Shown here one piece after another: positions 1 through 56,160 of a stretch of DNA of 56,160 bases (the first letter of the stretch is position 1; the number at the start of each line of letters is the position of its first letter). Source of the DNA: Hydrogenobacter sp. (GTDB lineage Bacteria > Aquificota > Aquificia > Aquificales > Aquificaceae). The DNA lies in assembly GCA_041287335.1 (NCBI GenBank), contig JBEULM010000061.1, positions 1 through 56,160 of the forward strand, written 5' to 3'. A program made the translations under genes and the position numbers. The notes below the pieces were generated by a model. That model had not been told where the DNA came from. It worked only from the letters and a program-made list of their open reading frames with translations, and searched no databases.

Positions 1-1800
1 TTCCTTTATAAACTCTCTGATCTTTTGTCTCTCCTTTGCACTTTTTAACAGCTCTTCGCCTTCTTTCATGAGTTTATCCAGGTATTCAAGGGCATCCTTA
101 AGAACTTTCTCCCATCCCTGCTCTTTTTGCCTTTCAAGCTCATAAAGGAGTTTCTCTTGCTCCTTTTTTATCTTTTCTAACTGGATCTTTAAACTCTCCA
201 CCTGTTTCAGTTTCTCTTCGTATTCTCTTACATAATTTTCCAAACTTTCCTTTGCTTGCATATATTCCTTTGAGCCTTCTGGAAGTTTCTTTTGTGCCAT
301 CTTTAGAACTTCATAAGGTATTCCGTAGCGTTTTGCTATCTCAAAAGCCATACTCTCACCAACCGTGTTGTACAGTATTGTGTAAAGAGGATCTAAAGTT
401 TGCATGTCAAAGGATACACTAGCTGGAGTATAATAGTCGGAGTTGATCGCATAGAGCTTTATAGGTGTGTGATGCGTTGTAGCAAACACATACGCACCTT
501 TCAAACGCAGGTACTCTAAAAGCCCTATTCCTAAGGCTGAACCCTCCATCGGATCCGTACCTGCACCAAGTTCGTCAAGTAAGACCAGTGATCTGTCGTT
601 GACAAGCGGTAGAAACTCCCCTATGTTGGATATATGAGCGGAAAAAGTAGAAAGATTCTGCTGTATACTCTGCTCGTCACCTATGTCAGTAAATACATTC
701 TCAAAAATGGGTAATTTGCTATCACTACTTGCGGGAATGGGAAGAGCACACTGAAACATCAAACAGCAAAGTCCAAGAGTTTTGAGAGCTACAGTCTTAC
801 CACCAGTATTTGGTCCTGTCAGGAGCAGTCCCCTTTTTTCCGAGAGAACTATATCTATAGGTATAACTTTTTCTTTTAAAAACACTAAAAGCGGATGCTT
901 CACCTCCTTGAGTTCTATCCTTTCTCCCAAGTTTATCAATTTTCCATCAGTAAGCTTAGAAAACTTAGCTACGGCTTTCAGAAAGTCCACCTTCACAAGC
1001 GCCGCAAAGGCATCGTGAAGCCTACCTGCATGCTCACCTATATACGAAGTCAGCCTCCTGAGTATCCTTTTGACTTCATCTTCTTCCTCCCCCCTTAAGG
1101 TTATTAGGTTGTTGTTGAGTTCAACCACATTGTGTGGCTCTATGTATGTTGTAAAGCCGGAAGATGAAGTACCGTGAACTATGCCTATTATCTTTTTAGC
1201 TTCTGCGGTTTTAACGGGAAGAACGTATCTATTGTTTTTAAAGGCTACAAATTTATCGGAGAACAAACTTGAAGCATCTGGTCTTGAAAGTAGACTTTCA
1301 AGCCTTTTCATCACTTCCTTTTCCACGCTTCTTATCTTTTGCCTTATTGTGCTTAGCTCTTCACTTGCTGAATCTTTTACAAAACCCCTGAGATCTAAAG
1401 ATGATTCTATTAAGCTTTCAAGGTTAGAAAATAAATGAAGATTTTTTACAATGGTTTGAAGGTGCGTATAGGTGCTTACGTAACTGCCTATAACTTTTCT
1501 AACTTCCCTTATGAGTTTTATAACCTTCAGAAGGGAAAGTATCTCATCTACACTTAATACGGCATCCTTTATTGAAGCTTTTTTTATAAGCTCCTCCACA
1601 TCGTCAAAGGGGTAAATGGGTACATCTTCCTGTATCTTCATAAAGTCAGCGGTGACATTTATCTCTTTTTTTAAATGTTCCGCATCCCTTATGGGTTTTA
1701 GCCCATCTATAAACCTCTTTGTGGCTTTGGAGCTTGTAAACTCCTTTATCTTTTCCAACACCTTAAAGAACTCTAACCTCTCTAAGTCTTTGTCCCTCAT
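1..1800 (-). CDS. mutS2: MutS2 family ATPase (3' end cut by window)
   Basis: MutS2 proteins are dimeric MutS-type ATPases that act on recombination intermediates or on collided ribosomes, not in mismatch repair. I translated this strand by hand: the frame opens at an ATG at 1798-1800 and stays open to the window edge, giving 600 residues. It shows the MutS2 clamp/lever region, a Walker A motif GPNTGGKT with Lys at about 335, a Walker B motif LLDELGAGTDP, an ATTHH switch region and a charged coiled coil at the end. The family is usually 750-790 aa, so the missing part should carry the KOW/Smr nuclease region. It follows the DUF3108 gene after 27 bp and looks like the last visible gene of the leftward thrS operon. 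Confidence 0.93.
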   Translation of the reverse strand, partial: MRDKDLERLEFFKVLEKIKEFTSSKATKRFIDGLKPIRDAEHLKKEINVTADFMKIQEDVPIYPFDDVEELIKKASIKDAVLSVDEILSLLKVIKLIREVRKVIGSYVSTYTHLQTIVKNLHLFSNLESLIESSLDLRGFVKDSASEELSTIRQKIRSVEKEVMKRLESLLSRPDASSLFSDKFVAFKNNRYVLPVKTAEAKKIIGIVHGTSSSGFTTYIEPHNVVELNNNLITLRGEEEDEVKRILRRLTSYIGEHAGRLHDAFAALVKVDFLKAVAKFSKLTDGKLINLGERIELKEVKHPLLVFLKEKVIPIDIVLSEKRGLLLTGPNTGGKTVALKTLGLCCLMFQCALPIPASSDSKLPIFENVFTDIGDEQSIQQNLSTFSAHISNIGEFLPLVNDRSLVLLDELGAGTDPMEGSALGIGLLEYLRLKGAYVFATTHHTPIKLYAINSDYYTPASVSFDMQTLDPLYTILYNTVGESMAFEIAKRYGIPYEVLKMAQKKLPEGSKEYMQAKESLENYVREYEEKLKQVESLKIQLEKIKKEQEKLLYELERQKEQGWEKVLKDALEYLDKLMKEGEELLKSAKERQKIREFIKE

Positions 1801-1827
1801 CCTTAAGAAATAATGATAACGTAAGCA

Positions 1828-2586
1828 TTATTTTTTTAACACTCTTCTGAGGAGTTGCGTATCTCCCTCCACTTTGGTTAGGATAGCCTCAGTACTACCT
1901 ATCACAAAACTCAACTGCATCTTAACAGGTATGTATGTTTCCTCGTCTAACCATAGATACCACTTACCTTTAGGCTTCAAAAGTCCCTTCGTGTTTATGT
2001 TAGGATACACTTCAACAACTCTCGTATTGAAAATGCCTGCAGGTGTTTCCGTATACTCTCTCTTTATTACAGAGTAAGGAAGTACGTAATCCTTGTCGTC
2101 ATAAAACATGAGGATGGTTCCGTAGCTTTTTATTGCGGAGTCCCTGTAGAGCAAAAGGCTCGCAGTATAAGGTTCTACATAGTTAGAATACTGGTAAACT
2201 TTATCCTCACTCCGTTCAACCTCATCGCTGAGCTTTTTGTACTTTATTTCCTTCACGTATATCTTTCCATTTTTGAATACGTACTCCTGATACCTTTTAA
2301 ACTCTCCTTCCTCTTGATAATATTTAAAATTTATAGGACTTAGCGGATTTTTCTCTATTATAGCTTGTCCTCTGTTGTACACTCTCTTTACGAGCTTCCC
2401 CACATTTATTGTCTTTACTGTACTTGATACGTATAGGTCAGTACCTTTATCCTCATAAGTTATGCACGTTTCAGCAACCGGTAAAAAGAAAAAATAAGCT
2501 CTGTAGCATGCGGTAAGCTCTTCAGCCAATGACAACAGAGGTAAAAGGATCAGAAAGAGTATAGCCTTTTTAAGTCTTCCAGCCAA
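1828..2586 (-). CDS. DUF3108-type exported protein
   Basis: The 252-residue product begins with a basic N-terminus followed by a hydrophobic stretch (about residues 7-21), read as a signal peptide, so it is probably periplasmic or envelope-bound. The body is rich in beta-type sequence. A conserved-looking ending (GKWYLWLDEETYIPVKM, then an ILTKVEG strand) is typical of DUF3108 proteins, which resemble LolA/LolB-like lipoprotein-binding folds. No catalytic motif is visible. The start overlaps the upstream TPR gene by 37 bp, so the two are likely translationally coupled. Function unknown; the family assignment is from sequence pattern only. Confidence 0.78.
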   Translation of the reverse strand: MAGRLKKAILFLILLPLLSLAEELTACYRAYFFFLPVAETCITYEDKGTDLYVSSTVKTINVGKLVKRVYNRGQAIIEKNPLSPINFKYYQEEGEFKRYQEYVFKNGKIYVKEIKYKKLSDEVERSEDKVYQYSNYVEPYTASLLLYRDSAIKSYGTILMFYDDKDYVLPYSVIKREYTETPAGIFNTRVVEVYPNINTKGLLKPKGKWYLWLDEETYIPVKMQLSFVIGSTEAILTKVEGDTQLLRRVLKK

Positions 2587-2873
2587 GATCTCATCTCCTC
2601 CGCCATGGACAGATGGTTATGTTTTAAAGCCTTTTGTATACCTTCTTCAAGCGTATTTATGGCTTTCTCGTACTGCCCCATCTCTTCGTAACATTTGGCA
2701 AGTAGCTTGTAACCTGCACCTTCATCCTCCTTCATCTTCAGATAAGTTTCCATGTGTTGGGCTGACTTTTCGTAATCTTTCCTTTTTAGGTACTCAATGG
2801 CTAAAGAATAGTGTACCATAGGATTGTTCGGGCTTTTTTTGAAAAGCTCAAGAAAATACTCAAGCCTGTCCAT
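2550..2873 (-). CDS. small TPR-repeat protein
   Basis: The 107-aa soluble protein is made almost entirely of helical TPR-like repeats. It contains units such as NPMVHYSLAIEYLKRKDYEKS and YKLLAKCYEEMGQYEKAINTL, each with the expected small and aromatic TPR positions. It has no signal peptide and no other domain, so it probably acts as a protein-protein adaptor. It overlaps the disulfide oxidoreductase gene upstream by 14 bp and the DUF3108 gene downstream by 37 bp, placing it in the thrS-to-mutS2 operon. Its partner cannot be deduced. Confidence 0.85.
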   Translation of the reverse strand: MDRLEYFLELFKKSPNNPMVHYSLAIEYLKRKDYEKSAQHMETYLKMKEDEGAGYKLLAKCYEEMGQYEKAINTLEEGIQKALKHNHLSMAEEMRSWLEDLKRLYSF

Positions 2874-3546
2874 TTACTGCTTCCCTTTTCAACTTTTCGT
2901 ATGCGGATATGATGTATCCTAAAAAGGCATTTTCTGGCTGTGCACCTACAAACTCTACCAAACCTTTGTTGATCACTATCTTAGGCACACCGACAACCTG
3001 AAATCTCTCAGCGAGATCCACATTTTCGCTTGCATCCACAATAATAGCTTTTATGTGGTCATTTGCTATGGCAAAGTTCATAGCGGTAACGGCGGCTGAT
3101 GGACAGTAACCGCAGGATGTTGTCACAAACACCATAATTTCAATAGGTTTATCCACGGTTTTGAGCATATCAAGTGTCTTCTCAGAAAGCTTAGGAACCC
3201 TCTTAGATACCTGGATTATACCTTGCACAAGTGTGCTAAACTCAAGACCTGCAGGTAACCCTACATACCTGATACCGTAATCTTTATCCCCTTCTATCAC
3301 TATGGTGGGGACACGATCAATATTATAGACTTGGGATATATCCCTATCTAAAACAGGTGAGTAGATGCTGAGTTCTATCTTTTCAGGCTCTACCTGTGAT
3401 ACTTCTTTGAGAAGCTCCTCTGCTACGGAACATGTCTCACAGCCTATAGCCTGAGAAAATAGCTTAAGCTTTACTTCCTTTTCAAGCTCCTTGGAAAGTA
3501 TGTCTTTGAGCTGAGATCTCACTTCAAGGCTCAAAAGCATATTCAC
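2860..3546 (-). CDS. protein disulfide oxidoreductase (two thioredoxin folds)
   Basis: This is the PDO/glutaredoxin-like family of thermophiles, which forms or reshuffles cytoplasmic disulfides. The 228-aa protein has two thioredoxin-fold halves, each with its own CxxC site: CETC (Cys36/Cys39) in the N-terminal half and CGYC (Cys145/Cys148) in the C-terminal half. Each half also has a following cis-Pro loop (RVPTIVI and GVPKIVI). The active-site pair CETC/CGYC and the length fit PDOs described from hyperthermophiles, including Aquifex. An SD-like AGGAGG lies just upstream of the ATG. The gene sits between plsC and the TPR gene in the leftward operon. Confidence 0.92.
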   Translation of the reverse strand: MNMLLSLEVRSQLKDILSKELEKEVKLKLFSQAIGCETCSVAEELLKEVSQVEPEKIELSIYSPVLDRDISQVYNIDRVPTIVIEGDKDYGIRYVGLPAGLEFSTLVQGIIQVSKRVPKLSEKTLDMLKTVDKPIEIMVFVTTSCGYCPSAAVTAMNFAIANDHIKAIIVDASENVDLAERFQVVGVPKIVINKGLVEFVGAQPENAFLGYIISAYEKLKREAVNGQA

Positions 3547-3572
3547 ACCTCCTTAAGAATATAATTATTTTC

Positions 3573-4235
3573 TTAAATATAACCCTTTATTTCCTCTTGT
3601 CCATGTTTTGAGAGCCTCTTTATTTCCTCCATTATAATATTTGATGCTTCTCTGTATCCTCTCAGGTTATCTTCCAAAAAGTCATACCTTTTGGGTTTTC
3701 CTATGTAAACGCTTATCGGGTGTCCTATTGAGGGTATTTTTTTGCCTCTGGGCAGAACCTTGTCAGTTCCATCTATGTAAATAGGTACTACGGGTTTTTG
3801 GCTCTTTATAGCAAGCAGTCCAACCCCAAGTTTAGGCTTTAAAAACTCTCCTGGGTTTGCTCTTGTTCCTTCGGGAAATACGCAAAGGTTACACCCTCTA
3901 TTTAGAAGCTCAAGGGAAAGTTCAAGGGCTTGTATATCTCCGGATCCTCTCTTTATGGGTATAGCTCCCATGTGTGGCAAAAGAGGACCCAAAAAGGGTA
4001 TCTTAAAAAGCTCTTCCTTAGCTATAAAGGTAAGGTGTTTTGGGAAGACGGAATTCAATACTGGTGGATCAAGATAGCTTCTGTGGTTGGATGCTACTAT
4101 ATAGCTATCTTTGGGAAGATTTTTAAGTCCGTAAACATTTATCCTAAACAGATTTCTAAAAACCATTTTCACGACCGGACACATGGGTGCAAGAAATACC
4201 TTTGAAAACAGGCTTATAGGACAATCAGTGGGCAT
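3573..4235 (-). CDS. plsC: 1-acyl-sn-glycerol-3-phosphate acyltransferase
   Basis: PlsC transfers an acyl chain to lysophosphatidic acid at the membrane during phospholipid synthesis. The 220-aa protein has the catalytic HX4D motif (NHRSYLD, His51/Asp56), the substrate-binding FPEGTRA motif near residue 120 and a later VPIYIDG block, in the usual order. A hydrophobic N-terminal stretch would anchor it at the membrane. Its start overlaps the universal-stress-protein gene by 22 bp. The exact acyl donor and acceptor cannot be read from the sequence, so a related LPLAT acyltransferase remains possible. Confidence 0.9.
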   Translation of the reverse strand: MPTDCPISLFSKVFLAPMCPVVKMVFRNLFRINVYGLKNLPKDSYIVASNHRSYLDPPVLNSVFPKHLTFIAKEELFKIPFLGPLLPHMGAIPIKRGSGDIQALELSLELLNRGCNLCVFPEGTRANPGEFLKPKLGVGLLAIKSQKPVVPIYIDGTDKVLPRGKKIPSIGHPISVYIGKPKRYDFLEDNLRGYREASNIIMEEIKRLSKHGQEEIKGYI

Positions 4236-5002
4236 TTTACACTCCTTAAAAGATAGCGTGATACGCTACCTACGATTTTAGCCATTCCTTTACCTCTTTT
4301 ACTCATAAGCGTGAGTCCGTATCTTTCCGAGTTTATATGTTCAGAAAGAGAGCGATATGGATCTCCTTCAAGGAAGAGAATATCAAGTTCCAGCTCCCCG
4401 AAGGTTTCTTTAAAAAGGTGAATAGCCTCATCCTTTTTGTCTTTTACCAATCTCAGATACTCGTCAAAGGTTAGCTTGTCTTTCAATCTTTCTGTGTTTA
4501 AAGCGTGTAAAAGTCTAAATTCTATAGGAAAGTGAGTCTTCAGATATTTTAGAAATTCCAACTGTTTGATGGACCTATCAGAAAAGTCTAATGGAACACA
4601 TACTGCATTAATCTGAGGAGAGCATCCATCTTTGTATACCCATACCCTTACATTATCTATAACTTTTTCCGATAGAGATCTGCCTAAAAGCTGTCTTTTA
4701 TACCTTACAAAAGCTATATCCACATCGTACCCGGAAAGTATCCTGTCCACAGTCTTATCTGCGGGTTCAAAGCTCACGTAAATCTCAAACCCGTCAAAGT
4801 ATTCCTTCACGAACTCGTTCACCTCATCGTAAATCCTCTTTTCCTGCCTCTGCGCTATATAACCCAAAGGGTCGGACAGAAAGTCCCTTGAGAACACTAT
4901 CAATGGTTTTAAGTTGAGTTTTTTCAAAATATAGCTTGCGTACTCTAAAAAACCCTTTTCTTTTTCGTCCATGTTTATATATACAGCTGGTTTATTTATC
5001 AT
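4214..5002 (-). CDS. universal stress protein (UspA) domain protein
   Basis: The C-terminal half is a recognisable UspA domain. It contains a CVPLDFSDRS strand/loop and ends in the ATP-binding pattern G-x2-G-x9-G-S (SKRGKGMAKIVGSVSRYLL) followed by KCPLIVL. The N-terminal half (residues 1-110) is more divergent and may be a degenerate second Usp domain, which would make this a tandem-type 262-aa Usp. The stop-start overlap with thrS upstream is 4 bp. Such proteins bind nucleotides and respond to stress; the specific role is unknown. Confidence 0.85.
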   Translation of the reverse strand: MINKPAVYINMDEKEKGFLEYASYILKKLNLKPLIVFSRDFLSDPLGYIAQRQEKRIYDEVNEFVKEYFDGFEIYVSFEPADKTVDRILSGYDVDIAFVRYKRQLLGRSLSEKVIDNVRVWVYKDGCSPQINAVCVPLDFSDRSIKQLEFLKYLKTHFPIEFRLLHALNTERLKDKLTFDEYLRLVKDKKDEAIHLFKETFGELELDILFLEGDPYRSLSEHINSERYGLTLMSKRGKGMAKIVGSVSRYLLRSVKCPLIVL

Positions 5003-6912
5003 GTCGCCTTTGTTCTTATCTTCTCTTTTACGAGCTTTACAAAATCATCAAGAGGCATACTACCTAAATTACCGTCCCTCTTACTCCTCACGGATATTTT
5101 ACCCTCCTTTAATTCCTTGTCACCTATAACTATAACGTAGGGTATCTTCTGAAGCTCCGCATCCCTTATTTTTGCACCCAATCTTTCTTGATTATCATCC
5201 GTTTCAACTCTCAGCCCTTCATCTTTTAGCTTTCGCTCAATCTCTTTTGCATAATTGATATGCTTTTCCGATATAGGTATGATCCTTATCTGTATTGGAG
5301 AAAGCCATACAGGGAGCGTACCTGCGTAATGTTCCAAAAGCACTCCGGTAAATCTCTCAATAGATCCCAGAAGCGCCCTGTGTATCATATAAGGTCTGTG
5401 TCTCTTATTGTCAGGACCTACGTAGGTCATGTCAAAACGCTCAGGTAAATTAAAATCAAATTGTATTGTTGAACATTGCCAGAGCCTTCCTATGGCATCT
5501 TTTATCTTCACATCAATTTTTGGACCGTAAAAGGCTCCTCCACCTTCGTCTATCTGGTAGTCAATCCCCATAACTTCTACAGCTTTTTTGAGCGATCTTT
5601 CCGCAAGCTCCCACTGTTGCTCTGAACCAATAGCATCAATAGGTTTTGTGGATATGTAAACTTTGAACTCGTTAAAGCCGAAATCTCTCAGCATAGAAAT
5701 TGCAAACTCAAGTGTTTCGTATATGACACCTTCCACCTGTTCAGGTGTACATATTATATGAGCATCATCCTGGGTGAATCCCCTCACTCTCATAAGTCCG
5801 TGCAGAACACCTGACATTTCGTATCTGTACACAGTTCCCAGCTCCGCAAGTTTTAGGGGGAGTTCACGATAACTTCTTACCCTACTCTTGTATATAGCTA
5901 TATGAAAAGGACAGTTCATAGGTTTTACAAAGTACTCCTCATGTTCCACTTGCATGGAAGGGAACATGTTGGGTTTGTAATAATCAAGGTGTCCGCTTAT
6001 TTGCCAGAGCTTTGCGTTTCCCATATGGGGTGTATAAACAAACTGGTAGCCTCTCTTTTCGTGTTCTTCCTTCCAATAATCCTCAAGTACCTTTCTGTAG
6101 GCGCCTCCCTTTGGAAGCCACAAAACAAGACCTGGACCTACATCATCATCTATGAGGAAAAGTTCTAACTCCCTTCCAAGCTTTCTGTGATCTCTCTTTT
6201 TTGCCTCCTCATAAAAATTGAGCCTTTCCTGTAATTCCTTACTATCCCAAAAAGCCATACCGTAGATCCTTTGGAGCATAGGTTTTGAAGCATCCCCCAT
6301 CCAATAAGCTCCGCTTAGGTGAGTGAGTTTGAAAGCACCTGTCATGCCTGTTGATGGTAAGTGAGGTCCTCTGCATAAATCCACAAAGTCGTTTTGCTCA
6401 TATACAGATATAACATCTTCCGGGCTTATGCGTTCAATGATATCAAGTTTGTACCTTTCTTTGAGTTCTTCAAAGAGTTTTTTGGCTTGCTCCCTGTCAA
6501 TTTCTCTCCTGAGTATAGGATAATCTCTCTGTATTATCTCTCTCATCTTCTCTTCTATCTTGGGAAGGTCTTCCTCGCTAAGTCTCACACCTTCTATCTC
6601 CACATCGTAGTAAAAACCTTCCTCAGTAGTGGGACCAACACCGAGATGAACTCTGTCTTTACCGTAAATCTCCTTAAGCGCTTGTGCCATTATATGAGCC
6701 AAAGAGTGTCTAAGTATTTCCAGACTTTCAGGATCATCCCTGTATATTGGTATCACATGAGCATCCTTCCTTATAGGTGTTTGAAGGTCGTATACCTTAC
6801 CGTCAACCTTCCCACCTAAGGCATCTTTTATGCCAGCCTTTTTATATATCTCTCCCAGTGGTGTACCTTTTTCTACTTCGTAAACTTTATCGTTTATTAT
6901 CACCCTTATCAT
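4999..6912 (-). CDS. thrS: threonyl-tRNA synthetase
   Basis: ThrS charges tRNA-Thr. The 637-aa product has the full bacterial order: TGS domain (residues 1-60), editing/SAD domain beginning HSLAHIMAQA, class II motif 1 region (GPGLVLWLPKG), the zinc and active-site NCPFHI motif, motif 2 (RYEMSGVLHGLMRVRGFTQDDAH), motif 3 (HRALLGSIERF) and a C-terminal anticodon-binding domain. There is no Shine-Dalgarno sequence. A TACTAT box lies 6 nt before the ATG, pointing to a leaderless mRNA, and no T-box or leader hairpin fits in the 18-bp gap to the divergent dehydrogenase gene. It is the first gene of the leftward operon. Confidence 0.97.
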   Translation of the reverse strand: MIRVIINDKVYEVEKGTPLGEIYKKAGIKDALGGKVDGKVYDLQTPIRKDAHVIPIYRDDPESLEILRHSLAHIMAQALKEIYGKDRVHLGVGPTTEEGFYYDVEIEGVRLSEEDLPKIEEKMREIIQRDYPILRREIDREQAKKLFEELKERYKLDIIERISPEDVISVYEQNDFVDLCRGPHLPSTGMTGAFKLTHLSGAYWMGDASKPMLQRIYGMAFWDSKELQERLNFYEEAKKRDHRKLGRELELFLIDDDVGPGLVLWLPKGGAYRKVLEDYWKEEHEKRGYQFVYTPHMGNAKLWQISGHLDYYKPNMFPSMQVEHEEYFVKPMNCPFHIAIYKSRVRSYRELPLKLAELGTVYRYEMSGVLHGLMRVRGFTQDDAHIICTPEQVEGVIYETLEFAISMLRDFGFNEFKVYISTKPIDAIGSEQQWELAERSLKKAVEVMGIDYQIDEGGGAFYGPKIDVKIKDAIGRLWQCSTIQFDFNLPERFDMTYVGPDNKRHRPYMIHRALLGSIERFTGVLLEHYAGTLPVWLSPIQIRIIPISEKHINYAKEIERKLKDEGLRVETDDNQERLGAKIRDAELQKIPYVIVIGDKELKEGKISVRSKRDGNLGSMPLDDFVKLVKEKIRTKAT

Positions 6913-6917
6913 GTTTT

Positions 6918-6925
6918 AATAGTAT
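6918..6925. promoter_or_regulatory. overlapping bidirectional -10 element (thrS / nucleotide-sugar dehydrogenase)
   Basis: Only 18 bp separate two divergent ATGs. Within them, TAGTAT (6920-6925) reads as a -10 box 5 nt before the rightward ATG at 6931. The same bases read on the other strand as TACTAT (6918-6923), 6 nt before the thrS ATG. Neither gene has an SD sequence, so both would be leaderless. Inferred from position only. Confidence 0.45.
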
Positions 6926-6930
6926 ATAAA

Positions 6931-8247
6931 ATGATGCTTGAGTATAGTAGTCTACTTGAAGGTAGAGAAAAAATTTGCGTGGTGGGTATGGGTTATGTAG
7001 GTCTTCCGCTTGCAGTTGCTTTTTCTAAGCACTTCAAAGTTATAGGTTATGACAGAAAGGCTTCAAGAATAAAGCAACTTATTTCTGGTCTGGACATCAC
7101 GGGTGAGCTTCGTAAAGAGGAAATTCTCAACTCAGGTGTTGAGTTCACAGATGACGAAAGGCGTATATCCGAAGCTAAGTTCATAATAGTAGCTGTGCCT
7201 ACACCTGTTGACAAGCTGAAAAATCCGGATCTTTCTTTTTTGAGGGATGCGTCAACTACAGTGGGAAGATATTTGAGAAAAGATAGCGTTGTAGTATACG
7301 AGTCCACCGTTTATCCTGGAGCTACCGAAGAGGTTTGTGTTCCTATACTTGAAAGGGAAAGCGGACTAAAATGGAGGAGGGATTTCTTTGTAGGATATTC
7401 ACCTGAGAGGGTAAACCCCGGTGATCGGGAACATACTGTAGAAAATATCGTGAAGGTCGTTGCAGGAGATACCGAAAACACTCTTGAGCTGGTGGCATCC
7501 GTTTACGGCAAAATCATAAAGGCTGGCATCTATAAAGCGCCTGATATAAGGACTGCTGAAGCTGCAAAGGTCATAGAGAATATACAAAGGGATATAAACA
7601 TAGCCTTAATGAACGAGCTTTCCATGATCTTTCATAAATTAGATATTGACACAAAAGAGGTTTTAAAAGCCGCAGGTACTAAGTGGAACTTTTTAAAATT
7701 TGAACCCGGACTCGTAGGTGGGCATTGTATACCCGTAGATCCATACTATCTGGCACATAAATCTTTACAGGTAGGGCATGTTCCTGAGCTTATTCTGGCT
7801 GGTAGGAGGATAAACGAAAGTGTACCTTCTTATATAGCCTATCAGACGGTTAAACTCCTCATAAAAGGCGGTAAAAGTATAAACTCGGCTAAGGTTTTGC
7901 TTATGGGTATAACCTTTAAAGAAAATGTACCCGACATAAGAAACAGCAAAGTTTACGAGCTTTATAGAGAACTTGAGGATTTTGGTGTAAAGGTTTACGT
8001 GTATGATCCGGTAGCTAACGATGAAGAAGTAAGACAAGAGTATGGCATAGATCTTTTGAAGGACATAAAGGCACACAAACCCTATGACTGTGTTATACTG
8101 GCAGTCAAACACGACACCTTTTTGGAGAGCTATGATCTGTCCTTTTACAAGTCGGTAATGACGAAACCTTATATACTCGTTGATGTAAAGGGTATTTATG
8201 ATAGAAATACAGCTTTTAAAGAGGGTTTTATATACTGGAGGCTATAA
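6931..8247 (+). CDS. UDP-N-acetyl-hexosamine 6-dehydrogenase (TviB/WbpA-like)
   Basis: This is a UDP-glucose/GDP-mannose dehydrogenase superfamily enzyme that makes a UDP-hexuronate sugar for capsule or O-antigen. The 438-aa protein has an N-terminal Rossmann motif (VVGMGYVGLPLA), a YESTVYPGATEEVC block and the catalytic GGHCIPVD motif (Cys266). The C-terminal half has a second Rossmann-like domain (FKENVPDIRNSKVYEL). Its pattern is close to TviB-type dehydrogenases acting on UDP-GlcNAc/GalNAc; the exact substrate is not certain. No other sugar-synthesis genes are adjacent. A second ATG follows the first directly, so the start could be 3 bp later. Its stop overlaps the convergent DUF2227 gene by 6 bp. 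Confidence 0.92.
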   Translation: MMLEYSSLLEGREKICVVGMGYVGLPLAVAFSKHFKVIGYDRKASRIKQLISGLDITGELRKEEILNSGVEFTDDERRISEAKFIIVAVPTPVDKLKNPDLSFLRDASTTVGRYLRKDSVVVYESTVYPGATEEVCVPILERESGLKWRRDFFVGYSPERVNPGDREHTVENIVKVVAGDTENTLELVASVYGKIIKAGIYKAPDIRTAEAAKVIENIQRDINIALMNELSMIFHKLDIDTKEVLKAAGTKWNFLKFEPGLVGGHCIPVDPYYLAHKSLQVGHVPELILAGRRINESVPSYIAYQTVKLLIKGGKSINSAKVLLMGITFKENVPDIRNSKVYELYRELEDFGVKVYVYDPVANDEEVRQEYGIDLLKDIKAHKPYDCVILAVKHDTFLESYDLSFYKSVMTKPYILVDVKGIYDRNTAFKEGFIYWRL

Positions 8248-8727
8248 TAGGCGTTTAAGAGTAAACAAAAAATCAAGAAGCACGTGCAGTATCTCCGATA
8301 CAATAAGACCCAGAAGAAAGTAAAAACTTGATTCGCTTTTAGCAAGATATCGAAAGAAACCTTCAAGATCAATTGATAGCAGTATACGGGAAAGCTCAGG
8401 ACTCACATAACTGAAAATGCCTACCAGAAAAAAGTAAAAAAACAGTACCACGAGGTTTAGATAAATGAGTCTTAAAAAAGTTCCTACGATAGGTATATGG
8501 CTCGTTCCTCTATGTTTTGAACGTTTTTGATAAGGCAACCATAGGACTTTTAAGTACTTCCATCTCTTAGATGGTTTGGAATGTTTAAGATCAATATCAG
8601 GAGAAAGGAAAAAAGTACCTACAATGTAGCCTAAGCTAAAGGGAAGATAGAACTCCTTAGGTATGAAGTAAAGGGACAATGGGAGCAAAAGCAGGTTTAC
8701 CATGTCGTGACTTTTACCCAAAGCCAT
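8242..8727 (-). CDS. DUF2227-like membrane metal-binding protein
   Basis: The 161-aa protein has several hydrophobic segments (about residues 10-45, 88-112 and 135-155). It also has His/Asp-rich motifs: an N-terminal KSHD, a PDIDLKHSKPSKRW block and HRGTSH, with a late EILHVLLD. This arrangement matches DUF2227 putative metal-binding membrane proteins, loosely related to the YdjM/LexA-binding membrane metalloprotein group. The gene overlaps the end of recJ by 14 bp and is the last gene of the murC-recJ operon. No function is known. Confidence 0.75.
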   Translation of the reverse strand: MALGKSHDMVNLLLLPLSLYFIPKEFYLPFSLGYIVGTFFLSPDIDLKHSKPSKRWKYLKVLWLPYQKRSKHRGTSHIPIVGTFLRLIYLNLVVLFFYFFLVGIFSYVSPELSRILLSIDLEGFFRYLAKSESSFYFLLGLIVSEILHVLLDFLFTLKRLL

Positions 8728-10366
8728 CGCTATCCTCTATATCTAAGAGGTTAAAGACTTTACCTCTTCTCGTATCTATGCTGTAAACTATCCTCTTATT
8801 TGAGGATAGCACTCCTTGTATCTTTTTTCCCCAGATGTTGTTATAACTGATGAAAGTTATGTTAGGGTATGCCTTTAAAATTAACCTACCGTTATTTGTT
8901 TCCACTTTTTCAATCCTGAGAGGATCAGACACAAACACGGGCTGTGGAAAACCTTCGCCGTAAGGCTCAAGCATCTTAAGACTTCTGACTATAGCTTCAT
9001 CTACATGTAGAGGATTAAGAAACATATCTATGTAAAGTCGTGGTTCTTCCCTCTTTATTTCCGAAAACACTTCGTCAATCATCCTCTCAAAATTGTTCAA
9101 ATACTCGATCTTTATAGTTAAACCCGCAGCACCTGTATGCCCTCCCCATCTTATAAACATGTGTGAGAGTTTTTTCAACCCTTCGTAAACATTTATACCT
9201 TCCACGCTTCTTACGGAAGCTGTTGCAAACTCTTTCCCTACTGAAAAGACAGCTGAAGGCTTTGAAAGTGTACTTGAAAGCTTACCTGCCACTATACCGG
9301 CTACACCGCTTGCCCATTCACCCATACGCACAACCAGAAAATTTCTCTCTCTCTGAGAGTGTATTTCACTCATAGCTCTTTCAAAGGCTATACTGGAGAT
9401 ATACTTTCTGTACTCGTTTGCTTCCTCTACCTTTCTGAACCACATCCTTGCAGTGGCTTCATCCTTTGAAAGTAAAAGATTCATCGCTATCTTTGGTTTG
9501 GAGACTCTGCCAGGTGCGTTAAGCCTCGGAGCTATGGAAAAAGTTATGTCCCTTGAGGTGATCTCATCTCTTATGCCTATACCTTCTATTAAAGCCTTTA
9601 TACCGTATGCTTTGGTTTCTCCTCCTGTCATTATGTAGTTGAGCATCCTTATACCGTTAGATACGAGTATGCGGTTTAAAGGATTCAAAGGCATAACATC
9701 TGCGAGAGTACCTATGGCTGTGAGGTAAAGGTAATCTCTTACATCTATGTCTATCTCAAGCTCTTTTCTCAACCTTGCAACCAGATAAAAGCTCAAAGCT
9801 ACGGAGGATATCTCTTTTAGTTCATCGGGTGTAGTTTGATCTATCTTAGGGTTTACTATCAGCGCTTTGGGTAATTCCTCATGGGGATTATGATGGTCTA
9901 TTATGATGGTTTCTATCTTTGAATCTTTTAATTCCTCAATGGCTGTTGTGCCATTATCAACCGTTATAAGAAGCTGTGCATATTTGGCAAAAGTGTCCAC
10001 CATCTCTTTACGAAGTCCGTAACCCGTCTGTCTTGTGGGGAGTACGGAGTAAACCTTTGCACCAGCTCTCTTTAAAAAGTCATACAGTATAACACTTCCC
10101 GTCACACCATCCACATCATAGTCCCCATAGATAATTATCCTTTTGCCCTCTTTTACGCTTCTTACTATCTTTTCCACAGCCTGTTCTATGTTTGGTATGA
10201 GGTAATAGGGTAGGAGGTTTTTGAGCCGGTTGTCAAACACCCTATCATCTAAGTTTCTGTTGGCGAGTATTTGAGCGATCAGGTATCCATACTTTTCCTG
10301 CATATCCTTCTGTGGAGTTATCAGCTGGCTCAGGATAACCCACTCCCTTCCAGATATGCCTCTCAT
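8714..10366 (-). CDS. recJ: single-stranded-DNA 5'-3' exonuclease RecJ
   Basis: RecJ degrades ssDNA 5'-3' in recombinational and mismatch repair. The 550-aa protein carries the DHH-family motifs in order: YGDYDVDG, LITVDNGT, the DHHNPH motif III and DVMPLNPLNR in the catalytic core, then DHHA1 with GGHTGAAG near residue 410, and an OB-like C-terminal domain. Length is typical. The start overlaps the murC stop by 4 bp, so the genes are probably coupled. Confidence 0.95.
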   Translation of the reverse strand: MRGISGREWVILSQLITPQKDMQEKYGYLIAQILANRNLDDRVFDNRLKNLLPYYLIPNIEQAVEKIVRSVKEGKRIIIYGDYDVDGVTGSVILYDFLKRAGAKVYSVLPTRQTGYGLRKEMVDTFAKYAQLLITVDNGTTAIEELKDSKIETIIIDHHNPHEELPKALIVNPKIDQTTPDELKEISSVALSFYLVARLRKELEIDIDVRDYLYLTAIGTLADVMPLNPLNRILVSNGIRMLNYIMTGGETKAYGIKALIEGIGIRDEITSRDITFSIAPRLNAPGRVSKPKIAMNLLLSKDEATARMWFRKVEEANEYRKYISSIAFERAMSEIHSQRERNFLVVRMGEWASGVAGIVAGKLSSTLSKPSAVFSVGKEFATASVRSVEGINVYEGLKKLSHMFIRWGGHTGAAGLTIKIEYLNNFERMIDEVFSEIKREEPRLYIDMFLNPLHVDEAIVRSLKMLEPYGEGFPQPVFVSDPLRIEKVETNNGRLILKAYPNITFISYNNIWGKKIQGVLSSNKRIVYSIDTRRGKVFNLLDIEDSDGFG

Positions 10367-11721
10367 ATCTTTACAGGCTCCAAAAATTCCTCACACCATT
10401 TGGATATACTTCCAGCACCCATAAAGAGTATCACATCTGTGTCTCTTGCTTCCCTTCTGATGGCATTGAAAAGCTCAGCTCTGTCTTCAAAAAAATTGCA
10501 TCCTGCAAGTTTTGCTAAAACTTCCGCCGAGACACCGTAAAGATTTTCCTCACCTGCGGAGTATATATCCGTTAAAAAACATACATCGGACTCTTTTAAA
10601 ACTTGGGCAAACTCCTCAAGGAGGTAATAAGTCCTTGAATACCTGTGAGGCTGAAAAACGAGTAGAAGCCTTTTTTTCGGATACATCTCCCTGAGTGCGC
10701 TTATAACCGCCTTTATTTCTGTAGGATGGTGTCCATAATCATCGTAAACTAAAGCACCATTGAAGTAACCTTTGAACTCAAGCCTTCTTTCCGCATTTTT
10801 AAAGGTCTCTAAGGCTTTTTTTATTGTATCTACAGAAATCCCCATCTGCAAGCTGACCGCCACACTTGCAAGGGCATTATACACGTTGTGCCTTCCAGCT
10901 ACTGAAAGTTTTATCCTTTCTAAAGGTTTTTCATAAAAATAAAGGTCAAACTGGTAACACCCCCTTTCAATATTTATGCTTCTTGCCATCACATCAGATG
11001 ATTCCTTTATACCAAAGGTTATCAGGCGCCTCTTGACCTTCTTCATCACATCTTTAGAGTTCTCGTCATCCGCATTCATAACGCAAAACCCGTAAAAAGG
11101 AACACTGTTTGCAAACCTCAAAAAAGCAGATTTTATCTCTTCAAGATCCTTATAGTATCCCAGGTGTTCTCTGTCTATATTGGTTATTACAGCCACTGTC
11201 GGCATAAGCTTTAAAAAAGAACCGTCGCTCTCATCCGCTTCAGATATGATAAGGTCATCTTTTCCAAATCTTGCATTCCCACCAAATTTTTGCAAAACAC
11301 CACCTATGATCACTGTAGGATCGTATCCAGCATCATGTACTATGTGCGCTATCATAGAGGTTGTTGTAGTTTTTCCGTGAGAACCACAAACCGCTATACC
11401 CTCCCTTATTCTGAAAAGCTCGGCTAACATTTCCCCCCTGGATATTGTTGGTATACCCATCCTTTTTGCTTGAATTATCTCCGGATTGTCTTCAGATACA
11501 GCGGATGAATAAACTACCACATCCACATTCTCCACATTTTCAGGCTTATGTCCAATGGAAATCTTAGCTCCCTTTTTTCTCAAAAGCTCCACGTTCTTGC
11601 TCTCCCTAAGATCGGATCCCGAAACTTTATAACCCATCTCAAGAAGTACCTGAGCTATCCCACTCATGCCTATACCACCAATACCCACAAAGTGAAACCT
11701 TCTTATCCTTTCTCTGAACAT
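10363..11721 (-). CDS. murC: UDP-N-acetylmuramate--L-alanine ligase
   Basis: MurC adds L-alanine to UDP-MurNAc in the cytoplasm, the first amino-acid step of peptidoglycan synthesis. The 452-aa protein has the N-terminal UDP-binding GIGGIGMSGIA motif, the ATP-binding loop GSHGKTTTTSM, the central SEADESDGSF and NIDREHLGYY motifs, and the C-terminal GHHPTEI/FQPHRYSRT domain. No other mur genes are present. A minus-strand TATAAT box (11732-11737) lies 10 nt before the ATG and there is no clear SD. It leads the leftward murC-recJ-DUF2227 operon and diverges from the leuS beta gene. Confidence 0.97.
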   Translation of the reverse strand: MFRERIRRFHFVGIGGIGMSGIAQVLLEMGYKVSGSDLRESKNVELLRKKGAKISIGHKPENVENVDVVVYSSAVSEDNPEIIQAKRMGIPTISRGEMLAELFRIREGIAVCGSHGKTTTTSMIAHIVHDAGYDPTVIIGGVLQKFGGNARFGKDDLIISEADESDGSFLKLMPTVAVITNIDREHLGYYKDLEEIKSAFLRFANSVPFYGFCVMNADDENSKDVMKKVKRRLITFGIKESSDVMARSINIERGCYQFDLYFYEKPLERIKLSVAGRHNVYNALASVAVSLQMGISVDTIKKALETFKNAERRLEFKGYFNGALVYDDYGHHPTEIKAVISALREMYPKKRLLLVFQPHRYSRTYYLLEEFAQVLKESDVCFLTDIYSAGEENLYGVSAEVLAKLAGCNFFEDRAELFNAIRREARDTDVILFMGAGSISKWCEEFLEPVKI

Positions 11722-11731
11722 CCGAATTAAA

Positions 11732-11755
11732 ATTATAAAGGTAAGGTGGTAAAAT
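11732..11755. promoter_or_regulatory. divergent -10 boxes for murC and leuS beta
   Basis: The 40-bp divergent gap contains TATAAT on the minus strand (11732-11737, 10 nt from the murC ATG) and TAAAAT on the plus strand (11750-11755, 6 nt from the leuS beta ATG). No Shine-Dalgarno sequence precedes the leuS beta start, which fits a leaderless transcript. Assigned by sequence and spacing only. Confidence 0.45.
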
Positions 11756-11761
11756 AGAGTT

Positions 11762-12634
11762 ATGAAGATCGGAGAATTTCTGAAGGAGCATAACCTTTCC
11801 GTTGGGGATAACTTCAGATTTCTTCTTGAAAAACTCGGTATGTATGACGAGCGATTTGTGAAAGAGTTAGAAGATCAAATAGGCGAACCTGCTAAGATGT
11901 CCAAATCCAAAGCCAACACTGTGGACCCGGAAGAAGCTATAAAAGCTTACGGTGCTGATACCATAAGACTATACATTCTCTTTGCGGGTCCTGTAGAGAA
12001 GGATTTTGAATGGACGGATGAGGGTGTACAAGGAGCTTACAGATTTTTGAGAAGACTCTGGAACTATTTTCATAAATACCTTGAAGATATTGCACATGTG
12101 AATTACACAAAAGATGAGCTTTCAGGTCTTGATGGCAGCGCGAAGGAAATAAGGAGAAGAACACACCAGACTCTGAAAAAGTATCTTTCCGATATGGAAG
12201 ATCTGTCCTTTAATACAGCTATCGCCAGCATAATGGAGCTGATGAATACGCTTCAGGACTTTGATCCAAAGCAAGAAAGCGATTTCAAAGCTTTGAGGGA
12301 AAGTATTGAGATCATTCTCTTCATGCTTTATCCGATCACTCCCCATATATGTGATGAGCTATGGAGCAGGCTAGGACAAAAAAAATCAATGGCTTTTTAT
12401 CCTTTCCCTCAGCCCGACGAGGAAGTTATAAAGATAGAAGAACTTGAGATCCCGGTACAGATAAACGGGAAACTAAGAGCGCATATAAAGATTCCCGTAG
12501 AAGCAAGTGAGGAAACTGTAAAATCCATAGCCCTTTCAAACGAAAAAGTCAGTAAGCTCTTGGACGGCAAAGAGCTAAAGAGGATCGTCTATGTTAAGAA
12601 TAAACTCCTTAATTTGGTGGTGAAAGATGGATAA
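11762..12634 (+). CDS. leuS: leucyl-tRNA synthetase beta subunit (split LeuRS, KMSKS half)
   Basis: This is the C-terminal half of a class I leucyl-tRNA synthetase encoded as its own gene. The 290-aa product begins with about 40 residues of unique sequence. It then has KMSKS at residues 45-49 (in AKMSKSKANTVDPEEAI), the RLYILFAGPVEKDFEW stem-contact block, the anticodon-binding helical bundle (CDELWSR) and the LeuRS C-terminal domain. There is no HIGH motif, no editing domain and no in-frame coding sequence upstream, where murC starts on the other strand. This is the known Aquifex-type alpha/beta LeuRS. The alpha gene must be elsewhere in the genome. It is not a pseudogene: length and ends fit the known beta subunit of about 289 aa. 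Confidence 0.93.
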   Translation: MKIGEFLKEHNLSVGDNFRFLLEKLGMYDERFVKELEDQIGEPAKMSKSKANTVDPEEAIKAYGADTIRLYILFAGPVEKDFEWTDEGVQGAYRFLRRLWNYFHKYLEDIAHVNYTKDELSGLDGSAKEIRRRTHQTLKKYLSDMEDLSFNTAIASIMELMNTLQDFDPKQESDFKALRESIEIILFMLYPITPHICDELWSRLGQKKSMAFYPFPQPDEEVIKIEELEIPVQINGKLRAHIKIPVEASEETVKSIALSNEKVSKLLDGKELKRIVYVKNKLLNLVVKDG

Positions 12635-12806
12635 CCTTTTGGCATGGCTTCTTTTTCTGGTAAAACTGATCTTTGCGATGTTTTTAATAGGTATTCCTCT
12701 ACTTTTAATAATCGTATTCTTAGCCAATGCCCTTTACAAAAGGGTAATTCCAAGGTATGAGAAACTAAAAGAGGGAAAGATTAAGGAAGATCAATCAAAA
12801 CCATAG
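12627..12806 (+). CDS. 59-aa single-pass membrane protein
   Basis: An ATG at 12627 overlaps the leuS beta stop by 8 bp and opens a 59-codon frame ending in TAG at 12804-12806. The product is a strongly hydrophobic helix (about residues 4-36, LLAWLLFLVKLIF then IPLLLIIVFLANAL) followed by a basic, charged tail. The overlap with leuS suggests translational coupling. Its 3' end overlaps the convergent pentapeptide-repeat gene by 16 bp. Not recognised; the transmembrane pattern and coupling argue that it is real, but no function can be given. Confidence 0.6.
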   Translation: MDNLLAWLLFLVKLIFAMFLIGIPLLLIIVFLANALYKRVIPRYEKLKEGKIKEDQSKP

Positions 12807-13369
12807 CTCTCAAATTCGTTCCATGATGATGGAGGGTTCTCCCCACCCCATGGTTTTTTACCGTAAAAGATGGATCCCTCGTCTTTTATGTTGTCAAAAG
12901 TGGTATTTCTGAAACTTACCTTTCTGAGATCGGCATATGATACATCAACGTCTTTCAATAGTGTATTTTCAAAAGTGGATGACCTTACATATGAGTTTTC
13001 GAAAGAGGAGCTAAGTATCTGTGTATTTATAAACTCTCCGTCAGGTATCTGACAAACCGAAAGATCACACTTCTCTATAAAGCATCCCATAAAACTCGCC
13101 TGTCCCATGAAAGCTCTGGAAAAGGATGAGTTGGTGAGGCTGCACCTTATAAATTTAGCTCTCTGCAGATTTGCATAGTTAAAAATGCATTTATCAAGCA
13201 GGCAGTCCTGAAAGACGACCTCACCTAAAAAGGCTTCTGAAAAGTCAACATCTATAAGCGTACATTTTGTGAATCTGGCGCAGGTAAGTGTAGAGGCTCT
13301 AAAACTTCCCTTTTGTAAAATCAGGCTCTCAAACTCCCTAAACGAAAGGTCCAGATCTTCGTAATTCAT
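12791..13369 (-). CDS. pentapeptide-repeat protein
   Basis: The 192-aa product shows repeated five-residue units of the A(D/N)(L/F)xx or Sxx(F/L) type through residues 20-160, for example FSEAF, NYANLQRAKF, SSFENS and SYADLRKVSF. These build a right-handed quadrilateral beta-helix. Several cysteines fall in the repeats (CARF, KCTL, CLLDKCIF). There is no signal peptide, so it is probably cytoplasmic. Its start overlaps the korB stop by 4 bp, so it is likely co-transcribed with korAB. The role is unknown. Confidence 0.85.
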   Translation of the reverse strand: MNYEDLDLSFREFESLILQKGSFRASTLTCARFTKCTLIDVDFSEAFLGEVVFQDCLLDKCIFNYANLQRAKFIRCSLTNSSFSRAFMGQASFMGCFIEKCDLSVCQIPDGEFINTQILSSSFENSYVRSSTFENTLLKDVDVSYADLRKVSFRNTTFDNIKDEGSIFYGKKPWGGENPPSSWNEFESYGFD

Positions 13370-14253
13370 ATAGCCTTAGGTTTGCACACATCTATAATAG
13401 TTTGCACATCTTCCACAGGTTTGTATCGCCTTTTTACAGACATCATTCTATCTTCGTATGTTTCCATCTGTACTTTGTAAAATACACCTATAGGCACCGG
13501 GGCATTCGGGTCGTAATAGTGATCCAGATCATGAAAGGCAAGATCAAGAGCTTTTCTGTAGTCTGATGGATCGTGTCCTTGCTCGTTGATGTCTTTCACT
13601 TTCCCTTTATAATACTGAAAGGTATCCACCTTGTTGAAAGTGGGACATGGTGATATTACGTTTACAAAAGAAAATCCCTTATGCATTATAGCCTGCTTTA
13701 TTATCTCCGTCATATGTTTTAAGTTCCCAGCGTAGGTCTGAGCGACAAAAGTAGCACCATAAGAAAGCATAGTAGCTATAGGATTTACAGGTCTATCAAT
13801 AGAACCGTATGGGGTGAGAGAACCGTAAAGTCCCTCCCTTGACGTAGGTGATATCTGGTTTTTCGTTAGACCGTAAACCTGATTATCCATACATATGACA
13901 GTTATATCTATGTTTCTACGAGCTGCGTGAGGATTATGCCCAGCACCAATGGAAAATAGATCTCCGTCACCGGTTTCTACTATCACTGTGAGATCGGGTC
14001 TTGCCAACTTAATACCTATAGCTATAGGGATCGCTCTTCCGTGCAAGGAGTGTACCGAGTAGTTTTTAACAAAAAGCGGAAGCCTTGAAGAACACCCTAT
14101 ACCAGAGACTGAGACTATGTTTTCTGGTTTCAAACCAAGTTCCGAATAAGCTCTTGTCAAAGCTGCCACCACGCCAAAATCACCACACCCAGAACACCAA
14201 GTGGGTTCTACATCGCTTTTGTAGTCTGCAGGTCTCAGATGTACTTCCAACAT
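13366..14253 (-). CDS. korB: 2-oxoacid:ferredoxin oxidoreductase beta subunit (two-subunit, Kor type)
   Basis: The beta subunit binds thiamine diphosphate and a [4Fe-4S] cluster. The 295-aa protein has cluster cysteines in WCSGCGDFG (Cys20, Cys23), at Cys54 (GIGCSSRLP) and in SPCPTFN near residue 200. Its ThDP/Mg motif starts GDGDLFSIG and runs to MDNQVYGLTKNQ. The QISPTS loop is typical of the KorB/two-subunit group. SD AAGGAGG precedes the ATG. It lies 12 bp after korA. In Aquificaceae this enzyme reductively carboxylates succinyl-CoA to 2-oxoglutarate in the reverse TCA cycle; substrate choice is inferred from family and context. Confidence 0.92.
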   Translation of the reverse strand: MLEVHLRPADYKSDVEPTWCSGCGDFGVVAALTRAYSELGLKPENIVSVSGIGCSSRLPLFVKNYSVHSLHGRAIPIAIGIKLARPDLTVIVETGDGDLFSIGAGHNPHAARRNIDITVICMDNQVYGLTKNQISPTSREGLYGSLTPYGSIDRPVNPIATMLSYGATFVAQTYAGNLKHMTEIIKQAIMHKGFSFVNVISPCPTFNKVDTFQYYKGKVKDINEQGHDPSDYRKALDLAFHDLDHYYDPNAPVPIGVFYKVQMETYEDRMMSVKRRYKPVEDVQTIIDVCKPKAI

Positions 14254-14265
14254 AATTCACCTCCT

Positions 14266-16089
14266 TTAAATTAGTCCGTAGGCTTTCTCACCATACAGAT
14301 CCGCAGGTGTTAATCTGCCTTCTTCAATGTGAGGATTTTCAAGTAGATACTCCAAAAACTCCTCTATTTCTTTGGGTATAAAGGGTTCCCCTCTGTAAAT
14401 GCAGTAACTTATTGGTCTTATATGTGCTTCGGCTTTCAATATTGTGGCAAGCTGACCGCTCCAGTTACTTTCTGGCATTACTATCCTTTCACATTTCTTT
14501 GCAAAGTTCTCAACTATGTCTGTTCGTACAGGCCAAAGTAGCTTTGGATACATAGCATTAATCCTCCTGCCTTTGCTCCTCAACCTTTCAACCGCCTCTT
14601 TTGTAGCGGATGCGGTAAGACCCCACGATATGATGCCTATATCAGCCTTTTCAAAGGGTGTGTCAATTTCATAAAATCTTTCTGCGTCCTCATCCAAAAG
14701 TTTCTTCATCTTTTTGAACCTCTTTTCCATCTGCCAAGTTCTTATATCGGGTCTGTTTCTTGGGTCTGAATTTTCCTGACGTTCAAGCCCTGTTATGGCA
14801 TGTATGGCATTCGGATCTCCAGGGATACCCATAGGTGTTATACCATCTTCAGTAAACAGAGCATACCTTAAAAACCTTCCAGCCTTTCTGAATTTACCTT
14901 CTCTGTCTTCCTCTAAGCTGTAAACCCATCTATCTATAACCTTTATATCTTTTACCTGCGGTGTAGGGAAAGCTTCCGCCCTTAAAGAAAGTGATGCATC
15001 TGTAAGCACTATAACGGGTATCTGATACTTTTCTGCTAAGTTGAAAGCTTCCACGGTGAGGTGAAAACTTTCTTCTACATTTGTGGGTGCAAGTACAGCT
15101 CTCGGTATCTCACCGTGTCCCGAATATACAGCGTGGTAAAGATCCCCTTGCTCATGCTTTGTAGGCATACCTGTCGCAGGTCCAACCCTCTGCACATCCA
15201 CTATCACTATGGGAAGCTCAGTCATACCCGCGTAAGATAGGAACTCAGTCATGAGACAAAGACCAGGACCAGAGGTGGCGGTCATAGCCTTCATACCTGC
15301 AAAAGAAGCTCCCAAAGCCATACCCAAAGATGCTATTTCGTCTTCAGCCTGATACAGCCATCCCCCAACTTTTATGAGGTCTTCAACTATGTAATTTCCT
15401 ACGGTGGTAGCTGGTGTTATTGGATAAGCTGCATAAAACTTGCAACCTGCCACCACGGCACCCTTGGCTATGGCTTGATTGCCTTCCATTATCACCACGT
15501 CCTTAGGTTCTTTTGAAGGTGGGAAAGTATACCCATCTATTTTCTTTAAGTTCTCTTTGACATAATTTACCCCTGTCTCCAAAGCCTTATAATTAAGTTC
15601 CACCAATTGTTGCCCTTTCCTGAAAAACTTTGCCTTTATAGAATCCTTTATGGACTCAATAGGTATGTCAAACAATCCGCAAAGCACTCCTAAGGCTATT
15701 ACGTTCTTAGTTATATATGCCTTCATTACATCCTTTGCGAGGTAAGAGAGAGGGACAGGATACACAATAACACCTTCGTGCTTTTCAGGTTCAAAATCTG
15801 AAGAATCGTAAACCAATACGGTACCGGGTTTTAAGTGTTTTCTGTTGAATTCGTAAGCCTCTCCGTTAAAACAGCAGAGTATATCAAAGCCATCTCCAGT
15901 TGTATAAAGCTTCTTATCTGAAAATCTCACTGTGGATTGAGCATATCCACCCTTTATCTCGGCTGGAAAGCTCTTAAAGTTAACCACATAGTAACCAGCC
16001 CTCGCTGCAGACTCTGTTAAAAAATCTCCTGCTGAGATGACACCTTCACCACCTTCGCCACCAATCTTGATGGTCAAATCAAATGCCAT
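14266..16089 (-). CDS. korA: 2-oxoacid:ferredoxin oxidoreductase alpha subunit (gamma-alpha fusion)
   Basis: The 607-aa protein fuses the gamma domain (residues 1-185, starting with a GGEGGEGVISAGDFL motif) to the alpha or pyrimidine-binding domain. The latter carries YPITPATTVGN, a glutamate-containing QAEDEIASLGMALGASFAG loop and the TSGPG motif. This fused form defines the two-subunit KorAB class, in contrast to the separate subunits of the neighbouring for operon. SD AGGAGG precedes the ATG. It is divergent from forD across a 146-bp gap that must hold both promoters. Confidence 0.93.
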   Translation of the reverse strand: MAFDLTIKIGGEGGEGVISAGDFLTESAARAGYYVVNFKSFPAEIKGGYAQSTVRFSDKKLYTTGDGFDILCCFNGEAYEFNRKHLKPGTVLVYDSSDFEPEKHEGVIVYPVPLSYLAKDVMKAYITKNVIALGVLCGLFDIPIESIKDSIKAKFFRKGQQLVELNYKALETGVNYVKENLKKIDGYTFPPSKEPKDVVIMEGNQAIAKGAVVAGCKFYAAYPITPATTVGNYIVEDLIKVGGWLYQAEDEIASLGMALGASFAGMKAMTATSGPGLCLMTEFLSYAGMTELPIVIVDVQRVGPATGMPTKHEQGDLYHAVYSGHGEIPRAVLAPTNVEESFHLTVEAFNLAEKYQIPVIVLTDASLSLRAEAFPTPQVKDIKVIDRWVYSLEEDREGKFRKAGRFLRYALFTEDGITPMGIPGDPNAIHAITGLERQENSDPRNRPDIRTWQMEKRFKKMKKLLDEDAERFYEIDTPFEKADIGIISWGLTASATKEAVERLRSKGRRINAMYPKLLWPVRTDIVENFAKKCERIVMPESNWSGQLATILKAEAHIRPISYCIYRGEPFIPKEIEEFLEYLLENPHIEEGRLTPADLYGEKAYGLI

Positions 16090-16151
16090 AAGTTACCTCC
16101 TAACAGAGAATAATTTAAAAAGTAAGTAATATTTTACCAGATATAAATCAT

Positions 16152-16167
16152 TACGATAAATATCATA
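16152..16167. promoter_or_regulatory. near-palindrome in the korA/forD divergent gap, possible operator
   Basis: The 16-bp sequence TACGATAAATATCATA is an imperfect dyad (6 of 8 pairs match) placed centrally between korA and forD. It could be a binding site for a dimeric regulator controlling both oxidoreductases. AT-rich intergenic DNA gives chance dyads, so support is weak. Confidence 0.25.
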
Positions 16168-16177
16168 AGTTTTCCAC

Positions 16178-16183
16178 TTGACA
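16178..16183 (+). promoter_or_regulatory. possible -35 box (TTGACA) for the for-dab operon
   Basis: A perfect TTGACA lies 52 bp before the forD start. No perfect -10 box sits at 17 bp; the nearest AT-rich candidates are GCTAAT-like bases at a short spacing. The first gene has a strong SD (AAGGAGG), so unlike many first genes in this window it should have a leadered mRNA. Confidence 0.35.
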
Positions 16184-16235
16184 ACCCTTTAGTACATGCT
16201 AATTTTTTGATAATCCAAAAGCAAGGAGGTAAAGA

Positions 16236-16949
16236 ATGCCTATGGAAGTAGTTCCAGGACCGGCAGGTTATATACCCACACCGCCAGCTTTTGAGGGTGT
16301 GGAATTACCACCTCCCGGCAAGGCGCTTCTCTATGGAAAGATAGTTGATGAAGAGATTGCTATGCGAGAAGCGGCAAAGGCGATGCTCACTCGTAGAAAC
16401 CCCACCATATTCCCCGGTCCTCTAATACTCTGGGGCTGGAACGCCGGCGCCATGGAAAAAGCTAAGGCAGTGCTTGAACTCGCTATGGAAATCCCCAATT
16501 GCAGGATAATACCCATGCCCGACTACAGACCCAAATATCCAAAAATAGACCCGGAGGCGGAAATAAACCCGAACCATCCAAACCTTACCATACTTCACAA
16601 CAAGATAGAAGCGGCTATATTCGTGGGGATTCATTGTCACTATGCAAACCTATCCTTAAGAATGATAAGAGCAGGAACGAACTGCTTTACCATAGCCCTG
16701 TGTGCGGAGATGGGACACGAGGACGCCATGGTGTCCATAAGGGATGCGCATGCTGAAGAGATAAGGAAGTTTAAGGACGTTTTAGTTAAGGTAAGGGAAG
16801 AGCTTGGAATAAAGTGGGAGCCAAAGCTTCCACCTGAAAATCCATCACTGCCAAAAGAAGAATATCAAACCCTTTCCGTCCTTGACTACGGAGAGTACTC
16901 TTATCTGCTCATACCCAGAAGGGGTGAGCATGTCACAGAAAGTGAATAA
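16236..16949 (+). CDS. forD: five-subunit 2-oxoacid:ferredoxin oxidoreductase, ForD-like subunit
   Basis: The 237-aa soluble protein opens the five-subunit oxidoreductase cluster. It contains FPGPLILWGWNAGAMEKA, IFVGIHCHYANL and a TFCI-like NCFTIALCAEMGHED region, recalling CO-dehydrogenase beta/ForD-type accessory subunits of Aquificaceae oxidoreductases. It has no ThDP or Fe-S signature. Position (first, before alpha, beta, gamma and a small ferredoxin-like subunit) matches the D-A-B-G-E order described for the 2-oxoglutarate enzyme of Hydrogenobacter. Strong SD AAGGAGG. Base composition here is higher in GC than in korAB. Confidence 0.82.
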   Translation: MPMEVVPGPAGYIPTPPAFEGVELPPPGKALLYGKIVDEEIAMREAAKAMLTRRNPTIFPGPLILWGWNAGAMEKAKAVLELAMEIPNCRIIPMPDYRPKYPKIDPEAEINPNHPNLTILHNKIEAAIFVGIHCHYANLSLRMIRAGTNCFTIALCAEMGHEDAMVSIRDAHAEEIRKFKDVLVKVREELGIKWEPKLPPENPSLPKEEYQTLSVLDYGEYSYLLIPRRGEHVTESE

Positions 16950-16966
16950 AAGTTGGAGGTAGTATC

Positions 16967-18136
16967 ATGCCGGAACAAAAGGTTGTAGATGCAGATTGGC
17001 TTCTTTTAGAAGCACCAAGAGAGAGAAAGTTTATAACGGGAGCCCAAGCTATGGCAGAAGCGGTAAAACGTGCCAATGTGGATATAGCCATAGCCTATCC
17101 CATCACACCCCAGTCTGAAGTGATGCACCTTGTAGGAGATATATGGGCTCAGGGCTATTTAAAAGACTATTATAGAGCAGAAGAAGAATACGGTGCCATG
17201 TCTGCCATAGCGGGTGCGGTAAGGGGCGGAGCAAGAGCCTTTTCTGCCACCTCAGGACCAGGACTGCTTAGAGGTATTGAAGCTATAGCCTCTTGGCCCG
17301 GTCATAGAATACCTGCGGTTCTTGGTGTTTTAACAAGGGTTGTGAATGCACCCCTTTCCATACAGCCAGACAATGTGGAGATAGCATACCTGCTTAACTG
17401 TGGAATGGTGGTTCTTCATGCGGAAAACCAGCAAGATGTTTTTGACTTTACCCTTGCCAGCTTTGTCATATCTGAAAAGGTGGATGTGTATATACCCATA
17501 GCTGTATGCACGGAGGGCTTTTTCGTAACTCACGCGAAAGGCTATGTGAATATGACGCCTGAAGACATGAAGCTCCCGCCCAGAGACCCCTACAAGGCGC
17601 CCGTGCCTCCCACCGACTGTGAGATACCGCCCGCAAGGATTCAGAGGGATGCCCCCGTTCAGAAGTCTAACTTTATGAGTTACCTTATACACGCAGTCTG
17701 GCAACAGGAGGTTTGGTCTTCAAATGTGAGGGCTATGAAATATATATACAAGTACCTTGGAGGACCTATAGAAGTGGTAAATCCAGATGCGGAGGTTTTT
17801 GTAGTGGCTTCCGGATGTGCAGCAGCTCAAGGAAGGGAAGCGGTTCGGTATGCCCAGCTGGAAGGTCTGAACGTGGGACTTGTAAAGGTCAAGTCCATAA
17901 GACCCTTCCCCGAAAAAGAAATAAGAGAAGTGCTTTCCAAGGCAAAGGCGGTCATAGTGCCAGAGCACAACATTGTAGGCTGGCTTGCAAAGGAAGTAAA
18001 GGCTACCATACCCGACAACCACAAGGTAATCGGTGGTCCAAGGGTATATGGTGGTATGACCCTACCTGTGGAGCTTATCATGGAAAAGGTTTATTCCGCC
18101 TTTGGTATAAAGAAGGAAAAGAAGGTAGTTGTATAA
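16967..18136 (+). CDS. forA: 2-oxoacid:ferredoxin oxidoreductase alpha subunit (five-subunit For type)
   Basis: The 389-aa alpha subunit has the GAQAMAEAV start, the YPITPQSEVMHLVGD pyrimidine-domain motif, an AEEEYGAMSAIAGAVRGGAR loop and the TSGPGLLRG motif, followed by a C-terminal domain with VKSIRPFPEKEI. It contains no gamma domain, unlike korA. Codon use is rich in CCC/GCC; by hand count the 60 bp from 17581 are about 63% GC, against 38-42% in neighbouring operons. SD GGAGGT precedes the ATG. Substrate (2-oxoglutarate versus pyruvate) cannot be proved from sequence; gene order and the neighbouring korAB favour 2-oxoglutarate. Confidence 0.9.
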   Translation: MPEQKVVDADWLLLEAPRERKFITGAQAMAEAVKRANVDIAIAYPITPQSEVMHLVGDIWAQGYLKDYYRAEEEYGAMSAIAGAVRGGARAFSATSGPGLLRGIEAIASWPGHRIPAVLGVLTRVVNAPLSIQPDNVEIAYLLNCGMVVLHAENQQDVFDFTLASFVISEKVDVYIPIAVCTEGFFVTHAKGYVNMTPEDMKLPPRDPYKAPVPPTDCEIPPARIQRDAPVQKSNFMSYLIHAVWQQEVWSSNVRAMKYIYKYLGGPIEVVNPDAEVFVVASGCAAAQGREAVRYAQLEGLNVGLVKVKSIRPFPEKEIREVLSKAKAVIVPEHNIVGWLAKEVKATIPDNHKVIGGPRVYGGMTLPVELIMEKVYSAFGIKKEKKVVV

Positions 18137-18157
18137 AAACTTAAAGGAGGTTCTATC

Positions 18158-19024
18158 ATGGGCTTGGAGTATGTAAGGATTTCACCAGGTTTTGAAAAAT
18201 ACATGCCGAAGGACTATGTGGATTTAGTCCAGTATGGGCAGTTTGGCAAGCAGATAGATGTGCAGATGCTCGGACAGTTCAAAGAGCTTGTAGAAGAGCA
18301 TCCCATGTGCGCAGGCTGTTTCATGGCATACTTCATAAGGGTCTTCTACGCAGCACTTCCTAACCCAGAAGACACCATTGTTATAGGCACAGCAGGATGC
18401 GCAAGGCTTGCTCTATCTCAGGCGGCGGTTCCCTTCATATACGGAAATTACGGAGATACCAACGCGGTGGCTTCCGGTCTAAAGAGGGCTTTAACCATTA
18501 GGTTCCCCGATAAGGTCAAGGATGTTGTGGTTATAGCAGGGGATGGTGGTCTTATAGACATAGGCTTTGGTATGACCATGCACTCCTGGTTCAGGCGTGA
18601 GAAATTCACCACCATAATGGTGGACAACGAAGTCTACGGAAACACAGGAGGGCAGGAGAGCGGTATGTCTCCTAAAGGTGTGCAGTTAAAGATGGCACCG
18701 AAAGGAAAACAGTTTGACAAGATAAACGCGGTGGAGCTGGCAAAGACCGCCGGCTGTGTCTATGTGGCAAAGCTGGCTCCCACAAATCCCAAGAGGATAG
18801 CCAAAACCATAAGAAGGGCTATACTCGCCGCAAGGCACTTCGGTCCCACCTTCATACATGCTTATACCTCCTGCAACATTGAATACTCCATACCCACAGA
18901 AAAGGTGCTTGAGGATGCAAGAAAAAGAGAAAAGCAGGACTTTGGCTTTTACGAGTGGATGACGGACGAAGTGAAAGAGTTCTTTGAAGAGATAGAGAGA
19001 AAGCCGGAGGAGGTTAAGGCATGA
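18158..19024 (+). CDS. forB: 2-oxoacid:ferredoxin oxidoreductase beta subunit (five-subunit For type)
   Basis: The 288-aa beta subunit carries the ThDP/Mg site GDGGLIDIGFGMTMHSW to VDNEVYGNTGGQ. Four cluster cysteines lie in MCAGC (Cys51, Cys54), AGCARLALSQ (Cys81) and a late SCNIEYS. The NTGGQ.S loop is the version found in pyruvate and related multi-subunit oxidoreductases, unlike the TKNQ.S loop of korB. It overlaps forG by 4 bp (ATGA) and is preceded by AAGGAGG. Confidence 0.92.
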   Translation: MGLEYVRISPGFEKYMPKDYVDLVQYGQFGKQIDVQMLGQFKELVEEHPMCAGCFMAYFIRVFYAALPNPEDTIVIGTAGCARLALSQAAVPFIYGNYGDTNAVASGLKRALTIRFPDKVKDVVVIAGDGGLIDIGFGMTMHSWFRREKFTTIMVDNEVYGNTGGQESGMSPKGVQLKMAPKGKQFDKINAVELAKTAGCVYVAKLAPTNPKRIAKTIRRAILAARHFGPTFIHAYTSCNIEYSIPTEKVLEDARKREKQDFGFYEWMTDEVKEFFEEIERKPEEVKA

Positions 19025-19704
19025 AGAGGTATAACATTAGAATAGCCGGCGTTGGTGGGCAGGGGGTGGTCACCTCCGCCCACATCTTAGGAAATGCCAT
19101 GTCCGCAGCAGGCAAATATGCTACCCTTGTTCCCTTCTTCGGTTCTGAAAAGAGGATGGCACCGGTGGAAGCCTATGTGAGGGTTTCAGACCAGCCCATA
19201 TATGAGGTGGGTGAAGTGGTCTATCCGAATGTTATCATGATTTACCACCCTCAGGTCATCACTCACGGAAAGTCTTACACCATGCCCTTTTACTCTGGAC
19301 TTAAGGAAGAAGGGACGGTTATAATAAACACAGACATTGATATAATTCCCGAGGAAGATTGGAAAATCCTCAACGAGCTTAATACCAAGGTTTATATGTT
19401 CCCAGCCACAAAGCTTGCCCTTGATATTGCGGGAACGGAGCTTGCCACAAACATGGCAATGATAGGACTGTTTTTTGGCATAACTAGGCTTGTAGGCTTT
19501 GACCATATAGAGCAGGCGGTAAGAGAAAGGTTTTTAGGAAACACCTTTGTGGCTTCTGGTGGAACTACGGCTCTGGATAGTGCCATAGAGAAGAAGTTCA
19601 AGAAGAAGATGGAGCTTCTGGAAAAGAACATGCAGGTGATAAGGGAAGCCTTCAGGATAGCCGAAGAAAGGGGCTGGGTGGAAGAGGAAGCTTATACGGT
19701 TTAA
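19021..19704 (+). CDS. forG: 2-oxoacid:ferredoxin oxidoreductase gamma subunit
   Basis: The 227-aa gamma subunit starts with the family motif IRIAGVGGQGVVTSAHILGNA and a KRMAPVEAYVR block, and ends in a helical tail. The gamma domain helps hold CoA and the complex together. The start is fixed by the ATGA overlap with forB. It is a separate gene here but is fused to alpha in korA. Confidence 0.92.
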   Translation: MKRYNIRIAGVGGQGVVTSAHILGNAMSAAGKYATLVPFFGSEKRMAPVEAYVRVSDQPIYEVGEVVYPNVIMIYHPQVITHGKSYTMPFYSGLKEEGTVIINTDIDIIPEEDWKILNELNTKVYMFPATKLALDIAGTELATNMAMIGLFFGITRLVGFDHIEQAVRERFLGNTFVASGGTTALDSAIEKKFKKKMELLEKNMQVIREAFRIAEERGWVEEEAYTV

Positions 19705-19730
19705 TTTTATTTCAGGAGGTTATCTGAGGT

Positions 19731-19955
19731 ATGTACTATGTTGCGGATGTAAACGAAATGGATTGTGCCAAGTATAACTGCAAGCAGTGTGTGCTTTTCT
19801 GTCCTGAGCCGAACACTTTGATGTATCATGATTCAAAGCATGTGGCATGGGTTAATTACTCAAGGTGTAAAGGCTGTGCCATATGCGTATATGTTTGCTC
19901 GGACTTACTCAAAAGGAACTGCATACAGATGGTTATGATGACCGCGGGAGATTAA
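19731..19955 (+). CDS. forE: oxidoreductase delta/ferredoxin-like subunit (ForE)
   Basis: The 74-aa subunit has two cysteine groups. The second is a normal [4Fe-4S] pattern, C46-x2-C49-x2-C52-x3-C56. The first is C12-x4-C17-x2-C20-x3-C24, with an unusually long first spacing. An extra Cys is at 64. It should pass electrons between external ferredoxin and the ThDP-bearing subunits. SD AGGAGG lies upstream at a slightly long spacing. It closes the forDABGE set and is followed after 2 bp by the next gene. Confidence 0.88.
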   Translation: MYYVADVNEMDCAKYNCKQCVLFCPEPNTLMYHDSKHVAWVNYSRCKGCAICVYVCSDLLKRNCIQMVMMTAGD

Positions 19956-19957
19956 GT

Positions 19958-20251
19958 ATGGTAGAGGAGAAATTTAAGCAACTGACTGAAGAGATAAAGA
20001 GAGATATGGTGAACCCAGACCTTGACATTGAACAGTGCTTTCCCAACGATGTAGATGAAGGTTGTGAGGTTAGAAAGTATCCATACATAAAGGTGAAATA
20101 TGTAATAGAAGGGCACGATGTGTATGAGAAGGAAATAGACATAGACCCAGAGTATTGGGAAAAGGATGTAAAGGATTTGGCTAATTTTGTATCCTTTCAA
20201 ATCCAGCAGTTCATGGAGGAGATAGACTCGGTAGAATACGGAGGAGAGTAG
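19958..20251 (+). CDS. 97-aa conserved-looking protein in the for-dab operon
   Basis: I take the ATG at 19958 as start, just 2 bp after the forE stop; the frame extends further upstream only by running into forE. The acidic 97-aa product has no signal peptide or membrane segment. It contains a QCFPNDVDEGCEVRKYPYIKVKY stretch with two cysteines and two beta-like segments, then a C-terminal helix. Not recognised. Its position between forE and the CobW gene (3 bp gap) suggests an accessory or assembly factor for the oxidoreductase or the carbon-uptake system. Confidence 0.8.
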   Translation: MVEEKFKQLTEEIKRDMVNPDLDIEQCFPNDVDEGCEVRKYPYIKVKYVIEGHDVYEKEIDIDPEYWEKDVKDLANFVSFQIQQFMEEIDSVEYGGE

Positions 20252-20254
20252 CTA

Positions 20255-21145
20255 ATGCTTCCAGCCTTCGTAATTACGGGCTACTTGGGAAGTGGAAAGA
20301 CTACACTTCTTTTGAATTCTGTGAGAGAGTTCTTCTCTGGAAGAAGGGTGGCATTGATAGTGAATGAGTTTGGACAGATAGGGGTGGACGGTAAGATACT
20401 TAAAAACGCTTATTCCGAAGTTATAGAGCTTCCAGAAGGATGCATATGCTGTACTTTGCATTCCGAGTTTGAAAAAGCCCTTTCCGAGATAAAACAAAAG
20501 TACGATCCTGAACTACTTTTTGTTGAAACCTCAGGTGGAGCAGAACCCTTTCCCGTAATAATAAGTCTGCAAAGCCTTGGTTGTACAGTTGAAGGTGTTT
20601 TATGTCTCATAGATGCTTTTAACTTTGAAAAATACAGTAAGGAAAGCACTGCAAGACACCAGATAGGAAGCTCTAACGTGCTTGTTATCAACAAGACGGA
20701 TCTTGTGGAAGGTGAGATCTTAAAAAATATAGAAAAGGAAGTCATCAATCTGTGGCATTTCTACAGACTTAAGAACTTCTTTACAGGTGAGCCAATCTTT
20801 AAAGATTTTAGACTCTACAGAACCACTCACGGCAAACTCCCACCTGAGGTGTTTGAGGGCATTTTTACACTGAAAGAAAGAATTTCCATCAAAGAAGAAG
20901 AATCTCACGAACACAATCTTAAGCAGGAGATACGTTACTTTGAAGAACCTATAGAGTACGAAAATTTTATGCAGTTTATAGAGAGTCTATCAAAAGATGT
21001 AATAAGGGCAAAGGGTATAGTAAGGCTGAGGGAATCTCCGGCTCCAGTTGTTGTTAATTACGCTTTTGGTAGTATAGATATGAGCTATACTATACCCGAC
21101 TATGAAGGTAAATCTTTTGTGGTGATCGTAAGTTCTTCCAACTGA
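20255..21145 (+). CDS. CobW/G3E-family metal-chaperone GTPase
   Basis: G3E GTPases deliver metals to target enzymes. The 296-aa protein has the P-loop GYLGSGKTT (residues 9-17), the metal-binding CxCC motif (ELPEGCICC, Cys63/65/66), an E-x-S-G switch (FVETSGGAEP) and the base-recognition NKTD motif near residue 147. The C-terminal domain is shorter than in CobW proper, closer to the YjiA/COG0523 branch. Its neighbours suggest a client: DabA is a predicted zinc protein encoded two genes downstream. The gap to dabB is 25 bp. Confidence 0.9.
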   Translation: MLPAFVITGYLGSGKTTLLLNSVREFFSGRRVALIVNEFGQIGVDGKILKNAYSEVIELPEGCICCTLHSEFEKALSEIKQKYDPELLFVETSGGAEPFPVIISLQSLGCTVEGVLCLIDAFNFEKYSKESTARHQIGSSNVLVINKTDLVEGEILKNIEKEVINLWHFYRLKNFFTGEPIFKDFRLYRTTHGKLPPEVFEGIFTLKERISIKEEESHEHNLKQEIRYFEEPIEYENFMQFIESLSKDVIRAKGIVRLRESPAPVVVNYAFGSIDMSYTIPDYEGKSFVVIVSSSN

Positions 21146-21170
21146 GTAAGCAAGGTCAAGGAGGAAGAAG

Positions 21171-23444
21171 ATGTTTGAGTATGCTGTATTATTAACTTCT
21201 TTTTTGAGTATATTGTTTTCACCCTTTGTTAATGGAAAGCGTTACGCAAGATTGAGTACTCTATTTGTGGGTGTTTCCTTTTTGATAAGTTTGTACGTTC
21301 TTTTTTCTGCAAAAGGTGAGGTACATATACACCTGTTGAGGTTTGATGGACTTGGTAGCTTGCTCACAGCTTACATACTGTTTGTTAGTTTAGTAATTCA
21401 CAAATACTCAATTAACTATATGAAGGATGAGACAGGTTTTAAGAGGTTCTTTGTATTGCTTGACCTTTTGACCTTTGTCCTTCTCCTCCTTGTGCTTTCA
21501 GATAATACACTTTTGCTTTTCACTTCCTGGCACCTGATGGGGGTAATACTCTATTTACTTTTAACTCACAATCATAAGAGGTACGAAGCTATATATTTTG
21601 GAAAGACCGCTCTATTTACTCACCGGCTTGCCGACATTCCTCTTCTCTTAGCAATACTTATACTTTACAAACTCTACGGTACCTTTAGTATTAGTGAGCT
21701 TCTTGAAATTACACAAAGAACGCCAGTACAGGAACTGTGGATCGTAACCTTACTTGTCGTGCTTAGTGCCTTAATAAAGTCCGCTCAGATCCCTTTCCAT
21801 TTCTGGCTCGTTTATAGTATGGAGGGACCTACCCCTGTTTCTGCCATAATGCACGCAGGTATCGTAAACGCCGGAGCCTTTTTGGTAAACAGGTTTTCTT
21901 TTCTGTTTCCACACGACCAGTACGGACTTAGCATATCTTTCCTTGTGGGGATAGTGACAGCCATACTGGGCTCTATGCTTATGCTTATGCAAAATGATGT
22001 AAAGAAAGCTCTCGGATACTCTACCGTAGGGCAGATGGGATACATGATGATGGAGATAGGTGTTGGTGCTTTTGCCCTTGCGGTGTATCACATGATAACG
22101 CACGGCATATTCAAGGCAACGCTCTTTTTATCTTCGGGAGGAGTCATACACGAAGCGAGGAAAGATACAAACATTCCAAGGGATGAAGTGTACGATGCTT
22201 TGGTAAAAAAGGAAATTCATCACAAAGAGATACCTGTGATTCTTTACATCATTATAACTGTGTTTGTGCCACTCCTTCTAGTGCTTATTACCCATTTCGC
22301 TTTTGAAAAGGATATCTTCAAATACAAAGCTCCGCTTGTTCTTCTTTTCTTTGGGTGGGTAACCTCAGCCCAGATATTACTTAACCTTTTTAAAGTTGGC
22401 AGGGAAAAGCCTTTTCTTACAGCTTTTGCGGGTGCTATTTCCCTCCTTGCTCTTTTAAGCGTGTATGTTCTTGCTGGACAACTTTTGCAAACATGGATAT
22501 ATCCTTACGAAAACCTTCAAACTATGATTTTTGAAAGGGCTTTTTCCAATATTCCAGTATTCTTCGCTGGCATTATTCTCAGTTTAATACTCGTTCTTTC
22601 AGGTTGGGTACTCATATATTATGCCGACAAGGAAAAACCTATCAGACTTCATTTAAGCCTTTATGCTCATCTATCAAGGGAACTCTACTTCCCGGATATA
22701 TACAGGCTTGTGGGCGAGAGCTTTCATAAGTTGGCGCGTGCTGTTTCTGTGGCGACTATTGGCGCAATGCCTATGTATGCCTTTTACTCCGTAGGAAACA
22801 TCTCTAAGGGCTTTCCCTTTGAGGTAATCCTTCTTGCGCTTTTTGTTCCCATATTCCCTATTAGTCTCTTGACCTCTTACCTGATCAGAAACTATGGACT
22901 GTACCCTCTAATTCTTACGATGGGCTTTATTACCCTTCAAGTTTTTGATATACCCTCTTGGGGCTTCTTCTATGCTCTTGCTGGTTTTACGATGTTTTTA
23001 CACTCACTTAGGGCTATATCAAGCCAGACTTTTAAGGATATGACCGCCGAGCTTTATCCCGCACTTGTGAGTATGGTGTGGATAGTAGGGAAAGAACATT
23101 TTATTATAACCGCTATAGCTTCGCTTTTTGTATACTTACTCAGCATTTATCTTAAGAAAGTCTTCGGAAATGCAAGTTTTGAATACGCAGGTGGTTTTAT
23201 AGAAAAGATGCCCATCTTTTCACTCCTTCTGATACTTGTATCCCTATACGCCTGCCTTATACCACCTATGCCCACCTTTTACACACTTTTTGAGGCTCTT
23301 TTGAAGGTATCTGTATTACCACTACTCCTTCTCATTTTAGGATGGTTCTTGTTTGGAGTTGCAATTACAAACTCATTGTGCAGATTGCTTTACGGCAAAC
23401 CCAGAGAAGATATTTATTACATAGATATCTTATGGAGGAAGTAG
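21171..23444 (+). CDS. dabB: DAB inorganic-carbon transporter, NuoL-like membrane subunit
   Basis: The 757-aa protein is a multi-pass membrane protein of the NuoL/MrpA proton-channel family. It shows the TM7-type Lys region (SALIKSAQIPFHFWL), the EGPTPVSAIMHAGIVNAG motif and the later HGIFKATLFLSSGGVIHE motif. Directly next to a DUF2309 gene it is DabB, the membrane half of the DAB dissolved-inorganic-carbon accumulation complex. There it is thought to couple ion flux to CO2 hydration by DabA. No nuo genes are nearby. SD AAGGAGG. dabA starts 1 bp after its stop. Confidence 0.92.
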   Translation: MFEYAVLLTSFLSILFSPFVNGKRYARLSTLFVGVSFLISLYVLFSAKGEVHIHLLRFDGLGSLLTAYILFVSLVIHKYSINYMKDETGFKRFFVLLDLLTFVLLLLVLSDNTLLLFTSWHLMGVILYLLLTHNHKRYEAIYFGKTALFTHRLADIPLLLAILILYKLYGTFSISELLEITQRTPVQELWIVTLLVVLSALIKSAQIPFHFWLVYSMEGPTPVSAIMHAGIVNAGAFLVNRFSFLFPHDQYGLSISFLVGIVTAILGSMLMLMQNDVKKALGYSTVGQMGYMMMEIGVGAFALAVYHMITHGIFKATLFLSSGGVIHEARKDTNIPRDEVYDALVKKEIHHKEIPVILYIIITVFVPLLLVLITHFAFEKDIFKYKAPLVLLFFGWVTSAQILLNLFKVGREKPFLTAFAGAISLLALLSVYVLAGQLLQTWIYPYENLQTMIFERAFSNIPVFFAGIILSLILVLSGWVLIYYADKEKPIRLHLSLYAHLSRELYFPDIYRLVGESFHKLARAVSVATIGAMPMYAFYSVGNISKGFPFEVILLALFVPIFPISLLTSYLIRNYGLYPLILTMGFITLQVFDIPSWGFFYALAGFTMFLHSLRAISSQTFKDMTAELYPALVSMVWIVGKEHFIITAIASLFVYLLSIYLKKVFGNASFEYAGGFIEKMPIFSLLLILVSLYACLIPPMPTFYTLFEALLKVSVLPLLLLILGWFLFGVAITNSLCRLLYGKPREDIYYIDILWRK

Positions 23445-23445
23445 T

Positions 23446-26442
23446 ATGGAAAAAGGCAGGAAACTTTATATTAGATCGCTTGTGAATATAGCTTCAGAGC
23501 CTATAGCCTACTTTTGGCCCATGAGAACCTTCATAACTCGTAATCCCCTCAGGGGGTTTGAGCATAAAAACTTTAAAGAAGCTGTAAAGGATGGAGAGCT
23601 TCTCTTTGGAGGCAGGGGCTATCTCAGAAGGGAAGACTACAGGTATCTTTACAAAAAAGGATACATAAAGGAAAACTTTCTTAGAAACCACATAAAGAAT
23701 TTCCTATCATCATTGGAGATAAAGGAAAATCTGCCTTACGAGGACTTACTATTTGTCCTTTTCAGTTCTGATGATTTAAACGGTCCTGCTCTGAACCTCC
23801 TTTACAAGGGAAAGATCCGGGAGGATATCTTTACTAAGCTGTGCGAACACTTCACGGAAAACCCTTCAGAGGTATGTAGAGAGCTTTTTCTGAGCGTAGG
23901 TGTAAAACACACTCTCCAAGATATAATCAAACAACTTACTGGAAAGGATTTGGACAGAACCATAGATGAGCTTACGATAAAAACCGCTTTTGATTTTTTG
24001 GACGAGGGACAGTCTACTATAGATATGCCTATAAGGACTGTGGGCTTATACAAGGCATGGAGGGAATTGGCAAAAAAGAATCTCAGGTTCCTCCTTTGGA
24101 CGGGAAGAAATCTCAAGCTTATGGTAGAAGCTTTTGAAGAGCCGGAAGAAGCTATTGATCATGTTCTGAAATCCTTTGAACTGCCCGAATCTCTTTGGGA
24201 AGGCTACATAAGCTTGGAACTTTCAAGGCTAAAAGGTATAGCAGGTTTTATAAAGTGGAGGTCTCAAAATAAATACTACTACTGGCAAAAGGTTCATCCT
24301 GTTGATACGGTGGATTATACCGCCATAAGACTCCTTATAGCTAAGTCGGTAATAGATGCAGTTAAGAAAGACCTACCTTTCAAACCTACCTACTTAGGAC
24401 TTGAGGAGTTTTTAAGAAAGGAAGAATACAGAGCTTACCTTATGTATCAGTTCAGCACAAAAACCTGCCCACCGCAATTAGCCGAAGACTCCAAAAGATA
24501 CTTACGCCATCCTGAAAATGGCATCTTGGATTACGTAAATCTGAAGGCTCAGATATTTGCAAAAAGCTACCACCTCTTTTTACAAAAATGGCTCAAAAAG
24601 TTGGGAATTGATGTGGATAGTCTTACTTCCAGTCAAGTGCTGGAGCTTGTGAAAGTTTACGAAAAATTTAAAAAGGAGGAGGGATATATTTATCTGAAAG
24701 CTCTTGAAGATACTCATATTGAAACACTTGTGAAGTCTTTGAGTACAGAAAAGAGTGAAGAAAAACCTCTCGCACAAGCCTTCTTTTGCATAGACGTTCG
24801 TTCGGAAAGGTTTAGAAGACACTTTGAGAAGGCAGGCAACTATCAAACCTTTGGTATTGCAGGCTTTTTTGGTGTGCCTGTGGCTTTGGTAAATTTAGAT
24901 AAGGGTCACGAAGAATTCCTATGCCCTGTGATAGTAACGCCGAGAAATGTAGCCTTTGAGGTCCCTTACACCAAGAAGGGTATAGAGAGGACAGAGGCTG
25001 CAAGTGAGGTTCTGCACGGCGTAAAAGACCATATACTTGCGCCCTTCGTTGCAGTTGAAATGATGGGTTTTGCTTTTGGTTTTGACTTTGTAGGGAAAAC
25101 CTTCCTCCCTCAACTGTACTTAAGATTTAAAGACTCCTTATGGGATACACACACTAAAACTTCCATAATAGTAAATAAGCTTTCTGAAATGGAGATAGAA
25201 GAAATCCTTTTTACCTACTATGCAAACCTCATAGGTAATGTGCTCAAAGAAGAAGTTGGCTTGAAAAATATAGACCACAATACTATTAAAAGAGTGTTTG
25301 AAGCTTGTCTAAACCACGAAGAGGAAGTCTCTGAAGATATCAAAAGTGTTGTTAAATTACTCAGAGAAAAGTACAGAGTAGACAGAGGCTTTGTGGAGAT
25401 TTTCAAAGAAAGACTTAGGAGTGTAGGATTTACAAAGGAAGAGCAGGCATTTCTTATCTCCACAGCTCTCAAAAGCATAGGTTTGGTTAAGGACTTTGCC
25501 CCTATCGTTTTAGTGCTTGGACACGAAAGCAGGTCAGAAAACAATCCTTACGAGTCTGCTCTGGACTGTGGTGCCTGCGGTGGATCTTCTGGAATATACA
25601 ATGCGAGAATTTTCTGCATCATGGCGAACGACCCTGCTGTAAGACGGATAATGGCTCAGAAGCATGGACTTGATATACCTGATGATACAGTATTTATCCC
25701 AGGTGTTCACAACACAACTACCGACGAGGTTACGCTTTATGACCTTGAATTTATGCCTGCACGCTATATACCTCTTCTTGACAGGATCAAAAAAGACCTT
25801 GAGGAAGTAAAAAGATTGACAGCACAAGAGAGAGCAATATCCTTAGAAGCAAAAAGTGAGAAGGAAGTGTATACAAAAGCATACGACTGGTCGGAAGTAA
25901 GACCGGAATGGGGTCTTTCCGGAAATTACGCCTTCATAATAGGCAGGAGGAGTATTACAAAGCTTTCCGATTTTGGTGGAAGGGTATTTTTACACTCTTA
26001 CGATTACAGCGTTGATAGAAAAGGCTTCTTGTTGGAGAATATACTATCGGGTCCAGCGATTGTAGGTCAATGGATAAATTCAGAATATTATTTTTCAACA
26101 GTGGATAACGAGACATACGGTAGCGGTAGCAAGGTTTATCACAATGTGGTTGGAAGAATAGGCGTTATGACTGGAAATTTCAGCGACCTGAGAATAGGCT
26201 TGCCATCTCAAACGGTGTTGAAGGAAGGAAGACCATTCCACATACCAGTAAGGCTTACACTTGTTATAGAAGCGCCTCTTGAGTTTGCAAAAGGCATTTT
26301 AAATAGAATAAGAAAGATAAGGGAACTTATGCAAAACGAGTGGATAAATGTTGTAATTTTTGACCCAGAAGAAAAAGCTTTTTATAGATACTCTCAAGGA
26401 GCTTGGATTGAATATCTAAAAAATATGGAGGTGCAAGTATGA
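23446..26442 (+). CDS. dabA: DAB inorganic-carbon transporter, DUF2309 zinc subunit
   Basis: The 998-aa soluble subunit belongs to DUF2309/DabA. The expected zinc ligands are present: Cys448 and Asp450 in FFCIDVRSERFR, His693 in LGHESRSENN and Cys708 in ALDCGACGG. The C-x-D and H-x14-C spacings equal those described for Halothiobacillus DabA, so the beta-carbonic-anhydrase-like site looks intact. With DabB it should hydrate CO2 in one direction and accumulate bicarbonate. It is longer than some DabA proteins. Its stop overlaps the PII-like start (ATGA). Confidence 0.95.
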   Translation: MEKGRKLYIRSLVNIASEPIAYFWPMRTFITRNPLRGFEHKNFKEAVKDGELLFGGRGYLRREDYRYLYKKGYIKENFLRNHIKNFLSSLEIKENLPYEDLLFVLFSSDDLNGPALNLLYKGKIREDIFTKLCEHFTENPSEVCRELFLSVGVKHTLQDIIKQLTGKDLDRTIDELTIKTAFDFLDEGQSTIDMPIRTVGLYKAWRELAKKNLRFLLWTGRNLKLMVEAFEEPEEAIDHVLKSFELPESLWEGYISLELSRLKGIAGFIKWRSQNKYYYWQKVHPVDTVDYTAIRLLIAKSVIDAVKKDLPFKPTYLGLEEFLRKEEYRAYLMYQFSTKTCPPQLAEDSKRYLRHPENGILDYVNLKAQIFAKSYHLFLQKWLKKLGIDVDSLTSSQVLELVKVYEKFKKEEGYIYLKALEDTHIETLVKSLSTEKSEEKPLAQAFFCIDVRSERFRRHFEKAGNYQTFGIAGFFGVPVALVNLDKGHEEFLCPVIVTPRNVAFEVPYTKKGIERTEAASEVLHGVKDHILAPFVAVEMMGFAFGFDFVGKTFLPQLYLRFKDSLWDTHTKTSIIVNKLSEMEIEEILFTYYANLIGNVLKEEVGLKNIDHNTIKRVFEACLNHEEEVSEDIKSVVKLLREKYRVDRGFVEIFKERLRSVGFTKEEQAFLISTALKSIGLVKDFAPIVLVLGHESRSENNPYESALDCGACGGSSGIYNARIFCIMANDPAVRRIMAQKHGLDIPDDTVFIPGVHNTTTDEVTLYDLEFMPARYIPLLDRIKKDLEEVKRLTAQERAISLEAKSEKEVYTKAYDWSEVRPEWGLSGNYAFIIGRRSITKLSDFGGRVFLHSYDYSVDRKGFLLENILSGPAIVGQWINSEYYFSTVDNETYGSGSKVYHNVVGRIGVMTGNFSDLRIGLPSQTVLKEGRPFHIPVRLTLVIEAPLEFAKGILNRIRKIRELMQNEWINVVIFDPEEKAFYRYSQGAWIEYLKNMEVQV

Positions 26443-26792
26443 AGAGTATAAACCTTTACGAGATGAAAAAGGTAGAAGTTATAGTAAAAGGCGAAGATTT
26501 AGAATTTGTCATTGATCTTCTTGAAAGAGCAGGAGTGAGTGGCTACACCATAATACATAACTTATCTGGTAAGGGAAGTCACGGTTTTCACGAAGGTCAC
26601 CTACTTTTCAATGAGGAGGATACTCTGGTTATGATAGTATCTGTAATGCCTGAGAAGTTGGTGGAGGTTGTGCTTGAGGGGATAACGCCTTTCCTCAACA
26701 AACACTCCGGTGTTGTTTTTGTCAGCAGTGTGATGGTCAGTAGATTAACAAAGTTTGGCGATGTAAGTATGAGTGCGGGTGGAGGGAGTTGA
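26439..26792 (+). CDS. PII-like signalling protein at the end of the dab genes
   Basis: The 117-aa product has the ferredoxin-like beta-alpha-beta repeat of the PII superfamily, with MKKVEVIVKGEDLEFVIDLLERAG and a small T-loop-like segment SGKGSHGFHEGH. No canonical uridylylated Tyr is evident. PII-like proteins of the CPII/SbtB type sit beside bicarbonate transporters and sense adenylates or bicarbonate, so a regulatory role on DabAB is the natural inference. The start overlaps the dabA stop by 4 bp. The last six codons lie over the antisense 3' end of the tRNA-Leu gene. Confidence 0.85.
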   Translation: MKSINLYEMKKVEVIVKGEDLEFVIDLLERAGVSGYTIIHNLSGKGSHGFHEGHLLFNEEDTLVMIVSVMPEKLVEVVLEGITPFLNKHSGVVFVSSVMVSRLTKFGDVSMSAGGGS

Positions 26793-26857
26793 ACCCTCAC
26801 GGAGTTGCCTCCACGGGATCCTGAGTCCCGCGCGTCTGCCAGTTCCGCCACACCCGC
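26774..26857 (-). tRNA. tRNA-Leu (anticodon CAG)
   Basis: The minus strand folds into an 84-nt class II tRNA. It has acceptor stem GCGGGTG/CACCCGC with discriminator A, an anticodon stem CGGGA/TCCCG around loop CTCAGGA (anticodon CAG), a long variable arm (GTGGAGGCAACTCCGT) and a T-arm GAGGG TTCAACT CCCTC. CCA is not encoded. It lies downstream of tRNA-Ala on the same strand, and its 3' 19 bp overlap the convergent PII-like gene. Confidence 0.97.
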
Positions 26858-26934
26858 TCAAATATAGGAATTATAATATGCCTTCTCCATTAGTGGAAGA
26901 TGTAACAGATGCTCCTTCATACTAAGATTCAAAG

Positions 26935-27006
26935 TGGAGACGAGGGGAGTTGAACCCCCGACCTCCTGCTTGCGATGCAGGCGCTCTCCCACTGAGCTAC
27001 GTCCCC
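26935..27006 (-). tRNA. tRNA-Ala (anticodon CGC)
   Basis: The minus strand gives a 72-nt tRNA: acceptor GGGGACG/CGTCTCC with the alanine identity G3:U70 wobble pair, D-arm AGCTCAGTGGGAGAGC, and anticodon stem CCTGC/GCAGG with loop ATCGCAA (anticodon CGC). The T-arm is TCGGGGGTTCAACTCCCCTCG-like. CCA is not encoded. Its first 10 nt overlap the end of pepA, so it must be cut from the pepA transcript or have a promoter inside pepA. Confidence 0.96.
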
Positions 27007-28463
27007 TTGTCTATGCTTAGAATATATTCAAGACAGGTTCTTACCCCGAAGCCTGTAGCTCCCTTAGAGTAGTAACCGAATTCTTCTTTCAAGTATGCTG
27101 GACCTGCTATATCAAGGTGAACCCACTTTATACCTTCACTCACAAACTCTTCAAGGAACATAGCTGCAGTTATGGCTCCTCCATATCTTCCCGCCGTGTT
27201 CACGATATCCGCGTCTGACTTTTTGAGTTTTTCTCTGAGTTTTTTGTCATCCATGGGAAGCTTCCACATTCTCTCCCCAGTTTCCCGTGATATCTCCAAA
27301 AGTTTATCTCCAAAAGCATCGTCGTTTGTAAAGAGTCCGGCTGTGTACTCACCAAGAGCAACTATACAAGCTCCCGTAAGTGTTGCCATATCTATTATAT
27401 ATGTAGGCTTCAAGTTGGAAGCATAATGGAGTGCGTCGGCGAGGGTAATCCTACCTTCAGCGTCGGTATTATCTACTTCAATGGTTTTCCCGCTCATAGT
27501 CCTTATTATGTCATCGGGTCTGTATGCGCTACCGCTGGGCATGTTTTCCGCAGCGCCTATTATACCATGGACTTCTACCTGCGGTTTTAACAAGGCGAGT
27601 GCCTTCATAATACCAAGCACAGCGCATGCACCCGATTTATCCATTTTCATGGTTCTCATATACTCACCAGTCTTTATATTTAGTCCACCACTATCAAAGG
27701 TGAGACCCTTCCCCACCAAGGCTATTTTATCCTTCGGTTCGCCTTCAGGCTTATAAATGATGTGTATAAATCTTGGAGGTGTAGCAGAACCCTTACCAAC
27801 GCTCCATAAAGCGTGCATACCCATCTCCTGTATCTGCTTTTCATCGTATATCTTGCACTCAAGACCGTACTCCTTTGCCAGATCCTGAGCTATCTGTGCG
27901 AGCGTTAAAGGGTTTATTACATTGCCAGGTTCATTTACGAGATCCCTTGCGAAAATCTGCCCATCTGCAAAGATCTTACCTACCCTTATTCCTTCTTCGT
28001 ACCCGCCATAAAGGTTCACCTTCTGCACGCTGGTATATTCCTCATCCTTTTTGCTTTTGTATTTTTCAAAGCTGTAATTTCCCAAAAGGAGACCTTCCGC
28101 TATCGCTTTGCTCCTCTTGTAATCTAATCTATCTCCAGCATACGCACACGCTGACAAAATTTTGTCCTTTTTTAGTCTTTTGACGAAAATGGCTCCAGCT
28201 CTTCTATATTCGTCAAAACCTGCTTTGTCTTTTTTGCCAAGACCAATTATGTAAAAGGTTCTCACCGTATCATCTTCAAGCAAGGGTATTTTTATAATCG
28301 TGTCCTCCTTCCCTTTGAAATTCTCAGCCTTCAATATATTCTCTATCTTTTCTGCAAAGGCACCAACGTACCGCAGGTTTCCGAAGTCTTCCTCAAATAC
28401 AAAAATGCCCAGTGGTGTATCTTTTACCTCTTCATAAGGTTTTTCGTAAGAAACCACCTCCAT
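26997..28463 (-). CDS. pepA: leucyl aminopeptidase (cytosol aminopeptidase, M17)
   Basis: PepA is a hexameric, di-metal cytosolic aminopeptidase. The 488-aa protein has an N-terminal nucleotide-binding-like domain and the C-terminal catalytic domain, with VGKGLTFDSGG, KMDKSGACAV and the signature NTDAEGRITLAD, giving the metal-binding Lys, Asp and Glu residues. Length is normal. It begins 1 bp after ilvN. Its TAG stop is formed by nucleotides 8-10 of the downstream tRNA-Ala. Confidence 0.95.
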   Translation of the reverse strand: MEVVSYEKPYEEVKDTPLGIFVFEEDFGNLRYVGAFAEKIENILKAENFKGKEDTIIKIPLLEDDTVRTFYIIGLGKKDKAGFDEYRRAGAIFVKRLKKDKILSACAYAGDRLDYKRSKAIAEGLLLGNYSFEKYKSKKDEEYTSVQKVNLYGGYEEGIRVGKIFADGQIFARDLVNEPGNVINPLTLAQIAQDLAKEYGLECKIYDEKQIQEMGMHALWSVGKGSATPPRFIHIIYKPEGEPKDKIALVGKGLTFDSGGLNIKTGEYMRTMKMDKSGACAVLGIMKALALLKPQVEVHGIIGAAENMPSGSAYRPDDIIRTMSGKTIEVDNTDAEGRITLADALHYASNLKPTYIIDMATLTGACIVALGEYTAGLFTNDDAFGDKLLEISRETGERMWKLPMDDKKLREKLKKSDADIVNTAGRYGGAITAAMFLEEFVSEGIKWVHLDIAGPAYLKEEFGYYSKGATGFGVRTCLEYILSIDKGT

Positions 28464-28464
28464 G

Positions 28465-29040
28465 TTAGTCCTCCTCGCTACTTGCCATTTCCCTCCTTAA
28501 AGCCACCTTCCCCGTTCTTGCCATTTCCATTATACCGAAAGGTCTCACGAGTTCCAAAAAAGCGTTTATTTTGTCCTCCGTACCAGTTATTTCAACCGTG
28601 TAAGTACTTTGAGATACATCCACTATCCTTCCTCTGAATATCTCCGTTATTCTCAGTACTTCGTCCCTTGCTCTGGGCGTTGATGTGTGTATCTTTACGA
28701 GGGCTAACTCCCTCTCTATGTGTGGCAGATCGGTAAGATCCCTCACCCGTATAGTATCTATGAGCTTTCTCAGTTGTTTTACCACCTGATCTATCACTAC
28801 ATCATCACCTATTACCTCAATGGTCATACGGGAAAGACCCCTCTCGTGTGTCTCACCTACAGATAAACCTTCAATGTTGTATCCTTTACCAGCTATTAAT
28901 GTGGCTATTCTTGCAAGAACACCAAGCTCGTTTCTTACAAGCAGAGTTATTATATGTTTTCTGACAGTACCCTTTTTAATCTCCCTTAAAGCCGGTGCCT
29001 TTACAGTCGTTACATCAGACTTTCCTATGGTATCACTCAT
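28465..29040 (-). CDS. ilvN: acetolactate synthase small (regulatory) subunit
   Basis: The 191-aa protein begins its conserved part with KHIITLLVRNELGVLARIATLIAGKGYNIEGL, an ACT domain in which branched-chain amino acids bind. A second IlvN/H C-terminal domain follows (RDEVLRITEIFRGRIVDVS to the PFGIMEMARTG ending). It activates IlvB and confers valine feedback. It lies 13 bp downstream of ilvB and 1 bp before pepA. The usual homologue name is ilvH or ilvN. Confidence 0.94.
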   Translation of the reverse strand: MSDTIGKSDVTTVKAPALREIKKGTVRKHIITLLVRNELGVLARIATLIAGKGYNIEGLSVGETHERGLSRMTIEVIGDDVVIDQVVKQLRKLIDTIRVRDLTDLPHIERELALVKIHTSTPRARDEVLRITEIFRGRIVDVSQSTYTVEITGTEDKINAFLELVRPFGIMEMARTGKVALRREMASSEED

Positions 29041-29053
29041 TTTATAACCTCCA

Positions 29054-30808
29054 TTATCCTACGAGGTACATAGTATCAGCCTCAATACCCTTTTTGCCAT
29101 CTTCCAGTATCATATCTTTGTAAGACTTACCCGCAGGCACCATGGGAAGCACATTCTCCTCTCTATCTACGTGGAAATCTAACACAACTGGTCTATCCTG
29201 TATCTTCATGGCTTCCTCAAGTATTTCCCTCACTTGAGAAGGCTTTTCTGCTCTGAAACCTACTGCACCGCATGCTTCCGCAAGCTTTACAAAATCCGGT
29301 TGTACACTCAGATCCACTTCAGAGTATCGCTTTTCGTAAAACAGTTCCTGCCACTGACGTACCATACCTAAGTATCCATTATTTATTATAGCTATCTTTA
29401 CAGGTACACGATACTGCACAGCGGTCACAAGCTCCTGCATAGTCATCATGAAAGAGCCGTCACCGTCTATTACAAAAACTTCTCTCTCCGGTCTACCTAT
29501 CTTGGCTCCGATACCTGCAGGTAGACCAAAACCCATAGTACCTAATCCGCCGGAATTTATAAACTGTCTTGGGTAGGAGTACTTATAGAACATAGCAGCC
29601 CACATTTGATGCTGTCCTACACCAGTAGCTATTATAGCCTCACCCTTTGTAACCTTCCATATTTCTTCAATAACATACTGTGGCTTTATCACCTTATCTG
29701 AGTTTCTGTAAGTCAGTGGGTGGAGTTTTTTCCACTTTTCTATTTGTCCTATCCACTTTTGCCTATCTTCGGGAAAGAGGACTTTCATACCTTCCTTTTT
29801 GATCTCCTCTATGAGCTTTCTGAGAACCACTTTTACATCACCTACTATTGGTACATCCACCACTATGTTTTTGGATATAGAAGCGGGATCTATGTCTATG
29901 TGTATGATAGCAGCTTGAGGTGCAAACTCCTCTATCTTTCCAGTTACCCTATCATCAAATCTTGCACCTACAGCTATAAGAAGATCCGAGTGATAAACCG
30001 CCATATTTGCATAGTATGTACCGTGCATACCGAGCATGTGAAGAGCTAAGGGATGAAGCTCTGGAAAGGAGCCTTTACCCATGTTTGTTGTAGTAACGGG
30101 TATACTCATAAGTTCGGCGAGTTCTAAAAGCTCCGCCTGAGCCTCAGCTTGAACTGCTCCACCTCCAACGTAAAGAACTGGTCTTTTTGCCTCCGCTATT
30201 AGTCTTACGGCTTTCTTTATCTGCTGTATATTTCCTTCCACATGGGGTTTGTATCCGGGTAGTGAGTTTTTAACCTCTTCCAATGAAGGCATCTCCACTT
30301 GGGAAAGTTTTTGTGTTATATCTTTTGGTATATCCACCAAAACTGGTCCAGGTCTACCCGTCTTAGCTATGTAAAAAGCTTGCCGAAGTATGAGAGGTAG
30401 GTCTTCTATCCTCTTTACTAAGAAGTTGTGTTTGGTTATAGGTCTTGTTATGCCTACTATATCCACTTCTTGAAAGGCATCGTTACCTATAAGATGGGTT
30501 GGTACCTGTCCGGTTATGAAAACTACAGGAACTGAATCCATGTATGCATCAGCTATAGCGGTTACTAAATTGGTAGCACCAGGACCTGATGTGGACATGG
30601 CAACTCCCACCTTTCCAGTGGCTTTTGCGTAACCTTCAGCCATATGTCCTGCACCTTGTTCGTGTCTAGTAAGTATATGTTTTATAGTTCCATCTCTGTA
30701 AAGAGCGTCATAAACCTCCATTATTGCACCGCCGGGATGCCCGAATATGTACTCAACGCCCTCCTCTTTTAAAGTCTCTATAACTATATCAGCTCCTTTC
30801 TTTACCAT
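29054..30808 (-). CDS. ilvB: acetolactate synthase large (catalytic) subunit
   Basis: IlvB condenses pyruvate to acetolactate in branched-chain amino-acid synthesis. The 584-aa protein shows the three ThDP-enzyme domains. The N-terminal domain has [14 protein letters not shown] and the catalytic Glu in [12 protein letters not shown], the central FAD domain follows, and the C-terminal ThDP/Mg motif is [12 protein letters not shown] to [20 protein letters not shown] precedes the ATG. No attenuator-like leader is visible in the 46 bp separating it from the kdpD-like gene upstream on the same strand. Confidence 0.97.
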
Positions 30809-30831
30809 ACCAAAAACCTCCGCTTACGGAA

Positions 30832-30837
30832 ATTATA
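30832..30837 (-). promoter_or_regulatory. possible -10 box for ilvB
   Basis: TATAAT on the minus strand lies 23 nt before the ilvB ATG in the kdpD-ilvB gap, with an AT-rich stretch upstream but no clear -35 box. It suggests ilvBN-pepA can be transcribed apart from kdp. Confidence 0.35.
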
Positions 30838-30854
30838 AAAGTATAAAATATAAA

Positions 30855-32114
30855 CTATTTGTGAAATTTGTGTTTAGGAAGCAGACCACTCCAAAATTTC
30901 TTAACCATATTCAAAAAGCTTAATATGATCCCCTCTCTTTTTACCCTCGGCTCCTTCACACCACCTTTTGGCGCTATAAGGTATATGTCTATGCCTTCCG
31001 TTTGGAGAATAATTTCTTTGTATATGGTACTTCTGAGCGCACCTTCCCTTCTGGGTTTTCCAAGAATTATCTTGGTTACGTTCTCCTTTTTGGCGTATTT
31101 TATTATCTCTCGGGCTACAGAGTAGCCCTTCACTACCTCTACCCTTCCACCCAATTTTTGGGTAACTTCCATTGCCTCCCTTAGCCACCTTTTTTCTTCC
31201 TCTGTAAAGCTTTTTGCTTTCTCGGTTTCCACATACAGAGCTACCCACTCAACCCCTCCAAGCTCCGAAGCCAGTCCATAGGTTTTTCTTACTAAATGTG
31301 AAGCGTAAGGACTAGCGTATATGCCTACAAGTATCTTCTCCTTCAATCCTAAGGGACCTGATACACCGCGTTTGCGAAGATATTCCTTTAATGTCTGGTC
31401 AAGCTGGTCTGCAAGCACCCTAAGGGCAAGGGTCCTCAGAGCTATCAAGTTGCTTAGTTTGAAGAACCTTTTAATGGCTTCCTCTGCCATATCCCTAACG
31501 TAAACCTTTCCTTCCCTCAACCTCTTTAACAGCTCTTCCGGAGGAAGATCTATAAGCTTTATTTCCTTCGCACCCTTTATGAATGGGTCTGGGATAGTCT
31601 CCTTTACCTCTACCCCACATATCTGATACACAATATCCTTAAGACTTTCTAAGTGTTGGACGTTCATAGCGGTGCATACATCTATGCCAGCCTTAAGCAC
31701 CCTCTGGATGGATTGATAACGTTTCTCTTCAGGAAAGCCTGGTGGATTTGTATGCGGAAGCTCGTCTATTATAACGATTTGAGGCTTTCTTTCTATTATC
31801 CTGTCGTAATCTACCTCCTTTATCTTTAAACCTTTGTATTCAACCACGATGGAGGGTATAACCTCAAGACCTTTAAGTAGAGCTTCCGTTTCTGGTCTTC
31901 CGTGGGTTTCCGCATATCCCACCACCACATCCTTACCTTCAGCCACTAATAGATGAGCATCGTACAGCATGGAATAGGTCTTTCCAACCCCTGGTGCATA
32001 TCCAAGATAGACAATAAAATTGCCCCTTCCTACCTGTGGTTCTGCTTCCGTTTCTATAAGCTCTAACAGCTCTTCGGGCAGAGGTCTTTCTTCAGGGTAG
32101 TCTTCTATTACCAT
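30855..32114 (-). CDS. KdpD-like sensor domain protein without histidine kinase
   Basis: The 419-aa protein matches only the N-terminal cytoplasmic part of KdpD. It has a P-loop GYAPGVGKTYSML near residue 44, the KdpD block with IDELPHTNPPG and AMNVQHLESL (about residues 35-245), then a UspA-like domain (residues 260-380, GIYASPYASHLVRKT to WVALYVETEK and ILGKPRREG). The four transmembrane helices and the histidine kinase of full-length KdpD (about 890 aa) are absent. The frame ends in a normal stop with ilvB close behind. It is coupled to kdpC by a 23-bp overlap. Short KdpD forms exist in other bacteria; the sensing output is unknown. Confidence 0.87.
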   Translation of the reverse strand: MVIEDYPEERPLPEELLELIETEAEPQVGRGNFIVYLGYAPGVGKTYSMLYDAHLLVAEGKDVVVGYAETHGRPETEALLKGLEVIPSIVVEYKGLKIKEVDYDRIIERKPQIVIIDELPHTNPPGFPEEKRYQSIQRVLKAGIDVCTAMNVQHLESLKDIVYQICGVEVKETIPDPFIKGAKEIKLIDLPPEELLKRLREGKVYVRDMAEEAIKRFFKLSNLIALRTLALRVLADQLDQTLKEYLRKRGVSGPLGLKEKILVGIYASPYASHLVRKTYGLASELGGVEWVALYVETEKAKSFTEEEKRWLREAMEVTQKLGGRVEVVKGYSVAREIIKYAKKENVTKIILGKPRREGALRSTIYKEIILQTEGIDIYLIAPKGGVKEPRVKREGIILSFLNMVKKFWSGLLPKHKFHK

Positions 32115-32673
32115 GGCTTTCCAAGAGGCTTAAAAGGTCTAAGTTGAGCTTCAAAACGTTTACTCTTCTTTCACCAAAAAAGCCAAAACTTCTTTCTTCT
32201 GTGTTCTTAATTACCAGCCTTTCCAACTCATCCTTAGAAAGACCTGTCCTTTCGGAGATACGAGGTATCTGAATTAGCAGAGCTTCAGGTGGAAGGTGAG
32301 GGTCAAGCCCGCTCCCGGAGGAGAAGACAAGATAGGAGGATATCTTCTCTTTTATACCGCTATTCCTTAGCCTTTCTATCCTCGCTTTTATCTGTTTGTA
32401 AAGTTCTGGATTTGTGGGCGCAAGGTTTGAACCACCACTGTTGAGAGGGTCGTAGTTGTCCGCTGAGGGTCTGCCCCAAAAGAGATAGTCGCTTATAAAG
32501 GGTTGCCCGATTAACTCTGAGCCCACTGGCTTTCCCTTATAGTAGATTATGCTTCCTTTTGTCTTCTCCCGAAACATAAAGGACGCTATGCCTGTGGTTA
32601 AAAGCGGATATATCACTCCAGTTATGACAAAAAGCAGGAGAAAGACTTTCAAGGTCTTAAAAAATCCGCTCAT
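32092..32673 (-). CDS. kdpC: K+-transporting ATPase subunit C
   Basis: KdpC is the single-pass subunit that stabilises the KdpFABC potassium pump. The 193-aa protein has one N-terminal membrane helix (FLLLFVITGVIYPLLTTGIA) and the conserved GSELIGQPF, FWGRPSA and SSGSGLDPHLPPEA motifs. It lies 3 bp after kdpB and overlaps the kdpD-like gene. Confidence 0.96.
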   Translation of the reverse strand: MSGFFKTLKVFLLLFVITGVIYPLLTTGIASFMFREKTKGSIIYYKGKPVGSELIGQPFISDYLFWGRPSADNYDPLNSGGSNLAPTNPELYKQIKARIERLRNSGIKEKISSYLVFSSGSGLDPHLPPEALLIQIPRISERTGLSKDELERLVIKNTEERSFGFFGERRVNVLKLNLDLLSLLESHGNRRLP

Positions 32674-32676
32674 GTC

Positions 32677-34716
32677 TCACCTCACAAAAAAGTATATTGC
32701 GTAGTAGATAACCCATATGCCTATGAAGGGTGCTACTACCCCTCCAAGTCCGTAAACGAGAAGGTTGTAGAGGAAGAGCTTATTAGGTGAAAGGGGCTTA
32801 TAAAAGGCACCCCTTAAAGCCAGGGGTGTAAGCAGAGGTATTATAAGGGCGTTGAAGATAACAGCAGAGAGTATAGCCACGTATGGGTTTTCCAGCTTTA
32901 GTATGTTAAGGGCATTTAGCTGTGGGTATATAGAGCTTATGGCTGCGGGTACTATGACGAAATACTTGGCTATGTCGTTAGCTATAGAGAAGGTGGTAAG
33001 GGCTCCCCTGGTTATGAGCATGCTTTTGCCTATTTCTACTATGTCTAAGAGCTTTGAAGGGTCCGAATCAAGGTCTATAATGTTTGCCGCTTCCTTTGCT
33101 ACCTGCGTGCCTGCGTTCATGGCGACCGCCACATCAGCCTGTGCAAGAGCTGGAGCGTCGTTGGTGCCATCTCCCGTCATAGCCACTATGTAGCCTTCCT
33201 GTTGGAGCTTCTTTACAAGTTTTAGCTTGTCTTCGGGCTTTGCCTCTGCCACAAAATCATCCGCACCCGCCTCTCTTGCTATAGTCGCAGCGGTAAATGG
33301 GTTATCTCCTGTTATCATTATGGATTTTATCCCCATACTTCTTAGCTTCGCGAGCCTTGCCTTTATACCCTCTTTTATTATGTCCCTTAGCACCACCACC
33401 CCTACGATTTCTTTGTCCTTCAGCACCACCAGAGGAGTATCTCCTCTCATAGCCACCTTTGCCACTATCTCCTCTACCTCGTGAGGTACTGTTCCTCCTG
33501 CCTTCTGAAGGTACTGTTTGACAGCACTAAAGGCACCCTTGTAGTATACATGCCCCTCTATCTCCACACCGCTCATCTTCGTCTCATGTGTAAAAGGGAT
33601 AACTTTCACATTCTTTGGCAATTGTTCTGAACGAACGCCGAGCCTTTTTTTAGAAAGCTCCATGATGCTCTTTCCTTCTGGTGTTTCATCAGCTATAGAG
33701 GCAATCATAGCTGTCCGTATACACTCCTTTTCCCTATGGTTTCCTACGGGGATAAACTCTGTTGCCATCCTATTCCCTAAGGTTATGGTGCCTGTCTTAT
33801 CAAGCAAAAGCACATTTACGTCGCCAGCCGCTTCTATCGCTCGTCCTGAGAGGGCTACCACGTTGTGCCTAAAGAGCCTATTCATACCTGCTATGCCTAT
33901 GGAAGGCAGGAGCGCCGCTATCGTCGTAGGTGCAAGGCAGACAAAGAGAGCTACAAGAACTGTCAAAGACATAGGCTCTCCCCGACCGCTGTAATTGGAT
34001 AGATACTTAGAAAGCACCCACGAGTTTACTACTACCACCAGAAAGACCAAAGTTAGGAGTATCAGAAGCACCTCCAGAGCAATCTCGTTAGGGGTTTTTC
34101 TACGCTTTGCACCTTCTATCATAGATACCATCTTGTCTATAAAGGTTTCTCCCGGATTTGCGGTGATTTTTACCACTATTTTGCCTGCAACCACCTTCGT
34201 ACCTCCGATTACCGCGTTTCGGTCCGACCCTGCCTCTCTTATGACGGGAGCAGACTCGCCCGTTACCACCGCTTCGTTTATCATGGCAGCTCCCTTTAGG
34301 ATTTCACCGTCTCCTGGTATTATGTCTCCTTCCTCCACAAGAACTAAATCTCCTTTACGAAGTTCCGAAGAGCTTACCCTTTCATAAAGGCTTTCAAAAT
34401 CCGCTTCCTTTAGCCTTTTGGCACTTAACGTGGCTTGATAGCTTCTTAGGGATTTTGCACGAGCTTTACCGCTTATCTCAGATAGGCTCTCGGCAAAGTT
34501 GGCAAAGAGTATGGTGAGCCACAGCCAAAGGGCGGTAGAGCCTGTAAACCATACAGGTGTCTTCTTTATTCCAAAAAGCGCCAAAAAAAACTCTACAGAT
34601 ACCAGAAAGGCTCCCAGCTCCACTGAGAGCATAACTGGGTTGTATCTAAGCTCTATAGGGTTTAGCTTTACGAAGGTGCCCTTTAGTGCCTCTAAAACAA
34701 GTTCCTTCCTATGCAC
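32677..34716 (-). CDS. kdpB: K+-transporting ATPase subunit B (P-type ATPase)
   Basis: KdpB is the ATP-hydrolysing subunit. The 679-aa protein has the phosphorylation site DKTGTIT, the TGES actuator motif (VVTGESAPV), the [10 protein letters not shown] loop and the [11 protein letters not shown] hinge. The family-specific [17 protein letters not shown] membrane segment is also present. It lies 3 bp from kdpA and 3 bp from kdpC. Confidence 0.97.
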
Positions 34717-34719
34717 AGT

Positions 34720-36390
34720 TTAACCTCCGTAAAGCAGCAAATGCTCTAAGATGGGTCCCATGGAAAGCACTGGAAAGAAGCCAAGAACGTTTAAAAGGAG
34801 CAGTATGAATATGAACCATACTGCAAAGGTAAAGCTTTCCTGCTGGAGGCTTTGCCCTGTAGGTACCTGCTTTTTCTCTGCAAAACTACCGGCAAGATAA
34901 ACTGACATAATGACGGGAATAAAGCGAGCTATAAACATAACAAAAGCAGTGGTAAGGTTGTAAAAAAGTGTGTTTGCATCAAGACCAGCGAAAGCACTTC
35001 CGTTGTTGTTGGCGGTAGAAAGGTATGCGTAAAAGACCTCTGAGATACCATGAGGACCCGCATTCAAAATAGATCTCGTGCCCACCTTGGTATAAAGAGC
35101 TATGGAAGTAAAGACAAGAGCTAACACGGTAGAGGTAAAGGCTATCACAACGCTCGCCCACATATCTCTGGGTGATAGCTTTTTCTGTAGAAACTCCGGC
35201 ACCCTTCCTACCATAAGACCGCCTATAAAGGCGGCTATTATTGCATAAGCCAGCATATTGACCAAACCTATACCTGCACCGCCAAAGACGGAACTTACAC
35301 CCATCAAAAGCATAAGTACCATACCTGCTAAGGGAAGGTAAGAGTCAAACATACCATTTACCGCTCCGGTCTCGGCTGAGTCTGTAACGGCTCCAAAAAG
35401 AGCACTTCCAGACACGCCAAAGCGCGTCTCTTGACCCTCCACGTACGGACCTTCCACACCCATCCTCGCAAAATCAGGGTGGGGCATAGACATAAAGTAA
35501 TAAAGAAGCAAGAGAGCAGAAAAGAATAAAAAGAGCATCACTCCGAATATTACCCATCCGAACTTTTTCCTCCCTGTAAGCTTTGCAAAGGCAATGGGCA
35601 TAGCCGAGGGTATAAGAAGCATCAAAAGAGACTCAAAGAGATTGCTGAGAGGAGTGGGATTCTCAAAGGGATGTGCGGAGTTAGCTCCGAAGTAGCCTCC
35701 GCCGTTTGTACCCAATAGCTTTATGGCCTCCTGCGAGGCAACTGGTCCCATGGGCAGCGTCTGTTCCTTGCCTTTGATGGCAGGGTCCAGTAGCTGAACC
35801 TTTAAATAAGGGTCCAAGTTCTGAGGTACTCCTTGACTTACCAAAAAAAAGGCACTCACAAAAGCTATAGGCAGAAGCACATAGAGGGTCGCTCTTGTTA
35901 TATCTACCCAGAAGTTGCCTATGTAGGAAGTTTCCGTCCTCTTTATACCTCTTGCCATTACGACCGCTAACACTATACCAGTAGCTGCCGAAAGAAAGTT
36001 CTGTACCGTAAATCCAAGCATCTGTGAGATATAGCTTGCACTATTCTCTCCGCTGTACGCTTGCCAGTTGGTGTTTGTAACGAAAGAGACCGCTGTGTTT
36101 AATGCCAAATCCCAGGGAAACCCTTTAAAACCCTGAGGATTAAGTGGCAGGAAGTTCTGAAAGATTAGTATTAAAAAGAGAACGATAAGACCTATAAGGT
36201 TAAATACAAGGAGATTAAAAGCGTAGGTTTTCCAATCCATCTCTTCATCTTTATCAATTCTTAATAGCCTGTATATAAACCTTTCACCCGGAAGGAGTTT
36301 TCCGCTAAAGATTTTTGCTATATAGAGTCCTAAAAGAGGTCCTGTAAGGATTAAAAGGGAAATAAAGAATAGGAAACTTAAGAGTTCCAT
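34720..36390 (-). CDS. kdpA: K+-transporting ATPase subunit A
   Basis: KdpA is the channel-like potassium-binding subunit. It has about ten membrane segments and four degenerate selectivity-filter loops (such as TNTNWQAYSG, LGTNGGGYFGANSAHPFENPTP in two parts, and STANNNGSAF). I choose the ATG at 36388-36390 (556 aa): AGGAGG ends 8 nt upstream. A GTG three codons earlier overlaps that SD and is less likely. I see no KdpF between the promoter and this start. Confidence 0.95.
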   Translation of the reverse strand: MELLSFLFFISLLILTGPLLGLYIAKIFSGKLLPGERFIYRLLRIDKDEEMDWKTYAFNLLVFNLIGLIVLFLILIFQNFLPLNPQGFKGFPWDLALNTAVSFVTNTNWQAYSGENSASYISQMLGFTVQNFLSAATGIVLAVVMARGIKRTETSYIGNFWVDITRATLYVLLPIAFVSAFFLVSQGVPQNLDPYLKVQLLDPAIKGKEQTLPMGPVASQEAIKLLGTNGGGYFGANSAHPFENPTPLSNLFESLLMLLIPSAMPIAFAKLTGRKKFGWVIFGVMLFLFFSALLLLYYFMSMPHPDFARMGVEGPYVEGQETRFGVSGSALFGAVTDSAETGAVNGMFDSYLPLAGMVLMLLMGVSSVFGGAGIGLVNMLAYAIIAAFIGGLMVGRVPEFLQKKLSPRDMWASVVIAFTSTVLALVFTSIALYTKVGTRSILNAGPHGISEVFYAYLSTANNNGSAFAGLDANTLFYNLTTAFVMFIARFIPVIMSVYLAGSFAEKKQVPTGQSLQQESFTFAVWFIFILLLLNVLGFFPVLSMGPILEHLLLYGG

Positions 36391-36429
36391 TGTGAACACC
36401 TCCTCATTCTGTTAATCCTTAAGTTCAAA

Positions 36430-36459
36430 AATATAAAACCTAAAAAGATATATTGTCAA
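36430..36459 (-). promoter_or_regulatory. sigma70-type promoter of the kdp operon
   Basis: On the minus strand TTGACA (36454-36459) is followed after 18 bp by TATATT (36430-36435). The transcript would start about 30 bp before the SD and kdpA ATG. This is the best canonical promoter in the window. No KdpE-site consensus was recognised beside it. Confidence 0.6.
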
Positions 36460-36576
36460 GTTCATTCATGCGTTTATTAGATAATAAAAACGTTACCTTT
36501 TTTGCAAATTTTATTGTATGTTGAGAGATTTTAGCCAAACTTGAACCTTAATTTGGGATATTTTATATTATATTGC

Positions 36577-37134
36577 ATGCTTTTTGATATGGAAAATCCA
36601 GAAGGTTTTGACCCTTATCATGTACTTACCAATTTGGTGATCCCCAGACCTATAGCCTGGGTCTCAAGTGTAAGTTCTGAGGGTATCCCAAACCTTGCTC
36701 CTTTTAGCTTTTATAACGCGGTGTGTGACGAACCGCCTGTGGTAATCATATCTGTCTCCAAAAGAGAGGATGGAAGAAGGAAGGACACTGCCAGGAACAT
36801 ATTGGAAACAAAAGAGTTTGTTATAAATTTTGTTTCTGAAGAGTTTCTTGAGCTTGTAAAGAAGAGCTCAGAAGACTATCCGCCCCATATAAGCGAGTTT
36901 GAGACTTTGGGAATTCAAAAAGCAAGGTCTTATAGGGTAAAGGTGCCAAGGGTTGCTAAGGCAAAGGCTTGGCTTGAGTGCGTGCTTATAAAACATGAGG
37001 AACTTTTTAACTACGACCTTATATTTGGCAGGGTTGTTTTCGCGGGAGCTGAAAGCTTAAACTATGAGGTTCTAAAGCCCTTGGGCAGGCTCTCGGGAAG
37101 GTTCTGCAAAATCATTGAGATAGCTCAAGGATAG
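36577..37134 (+). CDS. flavin reductase-like FMN-binding split-barrel protein
   Basis: The product belongs to the DIM6/NTAB flavin-reductase-like family: PRPIAWVSSVSSEGIPNLAPFSFYNAVCDEPPVVIISV is typical if read in short blocks, and NFVSEEF and a late LIFGRVV follow. These bind FMN and are either NAD(P)H:flavin reductases or flavoproteins of unknown substrate. I prefer the ATG at 36577 (185 aa), with TATATT (36564-36569) 7 nt upstream, over an in-frame TTG at 36541 that lies before that box. There is no SD. It stands alone between kdpA (divergent) and a 230-bp gap. Confidence 0.83.
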   Translation: MLFDMENPEGFDPYHVLTNLVIPRPIAWVSSVSSEGIPNLAPFSFYNAVCDEPPVVIISVSKREDGRRKDTARNILETKEFVINFVSEEFLELVKKSSEDYPPHISEFETLGIQKARSYRVKVPRVAKAKAWLECVLIKHEELFNYDLIFGRVVFAGAESLNYEVLKPLGRLSGRFCKIIEIAQG

Positions 37135-37366
37135 AAGAACTTTAAGAGTACATAGGCGTACACAGGGTGAGGAATCGGTTCATGTTAGCATCCCCTTTCT
37201 AAAAAAAGCTATAGCCAGTCAGATCTTTCAACTCACAACCTCTGCTCGCAGGATGAAAAATATCACTCTATTTCCTTAAACTTTATCCTTAGATTTTCTT
37301 AAAGCAAGCCTTGAAGGGTTTGGTATAGAATTTCTCACCTGGCGTATTATCTACTATAATTAAACC
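37135..37366 (+). other. 232-bp intergenic region before yifB
   Basis: No ORF, tRNA or strong hairpin is seen. The only clear signal is TATAAT at 37355-37360, 6 nt before the yifB ATG, which suggests a leaderless start. Three CTTA-type words (around 37276-37303) are spaced irregularly (13 and 10 bp) and are not counted as a regulatory repeat. Confidence 0.4.
37355..37360 (+). promoter_or_regulatory. -10 box for yifB, leaderless start
   Basis: TATAAT with 6 nt to the ATG at 37367 and no SD between them. Same geometry as purC and the MCE gene. Confidence 0.45.
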
Positions 37367-38884
37367 ATGTTTTGTAGGATAAAAAGCGGAGGCGTGCTTG
37401 GTATAGATGGCTTTGAGGTAGATGTGGAAATTGATGTAGCTCCAGGACTTCCACAGTTTGCTGTAGTTGGGCTTCCGGACAAAGCGATAAACGAAGCTAA
37501 GGATAGAGTAAGGTCCGCTTTAAAAAATGCCGGATATACCATACCTCCTAAAAAGATAACGGTGAATCTCTCGCCTTCATACTTGAAAAAACAGGGAACA
37601 CTCTATGACCTTCCCATAGCGGTGGGCATACTGCAGACGCTGGATGTGTTGCAAGTACCTGAAGATACGGTGATATTAGGTGAGCTTTCCCTCGACGGAA
37701 AGATAAATAAGGTAAACGGTGTACTACCTATAGTGCTTTCCTTAAAGGAAAGAGGATACAGAAAGTTCTTTGTACCTGAAAGTAATGTATTTGAAGGTGG
37801 TATAGTTGAAGGGGTAGAGGTTTACGGTTTTAGCAGTATAAAAGAGCTTGTAGAGTATTTGAAGGGTGAAAGGACAAAGCCGGCTGTGAAGGTGGATGTT
37901 GAGAGCCTTCTCAAAGACAGTGAAAGCTTTGAGATGGATCTTGGTGATGTTTATGGGCAGACCCTTGCAAAAAGGGCTGTTGAGATCAGCTGTGCAGGAA
38001 TGCATAATTTACTGTTTATAGGACCTCCCGGTACAGGTAAAAGCATGCTTGCCAAGAGAATGATAACAGTTATGCCACCTTTAACTCTTGAAGAAGCGCT
38101 TGAAATAACGAGGATATACAGTGTAGCGGGGCTTTTGACTAGTGCTTTAATAACGAAAAGACCTTTCAGATCACCACACCACACAGCTTCGGATGTAGCC
38201 CTCATCGGCGGTGGAACTTTCCCTATGCCTGGTGAGATAAGCTTAGCTCATAGAGGAATCCTATTCCTTGATGAGATGGTAGAGTTTAGCAGGAAAACTC
38301 TTGAAGTACTCAGACAACCTATAGAAGATGGTTACGTAAATATAACCAGGGTAGGCGGAAGAGTAAGATTTCCTGCACAGTTTTTATTGGTCGGAGCCAT
38401 AAACCCTTGCCCTTGTGGAAATTACGGAAACCCCTTTAAAGTATGCACATGCAGTCCATCACAAATAAGAAACTACCAATCTAAGTTATCTGGACCAATA
38501 CTTGATCGTATAGATCTCAAGGTGTGGGTAGATCCCGTGGATAAGGAGGAACTTTTGGGTATGAAAAGTGGTGAAACATCAGCTCAAATTAGAGAGAGAA
38601 TACGAAAAGCTTTTGACATCCAGAGGGAAAGGTTCAAAAACAAACCTATTTTCTTCAATGGGAGAATGAGTGAAAAGGATGTGGAAAGATATTGCCTGAT
38701 GGATAAAGATGCAAAGATCTTTTTAAGTGACGCTATGGAGAAACTAAACCTAACCGGGAGGTCTTACATGAGACTTTTAAAGGTTTCAAGAACTATAGCC
38801 GATTTAGAAGGAGACGAGATCATAAGGACACATCACCTATCCGAAGCTTTGCAGTTTAGGGTTGAAGAGAGGCTCCTTGTCTGA
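37367..38884 (+). CDS. YifB/ComM-family Mg-chelatase-like AAA+ ATPase
   Basis: YifB/ComM proteins are hexameric AAA+ helicase-like ATPases; ComM aids branch migration in natural transformation. The 505-aa protein has the N-terminal ChlI/Lon-like domain (GLPDKAINEAKDRVRSAL, KKITVNLSP), then the AAA+ core with Walker A GPPGTGKSMLAKRM and the Walker B-like ILFLDEM. It also has RSPHHTASDVALIGGG and the Cys-rich NPCPCGNYGNPFKVCTC segment, and a C-terminal Mg_chelatase_C domain. Length is normal. bioW begins 2 bp downstream. Confidence 0.94.
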   Translation: MFCRIKSGGVLGIDGFEVDVEIDVAPGLPQFAVVGLPDKAINEAKDRVRSALKNAGYTIPPKKITVNLSPSYLKKQGTLYDLPIAVGILQTLDVLQVPEDTVILGELSLDGKINKVNGVLPIVLSLKERGYRKFFVPESNVFEGGIVEGVEVYGFSSIKELVEYLKGERTKPAVKVDVESLLKDSESFEMDLGDVYGQTLAKRAVEISCAGMHNLLFIGPPGTGKSMLAKRMITVMPPLTLEEALEITRIYSVAGLLTSALITKRPFRSPHHTASDVALIGGGTFPMPGEISLAHRGILFLDEMVEFSRKTLEVLRQPIEDGYVNITRVGGRVRFPAQFLLVGAINPCPCGNYGNPFKVCTCSPSQIRNYQSKLSGPILDRIDLKVWVDPVDKEELLGMKSGETSAQIRERIRKAFDIQRERFKNKPIFFNGRMSEKDVERYCLMDKDAKIFLSDAMEKLNLTGRSYMRLLKVSRTIADLEGDEIIRTHHLSEALQFRVEERLLV

Positions 38885-38886
38885 TC

Positions 38887-39621
38887 ATGCGTAGCGTTAG
38901 GATGAGAGCAGAACTTGACGGAAGGCACGTTTCTGGTGCAGAAAGGATAATTCCCCATTACGAGCTTGAAAAGGTAGTTGTTGAGCTTTTAAAAAGACCA
39001 AAAAGGTATGACAAGATAGTCATAACCGTTGAGAGAGTTGAAAGTCTTGAAGTCATACCCAAATCTCTTCCCATAAAAAGTTACGACTTTGCGAACGTAT
39101 CACAAGCCCACGAATTTGTCATAAAAAAGCTGAAAGATGCGGGTATAAGTGAAGAGATAACAAAAAAGGCGTTGAAATTGCTAAGTGAAGGACCAAACCC
39201 TAAGGGTGGAAATATGAGAGGTGCTGTACTTATGGATGTAAAGACTGGAGAAAGGCTTGAGCCTGATCAAGAAAGGGGTATAAGGACAACAAGGATAGAT
39301 TGGAGAAATCGTAACGCAGTAAAAGAAGCTCTGAAGGAAAGAGGCATAAAAAAAGTTTATCTGGAAAGGCTCGTAGATGCCCTCGCTATAGCTACAAAGA
39401 ATATACATTGCGGTATTATAGCGGAAATATGCTGGAGTGACGATCCAGAATACATAACAGGTTATATAGCGAGCAAGGAACTCGGTTATGTAAGAATAAA
39501 ACCTATGAAGGAAGAGAACGTACCCATAGGGGGTAGAGTTTACTTTGTAAACAGGACAGACCTACAGAAGCTTATAGAATGCCTGGAAAGGAAAGTGATG
39601 CTCATAGAACAGCTTTTTTAG
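38887..39621 (+). CDS. bioW: 6-carboxyhexanoate--CoA ligase (pimeloyl-CoA synthetase)
   Basis: BioW activates free pimelate to pimeloyl-CoA for biotin synthesis. The 244-aa protein follows the family closely: SVRMRAELDGRHVSGAERIIP, a GGNMRGAVL block, ERGIRTTRIDW, then AEICWSDDPEYITGYIA and GGRVYFV. This is the BioW pattern known from Bacillus and thermophiles, and differs from the BioC/BioH route. No other bio gene is in the window. It is likely co-transcribed with yifB. The start is fixed by the position just after the yifB stop. Confidence 0.93.
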   Translation: MRSVRMRAELDGRHVSGAERIIPHYELEKVVVELLKRPKRYDKIVITVERVESLEVIPKSLPIKSYDFANVSQAHEFVIKKLKDAGISEEITKKALKLLSEGPNPKGGNMRGAVLMDVKTGERLEPDQERGIRTTRIDWRNRNAVKEALKERGIKKVYLERLVDALAIATKNIHCGIIAEICWSDDPEYITGYIASKELGYVRIKPMKEENVPIGGRVYFVNRTDLQKLIECLERKVMLIEQLF

Positions 39622-39649
39622 GAATTTCTTATACCATTATATAAATTTG

Positions 39650-39667
39650 GCTTAAAACGTTATAAGC
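39650..39667. promoter_or_regulatory. 18-bp near-palindrome upstream of the FadL-type porin gene
   Basis: GCTTAAAACGTTATAAGC matches as a dyad at 8 of 9 pairs and lies 31 bp upstream of a TATAAT box (39698-39703). It is a plausible operator for a dimeric regulator. The regulator is unknown. Confidence 0.35.
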
Positions 39668-39697
39668 AAGTTGAATGATTTTAATACACTTTGCCCT

Positions 39698-39703
39698 TAT
39701 AAT
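39698..39703 (+). promoter_or_regulatory. -10 box for the FadL-type porin gene
   Basis: TATAAT about 35 bp before the ATG. A possible TTGAAT -35 at 39671 is 21 bp away, which is long. The gene also has a good SD (GGGAGGT), so this is a leadered mRNA. Confidence 0.4.
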
Positions 39704-39737
39704 GTAAAGAGTCAATACCTAAAAGGGAGGTAGTAAG

Positions 39738-40985
39738 ATGAAGAAGTTTCTCTTGCTTTCAGGACTTCTCTCCGTAGCGGGGCTTTCCTTTGCTACCAAT
39801 GGAGACAACCTCATTGGAGTATCACCAGCTTCAAGAGGTATGGGTGGTATAGGCGTAGGTATGCCGGTAGGTCCCACAGATGCCATATTTAGAAACCCAG
39901 CATGGATGAGTTACTACAAGGGCTTTAATTTGAGCTTTGGCGGAATACTCTTTATGCCTCACGTGAAAGGTAAAAGTAACGTAACACCTCTTGGTCCAGC
40001 ACCTTCCCCTGTAGAGGAAACGAGCCAGGCTAAAACCTTCGTAGTTCCTGAAGTGGGTATAGTTCACCAGATAAACGATAAGCTCACTTTCGGTATAGGT
40101 GCCTTTGGTGTTTCCGGTATGGGTGTAGATTATAGGAACAAGAACCCTCTGCTTGCAAATATGCACACTACCTTGCAGTTCATGAGGATCATTTCAGCTG
40201 TCGCTTACAAAGTAAATAATGCAATATCCATATCAGGTGCGATACACATAGCCTACGGCTCGCTGGACATGGGAGCTAATATGTGCCAACCCTTCACTAC
40301 AAACTGTTGGAATGCGGGGGGAGGACAGTCTCAAACTTACGGTATAGGTGCGCAGGTAGGTATAGCGTACGATATGAACGATTTTGTCTTTGCAGGTTTG
40401 ACTTATCAAAGCCCAGTCTCTATGACCTATAAAAGGGTTTTTGATAGCAACGGTGACGGAAGGTTTGAAGATCTCAAGCTTACACAACCTCAGGAGTTTG
40501 CCTTCGGTGTAGGTGTAAAACCTATGCAGAACCTCAAGGTGGGATTGGACATAAGGTGGATAAATTGGAAAAACGCAAAAGGTTATAAAGAGTTCCAGTG
40601 GAAAGATCAATGGGTGATAGCTCTTGGTGGTGAGTACAGACCCATCCCCAAGTTGGCTCTAAGGGCAGGTTACAACTATGGTAAATCTCCCATAAGGGGA
40701 GGCGCTAAGAACCTCATGAACGCCAATAACATTCCAAACTTTGCGGTACCTTTTAGCGACTTTAATGTGGCTTTCTTTAACCTTATAGGTTTTCCTGCAG
40801 TTGCGGAACAGCACATAACCTTAGGTTTGGGATACGAGTTTACTAAGACCTTCAGCGTGGATTTGGCATACAAACATGCCTTCGAAAAGACAGTTACCGC
40901 AACGGACAACATGGGTTTTGGCTTTGTAGTTCAAGGTAAGAACGCTCAGGACGCTGTATCTGTTGGTCTCAATTGGAAGTTCTAA
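39738..40985 (+). CDS. OmpP1/FadL/TodX-family outer-membrane transport protein
   Basis: The 415-aa product has an N-terminal signal peptide ([10 protein letters not shown]..., cleavage likely after Ala19), a conserved N-terminal hatch region ([28 protein letters not shown]) and a C-terminal beta-barrel with alternating hydrophobic strands ending in aromatic Phe (LNWKF). FadL-family porins take up hydrophobic molecules across the outer membrane. The NPAW motif and the final Phe fit the family well. The substrate is unknown. Followed by a GC hairpin and purC. Confidence 0.88.
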
Positions 40986-40993
40986 GCTATCTT

Positions 40994-41013
40994 GCGGGGG
41001 AACCTCTCCCCGC
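40994..41013 (+). other. GC-rich hairpin between the porin gene and purC
   Basis: GCGGGG (40994-40999) pairs with CCCCGC (41008-41013) around an 8-nt loop. No T-run follows, so it is not a classic intrinsic terminator; it may protect the porin mRNA 3' end. The purC -10 box starts 1 bp later. Confidence 0.4.
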
Positions 41014-41014
41014 C

Positions 41015-41020
41015 TATAAT
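41015..41020 (+). promoter_or_regulatory. -10 box for purC, leaderless start
   Basis: TATAAT lies 7 nt before the purC ATG at 41028, with no SD. This also argues against an upstream TTG start at 40992. Confidence 0.45.
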
Positions 41021-41027
41021 GTTATTC

Positions 41028-41726
41028 ATGGAAAAGCTTTACGAAGGCAAAGCCAAGATAGTTTACAAAACGGAAGACCCAGACAGATACATACTTTACT
41101 TTAAAGATACAGCTACAGCCTTTGACGCTACAAAAAAGGCGTATATAGAAGGTAAAGGAGATCTTAACAACACCATATCAAGCATCATCTTTGAAATACT
41201 TGAGAAAAAAGGAATAAAAACCCATTTTATACGTAAACTCTCCAATAGGGAGATGCTCGTTTGGAGAGCCAAAAGATTTGATGTGGAAGTGGTGGTTAGA
41301 AACATAGCAGCGGGAAGTATATGCAAGAGACTCGGTTTAGAAGAAGGTAAAGCTTTTGAAAGACCTATAGTAGAATTCTTTTATAAAAACGATGCTCTTC
41401 ACGATCCTCTATTGTGCCATGAGCATATTCTCTTACTTAACCTTTTAACAGAGGAACAAATACACTTGCTTAGGAACATGGCTCTTAAGGTGAACGAAGT
41501 ACTCAAAACCTTCTTTAAAGAACACGGGCTTTTGCTTGTAGACTTTAAACTTGAGTTTGGTGAATTACCTGATGGGAATTTGGCTGTTGTGGATGAAATA
41601 TCCCCTGATACATGCAGGCTGTGGGATGAAAAGACTGGAGAAAAACTGGACAAAGATAGATTCAGGTTTGACCTTGGAGACCTGCTTGAAGGATACAGAA
41701 AAGTGCTTGAAAAAATTCACGGGTAG
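41028..41726 (+). CDS. purC: phosphoribosylaminoimidazole-succinocarboxamide synthase
   Basis: PurC (SAICAR synthetase) joins aspartate to CAIR in purine synthesis. The start is set at the ATG giving MEKLYEGKAKIVY, the standard family N-terminus, not the longer in-frame TTG upstream; the result is 232 aa. Conserved blocks include FKDTATAFDATKK, VVRNIAAGSICKRLG and LVDFKLEFG followed by DEISPDTCRLWD. It stands alone and overlaps the convergent C39 peptidase gene by 10 bp. Confidence 0.95.
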   Translation: MEKLYEGKAKIVYKTEDPDRYILYFKDTATAFDATKKAYIEGKGDLNNTISSIIFEILEKKGIKTHFIRKLSNREMLVWRAKRFDVEVVVRNIAAGSICKRLGLEEGKAFERPIVEFFYKNDALHDPLLCHEHILLLNLLTEEQIHLLRNMALKVNEVLKTFFKEHGLLLVDFKLEFGELPDGNLAVVDEISPDTCRLWDEKTGEKLDKDRFRFDLGDLLEGYRKVLEKIHG

Positions 41727-42196
41727 ATGACAAGCCCTACCCTTCCCATTTTTGCCCACTTTCTATCAAGTTCAGCGTAACCAAAAGCCTTTTTGCTTTC
41801 GTAACCCGTATGTGCATATATACGATCTTTATCATAACCGATTACTACAATATAGTGAGGAACGCTTACCCACATAAAACCCATATCAACAAGTAAAATC
41901 ACAGGTCTCCCTTCATCTATATACCTTTTCACATCTTCAAGACTTCCCTGAAAGAGTCTTGTTTTAAAGCCCAGCTTTTTTGCGTAATTTTCAAGATCCG
42001 TTATGAGAGCACCTTTGAGCTTAGGCTCATAAATCGCTTTAGCTATTTCATCCTGAGTTTGATTAACTCCGTAGTATTCAAAGACACTGCTCAAGGATGC
42101 AGGACCGCAATAATCATCTTTCTGTTTGACAAAAGGCACATCAAGGATCTTTAAAGAAAGGAGAAAGGGGAAGAGAAGGGCTAAAGATCTTTTCAC
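41717..42196 (-). CDS. C39-family cysteine peptidase (PA2778-like), exported
   Basis: The 159-aa protein starts with a hydrophobic signal sequence (MKRSLALLFPFLLSL), then LDVPFVKQKDDYCGPASL with the putative nucleophile Cys30 and VPHYIVVIGYD with His114. These fit a papain-like C39 peptidase core. No ABC transporter is fused or adjacent. Its partner is the PA2779-like gene immediately upstream (4-bp overlap). This pairing matches the PA2778-PA2779 pair of Pseudomonas and other bacteria. Substrate unknown. Confidence 0.82.
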   Translation of the reverse strand: MKRSLALLFPFLLSLKILDVPFVKQKDDYCGPASLSSVFEYYGVNQTQDEIAKAIYEPKLKGALITDLENYAKKLGFKTRLFQGSLEDVKRYIDEGRPVILLVDMGFMWVSVPHYIVVIGYDKDRIYAHTGYESKKAFGYAELDRKWAKMGRVGLVIYP

Positions 42197-42585
42197 CTTA
42201 TGATGATCTCTTTATTCAGCAGTTTCAAGAGTATGACTATAAGTATGAGGAGAACGACCACAGCTATGGCTACTCCTATACCGTCACCACCTGCCAATAC
42301 TTTGTCAGAAGCTTTTGCCAGCATGTGTATCTGCTCATCGTTAAGTTCAGAAAGCTTTTTCTGTATCTCCTCTTTACTAAGACCGTATGCCTTTAATTTC
42401 TCTTGTAGGATCTTGCTTTCAAGAGCTCTCTGTATCTTTTGCATATCCTGATCCCTTCGGGAAATTACCGTATCAAAAGCAGGTTTTGATTCTACAAGAC
42501 CTGCAAGAGCAGGTACGCTATTCGTAAAGAAAAAAGTACCGGTAATACCAAGTACAAGAGCTGGCTTCCTTAGATACTTCATCAT
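42193..42585 (-). CDS. PA2779-family protein with C-terminal membrane helix
   Basis: The product has an N-terminal signal-like helix (ALVLGITGTFFFTNSVPALA), a charged central helix (RRDQDMQKIQRALESKI) with a GLSKEEIQKKLSEL helix-turn unit, and a C-terminal membrane helix (GVAIAVVVLLILIVILL). This layout is that of PA2779-family proteins, found next to a C39 peptidase as here. I use the ATG at 42585 (130 aa), preceded by GGGGGT; an in-frame TTG 6 bp upstream is possible. Its role is unknown. Confidence 0.78.
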   Translation of the reverse strand: MMKYLRKPALVLGITGTFFFTNSVPALAGLVESKPAFDTVISRRDQDMQKIQRALESKILQEKLKAYGLSKEEIQKKLSELNDEQIHMLAKASDKVLAGGDGIGVAIAVVVLLILIVILLKLLNKEIIIR

Positions 42586-42708
42586 AGCCAATACCCCCAG
42601 TGCAGTTTTGAAATATTATACTTCAATTTTTTAAAAAAGCAGTAATTTATATATTGGCTTTCCTTCCGCCTCAAAGATTTGTGGAGAGATATTCTGATCT
42701 TTGCCTTT

Positions 42709-42730
42709 CTTAACAAATTCTTAATAAGGT
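42709..42730 (+). promoter_or_regulatory. Pho-box-like tandem repeat upstream of the P-type ATPase cluster
   Basis: Two 11-bp units, CTTAACAAATT and CTTAATAAGGT, stand head to tail and are followed directly by TATGAT (42731-42736), a good -10. The same unit (YTTAAY, period 11) occurs upstream of the TonB-receptor operon and the 68-aa gene. The pattern resembles PyTTAAPy repeats recognised by PhoB-type regulators in cyanobacteria. Confidence 0.6.
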
Positions 42731-42754
42731 TATGATAAATTACAAAGAAGAATA

Positions 42755-43123
42755 ATGATCGAATACGTAGCCAGAAAGCAAGGAGAAGCGCGACTCTACT
42801 TTAGCACAAGAGAAGGCAGGAACCTTTTTGCCCGTTTTACGGCGGAGTTGGAGGGGGTTTTAGGGGTTGAATACAAGGAAAATACTACGACACTGCTTAT
42901 AAAGTTTCAAGAGGGCAGTTTTGCTCAAAGACTTATAGAGAGTTTAAAACCTAAAGAGGTTCATATAAATAAAGAAGACCTGCACTTCTACATACAGCCT
43001 CTATTGAAACATCCTGCGGTAAAGCTGGGCTTTAGCCTTTTCATGTTAGGCTTGCCTGCGGGACTTATTTCCTTTGGTTTTTGTAGCATGTTTTTGATAC
43101 CCTATCTAAAAACTAAATTTTAG
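42755..43123 (+). CDS. HMA-like small membrane protein, first gene of the P-type ATPase cluster
   Basis: The 122-aa product has an N-terminal half (residues 1-70) that looks like a betaalphabeta HMA-type fold: a GEARLYF strand, an FTAELEGVLGVE helix/turn and an LLIKFQEGSF strand. It lacks the metal-binding CxxC. Residues 85-115 are a hydrophobic segment (LGFSLFMLGLPAGLISFGFCSMFL), probably one or two membrane passes. It resembles HMA_2-type proteins that accompany P-type ATPases. It has only a weak AAGAAG SD and is the first gene after the Pho-box-like repeat. Confidence 0.78.
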   Translation: MIEYVARKQGEARLYFSTREGRNLFARFTAELEGVLGVEYKENTTTLLIKFQEGSFAQRLIESLKPKEVHINKEDLHFYIQPLLKHPAVKLGFSLFMLGLPAGLISFGFCSMFLIPYLKTKF

Positions 43124-43133
43124 GAGGTGGTAT

Positions 43134-43448
43134 ATGCTAAACTTTAACTTGCCTTCCACTGTAGGTGGATGCCTTTCTACCAACATGCTTCTTTATGGTT
43201 TTGGTACTCTTGCTGGTCTTGTAGTTCTGAGCAAAATAATGAAGGATGCAAGACCTTTACTTGTCTCTACCACAAAGGAAGTAATAGCCTTTCAGCAGTG
43301 GCTGAGCGGAAACATGGAGGAGGGCAAGGAGTTCTGGGAGGATGTAATTTCAGAAGCCAGGCACCTTTACAGGCTTGAGGTGGAGAAAAAGCTGGAAATC
43401 TTGCAGAAACAGCAGGAGATACTCCAGAGGATAAAGGAAAGAATATGA
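43134..43448 (+). CDS. 104-aa membrane/coiled-coil protein of the P-type ATPase cluster
   Basis: The product has an N-terminal membrane segment (MLLYGFGTLAGLVVLSKI, residues 18-35), a central helix (DARPLLVSTTKEVIAFQQWL) and a charged C-terminal coiled coil. This plan, membrane helix then an ARPL...EA-rich amphipathic helix, recalls DUF5132-type proteins seen next to some P-type ATPases, but I cannot confirm membership. SD GGAGGT lies before the ATG. Its position in an unbroken run of four genes with gaps of 10-12 bp supports a shared function. Confidence 0.78.
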   Translation: MLNFNLPSTVGGCLSTNMLLYGFGTLAGLVVLSKIMKDARPLLVSTTKEVIAFQQWLSGNMEEGKEFWEDVISEARHLYRLEVEKKLEILQKQQEILQRIKERI

Positions 43449-43460
43449 GGAGGTAAAAAG

Positions 43461-43664
43461 ATGAACGGAGTTGCTTCAGTGCTTGGAAGGTTTTTCTGCT
43501 CCGGACCCTTTAGCTTTGCCTTAGGCTTTGGCTTGGGCGTGCTTGCCCTTTACATGTTAGATAGGGCAAAGGAAAAAAGAAGGTTTGAGGAAACCCAACG
43601 GGAAATAGAGGCTATGGTAAAAGCCCTTGAGCTGAAGCTCCAGCAGGAAAACAGGCAAGAATGA
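43461..43664 (+). CDS. 67-aa single-pass membrane protein of the P-type ATPase cluster
   Basis: The 67-aa product has one hydrophobic segment (PFSFALGFGLGVLALYML, residues 17-34) followed by a highly charged helical tail (RAKEKRRFEETQREIEAM). It overlaps the start of the ATPase gene by 4 bp (ATGA), which supports expression with it. SD AGGAGGT. It may be a small regulatory or anchoring subunit of the pump; no family is recognised. Confidence 0.75.
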   Translation: MNGVASVLGRFFCSGPFSFALGFGLGVLALYMLDRAKEKRRFEETQREIEAMVKALELKLQQENRQE

Positions 43665-45748
43665 TACCCTACAGGCTGGAAAACCTTTCACCGGGCAGGC
43701 TCAGGCTCAGCTCCTACCTCTTCCAGCACCTGCACTATCCTGAAGAGGTTCTGAAAGAGAGCTTTTCTCGTTTTGGCGGTGTGAAGAAGGTGTCCTACTC
43801 AAAAAGGAGCGGAAGGCTCCTCTTAGAGTATGAGCCAGACAGCTTTGACCTTATTGAGTTTTTAAACTACCTTGCCTCCACCGCAAGAGAGCTTTTTTTA
43901 AGAGACCTTTCCCTGCTGAAGGTGGAGAAAAGGAGGGAAGAAACCAAAGCTGGAAGGGGGCTGCTTCTGACCTCTCTTGGCTTTCTGCCCTATCTTGCCA
44001 GGGGGCTTCTGCCCAGTCCTCTGCTGTCTGCCATAACGCTTCTCCTTGCAAAGCCCATACTGGAAAAAGGCTTAAGCTCCCTCAAAGCTCTGAAGCCTGA
44101 CGTGCATTTTCTTGACTCTTCTGCCATAGTGCTTTCAAGCCTTACGGGAAGCCCTCTGTCCGCTCATACTATGGTGTTCTTGCTTGTCCTCGGAGACTAT
44201 CTTTCGGAAAAAGTGGAGAAAAAAGCCTACGCGGAAATAGAAAGGCTCTTTTCTTACAGAGAGGATACCGCGTGGCTTGTAATCGGAGATGGACAAGCTA
44301 TCAAGGTAAAAGCTTTAGATTTAAAAAGCGGAGACCTTATTGTGGTCTATGCGGGGGAGAAGATACCCGCAGACGGGTTGGTGCAGGAGGGTGATGCCCT
44401 CGTCAATCAGGCTTCTCTTACAGGGGAGTCAAACCCTGTTCATAAGAAGGCGGGCGATAAGGTCTATGCGGGCACCTTTGTAGAGGACGGAAAGCTCTAC
44501 ATAAGGGTGGAGGAGGTGGGTGAGGAGACGGTGGTGGCAAAGATAGCAAGGCTGGTGGAGGAAAGCATAAAGGAACCCATAGGCCTGCAAAGACTTGCAG
44601 AAGAGACGGCCAGCAGGATGGTGCTCCCCACCTTAGCCCTTGGTCTTGGCACCTTTGCCCTGAGCGGGCAGGTAAGCAGGCTAACCTCTACTCTAATAAT
44701 AGACTACCATACAGGCATACACCTTTCTACACCTCTGGCGGTACTATCCAGTATATCTTATGCATCTACCTACGGTGTTCTCATAAAAAGTGGTAGCAAG
44801 TTAGAAACCTTATCAAGGGTGGATACTTTCGTGTTTGACAAAACAGGCACTCTCACTATAGGAAGTCCTCAAATAGAAGATGTGGTTGGAATTGAATTAA
44901 GTCTGGAAGATACACTCCTCTACGCTGCATCTTTAGACCAAAGGATAACCCATCCTGTGGCTAAGGCTATAGTAAAGCTTGCACAGGAAAGGGGGCTTGA
45001 GCTTATGCCAAGGAAAAATTCGCAGTACCATATAGGTCTTGGTGTTGAAGGAGACATATCTGGCGAGAGGTATTTGTTAGGTAGCACGCGCTTCATGCAG
45101 AAGAAACGCATTAAGATAGACCCGGAAATAAGGGATATGGTGGATAGGTTTCACGCGGAAGCCAAATCCGTGCTTTATTTGGTAAAAGACAGGAAGATAG
45201 TAGGACTTTTAACCTTTAAGGACCCACTGAGAGAGGAGGCAAAGGATGTAGTAGCTGAACTAAAGAGAAGAGGCAAGAGAGTTGTACTGTGTACAGGAGA
45301 CAATGAAGGTATCGCAAAGTATATAGCAGAAGAGTTGGGCATAGATGAGTTTTATGCGCGCGTATTTCCTGCGGAAAAAGCGAAGATTGTGGAAGAGCTA
45401 AAGGGAAAGGGTAGAATAGTAGCCTTTGTTGGTGATGGAGTGAATGACTCTCCAGCTTTGACTTCCGCCCACGTAGGTATTTCCCTACGAAGCGGTACAG
45501 ACATAGCCATAGAAGTGGCAGATATAGTGATAGGAGATAGCCTCTGGCACTTAATAGATGTCGTGGAGCTTTCGGAATATACGATGGAAAAGCTAAGGAA
45601 GATATATGCCATAAATACATTTGCCAACACGGTAGGTTTATTCGGCTCTGTGGTGGGTCTTTTTGGACCTACTATTTCTACTCTTATAAATAACGGCGTT
45701 ACCGTAGCCTTAAGTATATACTCAATAAAAAAAACCAAAAGGAGGTAG
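43661..45748 (+). CDS. P1B-like P-type ATPase lacking the CPC membrane motif
   Basis: The 695-aa protein has the P-type motifs LTGES, the phosphorylated Asp393 in DKTGTLT, the P1B-specific His-Pro (ITHPVAKAI), TGDN and GDGVNDSPAL. An HMA-like but CxxC-less N-terminal domain (residues 1-80) precedes the membrane part. In heavy-metal pumps the helix before DKTGT carries CPC or a variant; here it reads IDYHTGIHLSTPLAV (Asp348, His350, His354, Pro358), with no cysteine. The transported ion therefore cannot be assumed to be a soft metal. GC drops from about 52-58% to about 42-45% near 44.7 kb within the gene. It shares a cluster with at least six small genes. Confidence 0.93.
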   Translation: MIPYRLENLSPGRLRLSSYLFQHLHYPEEVLKESFSRFGGVKKVSYSKRSGRLLLEYEPDSFDLIEFLNYLASTARELFLRDLSLLKVEKRREETKAGRGLLLTSLGFLPYLARGLLPSPLLSAITLLLAKPILEKGLSSLKALKPDVHFLDSSAIVLSSLTGSPLSAHTMVFLLVLGDYLSEKVEKKAYAEIERLFSYREDTAWLVIGDGQAIKVKALDLKSGDLIVVYAGEKIPADGLVQEGDALVNQASLTGESNPVHKKAGDKVYAGTFVEDGKLYIRVEEVGEETVVAKIARLVEESIKEPIGLQRLAEETASRMVLPTLALGLGTFALSGQVSRLTSTLIIDYHTGIHLSTPLAVLSSISYASTYGVLIKSGSKLETLSRVDTFVFDKTGTLTIGSPQIEDVVGIELSLEDTLLYAASLDQRITHPVAKAIVKLAQERGLELMPRKNSQYHIGLGVEGDISGERYLLGSTRFMQKKRIKIDPEIRDMVDRFHAEAKSVLYLVKDRKIVGLLTFKDPLREEAKDVVAELKRRGKRVVLCTGDNEGIAKYIAEELGIDEFYARVFPAEKAKIVEELKGKGRIVAFVGDGVNDSPALTSAHVGISLRSGTDIAIEVADIVIGDSLWHLIDVVELSEYTMEKLRKIYAINTFANTVGLFGSVVGLFGPTISTLINNGVTVALSIYSIKKTKRR

Positions 45749-45752
45749 TATC

Positions 45753-46034
45753 ATGGAAGAAAGAAAAGACTTAGCTCAGGAGTTAGAAAAAATAAAGCAA
45801 GAGCTGGAAGAACTAAAGAAGAAGTTGGGAGCTACAGAAGAAAAAAGCCTCAAAGAACTACCATCAGAGGCTCTAAACAAGGTGTTAGACTTAAGCAAAG
45901 ATATCGTTAAAACCGCAGCGGAGATAGGTGAAAAGGCTCTTAAGGTAGTCAAATACTCAGTAGAGGGTGCGGTAGAAGGTGCAAAGAAGGCTTTTAAGGA
46001 AGAACAAAAAGAAGAGGAGAAAAAACAAGAATGA
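45753..46034 (+). CDS. 93-aa coiled-coil protein
   Basis: The product is almost all charged helix: an N-terminal coiled coil with heptads (KIKQELEELKKKL) and a central amphipathic stretch (ALNKVLDLSKDIVKTAAEIG, then ALKVVKYSVEGAVEGAKKAF) like membrane-surface or phasin-type helices, with a Lys/Glu-rich tail. No catalytic motif. It starts 4 bp after the ATPase stop with AAGGAGG and overlaps the next gene by 4 bp. Function unknown; a scaffold or peripheral partner of the ATPase is possible. Confidence 0.78.
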   Translation: MEERKDLAQELEKIKQELEELKKKLGATEEKSLKELPSEALNKVLDLSKDIVKTAAEIGEKALKVVKYSVEGAVEGAKKAFKEEQKEEEKKQE

Positions 46035-46288
46035 ACTTTATTAAAACAAGAAGCGGAAGGTATTTAAACGCCCTCCACCTAATATCTCTTTCTGTGGAGG
46101 AAACAAAGATAGAGGTGGAGGGCAAGAAAAGGATAGTGTATAAGGTGGTGGCTTACATGAGCCAGCCTTTGCTTCCTGCGGTACTCGGAATATACTCCAC
46201 CGAGGAAAGAGCCTTTGAGGTGTTAGAGGAAATAATAAGAAGGTTATCTCAAGATGAGAAGGTTATAAGTCTTGAGAGCGAGTACTGA
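46031..46288 (+). CDS. 85-aa hypothetical protein of the P-type ATPase cluster
   Basis: The soluble 85-aa product looks like a small alpha/beta fold, with strands such as YLNALHLISLSVEE and RIVYKVVAYMS and a C-terminal helix AFEVLEEIIRRLSQ. It starts inside the end of the coiled-coil gene (ATGA overlap) and its 3' end overlaps the next gene by 17 bp. No family recognised. The chained overlaps show that it belongs to the operon. Confidence 0.7.
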   Translation: MNFIKTRSGRYLNALHLISLSVEETKIEVEGKKRIVYKVVAYMSQPLLPAVLGIYSTEERAFEVLEEIIRRLSQDEKVISLESEY

Positions 46289-46610
46289 AGAAGTATTAAG
46301 GGAGCTGAAACTTTTAGCCCATCATACGCAGGAAAAGCACAAGGAAGCCTTCAAAAAGATAAAGGAGCCTATCCTTCTTGAAGTAAGGTTAGAAGACGGT
46401 AAAAACTTCTATTTTCTCATAAATCAAGAAGGCATACATTTCGTAGAAGACTCAATAAAAGTAAAAAACAAGGTAATAGTAGCATACAAAGACCTTCTAA
46501 GACTTATAGAAAAGCCCTCAAAAGTGGTGAGGTATCTTTTAGAAGGCAGGTTAAGAGTAGAAGGAGACTATCTTAACGTGCTTGATACTCTAAATAGACT
46601 CTTTGTTTAA
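46272..46610 (+). CDS. 112-aa SCP2-like protein, last gene of the P-type ATPase cluster
   Basis: The frame starts at a TTG (46272) overlapping the end of the previous gene, with AGAAGG about 10 nt upstream; no ATG is available near. The 112-aa product has a helical N-terminus and an SCP2/sterol-carrier-like pattern: ILLEVRLEDGKNFYFLI strand pair, VIVAYKDLLRLIEKP helix and LLEGRLRVEGDYLNVL. Small SCP2 domains bind lipids or other hydrophobic ligands. Assignment is by pattern only. It ends 80 bp before the TonB-receptor gene. Confidence 0.68.
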   Translation: MRASTEEVLRELKLLAHHTQEKHKEAFKKIKEPILLEVRLEDGKNFYFLINQEGIHFVEDSIKVKNKVIVAYKDLLRLIEKPSKVVRYLLEGRLRVEGDYLNVLDTLNRLFV

Positions 46611-46615
46611 AAAAC

Positions 46616-46648
46616 TTTAACGGACGCTTAACAGAATCTTAACAAAAA
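46616..46648 (+). promoter_or_regulatory. Pho-box-like triple repeat upstream of the TonB-receptor/phoD operon
   Basis: Three 11-bp units stand in a row: TTTAACGGACG, CTTAACAGAAT and CTTAACAAAAA. A TATATA/TAGTAT -10 region follows at 46654-46662. The PyTTAAPy core, the 11-bp (one helical turn) period and the place just upstream of a -10 are those of a PhoB-class activator site. The operon ends in a PhoD-type phosphatase, which fits phosphate control. Confidence 0.68.
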
Positions 46649-46689
46649 ATCAGTAGTATATAGAACGAAATCGTAGAGGAGGTAAAACG

Positions 46690-48954
46690 ATGAGAAGGTG
46701 GTACCTCATCGGTGCTGTTCTGTCTCTTAGCTGTTTGAACGCGCTGGCTCAAGAAACCCAGATACAGGTAGAAGTGAAAGAAAAGAGGAGTGAGGAAGAA
46801 AGACAAAAACTACCTGTTGAGAAAAAAACCGCAACTCCGCGCACAGAAACCACTATAAAAGGCGAAGAGCTTACAAAACAGTCGGGTGCGGGCTCCGTAA
46901 ATATCTTCAAAGCGGTAGAACTCACACCATCCTTGAACGTGCAGACGGACGACCCTTACGGTCTTGGTGGAGGCTCTATTAGAATAAGGGGCTTTGATAA
47001 CACGCAGATAGGCGTATCATTAGACGGTATGCCTTTAAACGACTCGGGAAACTTTGCCCTATATCCTCATGAGTACGTGGATGTAGAAAACCTTGAAAGC
47101 ATCACAGTAGAGAGGGGAGCAGTAGGAAAGAGGTCACCTTTCTACGTAGATATAGGTGGCTCAATAAAACTTAGGGTAAAACCTCCGAGTAACAAACTAA
47201 GGTATAGCTATAACCTTTCCGCGGGTAGCTTCAGCTTTGTTAGAGAGTACCTTAGGCTTGATACGGGACTGATACCGAAGATAAACCTTAAGGGTTTCAT
47301 CTCCTTTTCGCATACCAGCGCTGAAAAGTGGAAAGGTCCTGGTAAAAACCCGGACTACAGGGACCACTTAGCCTTTGGACTTGCTCAAAATCTAGGAAGG
47401 CTAAGGTGGGAGTTCTACTTTGACAACAACGCTCAAACTAACTATTTCTACAGGGGATTAAACTATGCACAGGCTATGGATTTGGATAGATACAGAAGGT
47501 TTGACTACACGGACAGGCTCATATTCCCAGGTGGCAACGGTACAGTTCACAACAACCCAGCTATAAGGGATAACAACCTTAACTATTACAAGTTTTATAA
47601 AAACCCCTACATAAACAGGGAGGCAAGAGCGAACATAGAACTGGACGTGGCAAAGAACATAACGCTAATCCTAAAGCCTTACTATTGGTACGGAAGGGGA
47701 AGTGGCACATCAGCCACCACCTTTACCTCTGGTGGGAATACCTATATAGCCTTCAGAGAGTCCTTTAACTACACGGATAGACCAGGAGTCATCACAGAGT
47801 TAAGGTTTGACGTGCCTTACGGAGAGCTCTATGCGGGTTATTGGTACGAAAGGTCAGAGCTAAAACAGTGGCAGCCTTCAAGACCGGTGAGGGTAAACCC
47901 TAATGACTCCTTTACCCTCTTAACTAATACAGTTGGAACACCCCGCTTTCAATACAACTACATACAAAAGACCATAACAACTACCAACACGCCATACGTA
48001 TTTACGGACTTAAGAAGCCTCTTTGGAGGCAGGATAGACCTAAATCTCGGCTTGAGATTTGCTCAGGTAAAAAGAGATTTTACAAACTACTCTACTCAGG
48101 GTCTGCCTTACCTTCCAGAGGACAACATATTTGACTATCCGAATCTTAAAAAAGACAGTAATACCTCTTACATAAAGACCTACAGACGCATCTTGCCCAA
48201 CATCGGTATAGGCATCAAGCTTTCAAATGTGGTGTATCCTTACTTCGCATACGCTAAGAATTTCAGGGTTCCACAGAACTTTATAGGAGCCATACCAACG
48301 AACATAAGCGCGCAGTTTGTAGCAGACCAGTTAAAGCCAGAAGAGTCCGACTCTTATGATATTGGCATAAGGTTTGACTTTGGCGGTATATACATAGTAC
48401 CTTCCGCTTATTACGTTGACTACAAAAATAGGTTAATAAGGATTGCGGACCCCACGGACCCTAACCTAATATACCTCAGAAATGCAGGAAAGGTAATAGC
48501 TTACGGTGCTGAACTGGAGATAGGTGCCAACATCTTCAAAAGTCTTAGTCTATACAGCTCTTTTTCATACAACGAAGCCAAGTTTAAAGATGAACTCTAC
48601 TATAGCGGAAATCAACCCATAAACATAAAAGACAAAACTGTTCCAGATACGCCCAAATACATGTTTAAGTTGGGTATGGACTACATGATTTTGGGATTTG
48701 ATGTAAGACCCAGCGTAATTTACATAAGTTCAAGGTACGGAAATCTTACAAATACGGAAAAAGTGGGAGGTTATACCCTTGCAAACCTCTACATAAGCAG
48801 GGATATATACAAGGGATACGCAAATCTATACATCGATATCAGAAACCTATTTGATAAGAAGTACATAGGCAGGATATCGGTAGGAGATACTAGCGGAACA
48901 TACTACGTGGGTGCGCCCTTCAGTGTGGCTGTTGGTTTAAAAGGGAGTTTCTGA
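46690..48954 (+). CDS. TonB-dependent outer-membrane receptor
   Basis: The 754-aa protein has a signal peptide (cleavage likely after Ala20), a TonB-box-like TQIQVEV, a plug domain (PSLNVQTDDPYGLGGGSIRIRGF in short blocks, DGMPLNDSG, YVDVENLESITVERG) and a large beta-barrel with many Tyr/Phe-rich strands ending at a C-terminal Phe (GLKGSF). It takes up a large or scarce substrate using TonB energy. It is followed at once by its own exbB-exbD-tonB and by phoD. The Pho-box-like repeat upstream suggests that a phosphorus-containing ligand is the cargo; no siderophore genes are seen. Confidence 0.93.
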   Translation: MRRWYLIGAVLSLSCLNALAQETQIQVEVKEKRSEEERQKLPVEKKTATPRTETTIKGEELTKQSGAGSVNIFKAVELTPSLNVQTDDPYGLGGGSIRIRGFDNTQIGVSLDGMPLNDSGNFALYPHEYVDVENLESITVERGAVGKRSPFYVDIGGSIKLRVKPPSNKLRYSYNLSAGSFSFVREYLRLDTGLIPKINLKGFISFSHTSAEKWKGPGKNPDYRDHLAFGLAQNLGRLRWEFYFDNNAQTNYFYRGLNYAQAMDLDRYRRFDYTDRLIFPGGNGTVHNNPAIRDNNLNYYKFYKNPYINREARANIELDVAKNITLILKPYYWYGRGSGTSATTFTSGGNTYIAFRESFNYTDRPGVITELRFDVPYGELYAGYWYERSELKQWQPSRPVRVNPNDSFTLLTNTVGTPRFQYNYIQKTITTTNTPYVFTDLRSLFGGRIDLNLGLRFAQVKRDFTNYSTQGLPYLPEDNIFDYPNLKKDSNTSYIKTYRRILPNIGIGIKLSNVVYPYFAYAKNFRVPQNFIGAIPTNISAQFVADQLKPEESDSYDIGIRFDFGGIYIVPSAYYVDYKNRLIRIADPTDPNLIYLRNAGKVIAYGAELEIGANIFKSLSLYSSFSYNEAKFKDELYYSGNQPINIKDKTVPDTPKYMFKLGMDYMILGFDVRPSVIYISSRYGNLTNTEKVGGYTLANLYISRDIYKGYANLYIDIRNLFDKKYIGRISVGDTSGTYYVGAPFSVAVGLKGSF

Positions 48955-48955
48955 G

Positions 48956-49387
48956 ATGGGCCTCGAGCTTTTACACAAGATTGTTTTTGTAGGTATGTTT
49001 CTTATGTTCTTGGCTTCTAATTACGTGATAGTGCTTAAGTTTTTACAGTTAAGAAGAAGACCGCAAACATCTCCTCAAGAAGCTTATGAGTGGATGCACC
49101 TTTTTAGAGAAGGTCTTTGGTGGCTTGACTTTTCTGCAACTACCGCTCCCCTCGTAGGACTGCTGGGTACCATAATAGCACTTATAGAAGCCTTCAACAA
49201 ACTTACACAGCTTGGTGTATCCAATGCTTCTCAAATAAGCTCTGCCATAGGCTTTGCCCTGGTAGCAACAGCGGTAGGAATCCTTCTCTCTCTTTGGAAT
49301 TATCTTTTCTTCAAGCTCTTCTCTTCACGACTACACCAGTACAGAGAACGCATAAAAGCCACAATACTCCAAGAGGTATTAAAATGA
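48956..49387 (+). CDS. exbB: ExbB/TolQ-type proton-channel protein
   Basis: ExbB forms the pentameric proton channel that powers TonB. The 143-aa protein is short (E. coli ExbB is 244) but has the three expected membrane segments: about residues 8-27, 60-80 (WLDFSATTAPLVGLLGTIIALIEAF in two blocks) and 98-118 (IGFALVATAVGILLSLWNY). The GLLGT and ALVATAVG motifs are typical of MotA/TolQ/ExbB. The start is 1 bp after the receptor stop. Confidence 0.92.
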   Translation: MGLELLHKIVFVGMFLMFLASNYVIVLKFLQLRRRPQTSPQEAYEWMHLFREGLWWLDFSATTAPLVGLLGTIIALIEAFNKLTQLGVSNASQISSAIGFALVATAVGILLSLWNYLFFKLFSSRLHQYRERIKATILQEVLK

Positions 49388-49809
49388 TGGAAAAGCTTAA
49401 GTTATTAATACTCCTCTTGGAAGAAGAGCAAGAGGGCAAAGAGGAAATACAGATAGTACCAACTATAGATGTGATGCTGTTTCTTTTAGTGTTTTTTATC
49501 CTCTATACCCTCAACGTAATACCCCTTTTCCAGCAGTCTATCCTACTTCCAGCTACAAAGACAGCTCAAGAGGAGAGAAAATCAAAAATTTTACGGGTGT
49601 ATATTGACCAGGAGGGAAGAGTGAAGGCTGAAAATAATTTAGAGGGATTACAGGCTATAAGAAACTATATAAGAGAAAATAGGCAAAATATAGAAAGCGT
49701 TTTAATAGTAGCGGACAAGCGCTCAAAAGTAGAGCCTCTTATGCAGGTACTCGACCTTATGAAGATGGAAGGCATATCCAACGTAGGCATTGCAAGTGAG
49801 AAAAAATGA
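49384..49809 (+). CDS. exbD: ExbD/TolR-type protein
   Basis: The 141-aa protein starts at the ATGA overlap with exbB (the frame could extend 90 bp further upstream but only through exbB). It has a short N-terminal tail and one membrane helix beginning IVPTIDVMLFLLVFFIL, with the proton-relay Asp29, then a periplasmic domain. Asp29 is the residue expected to be essential in ExbD. It lies between exbB and tonB and completes the energising complex. Confidence 0.93.
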   Translation: MMEKLKLLILLLEEEQEGKEEIQIVPTIDVMLFLLVFFILYTLNVIPLFQQSILLPATKTAQEERKSKILRVYIDQEGRVKAENNLEGLQAIRNYIRENRQNIESVLIVADKRSKVEPLMQVLDLMKMEGISNVGIASEKK

Positions 49810-50555
49810 ACACCTACTTAGAAGACAGAATAAAAGCTTTTATACTTAGCCTTACTGTTAGCTCGCTTTCACTCTTTTTCCTTCTCAAACTTCCTTTAGC
49901 CCTCGTAGCATACAAAGAAAGCAAACCTCAGTATATACAGGTTAAACTACTCGAACTTCCGCAGGAAAATACAAAGAAAATAACAAAAGAACCTACAAAA
50001 ACCACGAAAACAGAAAAATTTATAAGAAAGGAGCCTTCCAAAAGCCAGGCAACAGAAAAACCTAAACTTACACCTATTCAAAACCCACTCATAAAAAGTC
50101 CCATAGAAGAGCTCAACGAGAGGGAGGAAGAAATAAAGGAACAGAAACAGGAACAAGCAATACAAAGCCCTTCAGAGAAGACGGGGATAAAAGAAGACAA
50201 GGCGAATCCAAAGTTAGAGCAGTCGCACAAACCTGAAAAAGAAGAGACCAGCCCACCTACAAAACCAAATAAGGACCCCTTTGCTGAATACCTTCTCAAA
50301 GTAAAGAGGCTTATAGAAGCAAAGAAGGTCTATCCAGAAGAGGCAAAAAGATATGGTGTTGAAGGGAAAGTAACTTTGAGGCTTACTCTGGACAGGGATG
50401 GAAGGTTAAAAAATCTTCAGGTAGTGCGTTCAAGCGGAAGCTTCATACTAGACAGAGAAGCTCAAAAACTCATATCATCCCTAAAGTTTCCCCCTTTACC
50501 CAGCGGAGAAGAATACACCTTTCAAGTAGTCATAGAATACAAACTGGAGGATTGA
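49806..50555 (+). CDS. tonB: TonB energy-transducing protein
   Basis: The 249-aa protein has one N-terminal membrane helix (FILSLTVSSLSLFFLLKLPL), a long Lys/Glu/Pro/Thr-rich spacer (residues 45-160) that spans the periplasm, and a C-terminal TonB_C domain (EYLLKVKRLIEAKKVYPEEAKRYGVEGKV in two blocks, LDREAQKLISSLKFPPLP, then FQVVIEYKL). It overlaps exbD by 4 bp. Confidence 0.92.
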   Translation: MNTYLEDRIKAFILSLTVSSLSLFFLLKLPLALVAYKESKPQYIQVKLLELPQENTKKITKEPTKTTKTEKFIRKEPSKSQATEKPKLTPIQNPLIKSPIEELNEREEEIKEQKQEQAIQSPSEKTGIKEDKANPKLEQSHKPEKEETSPPTKPNKDPFAEYLLKVKRLIEAKKVYPEEAKRYGVEGKVTLRLTLDRDGRLKNLQVVRSSGSFILDREAQKLISSLKFPPLPSGEEYTFQVVIEYKLED

Positions 50556-50556
50556 T

Positions 50557-52140
50557 ATGCTTACGAGGAGAGAGTTTTTAGAGATAGCTGGTTTATCTAT
50601 CAGCCTCCTGCTACTCCATCCTTTTGTGGCTATTTCAGAAGAGAGCGTGGAGGTCTTTCCTCAAGGTATAGCAAGCGGAGACCCTACCCAAGAGAGCATC
50701 CTTCTTTGGGCGCGTATAGAGCCTTCTGTACATGCGAGGTTGTCTAAGAACCTAAAGGTGTATGTACTGTTAGAAGGAAAAGAACTGTATAAGGAGTATG
50801 AAGTGCCTACAAATTACATAAGCCCGATGAACGACTATACAGTTAGGTTAAAGATAAGAAACCTGCTACCCGGCAGAACTTACTTTTATGTGTTTGAGTA
50901 TGCAGGGGTAAAGAGAATGGGAAGGTTCAAAACTTTACCCGATAAGGAAGTGGATAACTATTCCATAGTCTTTATAACCTGTCAGAACTACGAAGATGGA
51001 TATTATTCAGCCTTTAGACATATCGCGGAGGAAGAAGATATTGGTTTTGTTCTGCACCTTGGGGACGCCATATACGAGTGCATCTACGGAGCAAAGATAG
51101 CTGATAGAAAACTAAACCTTCCATCTGGGCAACCATGTGCCATAGGCTTAGAAGACTACCGCCATCTCTACAGAACTTACCTTTCTGACCCTAACTATCA
51201 GATAGCGCGCGCTATGCATTCTTTCATATACATATGGGACGACCACGAGTTTGCAAACGACTACTACTATGACTACGATAGGCAGTATTGGGTACCTGTT
51301 AGCTATCCTGAAAGCATAAGAAATAATAGAGAGTTTTGTTTAAGGCTAAAAAGAGCTTCCATTAAAGCGTGGTACGAATACACACCTGCGGTGGTAAAAT
51401 TAAGCGCTGACAGTAAGAATCCTCTTGAATGGATAAGCATATACAGGAATTTCAAAGTAGGAAACCTCGCTCATCTTATATGCACCGACGAACGCTCATA
51501 CCGGCAAAAGCAGTGTCCTATCAGGTATAGGTCTCCCGGTTGTTCAACACAGATAACTCACACAATGCTGGGAGAGGAACAGAGAAAATGGTTCTTTAGT
51601 AGGCTTTCCGAAAGAAACTTTCGCTGGAAAATTTGGGCTAATGAGGTACAGTTTGCTCTTTCAAGGATAGATGGTTTGTATAGTAGTACAGATGCATGGG
51701 ATGGCTACATAGGTGAAAGAAGCAGGATAATAGAGTTTTTAAAGAATGAAAACATAGATAACCTCATAGTCTTGACGGGTGATAGACATGCCTTTATGGC
51801 TTCAGACATTCCAGAAGACTTCAGACCTAGTTATGAAAGGGTTTTAGGAGCTGAGTTCATGACAGGTGCCTTATCCTCTATAAACACTTCAGAAGCAGGC
51901 TGGTGGAAGAGAGATTTTCCTCAGTATAAAACTATAGAAGAAATCACAGAGGTGGAATTAACTCAAAACCCTTGGATAAGGTTCTTAAATCAGAAGACGT
52001 GGGGATATTCTGTGCTTGAGCTTAGTAAAGAAAAGGTACGTGTTAAGTTTTATTCAGTCGATAAGTATAAAAAACAAGCTCCCAAAAGCTTACTTGCAAG
52101 TCTCAGCTATGAGAGAGGCAGACCCTTAATGTTAGAATAA
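50557..52140 (+). CDS. phoD: PhoD-type alkaline phosphatase/phosphodiesterase with Tat-like signal
   Basis: The 527-aa protein starts with a twin-arginine-type signal (LTRREFLEIAGLSISLLLL, Arg4-Arg5). It follows the PhoD order: an N-terminal beta domain with PQGIASGDPTQESILLWARI, then the metal-binding HLGDAIYE, WDDHEFANDYY and LTGDRHAFM motifs, and TGALSS. PhoD enzymes are Ca/Fe phosphodiesterases exported in folded form under phosphate starvation. The coupling to a dedicated TonB system is notable. SD GGAGG precedes the ATG. It could also serve another phosphoester. Confidence 0.92.
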   Translation: MLTRREFLEIAGLSISLLLLHPFVAISEESVEVFPQGIASGDPTQESILLWARIEPSVHARLSKNLKVYVLLEGKELYKEYEVPTNYISPMNDYTVRLKIRNLLPGRTYFYVFEYAGVKRMGRFKTLPDKEVDNYSIVFITCQNYEDGYYSAFRHIAEEEDIGFVLHLGDAIYECIYGAKIADRKLNLPSGQPCAIGLEDYRHLYRTYLSDPNYQIARAMHSFIYIWDDHEFANDYYYDYDRQYWVPVSYPESIRNNREFCLRLKRASIKAWYEYTPAVVKLSADSKNPLEWISIYRNFKVGNLAHLICTDERSYRQKQCPIRYRSPGCSTQITHTMLGEEQRKWFFSRLSERNFRWKIWANEVQFALSRIDGLYSSTDAWDGYIGERSRIIEFLKNENIDNLIVLTGDRHAFMASDIPEDFRPSYERVLGAEFMTGALSSINTSEAGWWKRDFPQYKTIEEITEVELTQNPWIRFLNQKTWGYSVLELSKEKVRVKFYSVDKYKKQAPKSLLASLSYERGRPLMLE

Positions 52141-52338
52141 CCTGTTTATTGCCTTAGTGATAAGGTTCTCTAACAATCCACCCGCCACAAAGGACCCAAT
52201 CAGTATGGTTCTGTCCTTTTCTGTAAGAAAAGTGTCCCTTTCTCGCTTTCTTGACTTTTCTCCTCTTTTCAGGAGCTTCCTGCACCCTTCCTTTTCCGCC
52301 TCAATCTTGCTTATAAGTTCTTCAACTCTATTTTTCAT
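52132..52338 (-). CDS. 68-aa small protein with C-terminal hydrophobic helix
   Basis: This leftward frame is convergent with phoD (9-bp overlap). The product is Lys/Arg/Glu-rich in its first 45 residues (SKIEAEKEGCRKLLKR, ERDTFLTEKDRT) and has a moderately hydrophobic C-terminal helix (ILIGSFVAGGLLENLITKAI). No family recognised and no clear SD. What supports it as a gene is the Pho-box-like repeat just upstream on its own strand. Expression is inferred, not proven. Confidence 0.6.
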   Translation of the reverse strand: MKNRVEELISKIEAEKEGCRKLLKRGEKSRKRERDTFLTEKDRTILIGSFVAGGLLENLITKAINRLF

Positions 52339-52360
52339 AGCCGGTATTGATCGTAAAGAT

Positions 52361-52382
52361 AAATTGTTAAGAAATCGTTAAG
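52361..52382 (-). promoter_or_regulatory. Pho-box-like tandem repeat upstream of the 68-aa gene
   Basis: On the minus strand CTTAACGATTT (52372-52382) is followed directly by CTTAACAATTT (52361-52371). TATCTT/TACGAT -10-like words lie between it and the ATG at 52338. Same unit and period as the two sites at 42.7 and 46.6 kb. Confidence 0.6.
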
Positions 52383-52436
52383 AAGCTATCCTCTAAGACC
52401 AAGCAAAAAAAAATATAACAGATTGCTGAGAAATAA

Positions 52437-52442
52437 TATAAT
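52437..52442 (+). promoter_or_regulatory. -10 box for the MCE-domain gene, leaderless start
   Basis: TATAAT with 6 nt to the ATG at 52449 and no SD; no Pho-box unit faces this gene. Confidence 0.45.
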
Positions 52443-52448
52443 GATAGC

Positions 52449-54020
52449 ATGAGATTTTCCACCGAATTTAAGGTCGGTGCCTTAGTAACTGCTGTTTCTC
52501 TTGCTTTTGCCTTCCTCGTGCTGACTTTTGGAGAGATACCCTTTTTCAAGCCTGGCGTTAAAGTTTACAGAGTGTACTTTGACAACGTGGGAGGTCTTTC
52601 AAAAGGTGCTGAAGTGAGGGTAGCGGGAATAAAGAGCGGAAAAGTCAGAAGCGTGGAATTAAAAGATGGAAAAGTGGAGGTGATCTTTGAAGTAGACAAA
52701 AGTATAAGACTGTACAGAGATGCGAGCGCACAGATAGGTACTCTTGGACTAATGGGTGATAAATACCTCTCTATAAATCCCGGCGACCCATCTTCTGGCA
52801 CTTTATCTGAAGGGGAGGTTATACAGAAAACGTACGGATACGCCGATACGGATAAGCTTGTGAAAGAGCTTACAAACACATCAGAAGCTGTAAGACTTAT
52901 GGTGGAAAACTTCCAACTCATACTGACAGAAAACAGGGAAGACATAAGAAAGATAGTCCAAAATCTTGAGGTTCTTTCGGATAATCTCAATAAAATGGCT
53001 CTTGAAAACAGGGAGAATCTGAGGGAAACCTTAGCCAATTTGAATATTCTGGTCGCAAACTTGAACAGAAGCCTCCCCTCTACTATAGCTTCCATAGAAA
53101 GGCTTTCCAGAGATATTGACAGGTTAGCTCTTGAAAACAGAGAGGACATAAGGGAAAGTGTTGAAAATCTTAGGGATCTGTCCGCAAGTCTCAAAAGCAC
53201 CTTTCCTGAGCTTGTGAAAAATCTCAACGACCTTTCAAGGAACTTAAACCTCGTGGTTGCGGAAAACAGGGACAACTTGAGAAGTACCACTTCAAACCTC
53301 GCAGATCTTACCACTTCACTCAAAAAAAGTTCGGAAGACCTCCACAGAATACTCGCCCGTATAGAGAGAGGGGAAGGTACTCTTGGGAAGCTCATAAAGG
53401 ATGAAGAGCTCTATACGAACATAACATCGGCTACAAAAACCTTTGCAAAGGCTGGAGAAGTTGCTGATAAAACCAATCTTTACATAGGCTTCAGGGGAGA
53501 GCTTTATAAAGGCGGGGATTCTAAAGGTGTGATAAGTGTGACTCTTCAACCCGATAACAGCAAGTATTATTTACTTGAAGTGGTAGGAAATTCAAGAGGT
53601 AGAGTTTACAGGGAGGAGATATTACCAAATCAAACCATAGTAAAAAAAGAGTTCAAACCTGAATTCACATTGCAGTATGCGAGAATCTTCCCGCTGTTTG
53701 AAGATAAATACGTTGTGCTTAGAGGAGGTCTCAAAGAATCCACTGGAGGCATAGGAGCTGATCTTATATACAGCAACAGGATCACATTTACATCAGACTT
53801 ATGGGACTTTGGGAGAAGGGACAGACCTCAAGATAAAAACCTCAAACCGAACTTTCAAGTGGGCGTAAACTACAAAGTAAGCGGACCTCTCTTTGTGCGC
53901 TTTGGTGGTGATGACCTTCTCAATCCTAAACTCAGAGGCGCTTTTGGTGGTGTAGGACTTCTCTTTACCGACAACGATCTTAAGTACCTACTGGGCGCCT
54001 TAAAAATACCCTTGCCTTGA
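52449..54020 (+). CDS. MCE-domain (MlaD-like) lipid-transport protein
   Basis: The 523-aa protein has one N-terminal membrane anchor (LVTAVSLAFAFLVLTFG) and an MCE/MlaD domain (about residues 35-115, VYRVYFDNVGGLSKGAEVRVAGI in two blocks, LGLMGDKYLSINPG). A long helical tract (130-315) repeats an ENR(E/D)(D/N)(I/L)R motif at residues 161, 186, 229 and 272. A C-terminal beta-rich domain (about 345-523) resembles outer-membrane barrel strands. MCE proteins form hexamers that carry lipids between membranes; the repeat tract would make a tube or needle. No ABC transporter (MlaE/F) genes are adjacent. Confidence 0.88.
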   Translation: MRFSTEFKVGALVTAVSLAFAFLVLTFGEIPFFKPGVKVYRVYFDNVGGLSKGAEVRVAGIKSGKVRSVELKDGKVEVIFEVDKSIRLYRDASAQIGTLGLMGDKYLSINPGDPSSGTLSEGEVIQKTYGYADTDKLVKELTNTSEAVRLMVENFQLILTENREDIRKIVQNLEVLSDNLNKMALENRENLRETLANLNILVANLNRSLPSTIASIERLSRDIDRLALENREDIRESVENLRDLSASLKSTFPELVKNLNDLSRNLNLVVAENRDNLRSTTSNLADLTTSLKKSSEDLHRILARIERGEGTLGKLIKDEELYTNITSATKTFAKAGEVADKTNLYIGFRGELYKGGDSKGVISVTLQPDNSKYYLLEVVGNSRGRVYREEILPNQTIVKKEFKPEFTLQYARIFPLFEDKYVVLRGGLKESTGGIGADLIYSNRITFTSDLWDFGRRDRPQDKNLKPNFQVGVNYKVSGPLFVRFGGDDLLNPKLRGAFGGVGLLFTDNDLKYLLGALKIPLP

Positions 54021-54053
54021 AGGAAATTGATCTAAATTTTATTATTGAGTGCC

Positions 54054-55133
54054 ATGTATGAAGATCATATTTATAGGCTCTACAGGGTGAATATGGATCT
54101 CAGAGAATGGGAGAGTATACTTTTGTTAACGGATGACGAGAAGGATTACCTTGTTGAACTTCTATACGAATTTTTGGATGTGGCTAAGCGGATAACTCCT
54201 AAGGTAAGGTACTTAGTTTATCCCTCACTGAAAGTACATGGCACAGAACCACCAGAGGAAGTATGGAGGATAACCTTTGGGGATAGCGCAATAAACATGC
54301 TCAAAGAAGCAAATCTTCTTGAAAAAGTCCTTAACAAAGAGCCTTATTCGGAGCATGAAGTTATAAGCATCCTCAAAAACTACGCGAATGACGTCCCGCA
54401 CGTAGTAGTTGCCTTTCCCTACTACTCTACCACACACACCTTTTACAGAAAAGTACTTACAGACAGCTTTAGGGTAAGATACGCATCTATGCCACTTTTT
54501 GAACCGAGCATGTTTGAAGGTCCTATGAATGTAAATTGGGAAGCTGTGAGCAGATTAAGTACGGATGTTGCGGACATACTCACAGAAGCGGAGTGGGCTG
54601 TAGTGAGAGGGGCTGAAGGTACGAATGTGGAATTCTCGCTAAATGGGAGAAGGGCTATAGCAGATACAGGTATCTTTCACAAAGGTGGAGATTTTGGCAA
54701 CCTACCCGCAGGTGAAGGTTTTGTAGCACCAATTGAAACATCAGCATACGGGAGGCTCGTGATCACATACGGTCCTAATAGAAAGCTTGAAAGACCTATA
54801 AGCCTAAAGTTTAAGGACGGTGCTGTTGAAGAGATAGAAGGCTTTGAGCCATACAGACATACTCTTGAAGATATTTTTAAAAAATACGATCAGGCGAGAT
54901 TTATAGCCGAGTTCGGCATTGGAACCAATCCTGGAGCAAAAAGGGCTGACAACGTGCTTGAGGCGGAGAAAATATTGGGGACAATCCATATAGCGATAGG
55001 AGACAACCACACTTTCGGTGGTAAAAACAAAGTACCTTTTCACACCGATTACGTAGTTTTTCAACCAGAAGTTATAGTAGGAGGTAAAGGATGGCAAAAG
55101 AGGCTCTTAGAGAAAGGGAAGATATGCACTTAA
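54054..55133 (+). CDS. M29-family metallo-aminopeptidase
   Basis: M29 peptidases are metal-dependent aminopeptidases common in thermophiles. The product has the family blocks VRGAEGTNVEFSLNGR, GDFGNLPAGEGFVAPIE, AEFGIGTNP, KILGTIHIAIGDNHTFGG and HTDYVV, which supply metal ligands. I choose the ATG at 54054 (359 aa), with TATTAT 8 nt upstream and no SD; an in-frame TTG at 54045 is less likely. It overlaps the regulator gene by 43 bp and diverges from no other unit. Confidence 0.9.
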   Translation: MYEDHIYRLYRVNMDLREWESILLLTDDEKDYLVELLYEFLDVAKRITPKVRYLVYPSLKVHGTEPPEEVWRITFGDSAINMLKEANLLEKVLNKEPYSEHEVISILKNYANDVPHVVVAFPYYSTTHTFYRKVLTDSFRVRYASMPLFEPSMFEGPMNVNWEAVSRLSTDVADILTEAEWAVVRGAEGTNVEFSLNGRRAIADTGIFHKGGDFGNLPAGEGFVAPIETSAYGRLVITYGPNRKLERPISLKFKDGAVEEIEGFEPYRHTLEDIFKKYDQARFIAEFGIGTNPGAKRADNVLEAEKILGTIHIAIGDNHTFGGKNKVPFHTDYVVFQPEVIVGGKGWQKRLLEKGKICT

Positions 55134-55810
55134 AGCTGGACATGCTCAAAAATGTCCACATGTTTGAGGGTCTTGGAGAGGAGGAGCTAAAGGATGCTGT
55201 AAAGTATATGCAACTCAAAGAATTTAGGCGGAATGAATACATCTTCTTTGAGGAGGAAGCTGAACCGGGCATATACATACTCGTAGAAGGTCTTATAAAG
55301 CTCTTGAAGGAGACGCAAGATGCGAGGATAGTCATAGTCAGGCTCGTTTATCCTGGAGATGTTTTCGGATGGATAGAGTGGGGCAAGAAAGCTCCTAAAA
55401 ACACATACACGGCAAAATCCATGACCGAATCAAAGGCATTGTATATATCTAACAAAGACTTTATAAACCTCGCTATAAAACATCCTGCTGTAGCTATAAA
55501 GATGACCTGCGAAGCCACAGCCAACCTGATACAGACTTACGAGACCCTAAAAAGCATAGCAGGAGGTAAGGTGGAAGAGCGCATCGCAAAGGTACTCTTA
55601 GAGATAGCTGACAGGATCGGTAAAAAGTATGAAGACACAATAATCATAGAAGCACCTCTCACAAGGCTTGACATAGCAGAAATGACCGGAACAACTGTTG
55701 AAACTACCATAAGGGTTATGAGCAAATGGAAAAAGCAAGGTATTATAAACACAGAAAGAGGCTACATAGAGATCATAAAAAGGAGGGAACTGGAAAAGCT
55801 CGTCATTTAG
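55091..55810 (+). CDS. Crp/Fnr-family transcriptional regulator
   Basis: The 239-aa protein has an N-terminal cyclic-nucleotide-binding-type beta-roll (residues 20-140, MFEGLGEEELKDAVKYM, GIYILVEGLIKLLK, LVYPGDVFGWIEW), a dimer helix and a C-terminal winged HTH (LTRLDIAEMTGTTVETTIRVMSKWKKQGII). It has no N-terminal Cys cluster, so it is Crp-like and not an oxygen-sensing Fnr. SD AGGAGGT before the ATG at 55091 supports this start over a later ATG, despite overlap with the peptidase gene. Its targets are unknown. Confidence 0.92.
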   Translation: MAKEALREREDMHLKLDMLKNVHMFEGLGEEELKDAVKYMQLKEFRRNEYIFFEEEAEPGIYILVEGLIKLLKETQDARIVIVRLVYPGDVFGWIEWGKKAPKNTYTAKSMTESKALYISNKDFINLAIKHPAVAIKMTCEATANLIQTYETLKSIAGGKVEERIAKVLLEIADRIGKKYEDTIIIEAPLTRLDIAEMTGTTVETTIRVMSKWKKQGIINTERGYIEIIKRRELEKLVI

Positions 55811-55867
55811 ATGAAGCTTTTGTATACTCAATTCCCCAGTCGTGCATAGCGTCAAAGAGTATCCCTT

Positions 55868-55908
55868 TGCATAGACAGATATCCCACTTATAGACATCTA
55901 TCTATGCA
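55868..55908. other. imperfect hairpin just downstream of the TnpB-like gene
   Basis: TGCATAGACAGAT (55868-55880) pairs with ATCTATCTATGCA (55896-55908) at 12 of 13 positions with a 15-nt loop. On the minus strand it spans the tnpB stop and the bases after it, where right-end hairpins and the guide-RNA scaffold of IS200/IS605-type elements are usually located. Confidence 0.5.
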
Positions 55909-56160
55909 TCGGGTTTAGGGCTGTGCCTGAAAACCCTCTAAAATAAGGATTTTCAGACAGTAAGCCCAGTGCCTTACTCCTGAGGCACTTGAACCGCTCA
56001 TCAGACAGGTTCTTCAAAAACCTATCCACCTGCCTGACAAGGGCTTGCGGAATACGGCGTAAATGCATCCCCCATCTGACACGGTCAGACAGGTTTCTGG
56101 ACGCATTCACATCCGCATTCAGCTTCCTACCACATAACCTACACTCAAACTTCTCTTGCG
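55898..56160 (-). CDS. TnpB-like protein (IS200/IS605 or IS607 group), C-terminal part
   Basis: The leftward frame enters from the window edge and ends in TAG at 55898-55900. It encodes a partial zinc-finger motif (FECRLCGRKLN) followed by ADVNASRNLSDR, the typical DxNASxN ending of the RuvC-III site in TnpB/OrfB proteins, and then a basic tail of about 65 residues. A second CxxC is not seen in the visible part. TnpB is an RNA-guided nuclease carried by transposons. Whether it is complete or has a TnpA partner lies outside the window. It ends 88 bp from the regulator's stop. Confidence 0.78.
   Translation of the reverse strand, partial: QEKFECRLCGRKLNADVNASRNLSDRVRWGMHLRRIPQALVRQVDRFLKNLSDERFKCLRSKALGLLSENPYFRGFSGTALNPMHR

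Follow-up and report, generated by a model that had tools for sequence, protein, structure and literature searches.

In Bacillus subtilis, the PhoP-PhoR system operates through TTAACA-like direct repeats with a period of about 11 bp, and the PhoD phosphatase is among its targets. The PhoB protein of E. coli recognizes 8-bp repeats separated by a 3-bp linker and located 10 bp upstream of a −10 element TAN3T/A (PMC1906773). The SphR box of Synechocystis is CTTAACCT (PMC1906773), and cyanobacterial Pho boxes comprise three repeats (PMC1906773, PMC11126600). Aquificales belong to the taxa for which a 2026 survey of phosphate regulators reported no identified PhoP or PhoR (PMC13170248), and our literature search found no published description of a Pho regulon in this group.

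The window analyzed here (the whole stretch of 56,160 nucleotides, from Hydrogenobacter sp., a heat-loving bacterium) carries three transcription units preceded by repeats of this kind (Table 1). Comparison of sequences makes it very probable that they belong to an Aquificaceae Pho regulon, in which a PhoB-type regulator would act on tandem CTTAAC-N5 boxes of 11-bp period and induce transcription at low phosphate. Such a mechanism would follow the established PhoB scheme, using a box close to the cyanobacterial CTTAACCT; the lineage and the unexpected regulon members are new.

Promoter architecture in the window

Direct reading bears out the initial annotation in that all three arrays consist of tandem boxes with an 11-bp period, point at a gene and are followed by a −10-like box. 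Its plus-strand box positions were correct, but those on the minus strand (52372 and 52361) were displaced by about 10 bp. In each promoter a TAnnnT hexamer is found exactly 10 bp from the last box. At promoter 1, 13 bp separate TAAATT from the ATG of the 122-aa gene, suggesting a nearly leaderless mRNA for the P-type ATPase cluster.

Table 1. Promoter elements and genes of the three boxed units, in window coordinates.
Feature	Position	Strand	Basis or remark
Promoter 1, Pho-box pair CTTAAC-N5-CTTAAT	42709..42725 (CTTAAC 42709–42714, CTTAAT 42720–42725)	+	direct reading
Promoter 1, −10 hexamer TAAATT	42736..42741	+	starts 10 bp past second box
122-aa protein, first gene of P-ATPase cluster	42755..43123	+	AlphaFold model
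104-aa conserved small protein, cluster marker	43134..43448	+	
67-aa small protein, N-terminal half hydrophobic	43461..43664	+	
P1B-type ATPase	43661..45748	+	TIGR01525, 479.5 bits vs cut-off 346.25
93-aa Lys/Glu-rich protein, probably helical	45753..46034	+	
85-aa cluster protein	46031..46288	+	
112-aa SCP2-like (lipid-carrier family) protein, last cluster gene	46272..46610	+	PF02036, E 2.9e-7
Promoter 2, three in-phase Pho boxes	46616..46643 (TTTAAC 46616–46621, CTTAAC 46627–46632, CTTAAC 46638–46643)	+	
Promoter 2, −10 hexamer TAGTAT	46654..46659	+	10 bp past third box
TonB-dependent outer-membrane receptor	46690..48954	+	PF00593/PF07715
ExbB-like protein	48956..49387	+	sequence reading; same gene order in L236
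ExbD-like protein	49384..49809	+	start inferred at ATG 49384; same order in L236
TonB-like protein	49806..50555	+	sequence reading
PhoD-type phosphatase/phosphodiesterase, apparent Tat signal	50557..52140	+	PF09423, E 1.3e-78
Conserved basic protein of 68 aa with a Pho promoter of its own	52132..52338	−	
Promoter 3, −10 hexamer TACGAT	52350..52355 (read 52355–52350)	−	10 bp past last box
Promoter 3, Pho-box pair CTTAAC-N5-CTTAAC	52366..52382 (CTTAAC 52377–52382, CTTAAC 52366–52371)	−	

This architecture resembles E. coli PhoBR in its tandem 11-bp direct repeats, the 10-bp distance to a TAN3T-type −10 element and an OmpR-family PhoB, and its targets likewise include pstSCAB, phoU, a porin and a phosphatase. 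It differs in the repeat core (CTTAAC in place of CTGTCAT) and in the arrangement of phoB, which in the window's genome (G000) is unboxed and lies apart from the phoU-linked kinase. It also differs in its additional candidate targets, which appear to be new and unexpected regulon members: a P1B-type ATPase cluster whose ATPase has HTG where CPC is usual, the gene for the 68-aa conserved protein, and a GTPase/EAL-GGDEF operon. The box is nearly that of cyanobacterial SphR (CTTAAC, 11-bp period), with pstS and alkaline phosphatase as shared targets; unlike in cyanobacteria, two repeats suffice at most promoters, a strong A follows the second CTTAAC and the spacing to the −10 element is rigid. 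B. subtilis PhoP-PhoR belongs to another lineage, and the PhoD operon described here, from a diderm, comes with its own TonB-dependent receptor and TonB/ExbBD.

The YTTAAY consensus put forward initially proved too permissive. The tandem pattern itself stands, as YTTAAYN5YTTAAY occurs four times in the window against 0.59 expected from shuffles; however, YTTAAY alone is not discriminating, because the window's genome contains 15 such tandems where a first-order Markov model predicts 13.9, and scanning by it was dropped. The tighter CTTAACN5CTTAAC is found five times genome-wide (0.47 expected), and CTTAAYN5CTTAAYN10TANNNT three times in the window (about 0.002 expected). The full module HTTAAYN5HTTAAYN10TANNNT gives 11 matches in 1.67 Mb against 0.6 expected, a count that is partly circular because the pattern was derived from the very sites that it goes on to match. 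A logo of 62 exact sites, those of relatives included, reads CTTAAC-aaaWT-CTTAAC-A-N9-TAnaaT, with the −10 element at a single fixed position in 42 of them. The diagnostic element is the C-anchored box with a −10 element at fixed distance (CTTAAC-N5-CTTAAC-N10-TAnnnT).

Distribution of the module in the genome and the family

Ten of the eleven full-module sites in the window's genome are accounted for by the window's three promoters, pstS, phoU, a porin, a phosphodiesterase, a DUF2334-glycosyltransferase operon and a divergent pair; the remaining match (C10:33714) looks like chance. The motif is therefore not equally frequent elsewhere, since all ten serve as promoters for pst, phoU, phosphatase or porin genes or for conserved genes that are co-regulated. 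The pstS operon (L020) encodes a PstS scoring above its curated cut-off, the phoU operon includes a sensor kinase (HAMP-PAS-HisKA), and the porin and phosphodiesterase are of the Porin_O_P and type I families, respectively. Boxes precede the phosphatase genes, namely the phoD operon, the type I phosphodiesterase and, in relatives, PhoX. At each of the ten candidate promoters the box stands where a −35 element would be expected, with a TAN3T-type −10 element about 10 bp downstream.

Several weaker matches were set aside. Among those of the form TTTAAC..TTTAAC, on C23 and C32, is a single repeated sequence (C23:20678, C32:500) located away from every pho-type promoter, and the match at C46:21206 lies within a gene; these are not Pho boxes. 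The one-mismatch matches on C5, C9, C30 and C47 are intragenic or face no phosphate gene. Separately, three boxes are located upstream of a GYD-domain gene (C2:2911), where the −10 element does not fit.

Conservation between genomes is a cleaner test than the count within the window's own genome, although sites of relatives entered the logo. Across 25 Aquificaceae genomes the full module yields 102 matches against four for reversed-pattern controls, and exact CTTAACN5CTTAAC yields 57 against one; among 16 genomes of sister families no enrichment is seen (25 matches, 21 controls). The expectation that the motif marks pst holds in the family: a score of at least 11/12 is reached upstream of pstS in 19 of the 21 Aquificaceae genomes found by a PstS search (the match in the window's genome was read separately) and in none of the nine sister-family genomes scanned. 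For phoU the same expectation holds in the window's genome, but about half of Aquificaceae have no good box there.

Relatives retain the boxes of each of the three window units. An exact CTTAACN5CTTAAC occupies the same place in eight of ten named Aquificaceae loci of the P-type ATPase cluster, and boxed clusters are also found at L105, L124 and L234. The box is kept upstream of the TonB-PhoD operon in L092, L236 and at G002:C6:79141, and boxed homologs of the 68-aa gene occur at L107, L124, L235, L141, L142, L144, L145 and L149. One might suppose that TTAA tandems, frequent in A+T-rich intergenic DNA, recur by chance with no common regulator, as the background-level YTTAAY count would allow. 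That explanation is extremely improbable and, on the comparative data, already contradicted by the fixed 10-bp distance to the −10 element, the 102:4 excess in the family and the retention of boxes before the same orthologous genes.

The candidate regulator

A PhoB ortholog is present throughout Aquificaceae. The window's genome encodes five OmpR-type regulators, of which the best PhoB candidate (G000:C50:2517-3191) obtains top scores with PhoB models, yet below their curated cut-offs. In G024 and G009, phoB adjoins pstS and has boxes upstream; it is also boxed in G017. The motif marks phoB in genomes of genus g6, but in the window's own genus no box lies upstream. Autoregulation of phoB is not universal among Pho systems (PMC1906773).

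The boxes could instead serve another OmpR-family regulator, such as C45:4028-4702, which scores highest with CopR/MtrA models, and respond to a different envelope or metal stress that merely overlaps with phosphate genes. Direct repeats of TTAA type can serve other members of this family, and there are five regulators to choose from. We nevertheless consider this improbable: the targets are those of a classical Pho regulon (pst, phoU, phosphatases and a phosphate porin), C50 rather than C45 is best with PhoB models, and the C50 ortholog adjoins pstS and is boxed in one genus.

Under the preferred reading, a Pho regulon governed by a PhoB-type protein, PstSCAB/PhoU would signal low phosphate to a sensor kinase, either the phoU-linked one or a separate PhoR, which would phosphorylate the regulator. 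PhoB, with the C50 protein as best candidate, would bind head-to-tail on at least two 11-bp CTTAAC-N5 repeats. The last repeat would stand in for a −35 element at a distance of exactly 10 bp from the downstream TAnnnT, so that bound PhoB may recruit the main sigma factor and turn transcription on. The products would provide phosphate uptake (pst), outer-membrane entry (Porin_O_P porin and the TonB receptor with its own ExbB/ExbD/TonB), phosphate release (PhoD, type I phosphodiesterase and, in relatives, PhoX) and probable membrane-lipid replacement (DUF2334/PHP-glycosyltransferase operon), along with the metal P1B-ATPase cluster and the 68-aa protein. The sites, their spacing, the gene content and the conservation are read from the sequences, whereas binding by this PhoB, low-phosphate induction and the roles of the latter two are what we infer from them. 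The initial proposal of a phosphate-starvation regulon gains support from the module at pstS and phoU, the family-wide enrichment and the conserved boxes at the window units.

Unexpected candidate members and their possible meaning

The P1B-type ATPase lacks the canonical CPC metal motif in its membrane helix; at the corresponding position it carries D-Y-H-T-G-x-H-L-x-T-P, and DYHTGIHLxTP is invariant in 10 of 10 homologs. The AlphaFold model of the 122-aa protein (pLDDT 73) presents a soluble beta-beta-alpha-beta-beta-alpha domain followed by C-terminal helices; a search for similar folds gave no significant match (best E 0.013, with a CopZ-like metallochaperone only at E 0.12).

Ferrosome (fez) clusters encode FezB, a putative ferrous iron transporter. 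As described, they share with the present cluster a metal P-type ATPase encoded beside small membrane proteins; the window's cluster differs in its HTG transmembrane motif and SCP2-like protein, and no DUF4405/FezC-like partner is found among its Pfam matches.

Alternatively, the PhoD operon alone might be phosphate-induced, and what the ATPase cluster and the 68-aa gene have in common would be no more than a promoter architecture inherited from an ancestor; both are uncharacterized, and no phosphate-related role is known for their products. We regard this as unlikely, though somewhat less so than control by another OmpR-family protein: several genera retain the boxes even though the genes change position, lying together in G021 and L140 but dispersed in G000 and G019, so that each box goes where its gene goes. 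Since the three units share their switch with phosphate-uptake genes and this switch is conserved across Aquificaceae, they very probably take part in the phosphate-starvation response.

Tentatively, we speculate that the Pho regulon controls a previously unrecognized membrane module comprising the HTG P1B-type ATPase, its 122-aa partner with soluble and membrane parts, a pair of small membrane proteins, one helical protein and a lipid carrier of SCP2-like type, which might move metal freed or needed at low phosphate, possibly into a membrane compartment. If true, such a module would couple phosphate to both the handling of metals and the replacement of lipids in an early-branching lineage.

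Across the family, pst, phosphatase and porin genes carry a tightly defined promoter code of PhoB type, which makes the phosphate response directly testable in Hydrogenobacter, Thermocrinis or Aquifex. The code may also give a condition of use to uncharacterized conserved genes, namely the HTG P-type ATPase cluster and the 68-aa protein, and likewise to the DUF2334-glycosyltransferase and GTPase/EAL-GGDEF operons.

Promoter architecture and its frequency in the genome

The initial annotation had found tandem YTTAAY boxes before three transcription units of the window and read them as a candidate Pho regulon. All of these boxes are present in the sequence, at the positions reported for the plus strand, those for the minus strand being off by about 10 bp; the 11-bp period, the gene-facing orientation and the placement before a -10-like element hold for all three arrays. 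A TANNNT hexamer lies exactly 10 bp past the last box of each (TAAATT, TAGTAT and TACGAT). At promoters 1 and 3 the ATG follows the -10 element by just ~11-13 bp (window 42736-42755 and 52355-52338), so near-leaderless transcripts are expected. Such a short distance is common to several Pho promoters.

As originally worded, the YTTAAY tandem is too loose for a regulon motif: YTTAAYN5YTTAAY occurs four times in the window (0.59 in shuffles), but its genome-wide count, 15 in 1.67 Mb, is close to the 13.9 predicted by a first-order Markov model fitted to about 310 kb of this genome. CTTAACN5CTTAAC is found five times in the genome (0.47 expected) and the full module, HTTAAYN5HTTAAYN10TANNNT, at 11 sites (0.6 expected), with no site for the reversed pattern; the C-anchored form of the module occurs three times in the window (0.002 expected). 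Since the full-module pattern was shaped on the sites it counts, comparative tests across relatives weigh more. One of the genomic module sites, C10:33714 (ATTAAT/ATTAAT), is probably due to chance. The repeat around TTTAACCTTTCTTTAAC (L018 6679, L019 500), shared by contigs C23 and C32 and near the contig end in C32, is not a Pho box.

Genes marked by the module and their conservation

The suggested check, whether the motif marks pst or phoU operons, comes out positive, the full module preceding both pstS and phoU in this genome (Table).

Table. Boxed promoters and associated genes
Feature	Location	Strand	Boxes or basis
Promoter 1 (P-type ATPase cluster)	window 42709 and 42720	+	CTTAAC/CTTAAT; sequence reading
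Promoter 2 (TonB receptor-phoD operon)	window 46616, 46627, 46638	+	TTTAAC/CTTAAC/CTTAAC; sequence reading
Promoter 3 (68-aa gene)	window 52377-52382 and 52366-52371	-	CTTAAC/CTTAAC; sequence reading
75-aa gene, then pstS	L020, cut at contig end	-	module upstream
phoU, HAMP-PAS-HisKA-HATPase kinase	L025		module upstream
Porin_O_P porin	L045		four in-phase boxes
Type I phosphodiesterase	L022		module upstream
DUF2334, PHP/glycosyltransferase, glycosyltransferase operon	L016		four boxes
Divergent pair, side one: roadblock-like gene, Ras-like GTPase	L017		module upstream
Divergent pair, side two: 136-aa gene, PQQ-dependent alcohol dehydrogenase, MoxJ-like protein, PqqU-like receptor	L017		module upstream
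PQQ-dependent alcohol dehydrogenase, MoxJ-like protein	L017 8276-14714; L114 2216-6615		Pho-type promoter
74-79-aa pstS-preceding gene	L020 712-939	-	
74-79-aa pstS-preceding gene	L106 3035-3259; L109 1103-1342; L120 1036-1269		
GTPase/EAL-GGDEF operon	L140 4816-9566; L123 5661-10092; L149 2698-5972		boxed
Genes boxed in single genomes	L128 5547-6011; L106 117-584; L046 2911-2967		boxed
409-aa gene	L232 (box pair 8-24)		exact box pair

Across 25 Aquificaceae genomes, exact CTTAACN5CTTAAC yielded 57 sites against one reversed control, and the full module 102 against four; two sister families (16 genomes) gave no excess of the latter (25 versus 21). The logo of 62 exact sites reads CTTAAC-aaaWT-CTTAAC-A-N9-TAnaaT, with the -10 element at one fixed position in 42. 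A match of at least 11/12 precedes pstS in 19 of 21 Aquificaceae genomes (that of the window's genome counted by direct reading of L020, at a contig end) and in none of nine sister-family genomes scanned; for phoU the count is 10 of 23.

Ten named Aquificaceae loci hold the P-type ATPase cluster; one of them bears the label Acidobacteria yet is syntenic. An exact box precedes the first gene of the cluster in eight, whereas the box is degenerate in L146 and absent from L147. The cluster also has a box in G021 and G019. In G001 and G019 a box precedes the TonB-ExbB-ExbD-TonB-PhoD operon, in G002 a module lies 3.9 kb ahead of phoD, and the 68-aa gene has a box in G002, G019, G021 and several named MAGs. 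These units form a single island beside pst in L140, L149 and L123/L124, and are scattered in other relatives with the box retained.

L144 (RFFP01000022.1), labelled Acidobacteria bacterium J001, has the Aquificaceae Pho island, with a 104-aa marker 83% identical; this contig is probably mis-binned. G013 and G020 hold 14-15 full modules each, about half within 20 kb (about 627-647 kb), possibly a larger regulon or an island. The G019 chromosome opens with an exact box pair directly followed by a 409-aa gene, and a low-molecular-weight phosphotyrosine phosphatase-like protein, a hemerythrin and a GYD-domain protein are boxed in single genomes. Throughout the genus, the gene that separates pstS from its Pho box codes for a conserved protein of 74-79 aa that seems to carry a signal peptide.

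Candidate regulator and mechanism

The window's genome encodes five OmpR-type regulators; the best scorer of PhoB models, C50:2517-3191, falls below their curated cut-offs and has orthologues throughout Aquificaceae. For phoB the suggested check gives a mixed result. In the window's own genus phoB has no box; elsewhere in the family, G024 and G009 have a pstS-kinase-phoB neighbourhood (kinase named from sequence reading only) with boxes upstream of both phoB and pstS, and G017 a divergent boxed promoter at phoB.

In E. coli, PhoB recognizes tandem direct repeats, each of 8 bp with an A/T-rich linker of 3 bp, that end 10 bp ahead of a TAN3T/A -10 element, and the Synechocystis SphR repeats are CTTAACCT (PMC1906773). 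PhoB binding in Synechocystis needs the TTAA cores (PMC11126600). The Aquificaceae promoters share this geometry. In the inferred chain, low phosphate would lead a sensor kinase to activate PhoB, and phospho-PhoB would occupy the two repeats and recruit the main sigma factor for transcription.

Proposed functions of candidate regulon members

Pst, the porin, PhoD and PhoX are readily assigned to phosphate uptake and release. The DUF2334/PHP-glycosyltransferase operon could synthesize lipids free of phosphorus, a role that glycosyltransferases have in other bacteria under phosphate starvation (e.g., PMC4796936, PMC8528852). The P-type ATPase scores above the TIGR01525 cut-off but carries an invariant DYHTGxHLxTP instead of the CPC motif. 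Its candidate roles, ranked by our judgement, are removal of metal freed as phosphate drops, then metal supply to exported phosphatases, then loading of a membrane compartment. Phosphate-iron cross-talk via PhoB is documented in Synechocystis (PMC11126600).

Directly before pst in L140, L123 and L149, a boxed operon encodes a variable small protein, a roadblock-like protein, an MglA/Ras-like GTPase, a HEAT-repeat protein and an EAL-GGDEF protein, possibly placing c-di-GMP or cell polarity under phosphate control. In two genomes of the genus a PQQ-dependent alcohol dehydrogenase and a MoxJ-like protein lie downstream of a Pho-type promoter, joined in L017 by a PqqU-like TonB receptor.

A 2026 survey identified neither PhoP nor PhoR in Aquificales (PMC13170248), and our searches of an open-access library turned up no account of such a regulon in this order. 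Systems of this kind are already known; what is new is the lineage, together with the tightness of the promoter code and some of the members.
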